Assembly: GCA_029938515.1 (NCBI GenBank)
Contig: JAOZUU010000103.1
Coordinates: 1 to 8,211 of the forward strand
Direction: 5' to 3'
DNA length: 8,211 nucleotides
From: Desulfobacterales bacterium
Lineage (GTDB): Bacteria > Desulfobacterota > Desulfobacteria > Desulfobacterales > QNYZ01
Of this stretch, positions 1-8,211 are shown in pieces. The notes beneath the pieces were generated by a model that worked only from the letters and a program-made list of their open reading frames with translations, did not search any database and was not told where the DNA came from. Made by a program: the position numbers and the translations under genes. Positions within the stretch are counted from its first letter, which is position 1. The number at the start of each line of letters is the position of its first letter.

Positions 1-1
1 C

Positions 2-121
2 CGATGCCATTTAAAGCGAGGTATCTGTACTGAAAAGAGACCGGCGCTTAAAGATGTCGGGCAGGGTGTTTCTGCGGCATGCCATATGAAGGAACAAGGG
101 ACGCATACGATAAAATCATGA
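2..121 (+). CDS. C-terminal tail of a peptide ABC transporter ATPase (DppD/OppD type), partial
   Basis: Frame 2 is open from the left edge and stops with TGA at 119-121. The 39 residues visible begin RCHLKRGICTEK and continue to SAACHMKEQ. This Cys spacing with a late ACH is the end of the oligopeptide/dipeptide ABC ATPase C-terminal extension (oligo_HPY type), whose cysteines hold an iron-sulfur cluster in characterised Dpp systems. The next gene on the same strand encodes a second ATPase of the same family, and its ATG overlaps this stop as ATGA. That is the usual DppD-DppF arrangement, with probable translational coupling. The nucleotide-binding domain lies outside the window, so the assignment rests on the tail and the context. 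Confidence 0.72.
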   Translation, partial: RCHLKRGICTEKRPALKDVGQGVSAACHMKEQGTHTIKS

Positions 122-1137
122 CTACGGACAACAACCTGCTTTCAGTCAATAATGTGGTCAAGCACTTCGATATCTCGGGTGGTTTTCTGGATCAGCTCAG
201 GTTTGAAAAGGGCCGCATAAGGATAAAAAAAACCACGGTTAAAGCCATAAATGATGTCTCGTTCTTTATCAAAAAAAGTGAGGTTCTGGGGATTGTCGGC
301 GAAAGCGGGTGTGGAAAATCAACCATTGCCAGGGTCATTATGGGCCTCTATCCGCCAAATTCCGGGGAGATATACTACGACGGCCACAGAATTGATAATT
401 TGACCCATGAACAGATGCTGCCCTTCAGAAAAAAGATGCAGATGATTTTTCAAGACCCCTATGCCTCCTTAAATCCCAGAAAGACCGTCCGGCAGACCCT
501 TGAAGAACCGTTACGATTTCACCACCCGGAGTCTTCCAATAAGGAGATCAAGAATAAAATCGAGCAGGTAATGGAACAGGTGGGGGTCGATCCCGCATGG
601 ATCAAACGATATCCGCATGAATTCTCCGGGGGTCAGCGCCAGAGAATCAGCATTGCCAGGGGATTAATCCTTGATCCTGAATTTATCGTAGCGGATGAGC
701 CGGTATCCGCCCTGGATGTTTCCATCCAGGCACAGATTCTCAACCTTTTAATGAAAGCGGGAAGAGAGAGAAACCTGACCTATCTGTTTATTACCCATGA
801 TCTATCCGTTGTGCGTCACATCAGCACCCGGGTGGCCGTCATGTATCTTGGGACATTGTGTGAGCTGGCAACGGCTGAAGTTCTGTTTGCCAATCCCCGC
901 CATCCATACACAAAATCGCTTTTGAGTGCAATCCCCGTTGTCGGCGAAAAACAGGCCAAGCATATCAAGTTAAAAGGGGAGGTGCCCACGCCGGTTGAGC
1001 TGCCCACGGGATGTGTATTCCATGGCCGGTGCGTCTATGCGGATGAAAGATGCCGCACCGAGATTCCCGCATTACAAACATTGGACAGTGGAACAAGTGT
1101 CGCATGTCATGCAGTAGCGGAAAATAGAACAACATAA
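118..1137 (+). CDS. Peptide/oligopeptide ABC transporter ATP-binding protein (DppF/OppF family)
   Basis: Cytoplasmic ATPase that pairs with the upstream ATPase to power uptake of peptides or a similar solute. I place the start at ATG 118 (339 residues) because it overlaps the upstream stop as ATGA and the protein then begins like the family (MTTDNNLLSVNNVVKHF). An in-frame ATG at 79 would add 13 residues that lie inside the upstream gene. Visible motifs are Walker A GESGCGKST (61-69), Q-loop Q112, signature FSGGQRQR (169-176), Walker B ending ADE with E194, D-loop SALD (197-200) and switch H227. The C-terminal extension has HPYT near 262 and cysteines 299, 305, 312 and 330, the pattern that can bind an iron-sulfur cluster. 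Length is normal. The substrate cannot be told from the ATPase, because the permeases and binding protein are outside the window. The gene ends one base before the convergent reductase gene. Confidence 0.94.
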   Translation: MTTDNNLLSVNNVVKHFDISGGFLDQLRFEKGRIRIKKTTVKAINDVSFFIKKSEVLGIVGESGCGKSTIARVIMGLYPPNSGEIYYDGHRIDNLTHEQMLPFRKKMQMIFQDPYASLNPRKTVRQTLEEPLRFHHPESSNKEIKNKIEQVMEQVGVDPAWIKRYPHEFSGGQRQRISIARGLILDPEFIVADEPVSALDVSIQAQILNLLMKAGRERNLTYLFITHDLSVVRHISTRVAVMYLGTLCELATAEVLFANPRHPYTKSLLSAIPVVGEKQAKHIKLKGEVPTPVELPTGCVFHGRCVYADERCRTEIPALQTLDSGTSVACHAVAENRTT

Positions 1138-1138
1138 C

Positions 1139-2023
1139 TTATGAATTGTCATCCAGCCCCGAAAGCTCACGAATACTGCGGGCCATGGCCGATACGTCTT
1201 CATCGCCGAAGCCCCGACCGATCAGGCCGGATTCGATCTGTTCCACCTGGGCCGATACGGGCAGGGTAACCCCCAGCTCGCGGGCGGCTTCCAAGGCGAT
1301 TTTCAGGTCCTTGGCGTGGAGGCGTACCCGAAAGCCGAGGGGGTAATCATTTTTAACCATGAATGAAGCGCGGTTATCCAGCACCCAGGACCCGGCCGCA
1401 CCGCCGGCGATGGCGGCCACGACTTTTTCCATATCCAATCCCGCTTTCATCCCCAGCGTCATTCCCTCAGCCACACCGAGATACGTGGCGGCGATCACCA
1501 CCTGGTTGATGGCCTTGGTAATCTGGCCGGACCCGATGGGCCCCACATGGGTGATCGTCTTTCCCATGGCCTCAAGAACCGGCCGGACCTTCTCGACATC
1601 ATCCGGGTCTCCCCCGATCATGATGGCCAGGGTACCTTTTTGGGCCCCTTCGGAACCACCCGAGACCGGGGCATCGATCATTCGAATCCCTTTTTTGGCC
1701 AGCGTATCAGCCATTTCACGGGTCGCCGATGGGCTGATGGTGGACATGTCCACCACAACGGTTCCCTCTTTCGCCCCTTCAATCACCCCATTGTCACCCA
1801 GAAGGATCGCCCTGACATCCGGGGTATCACTCACACAGGTAATCACGACATCGGCCCCGTCAGCCGCCTCGGCCGGAGAGGCCGCCCGAGCCGCCCCTGC
1901 TTCGGCCACCGGTTTTTCCTTATCACGATGCCGGTTGTGAACGACCACATCGTATCCGGCGTTAAGAATATTCAACGCCATGGGGGCTCCCATGGTGCCC
2001 ATTCCGATAAAAGCGATTTTCAT
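1139..2023 (-). CDS. NAD(P)-dependent beta-hydroxyacid dehydrogenase (3-hydroxyisobutyrate dehydrogenase / GarR-like family)
   Basis: A 294-residue cytoplasmic oxidoreductase. The N-terminal Rossmann domain has GMGTMG at 7-12. The second strand ends in HNR (29-31); an Asn-Arg there rather than an acidic residue suggests NADP(H). The family substrate motif DAPVSGG is at 117-123. The catalytic lysine is K170 in GSGQITKAINQ, with N173 three residues later, and KDL follows in the C-terminal helical domain. Members reduce or oxidise 3-hydroxyisobutyrate, tartronate semialdehyde, succinic semialdehyde or glyoxylate; sequence alone does not decide which. The ATG at 2021-2023 follows a clear GGAAGGA ribosome binding site. 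The gene starts 17 bases after the stop of the metallo-hydrolase, so the two are probably one transcript. Confidence 0.9.
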   Translation of the reverse strand: MKIAFIGMGTMGAPMALNILNAGYDVVVHNRHRDKEKPVAEAGAARAASPAEAADGADVVITCVSDTPDVRAILLGDNGVIEGAKEGTVVVDMSTISPSATREMADTLAKKGIRMIDAPVSGGSEGAQKGTLAIMIGGDPDDVEKVRPVLEAMGKTITHVGPIGSGQITKAINQVVIAATYLGVAEGMTLGMKAGLDMEKVVAAIAGGAAGSWVLDNRASFMVKNDYPLGFRVRLHAKDLKIALEAARELGVTLPVSAQVEQIESGLIGRGFGDEDVSAMARSIRELSGLDDNS

Positions 2024-2040
2024 GATGGATTTCCTTCCAG

Positions 2041-3138
2041 TTAAAAAAACAGCGTATTACCATGATTCAGTTGAACCAGTCGATCACTCAGTCCTGCCTT
2101 TTCCATCTCTTTTTTAATTGCAATCGGTGGCAGGTATACCGGTTCGTCTCCCAGCCGAAACGTCCCCCAGTGGATAATCGCCAGTTGCCTGGCTCCCAGG
2201 GCCTTGAACGCCTGGACGGTCTCCCGGGGATTGATGTGGCTGGATTCCATGAACCATTGCGGTTCATAGGCGCCGAGATTAAAAACGGCCAGATCGATGG
2301 GAAAATCCCGGCCCAGTTCGGCGTACCTTTCATGATAGGCGGTATCACCGGAGATGAAAATATTGACACCCCCGGATGTTTTAATCAAGTACGCTCCCCA
2401 CAATGATCGATTGGGACCGATCAATGGATTTCGCAAGGTCCAATGCTTGCAGGGAAGCAGAATGATTTCACGCTCACCTTCCCGGTACGATTCGAACCAA
2501 TCGAGTCGATCTTGATCCAGCATTCCCAAATTTTTAAAGATGCTGGTATATCCAAGGGGGGTAATCACATGGGTATTTGGATCCAGACTTCCAAGGGACG
2601 GTTTGTCCAGATGATCGTAATGACCGTGGGTAATCAGCACATGGTTCGGTGACGGCATCGTTTTGATATCGAAGTTTAAGGGTGAATAATCCTTGATTAA
2701 AGGAAACAGACCGTCAAACACCGGATCCACCAGAAGATACGTATTGTTGTCTTTAATCATCACACTGGCATGATTGATGAAGGTGATACTCACACCGGCG
2801 TGCCGTGTAACCGGCGACCAGTCAATCTTCACCGGGATCACCCGTTCGTTCTGATAGAGCACCTTATGATTATTTTTCGAAAATAATTTCCATTTTAATA
2901 TCCGCCAGGGGTTACCATGATCCGAACCCGGGAACGGGCTCTGAAATCGATTGGCGACATGATGTCGTTTTTTTTCGGAAAACTCGCGTAAACTCATCCC
3001 TTCGGCGGCATTTGTACCGGAATCAGCGTTTTGACCGGCATTCACTATTTTTGGATTCATGAAAACCGGCATAAATATAACCAAGCCGGCTCCCTTTAGC
3101 CATTGGATAAGTTTTGCTATGAAAACACGACGTTGCAT
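2041..3138 (-). CDS. Exported metallo-beta-lactamase-fold hydrolase, NAPE-PLD-like
   Basis: A 365-residue metal-dependent hydrolase related to N-acyl-phosphatidylethanolamine phospholipase D and UlaG-type enzymes. The di-metal motif HGHYDH is visible (H171, H173, D175, H176). Further probable ligands are H232 in CKHWTLR, D265 in SGDTAYH and H323 in IIHWGTF; the segment EPQWFMESSHINP (H301) is typical of the NAPE-PLD branch. The N-terminus is MQRRVFIAK followed by a hydrophobic stretch and a VNA-GQ cleavage-like site. This resembles a twin-arginine signal, so folded export to the periplasm is inferred. I prefer ATG 3138 over ATG 3147: a TTTGGA lies 9 bases before 3138, whereas nothing suitable precedes 3147. 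The reductase gene follows 17 bases downstream. The substrate is unknown; a membrane lipid is only a family-based guess. Confidence 0.86.
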   Translation of the reverse strand: MQRRVFIAKLIQWLKGAGLVIFMPVFMNPKIVNAGQNADSGTNAAEGMSLREFSEKKRHHVANRFQSPFPGSDHGNPWRILKWKLFSKNNHKVLYQNERVIPVKIDWSPVTRHAGVSITFINHASVMIKDNNTYLLVDPVFDGLFPLIKDYSPLNFDIKTMPSPNHVLITHGHYDHLDKPSLGSLDPNTHVITPLGYTSIFKNLGMLDQDRLDWFESYREGEREIILLPCKHWTLRNPLIGPNRSLWGAYLIKTSGGVNIFISGDTAYHERYAELGRDFPIDLAVFNLGAYEPQWFMESSHINPRETVQAFKALGARQLAIIHWGTFRLGDEPVYLPPIAIKKEMEKAGLSDRLVQLNHGNTLFF

Positions 3139-3166
3139 GTTGATCATTCCAAAGCGATTTTAAGAT

Positions 3167-3315
3167 CAGTGGAAGGGTCGAAAGGTCCAACGGTCGAAGA
3201 GTCCAAAGATTTAAGTGCCCAAAAGTTCAAGAATTTGTAATTATTTAGTTTTTTCCCGCTTGTTCTATGGCGGATCACTCGAACCCTCGAATCCTTGACT
3301 CCTTGAACCCTCTGA
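3167..3315. repeat. Two opposed arrays of 8-base repeats
   Basis: On the + strand 3167-3230 reads as eight consecutive octamers in perfect phase: CAGTGGAA, GGGTCGAA, AGGTCCAA, CGGTCGAA, GAGTCCAA, AGATTTAA, GTGCCCAA, AAGTTCAA (pattern NNGTCSAA). After a spacer at 3231-3275, positions 3276-3315 hold five octamers of the complementary style: CACTCGAA, CCCTCGAA, TCCTTGAC, TCCTTGAA, CCCTCTGA. The second array read in reverse complement gives units such as GGGTTCAA and GGATTCGA, so the arrays face each other and could pair imperfectly. The right array ends two bases before the crotonase stop codon. No function is known to me. Confidence 0.75.
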
Positions 3316-3316
3316 C

Positions 3317-4087
3317 TCATTTATTTTCCATCTTCTTTAATTTTCTCTCTACAAAATCTTTATGGTTTTGAGCGCCCGCACAAGTCAGTAAATGACCGGC
3401 TTCCATTTCCAAGGTCTGCTCAAAACTGGAGTGCAGTCCCTGGTCAATGGCAATTCGGGAAAGTTTCAGGGCAAGGGGTGATTTTTCGGCGATCTTTCTC
3501 GCCATGGCCAAGGTTTCTTCCAACAAGTTGTCAGTCGCTACGACCTTGTTGGCCAATCCGATCCGCAGGGCCTCATGCGCATCCACGAATTCTCCGGTAA
3601 ATACCAGTTCCTTGGCTTTTCCCAGGCCGACAATCTGGGAAAGCAGCTTGGTACCCGCCGTCGTTATGGTCAACCCCACTTCGGTCTCCGGAAATCCGAA
3701 TTTGGCATCGTCGGCTACAATCCGGATATCGGTGCTCATCGCAAATTCACATCCGCCTCCCAGGGCATACCCCCTCACAGCCGCAATCAGCGGCTTATCC
3801 AGACCCATAATCACACGCTGGATATCCTGAAGCCCCTGGGTCTCCTTAATCCAGTCCGAAAAACTTTTTCCGGCCGACGTTTCCTTCAGGTCTTCCCCGG
3901 CACAAAAAGACCTTCCGGCGCCGGTTAAAATGACCACAGCGACGCTTTCATCTCGTCTGGCAGCCGCAAGCTGTTCAATGAAATCCCTCAAAAGATCCAC
4001 GGTGATCGCATTTAACCGTTTGGGCCGGTTCAGTTTAATAATCCCTACGTTTTTATCCCTGGTATAAAGGACTGTCTTTTCTGGCAT
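3317..4087 (-). CDS. Enoyl-CoA hydratase/isomerase family protein (crotonase fold)
   Basis: A 256-residue cytoplasmic acyl-CoA enzyme of about the normal family length. The oxyanion-hole segments are SFCAGEDLKE (near 60-69) and GYALGGGCEFA (106-116). Both acid/base glutamates of true hydratases are present: E114 in GGCEFA and E134 in FGFPETEVG. This favours hydration of an enoyl-CoA over an isomerase or a non-catalytic paralogue. The usual PGAGGT is replaced by TITTAGT, a common variant outside the FadB group. Two ATGs stand side by side; I chose 4087 because GGGAGG then sits 5 bases upstream, against only 2 for ATG 4090. It is the first gene of the minus-strand series that continues, after the octamer arrays, into the hydrolase and reductase. 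The specific substrate cannot be read. Confidence 0.92.
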   Translation of the reverse strand: MPEKTVLYTRDKNVGIIKLNRPKRLNAITVDLLRDFIEQLAAARRDESVAVVILTGAGRSFCAGEDLKETSAGKSFSDWIKETQGLQDIQRVIMGLDKPLIAAVRGYALGGGCEFAMSTDIRIVADDAKFGFPETEVGLTITTAGTKLLSQIVGLGKAKELVFTGEFVDAHEALRIGLANKVVATDNLLEETLAMARKIAEKSPLALKLSRIAIDQGLHSSFEQTLEMEAGHLLTCAGAQNHKDFVERKLKKMENK

Positions 4088-4166
4088 CATAACCTCCCGA
4101 TATGGGGATTCGTGTCTTCAATGTTATCGATTTCACTTTGATATTTTCCCCGTCTCCATATTCATT

Positions 4167-4204
4167 CTCCCTCTCCCCTCGGGGAGAGGGTCGGGGTGAG
4201 GGGG
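4167..4204. repeat. GC-rich palindromic repeat, copy A (REP-like)
   Basis: Positions 4169-4190 form a 10-bp stem, CCCTCTCCCC / GGGGAGAGGG, with a TC loop. It is followed by the tail GTCGGGGTGAGGGGG. This is the widespread CCCTCTCCC...GGGAGAGGG-TTAGGGTGAGGGG type of intergenic element, the one that produces spurious 'PSPRPSPRGER' peptides in annotations. The GTGAGGGG tail points right, towards the DUF559 remnant. Confidence 0.85.
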
Positions 4205-4205
4205 T

Positions 4206-4327
4206 AACATTCCCATCCAAAGACGAAAGAACAACGGACAAAACAGATTCTGTTTCCTGCAAAACTTCGTTATTCCAGAAGCGCAAGACCTTGTATTCTT
4301 TCTAAGTTTTTTGGCAAGATGTTTCAT
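4206..4327 (-). pseudogene. DUF559 endonuclease-like gene with its middle deleted
   Basis: From ATG 4327 the minus strand reads MKHLAKKLRKN, the usual beginning of DUF559 (PD-(D/E)XK/Vsr-like) proteins. From about 4298, in another frame, it reads EYKVLRFWNNEVLQETESVL, the usual end of the same family (KVLRFWNNEVL is its hallmark). The two ends join with a frame change, so roughly two thirds of a protein of about 120 residues, including the catalytic core, is missing. The C-terminal frame ends near 4206, where repeat copy A begins; repeat copy B starts 6 bases before the ATG. The remnant cannot encode an active nuclease. Identification rests on recognising the two family ends. Confidence 0.78.
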
Positions 4328-4332
4328 TGTTT

Positions 4333-4372
4333 CACCCCTCACCCTAACCCTCTCCCCTCAATGGGAGAGGGG
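4333..4372. repeat. GC-rich palindromic repeat, copy B, inverted relative to copy A
   Basis: CACCCCTCACCCTAA (from 4333) is followed by a 9-bp stem, CCCTCTCCC (4348-4356) and GGGAGAGGG (4363-4371), with a 6-base loop. The reverse complement matches copy A almost throughout. The CCCCTCAC tails of A and B therefore face inward as terminal inverted repeats around the DUF559 remnant. The complete unit would be about 206 bp (4167-4372). I see no clear target-site duplication. Confidence 0.85.
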
Positions 4373-4405
4373 ATGATTTTAACGTCTCGTGAATTCTGTA
4401 ACTTG

Positions 4406-4525
4406 TTAAAAAAATGAGGTGCTTTCAAACGGTTTTATAATAGTTCCTTTATGAATTCTATGCCCTTTCCCGGAAAATTTCTCATCCGGTTTAATCCGAC
4501 CACATATTCTACAATAATGTCCCAT
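4406..4525 (-). pseudogene. Small zinc-ribbon protein, probably truncated (39 residues)
   Basis: ATG 4525 follows AGGA at a spacing of 7 bases and opens a 39-residue frame beginning MGHYCRICGRIKPDEKFSGK. The CxxC knuckle (C5, C8) and the KFSGKGHRIH segment resemble small zinc-ribbon proteins of anaerobic bacteria that read CRICGR.RPNEKFSGKGHR.H and then have a second Cys pair. Here the sequence departs after HRIH into KGTIIKPFESTSFF with no second pair, so the metal site looks incomplete. It may still be translated. It lies 29 bases after the frameshifted remnant at 4555-4774 and on the same strand. Family assignment is from memory of the motif and is moderate at best. Confidence 0.5.
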
Positions 4526-4554
4526 ACTACATTCCTGATTTGTTCAGGACCATT

Positions 4555-4774
4555 TTATCTATTTGCAAACCAATTTTTGTAATCATGTACAAGTTGATAA
4601 TTAATTGAATTTTTATCCAAAACATCAATGTCACAGAGGGGGGAATGATATACTTTTCTACCATATCTGAGCTTGACAACCGCCAATATATATCCCAAAG
4701 CCAGGATCTTTTGTGTCCTTTTTAACCTTGACGGAATCTCCGACCTGAAAATTTCTATTTTTATTTTGAGTCAT
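4555..4774 (-). pseudogene. Frameshifted small beta-rich protein (KOW/SH3-like motif)
   Basis: ATG 4774, with GAGG 4 bases upstream, opens 38 residues: MTQNKNRNFQVGDSVKVKKD, then TKDPGFGIYIGGCQAQIW, ending at TAG 4658. The VGDSVKVK and DPGFG.YIGG segments look like a small SH3/KOW-type barrel. A second frame crosses that stop and reads VVKLRYGRKVYHSPLCDIDV, then LDKNSINYQLVHDYKNWFAN, ending in TAA at 4555. It is too well formed (YGRKVYHSPLCD, DYKNWFANR) to be chance. One inserted base would make a single product of about 73 residues, so this is best read as one small gene broken by a frameshift. Function unknown. A sequencing or assembly error at one base would restore it. Confidence 0.5.
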
Positions 4775-4835
4775 ACGGCCTCGTAACCATTCCGTTATTA
4801 CTCTACCTTTATTCCTTATTAAATTTTTGTATAAA

Positions 4836-4891
4836 GCTCACCTGCCGCTTTGGAACGTAGCGTAGCGGTCAGGTGTAGCGCCTTGATGGAC
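4836..4891 (-). other. attC-like recombination-site core overlapping the UPF0489 3' end
   Basis: On the minus strand GCT-a-CACCTG-a-CCGCT pairs with AGCGG-CAGGTG-AGC (arms 4864-4879 and 4836-4849; 14-base loop 4850-4863). That gives a 14-bp stem with two extra unpaired A residues, both on the same arm. Integron attC sites have exactly this kind of one-sided extrahelical base. The core AAGGCGCT.CACCTGACCGC...GCGGCAGGTGAGC matches what I remember of many environmental attC sites. On the 5' side, GTCCATC (4885-4891) fits the RYYYAAC box at six of seven positions. On the 3' side the expected GTTRRRY box is absent (TTTATAC follows), so the site is probably degenerate. It supplies the protein's last residues (QGATPDRYATFQSGR). 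Confidence 0.55.
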
Positions 4892-5404
4892 ATTCCTCCC
4901 TTTGTGATGATCCTCCATGAATTCTGCGAGCACTTCCATCAGTTCTGACGTCAGTTTAGGAACAACGAAATCGGGACTCGTGCAAATGGAGACAACATCC
5001 GGCTTCGGCCACCGGAAAGGACGATTAGGCCCGTAACTGAACCTACCTCGCAATAAGCTCCACGTTTCGTCCTCCAGCCACATAGCAGGCGAGTCGATTG
5101 GGTGCTGCACCAACCAATGCACCTGGCACTGGGGCCACATGTACATCGCATGGAACATGAAGTTGGCAATGTTGGTTTGCTGTCGTTGGTCCATCATGTC
5201 GTGATGCTCGTCAACATGGAGAATGTGCGATGGTGCGATGCCGTTTGTCTGCCATTTCCTCCTCCATCGCGCAAATGCGTGATTGTGACGCTCAACAATC
5301 ATCGAAACCGGACGGGCTGCCCAGTTGAGCAGTTGCTCGAAACGTTTAGCGGCGTCTGGTATCAGATTGAAGTAATCGAGGTCAATGTCAAGGATGGAGT
5401 ACAT
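4838..5404 (-). CDS. UPF0489 family protein (arginase-like fold)
   Basis: A 188-residue protein from ATG 5404, with AGGAG 4 bases upstream. It begins MYSILDIDLDYFN (D7, D9, D11), then VERHNHAF (36-43) and HILHVDEHHDMMD (60-72). D65-x-H67-x-D69 is the DxHxD metal motif of arginases, and DIDLD recalls their second metal motif. Further conserved-looking parts are VHWLVQHPIDSPAMWL and SICTSPDF. UPF0489 includes the characterised peptide arginase OspR, which turns arginine into ornithine within peptides, so a metallohydrolase role is a reasonable inference. No precursor peptide or radical-SAM partner is visible nearby. The last 15 residues are encoded by the attC-like hairpin, so the native C-terminus may have been altered. 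The stop of the preceding remnant lies 7 bases before the ATG. Confidence 0.75.
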   Translation of the reverse strand: MYSILDIDLDYFNLIPDAAKRFEQLLNWAARPVSMIVERHNHAFARWRRKWQTNGIAPSHILHVDEHHDMMDQRQQTNIANFMFHAMYMWPQCQVHWLVQHPIDSPAMWLEDETWSLLRGRFSYGPNRPFRWPKPDVVSICTSPDFVVPKLTSELMEVLAEFMEDHHKGRNVHQGATPDRYATFQSGR

Positions 5405-5411
5405 CTGTCTC

Positions 5412-5532
5412 CTATTTCTTCATTTGTTTCTCAAGTTTCATTTTTCGTGCCTTAAATTCATTCAACTTCTTTTTTTGCCGTTACATCACTGAGTGTTGCC
5501 CCTTTGCGATTCCATTCACCGTATTCTGCCAT
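5412..5532 (-). pseudogene. Small conserved protein ('MAEYGEWN' family) with its middle deleted
   Basis: ATG 5532 reads MAEYGEWNRKGATLSDVTAK, which I recognise as the start of a small conserved hypothetical protein of roughly 100 residues in related bacteria. After KKEVE it stops at 5458. In the next frame the same DNA reads KKKLNEFKARKMKLEKQMKK and stops at TAG 5412-5414; this is the charged coiled-coil style in which that family ends. The two ends join at an A7 run near 5474, with a net one-base frame change, so the central part is gone. The likely event is a deletion through short poly-A homology. The TAG is 7 bases from the UPF0489 start, and that gene's ribosome binding site overlaps it. 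Function of the family is unknown to me. Confidence 0.62.
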
Positions 5533-5893
5533 ATTTTATCTCTGTGACCGAACCCCGCAGCCCCTCACGCTCAGCCAGCGACGCCATCACCTGCAAACTG
5601 TCCCCCAGAATCATGCGGTTGGTCCAATTGGCGGCGTGCTGGTAAAAATCGGTCGATCTGGCCGCGTCAGGCAACCCATTGAAATCGGCAAACAGATCCA
5701 TCTGTTTTGGGATACCAGCGGTTTCCTGCGCCTCGGTACGCCGAATCAGATCGTCAATCAAAACCTTGGGATGCACCTTCTCCTGGATATGGAGCGGCGA
5801 TGCCTGAACCACCAGATCGGACCAGTCCTGTTCGTCCTTGCCGCGCCAGACAAGCTGGGGATCCAGATCGCGGTTGCGGCGCTCGTAGGCCAC
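5516..5893 (-). pseudogene. N-terminal fragment of a site-specific DNA methyltransferase (type III-like mod)
   Basis: The 125-residue frame begins at GTG 5893 with VAYERRNRDLDPQLVW, then RGKDEQDWSDLVVQ, and later FADFNGLP and NRMILGDSLQVMASLAE. This is the N-terminal region of large adenine-specific methyltransferases that accompany BPTD_3080-type restriction enzymes. In intact members GLRG is soon followed by the catalytic DPPYG. Here homology ends at GLRG (5552-5554), followed by SVTEIKYGRIR and a stop, so the catalytic motif and several hundred residues are lost. The frame stays open upstream of 5893 (RATTTIP), where it runs into the four-helix-bundle remnant, so the 5' end may also be a junction. 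It cannot be an active methylase. Confidence 0.8.
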
Positions 5894-5895
5894 CG

Positions 5896-6024
5896 GGATC
5901 GTAGTAGTTGCCCGGCCAGAGTCCGGCTTACACCTGGTGTTTTCTCCAATACCTGGTACATGTTGACAATTCGTCGGGCAAACTCAAACGTCCGTTCCAG
6001 TATATCACGTTTTTCTCCATCCAT
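5896..6024 (-). pseudogene. Truncated four-helix-bundle protein (S23/Avd-like family)
   Basis: ATG 6024 reads MDGEKRDILERTFEFARRIV, then NMYQVLEKTPGVSRTLAGQLLRS. This is the first 43 residues of the small four-helix-bundle family (normally about 120 residues), in which QLLRS is followed by GTSIGAN. Here the DNA passes after S43 (5896-5898) directly into the methyltransferase sequence, so helices 2 to 4 are missing and any product would run on in an unrelated frame. The family is common in intervening sequences of 23S rRNA and near diversity-generating retroelements; in this window it is only debris. GGGA precedes the ATG within a run of 7-base repeats. Confidence 0.75.
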
Positions 6025-6052
6025 AATTCCCAATTCACTATTCAAAATTCTC
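6025..6052 (-). repeat. Four 7-base tandem repeats before the four-helix gene
   Basis: Read on the minus strand, the 28 bases before ATG 6024 are GAGAATT, TTGAATA, GTGAATT, GGGAATT: four units of NNGAATW in perfect phase. The last unit supplies the weak GGGA ribosome binding site. Similar GAATT-rich repeats often precede four-helix-bundle genes in related genomes, by my recollection. Confidence 0.6.
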
Positions 6053-6338
6053 CATTTTTAAATTCATGGCACGATTGGCACGTTTATGGCGCGATTCATA
6101 ACATAATGAGCGCCACGCCTGGCCCTTTTGGCCCCATTATGGCCCCTTTTCCTATATTCCCGGCTTGATTACATATCCGGTCTCATTTCCATTCTGTTTT
6201 CGGATATTCCACAAATAATCATCAACATGTGCCATGAGCCCCTTCTTTCTGGCGAGCCCTTTAAGCCCTTTCCCCGCTCCGTTTAGTCAACATATAATGT
6301 ATATCAGCGATGGTGGCTGTGAAAGTGTTTGCATCGAA
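6053..6338. other. Gene-poor stretch with short minus-strand coding traces
   Basis: I see no normal gene here. On the minus strand a 27-residue frame from ATG 6235 reads MAHVDDYLWNIRKQNGNETG and ends in TAG at 6152, with AAGGGG close upstream. Overlapping it in another frame, a tail reads RGAHYVMNRAINVPIVP and stops at TGA 6064-6066. RGAHYVMN resembles the RGTYYTL-type ends of winged-helix ATPase genes such as the one at 6409-7851, so it may be the scrap end of a second copy. Both assignments are weak. The stretch also holds two of the spaced box arrays. Confidence 0.3.
6067..6150. repeat. Two arrays of three TGGC boxes with 9/11-base spacing
   Basis: On the + strand array 1 has TGGCACGAT (6067), TGGCACGTTTA (6076) and TGGCGCGATTC (6087). 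Array 2 has TGGCCCTTT (6120), TGGCCCCATTA (6129) and TGGCCCCTTTT (6140). In both, the box starts are 9 and then 11 bases apart, and the second unit ends in TTA or TTTA. Array 1 abuts the TGA at 6064-6066 of a possible gene tail. The same layout occurs twice more at 6339-6415. Confidence 0.7.
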
Positions 6339-6415
6339 TGTCCGATATGTCTGATAAATGTCCGATTCCCGATCTTCGCAAATATGTCCGAAATGTCGCA
6401 TAGATGTCCTATTTC
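6339..6415. repeat. Two arrays of three TGTC boxes with 9/11-base spacing
   Basis: On the + strand array 3 has TGTCCGATA (6339), TGTCTGATAAA (6348) and TGTCCGATTCC (6359). Array 4 has TGTCCGAAA (6385), TGTCGCATAGA (6394) and TGTCCTATTTC (6405). Spacing of starts is again 9 then 11, and the arrays are 46 bases apart. Array 4 begins on the stop codon of the DUF4062-ATPase gene (TAG 6409-6411), so both arrays form the immediate 3' flank of that gene. Confidence 0.75.
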
Positions 6416-7851
6416 TTTCGGAGTGTGTAGTAGGTGCCGCGCTTCTGCCCATTGCGACGAAGTACGCCCTTTTCCACAAGATAGGTCAGATCCCGAGTGG
6501 CGGTTCTCGGTTCCACGCCAATTTGTTCCTGGTACTCACCGCTAGTGATGCGACCGGTAGATTTCACATACCTGACAGCTTGCCGTTGTCTATGGGAAAG
6601 GCCAAGGCTTGCCATAACCTTATCTGTCAACCAGTCCCTCCAAAGTGTTACAACAAAATAAGGGCCGCGTTGCTCAAAATCGGGCTCGGGAAGCCCCGCT
6701 TTTCGGCAATCGGCAATCATATCTGTTGTGCCGGTTCCGGCTTTCTCCACATATTTAACCCGGAACAACGGCTCGGCAATCAATGGGTTTTGTGGTATCG
6801 GGCCATGAGGCTTGCGCAATAACTCAGGGGTAAGCCCGGGAGGCAGTTCACCGGGATTCCACACCTCGATGCGATCCGCAAAGACAATGACCTGGACAAA
6901 CCCGTTGTTTCGGTAATTTCGATGGGCAACCGCATTGACGATGGCCTCGGTGATAACAGGTATGGGGATCTCGAACTCAACGGGAGCCTGTATACTCGTC
7001 GCACGCGTCCCCACCCTTCGGTCGATCTTGCCAAGTACAAACTCTACCGCCTGATCGATTACTTCAAGCAGCCTTCCCTCATAGGGTTTCTGGGATGCAA
7101 TGGGTTTTCGTTTTTCCGTTCCATGGAAATGAAAGCAATGGACCTGTGCATTGTTGAAAAACCGGTGAGGATTTTTTCCGAACAAAAGCATGGCAGCGTT
7201 CGTGGGTCGGCCATCTCGCAGCAGGTTGAAATTTTTCAAAACAACTTTCGGAGTACGAGATCCTTTGAGCTTCAGCCGGCCCGCGGCTTCGGCCGTCTCA
7301 ACAAAATTTTTCACTTCAGTATTATCGATATCCCGGAGCGTTGCCCGATCACACACGCTACCGTCAAACGGTGTGGATATGATCATGCCACGATTCTCAA
7401 GACACTCAACGAGACTGGCATAAACTTCGCGGATCAGGCCGGGTGTATCTGAAAAACGGCGCCGGGTGACTTGGCGGCCTGCTCTGCGTACCAATTTGGC
7501 CATTTCCGGTTCACGCGCCTTGTCGTCACCACCCTTTACAAAGACCAAGCGTTCGCGATGGGCTTTCGTGGCGTGATCGAATTCCAACTCGGTCGGCGAT
7601 TTCCCGCCATCGTTTTTCCATCCATACTGGTTGCCAAAAATGGCAAGATAGATGTCGCACTGCGCGACCTCTCCCAGGTAAATATCATCAACTTTGCGGT
7701 CTCCGGCAGGAATATCTTCGAATAGAAACACATCAGCTATAAACCGACTCAGGAGTGGATCATGGGTGATGAAATCCTTCACCGCACGTCGCTGCGTAGC
7801 AAGTTCCTTTTGAACGCTACTGATAAATATTTTTAGATGAGTGGCGGGCAT
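6409..7851 (-). CDS. DUF4062 - GHKL-type ATPase (HATPase_c_4) - winged-helix protein
   Basis: An intact 480-residue cytoplasmic protein with three parts. Residues 6-150 form a DUF4062 domain: LKIFISSVQKEL (6-17), FEDIPA, CDIYLAIFGNQYGW (65-78), SPTELEFDHA (85-94). DUF4062 is a TIR/nucleoside-transferase-like fold common at the N-terminus of signalling and defence proteins. Residues 205-405 match the AlbA_2-associated RecG-like ATPase region: TNAAMLLFGKNP, the N-box TEAIVNAVAHRNY (301-313), IEVWNPGELPPG and EKAGTGTTDMI (369-379). Residues 410-480 are a winged helix, with recognition segment EPRTATRDLTYLVEKGVLRR. The usual AlbA_2/Schlafen domain is replaced by DUF4062. The ATG 7851 lies 5 bases after the stop of the restriction-enzyme fragment, suggesting translational coupling. 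Regulation or defence signalling is inferred; the ligand and target are unknown. Confidence 0.85.
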   Translation of the reverse strand: MPATHLKIFISSVQKELATQRRAVKDFITHDPLLSRFIADVFLFEDIPAGDRKVDDIYLGEVAQCDIYLAIFGNQYGWKNDGGKSPTELEFDHATKAHRERLVFVKGGDDKAREPEMAKLVRRAGRQVTRRRFSDTPGLIREVYASLVECLENRGMIISTPFDGSVCDRATLRDIDNTEVKNFVETAEAAGRLKLKGSRTPKVVLKNFNLLRDGRPTNAAMLLFGKNPHRFFNNAQVHCFHFHGTEKRKPIASQKPYEGRLLEVIDQAVEFVLGKIDRRVGTRATSIQAPVEFEIPIPVITEAIVNAVAHRNYRNNGFVQVIVFADRIEVWNPGELPPGLTPELLRKPHGPIPQNPLIAEPLFRVKYVEKAGTGTTDMIADCRKAGLPEPDFEQRGPYFVVTLWRDWLTDKVMASLGLSHRQRQAVRYVKSTGRITSGEYQEQIGVEPRTATRDLTYLVEKGVLRRNGQKRGTYYTLRKK

Positions 7852-7856
7852 CCTGG

Positions 7857-8138
7857 TTAAACCTTTCCGTTTAATGCCTGGTCGATCATTGGAATGGGAT
7901 TGTATTGTTGCTCCTCGGTTGAAAGCCCTTTGTCTTCATCGAAAGTCATGTCCAGTGGTTGTTGGATAGCTGATCCCTTGCGCTTCCTTGGCTTCGGAAC
8001 AGGTGTTATGAACGCTGCGCGGCGGCGGTTCTCGATAATCCGCTGCGTTGGTTGGCCTTGATCATCAAGCTCCCAGTGCCATGATGGGTATTCGTAAGGC
8101 GAGTTAAGGATAGGATGTTCGAAAAACCGATTATCCAT
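7857..8138 (-). pseudogene. N-terminal fragment of a BPTD_3080-type restriction endonuclease (type III-like res)
   Basis: A 93-residue frame begins MDNRFFEHPILNSPYEYPSW, then HWELDDQGQPTQRIIENRRR, FITPVPKPRKRK, and DEDKGLSTEEQQYNPIPMID. This is the N-terminus of large BPTD_3080-family restriction/helicase proteins, which are many hundreds of residues long. The frame ends soon after (QALNGKV, TAA 7857-7859), before any helicase Walker A or nuclease motif, so it is inactive. The ATG has GAGGAG 11 bases upstream. The DUF4062-ATPase starts 5 bases after the stop, and the methyltransferase fragment further downstream is the expected partner, so the set looks like a collapsed restriction-modification operon. 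The short peptide may still be translated and coupled to the next gene. Confidence 0.78.
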
Positions 8139-8139
8139 G

Positions 8140-8211
8140 TTAAATTTTTCTCCTCGTGGTCACCGTTACGGTTTTAGGCGTAGTTTCCGTGGAGTATGGA
8201 AATGTGTTACC
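8140..8211 (-). CDS. C-terminal end of an upstream gene, partial
   Basis: On the minus strand one frame is open from the right edge and ends in TAA at 8140-8142, one base before the restriction-fragment ATG. Its last residues are Thr-rich and basic: GNTFPYSTETTPKTVTVTTR and then RKI. The GAGGAG serving the next gene lies inside it. The tight junction favours a real upstream gene in the same operon, but 23 residues are not enough to name it, and a chance open frame cannot be excluded. Confidence 0.35.
   Translation of the reverse strand, partial: GNTFPYSTETTPKTVTVTTRRKI

Follow-up and report, generated by a model that had tools for sequence, protein, structure and literature searches.

Triplet direct-repeat arrays at the 3' end of winged-helix effector genes as likely sites for the encoded winged helix

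Introduction

The C-terminal HTH of CccR, a Fic-HTH protein of Yersinia pseudotuberculosis, binds palindromes in its own promoter and represses its own gene, according to the available part of the report (PMC9755527). KpSwz, a Swarozyc protein, is described in the accessible sections as an antiphage DUF4062 NADase whose HTH/winged domain binds the phage portal (PMC13174449). At BREX loci, backup effectors consisting of a Schlafen RNase, a minimal histidine kinase and a wHTH have been reported (PMC12839542, in excerpt). BrxR, a WYL-type wHTH regulator of defence islands, has inverted repeats upstream of its gene (PMC9122601, in excerpt). A regulator on its own operator is a kind already known. 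In restriction-enzyme target-recognition-domain swapping and in CDI/Rhs tip swapping, a conserved body carries a hypervariable C-terminus that is swapped with its partner, and remnants are left downstream.

Here we describe arrays of short direct repeats in an 8,211-nt stretch of DNA (the window; contig JAOZUU010000103.1, assembly GCA_029938515.1, Desulfobacterales bacterium) and in relatives, whose loci are given by L numbers. The window contains a 480-aa gene (6409..7851, minus strand) with DUF4062, a middle region, HATPase_c_4 and a DeoR-like wHTH, as delineated by Pfam, a profile match to structure 10wc and an AlphaFold model.

Results

Domains of the window protein

The DUF4062 domain covers residues 7-94 (7570..7833, minus strand; Pfam E=1.1e-20) and is predicted to be a TIR-like NADase. 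The DUF4062 part matched the solved KpSwz structure 10wc over profile positions 4-193 (E=2.8e-8). E90 of the window protein, invariant in 12/12 aligned relatives, is aligned with an Ala of 10wc, which we provisionally take to be the E97A mutant of the catalytic Glu E97 of KpSwz. The match ends at chain residue 195 of 326. Like Swarozyc KpSwz, as described in the available text, the window protein thus has a DUF4062 TIR-like domain, predicted in our case; unlike KpSwz with its portal-binding C-terminus, it goes on into HATPase_c_4 and a DeoR-like wHTH (PMC13174449). The accessible part of that paper does not mention DNA repeats for Swarozyc.

The C-terminal wHTH spans residues 404-480 (6412..6642, minus strand; E=2.1e-33), with block pLDDT of 77-92 over residues 411-480. 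The AlphaFold model is good in the wHTH and poor in the middle (mean pLDDT 67.4). It reaches pLDDT 90-92 over residues 421-460, including the recognition helix (residues 448-460; 6472..6510, minus strand), whose covarying residues 448, 449, 452 and 453 are P, R, T and R. The best fold match of the model was 3lmm, with TM-scores of 0.26-0.31. Pfam found neither a Fic nor a WYL domain in this gene, and no Schlafen/AlbA_2 N-terminal domain, DUF4062 being given in that place.

Like the Schlafen-kinase-wHTH effectors in the excerpted account (PMC12839542), the window protein has HATPase_c_4 followed by a C-terminal wHTH and lies in a defence operon; unlike them, it carries DUF4062 in place of Schlafen. 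The SLFN_AlbA_2-HATPase_c_4 relatives with arrays (L125, L161) fit the described type. The repeat array is not mentioned in the available part of PMC12839542, and its main text contains neither 'DNA repeats' nor 'direct repeat'.

Four triplet arrays in the window

Four triplets of boxes, starting at 6067/6076/6087, 6120/6129/6140, 6339/6348/6359 and 6385/6394/6405, all have a spacing of 9 and then 11 bp; these triplets had been reported in a first-pass annotation, and each was recovered with its spacing. The steps of an array sum to 20 bp, about two helical turns. As that annotation had also stated, one array falls on the stop codon of the DUF4062-ATPase-winged-helix gene: the proximal own array (6385..6413, plus strand; TGTCCGA/TGTCGCA/TGTCCTA at 6385/6394/6405; score 16.8) overlaps the stop at 6409-6411 of this minus-strand gene. 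The distal own array (6339..6367, plus strand; TGTCCGA/TGTCTGA/TGTCCGA at 6339/6348/6359; score 18.8) is 46 bp away, the distance in relatives being most often 47-48 bp.

Two further arrays are orphans. The first (6120..6148, plus strand; score 20.5) has another specificity, TGGCCC[CT], and its box class is that of L069, L018 and L149; the second (6067..6095, plus strand; score 19.8) has a third specificity, TGGCACG. On visual inspection, a decayed array with AGCCC at 6237, 6255 and 6264 was seen at 6237..6268 (plus strand), and a possible, weak remnant of a wHTH end, RRGAHYVMNR, between both orphan arrays (6091..6120, minus strand). A relic tail of a similar gene had been suspected in this region. 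The resemblance of RRGAHYVMNR to a wHTH end, judged by eye, agrees with that suspicion, while the larger relic at 5516-5893 (minus strand) was recognized by PADLOC as a type III methyltransferase (MTase_III, E=1.2e-53) in truncated form.

Arrays were scored by a reward for TG in each box plus the agreement among boxes, and the four window arrays scored 16.8-20.5. A 1-Mb first-order Markov background gave 16 matches at a score of at least 16, both strands summed, so that about 0.006 would be expected per 349 bp, and four in that length are far beyond chance. Chance or composition as the source of the arrays is excluded by this background and by the rarity of other spacings (see below). In its own genome, which is about 72% complete, the loose TGKC pattern occurred at 10 places, the four window arrays and six others, and only the window arrays repeat the same box letters. 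An Rfam scan returned nothing at the gathering threshold.

The array accompanies one class of wHTH

To avoid circularity, the survey of relatives was restricted to loci retrieved through similarity of the protein or of the wHTH. Its first tier comprised 45 distinct wHTHs with E<1e-28, and the array was sought from -20 to +130 of the wHTH end. A 9/11 array lay 3' on the expected strand in 42 of these 45 genes (other strand, 1), while thirteen other spacings tried on the expected strand gave 0-7 of 45. The 11/9 reading of the other strand, found in 26, represents the same arrays reversed. The first-tier genes without a called array were L083, L090 and L235; by eye, L083 and L090 have boxes of the class expected from the helix, at another spacing or with unequal letters, and TGCCC boxes are present in L235. 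In the second tier (25 genes), the expected strand carried an array in 12 and the opposite strand in 11 (5 both, 7 neither), and again only steps of 9 and 11 were common. The weakest tier, 52 genes, gave 5 and 4, respectively. Because of the mixed strands and absences in the weaker tiers, orientation and presence of the array are not universal.

None of 17 HATPase_c_4 homologues with another C-terminus had a 9/11 array, in a set which, like that behind the start-position and second-array counts, includes loci fetched by array pattern. The array therefore tracks the wHTH class and not HATPase_c_4, and the proposal of a 3' companion of this gene family holds for genes with this wHTH (42/45, vs 0/17). 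Most of the nearest DUF4062-type relatives have the array directly 3', with other letters and the same 9/11 step; the exceptions are L083 (69% identical), L084 (contig end), and L015 and L016 (52-53%), and L016 (52%), in which no array was found, has an ORF that ends differently. The commonest array start is -1 relative to the wHTH end (18/44, pattern-fetched loci included). In 24/47 (again including pattern-fetched loci) there was a further array that agreed in its first three letters, mostly 47-48 bp away. From -250 to +60 of the first ATG, a 9/11 array was absent on either strand in all 37 testable genes (8 untestable).

Other N-terminal domains also occur with such wHTHs. SLFN_AlbA_2 replaces DUF4062 in L125, L161, L165 and L175, and Fic does so in L166, L167, L172 and L183 (Pfam). 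The SLFN_AlbA_2-HATPase_c_4 proteins L125 and L161 have the same wHTH, and arrays are present; by eye, repeats follow the gene in all eight loci, partly with other steps. Right 3' of the Fic genes, whose wHTH is related, direct repeats TGTCCCTTA, TGTCCTATA and TGTCACAG were seen by eye, so the association may extend past HATPase_c_4 proteins.

Several single observations were made during the survey. L160, L161, L162, L239, L247 and L248 share the helix SDEGARIDL or SDEGARKDL and CGCCAA-type repeats spaced by 9 and 11, some of which read on the opposite strand. Visual inspection revealed CCCGCACTAAT repeats after the SLFN_AlbA_2-HATPase_c_4 gene of L175, tandem 11-bp CCGGACATAAT repeats after L168, which Pfam assigns to the sigma-54-type response regulators and whose C-terminal wHTH is related, and, at a contig end (L138, 1-70), an AGCCC array 8 bp past the stop of a DUF1016-nuclease-like gene. 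One pattern scan of viral contigs gave 38 matches, with no relative confirmed.

Box letters follow the recognition helix

The box letters differ from gene to gene and largely agree inside one array. We used 45 wHTHs for a column-wise Mantel test and 41 wHTHs, none more than 90% identical to another, for nearest-neighbour prediction. Both sets include some pattern-fetched genes and omit genes without a called array, and the scripted box calls contain a few errors (L159 and L014, within the set of 45; the phase of L161). In the Mantel test, helix column 46 agreed best with the box (r=0.320), a value that none of 1000 permutations reached (highest, 0.293). Columns 45 (0.213), 49 (0.193) and 50 (0.184) were high, yet under the family-wise 95% line of 0.246, as was column 4 (0.221), which is probably a clade marker. 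Columns 45, 46, 49 and 50 correspond to residues 448, 449, 452 and 453, with which the recognition helix of the AlphaFold model begins.

When each box was predicted from the gene closest in these four residues, 3.59 of 5 letters agreed; the remainder of the wHTH gave 3.04 and random pairing 1.77, the four predictor columns having been chosen on largely the same genes. When wHTHs more than 55% identical were excluded, the four residues still gave 3.02 letters, the rest of the wHTH 1.67 and random pairs 1.77. At a 60% cut-off the observed value of 3.14 was reached in 0/500 permutations (mean 1.78, maximum 2.29). Eleven later-fetched genes gave 3.58 for the four residues, 2.95 for the rest of the wHTH, which was thus a good predictor here too, and 1.85 for random pairs. 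They are those with a called array among 22 wHTH ORFs not more than 90% identical to the earlier set; the 11 uncounted ORFs include L214, L223 and L250 (no alignable helix), L229 (the gene of L012), and L237, L238, L243, L247 and L248, whose boxes lie, by eye, mostly at 11-bp steps.

Residue-base rules were drawn up after inspection of the same 41 genes. Where column 50 is not R, N1 is C in 5/7, vs 0/34 with R (p=2.8e-5). With R50 present, a column 45 residue in DESNQ goes with N3=G in 10/10, vs 3/24 otherwise (p=2.2e-6), and a column 46 residue other than R/K with N1=A in 11/14, vs 1/20. Exceptions are L165, L161, L232, L246 and L087, the N1 letters of the last three being mixed. Prediction was poor for L244 and L239, perhaps owing to box phase. 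The strongest single coupling joins N1 to column 44, which immediately precedes the helix, and non-helix columns 70, 68, 69, 38, 60 and 2 are coupled to the box too. Judged by this covariation, the letters follow the recognition-helix residues of their own gene and not the gene body. The covariation supports the suggestion of the first-pass annotation that the array may be read by the gene's own winged helix. Its other suggestion, a protein tolerant of a changing core, does not fit letters that are largely uniform per array and track their own helix.

Since the array is translated in many genes (tails KQDINRTNRT, KGLIKGSKGS) and in 28/42 the reading frame ends only downstream of the nearest array, one could argue that the repeats encode a selected C-terminal peptide tail, the DNA pattern being secondary. 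We regard this as extremely improbable: the 11-bp step breaks the frame, the other 14/42 genes have their stop within the nearest array (7) or upstream of it (7), second arrays are often past the stop, and the letters follow a helix encoded about 75 nt upstream. As the sole cause, peptide coding is ruled out by the frame break and by arrays outside ORFs.

The window gene in an apparently decayed type III restriction operon

The window gene has a restriction-operon setting, flanked by a truncated type III mod and a res-like ORF. The former (5516..5893, minus strand) is the N-terminal part of a methyltransferase, and its homologue follows the arrays in L069, L070, L071, L075, L082 and L087; PADLOC identified the downstream ORFs of L070 and L082 as type III methyltransferases (E 0). 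The latter, a short ORF (7857..8138, minus strand) with an internally deleted look by eye, matches part of the upstream ORF in L069, L070, L071, L075 and L087 (61-67% identity). The upstream ORFs of L069, L070 and L071 were recognized, weakly, as type III restriction enzymes (PADLOC, best E 3e-7 to 3.4e-6). At least five relatives have the gene flanked by type III res and mod, and the window looks like a decayed type III operon, in which the res-like ORF is apparently deleted inside, mod is truncated and the effector gene is open. At other loci, type I or BREX-like restriction genes adjoin the gene (by eye). For L079, L127 and L128, the few adjacent ORFs listed include, by eye, no restriction gene, so that controlling a downstream methylase cannot be the general role.

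A type III methyltransferase being a frequent neighbour, the boxes might be its sites, with methylation sensed by the wHTH. This is very improbable. L069 and L070 share the methyltransferase specificity region (75-81% identical in windows where other covering pairs show 12-38%), but their boxes differ (GCCCC and AGCCC), and arrays also occur where no such neighbour was seen.

The wHTH and the array are apparently exchanged together

Body, wHTH and box were compared among 26 full-length DUF4062-type proteins (325 pairs). Identity of the body correlated with that of neither the wHTH (r=0.05) nor the box (r=0.00), whereas wHTH and box correlated with each other (r=0.53). In L077 and L080, the bodies are 95% identical, the wHTHs 41% identical, and no box letter is in common; at the wHTH boundary, marked by the codons for WRDWLT, their DNA identity of about 90% sharply gives way to about 45-55%. 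In L069/L071 and L070/L071, DNA identity is back to 70-85% past the arrays, at the start of the next gene. These comparisons suggest that wHTH and array are replaced jointly, apparently as one 3' cassette.

Arrays of other letters pile up downstream of some genes. L078 has seven arrays and L080 eight, the first two of each being the gene's own, and in L010 a wHTH fragment is kept beside an array of other letters. Such downstream arrays are probably leftovers of earlier cassettes. In the nine genomes inspected that contain two or four such genes, the boxes differ by eye within each; none of 14 within-genome pairs was alike, against a background of 7.9% of all pairs sharing at least four letters, a number of pairs too small to demonstrate selection for orthogonality.

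A separate stretch of about eight arrays of different letters in 600 bp was seen by eye in L039 (G041:C91, about 150-800), beside a Fic-like gene; no intact wHTH effector gene was seen there. L048, L026 and L090 are short ORFs fusing the DUF4062 start to the wHTH or the late body and look internally deleted; L048 and L026 are one genome place, where the array is retained. The gene and array island of L080, from a MAG labelled Syntrophoarchaeum, is nearly identical to that of L078, from a deltaproteobacterial MAG, which reflects either recent transfer or a binning error.

The sharp borders of cassette replacement, and array piles all in one orientation, would also fit arrays that serve recombination or targeting of the 3' cassette, the wHTH marking the next entry point rather than acting in regulation. 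We consider such a role quite improbable, as Pfam found no recombinase domain in the gene, homologous exchange via the conserved body needs no letter code read by a helix, and arrays are kept at loci without a pile.

Discussion

The array is likely the site for the wHTH encoded directly upstream, and wHTH and array apparently change hands as one 3' cassette; both readings come from comparison of sequences. Three wHTHs of the protein would sit side by side on one DNA face. Binding would be in cis, because the searches of regions upstream of the genes gave no array, and the rest of the window's own, incomplete genome gave none whose letters match. Once bound, the effector could then limit transcription through the 3' end of its gene and on into the one that follows, which in many cases is a methyltransferase or other restriction gene. 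Such operon control in cis would be the most likely consequence of array binding, given the lack of other sites and the analogy with CccR (PMC9755527) and BrxR (PMC9122601) as far as the available parts of these papers describe them. Private letter sets would prevent cross-talk of resident and incoming copies, which would account for the diversification of the letters.

The same observations bear on a different function, in which the array is a DNA antidote or tether. The effector, a predicted NADase here and Schlafen-type in relatives, would be kept inactive on the DNA and freed when the array is lost or occupied, and orphan arrays would be retained as immunity to formerly resident or neighbouring specificities. 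Polymorphic toxins retain orphan immunity genes. The array is tied to an effector-type protein whatever stands downstream, wHTH and array are replaced as a unit, and gene-less copies persist downstream (beyond the own two, five in L078 and six in L080). Six boxes, however, can hold few molecules, and conservation of orphan arrays is not demonstrable from the one close pair: L078 and L080 differ by eye at 7 places in the part they share, 5 of which fall within arrays, and are too similar for a conservation test, while L072/L062 are too rearranged to compare. We hold the antidote or tether function to be unlikely, but it is the chief competing reading and worth keeping in view. Rather unlikely, too, is its extension to a polymorphic system, in which defence effectors with interchangeable wHTHs would be kept harmless by a private DNA barcode at the 3' end of their own gene, helix and barcode would be exchanged jointly, and piles of old barcodes would serve as immunity to former or invading specificities. 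If that were true, the helix-to-barcode rules would amount to a readable protein-DNA code.

For the preferred reading, a site for the gene's own wHTH, the helix-box pairs (41 used) offer a natural series for a winged-helix recognition code. Defence islands may also be searched for such effectors with the array as a marker, and the array raises the testable question of how effectors in restriction operons are kept in check. Among the best-ranked papers of the literature covered, which mostly excludes subscription journals, we found no 3'-end operator of an effector gene in rigid 9/11 triplets whose letters vary by four helix residues and which appears to move with the wHTH as a cassette.

Compared with known systems, the locus resembles CccR, in the available account (PMC9755527), as an effector with a C-terminal HTH/wHTH and a site at its own gene, binding being predicted here. 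Unlike the promoter palindromes of CccR, the sites are direct-repeat triplets at the 3' end, with letters varying with the helix by gene, and near the gene start, where only 9/11 arrays were sought, they were found in 0/37 (PMC9755527, same part). The likeness to BrxR, as excerpted (PMC9122601), is that of a wHTH controlling defence genes from in-locus sites, one of them upstream of the next operon gene, such control being predicted here; unlike the window protein, BrxR has no effector domain, and no WYL domain was found in the window protein. The window arrays and those of relatives also recall the swapping systems named at the outset. In CDI/Rhs and target-recognition-domain swapping the partner is a protein; here the partner is a short DNA array.
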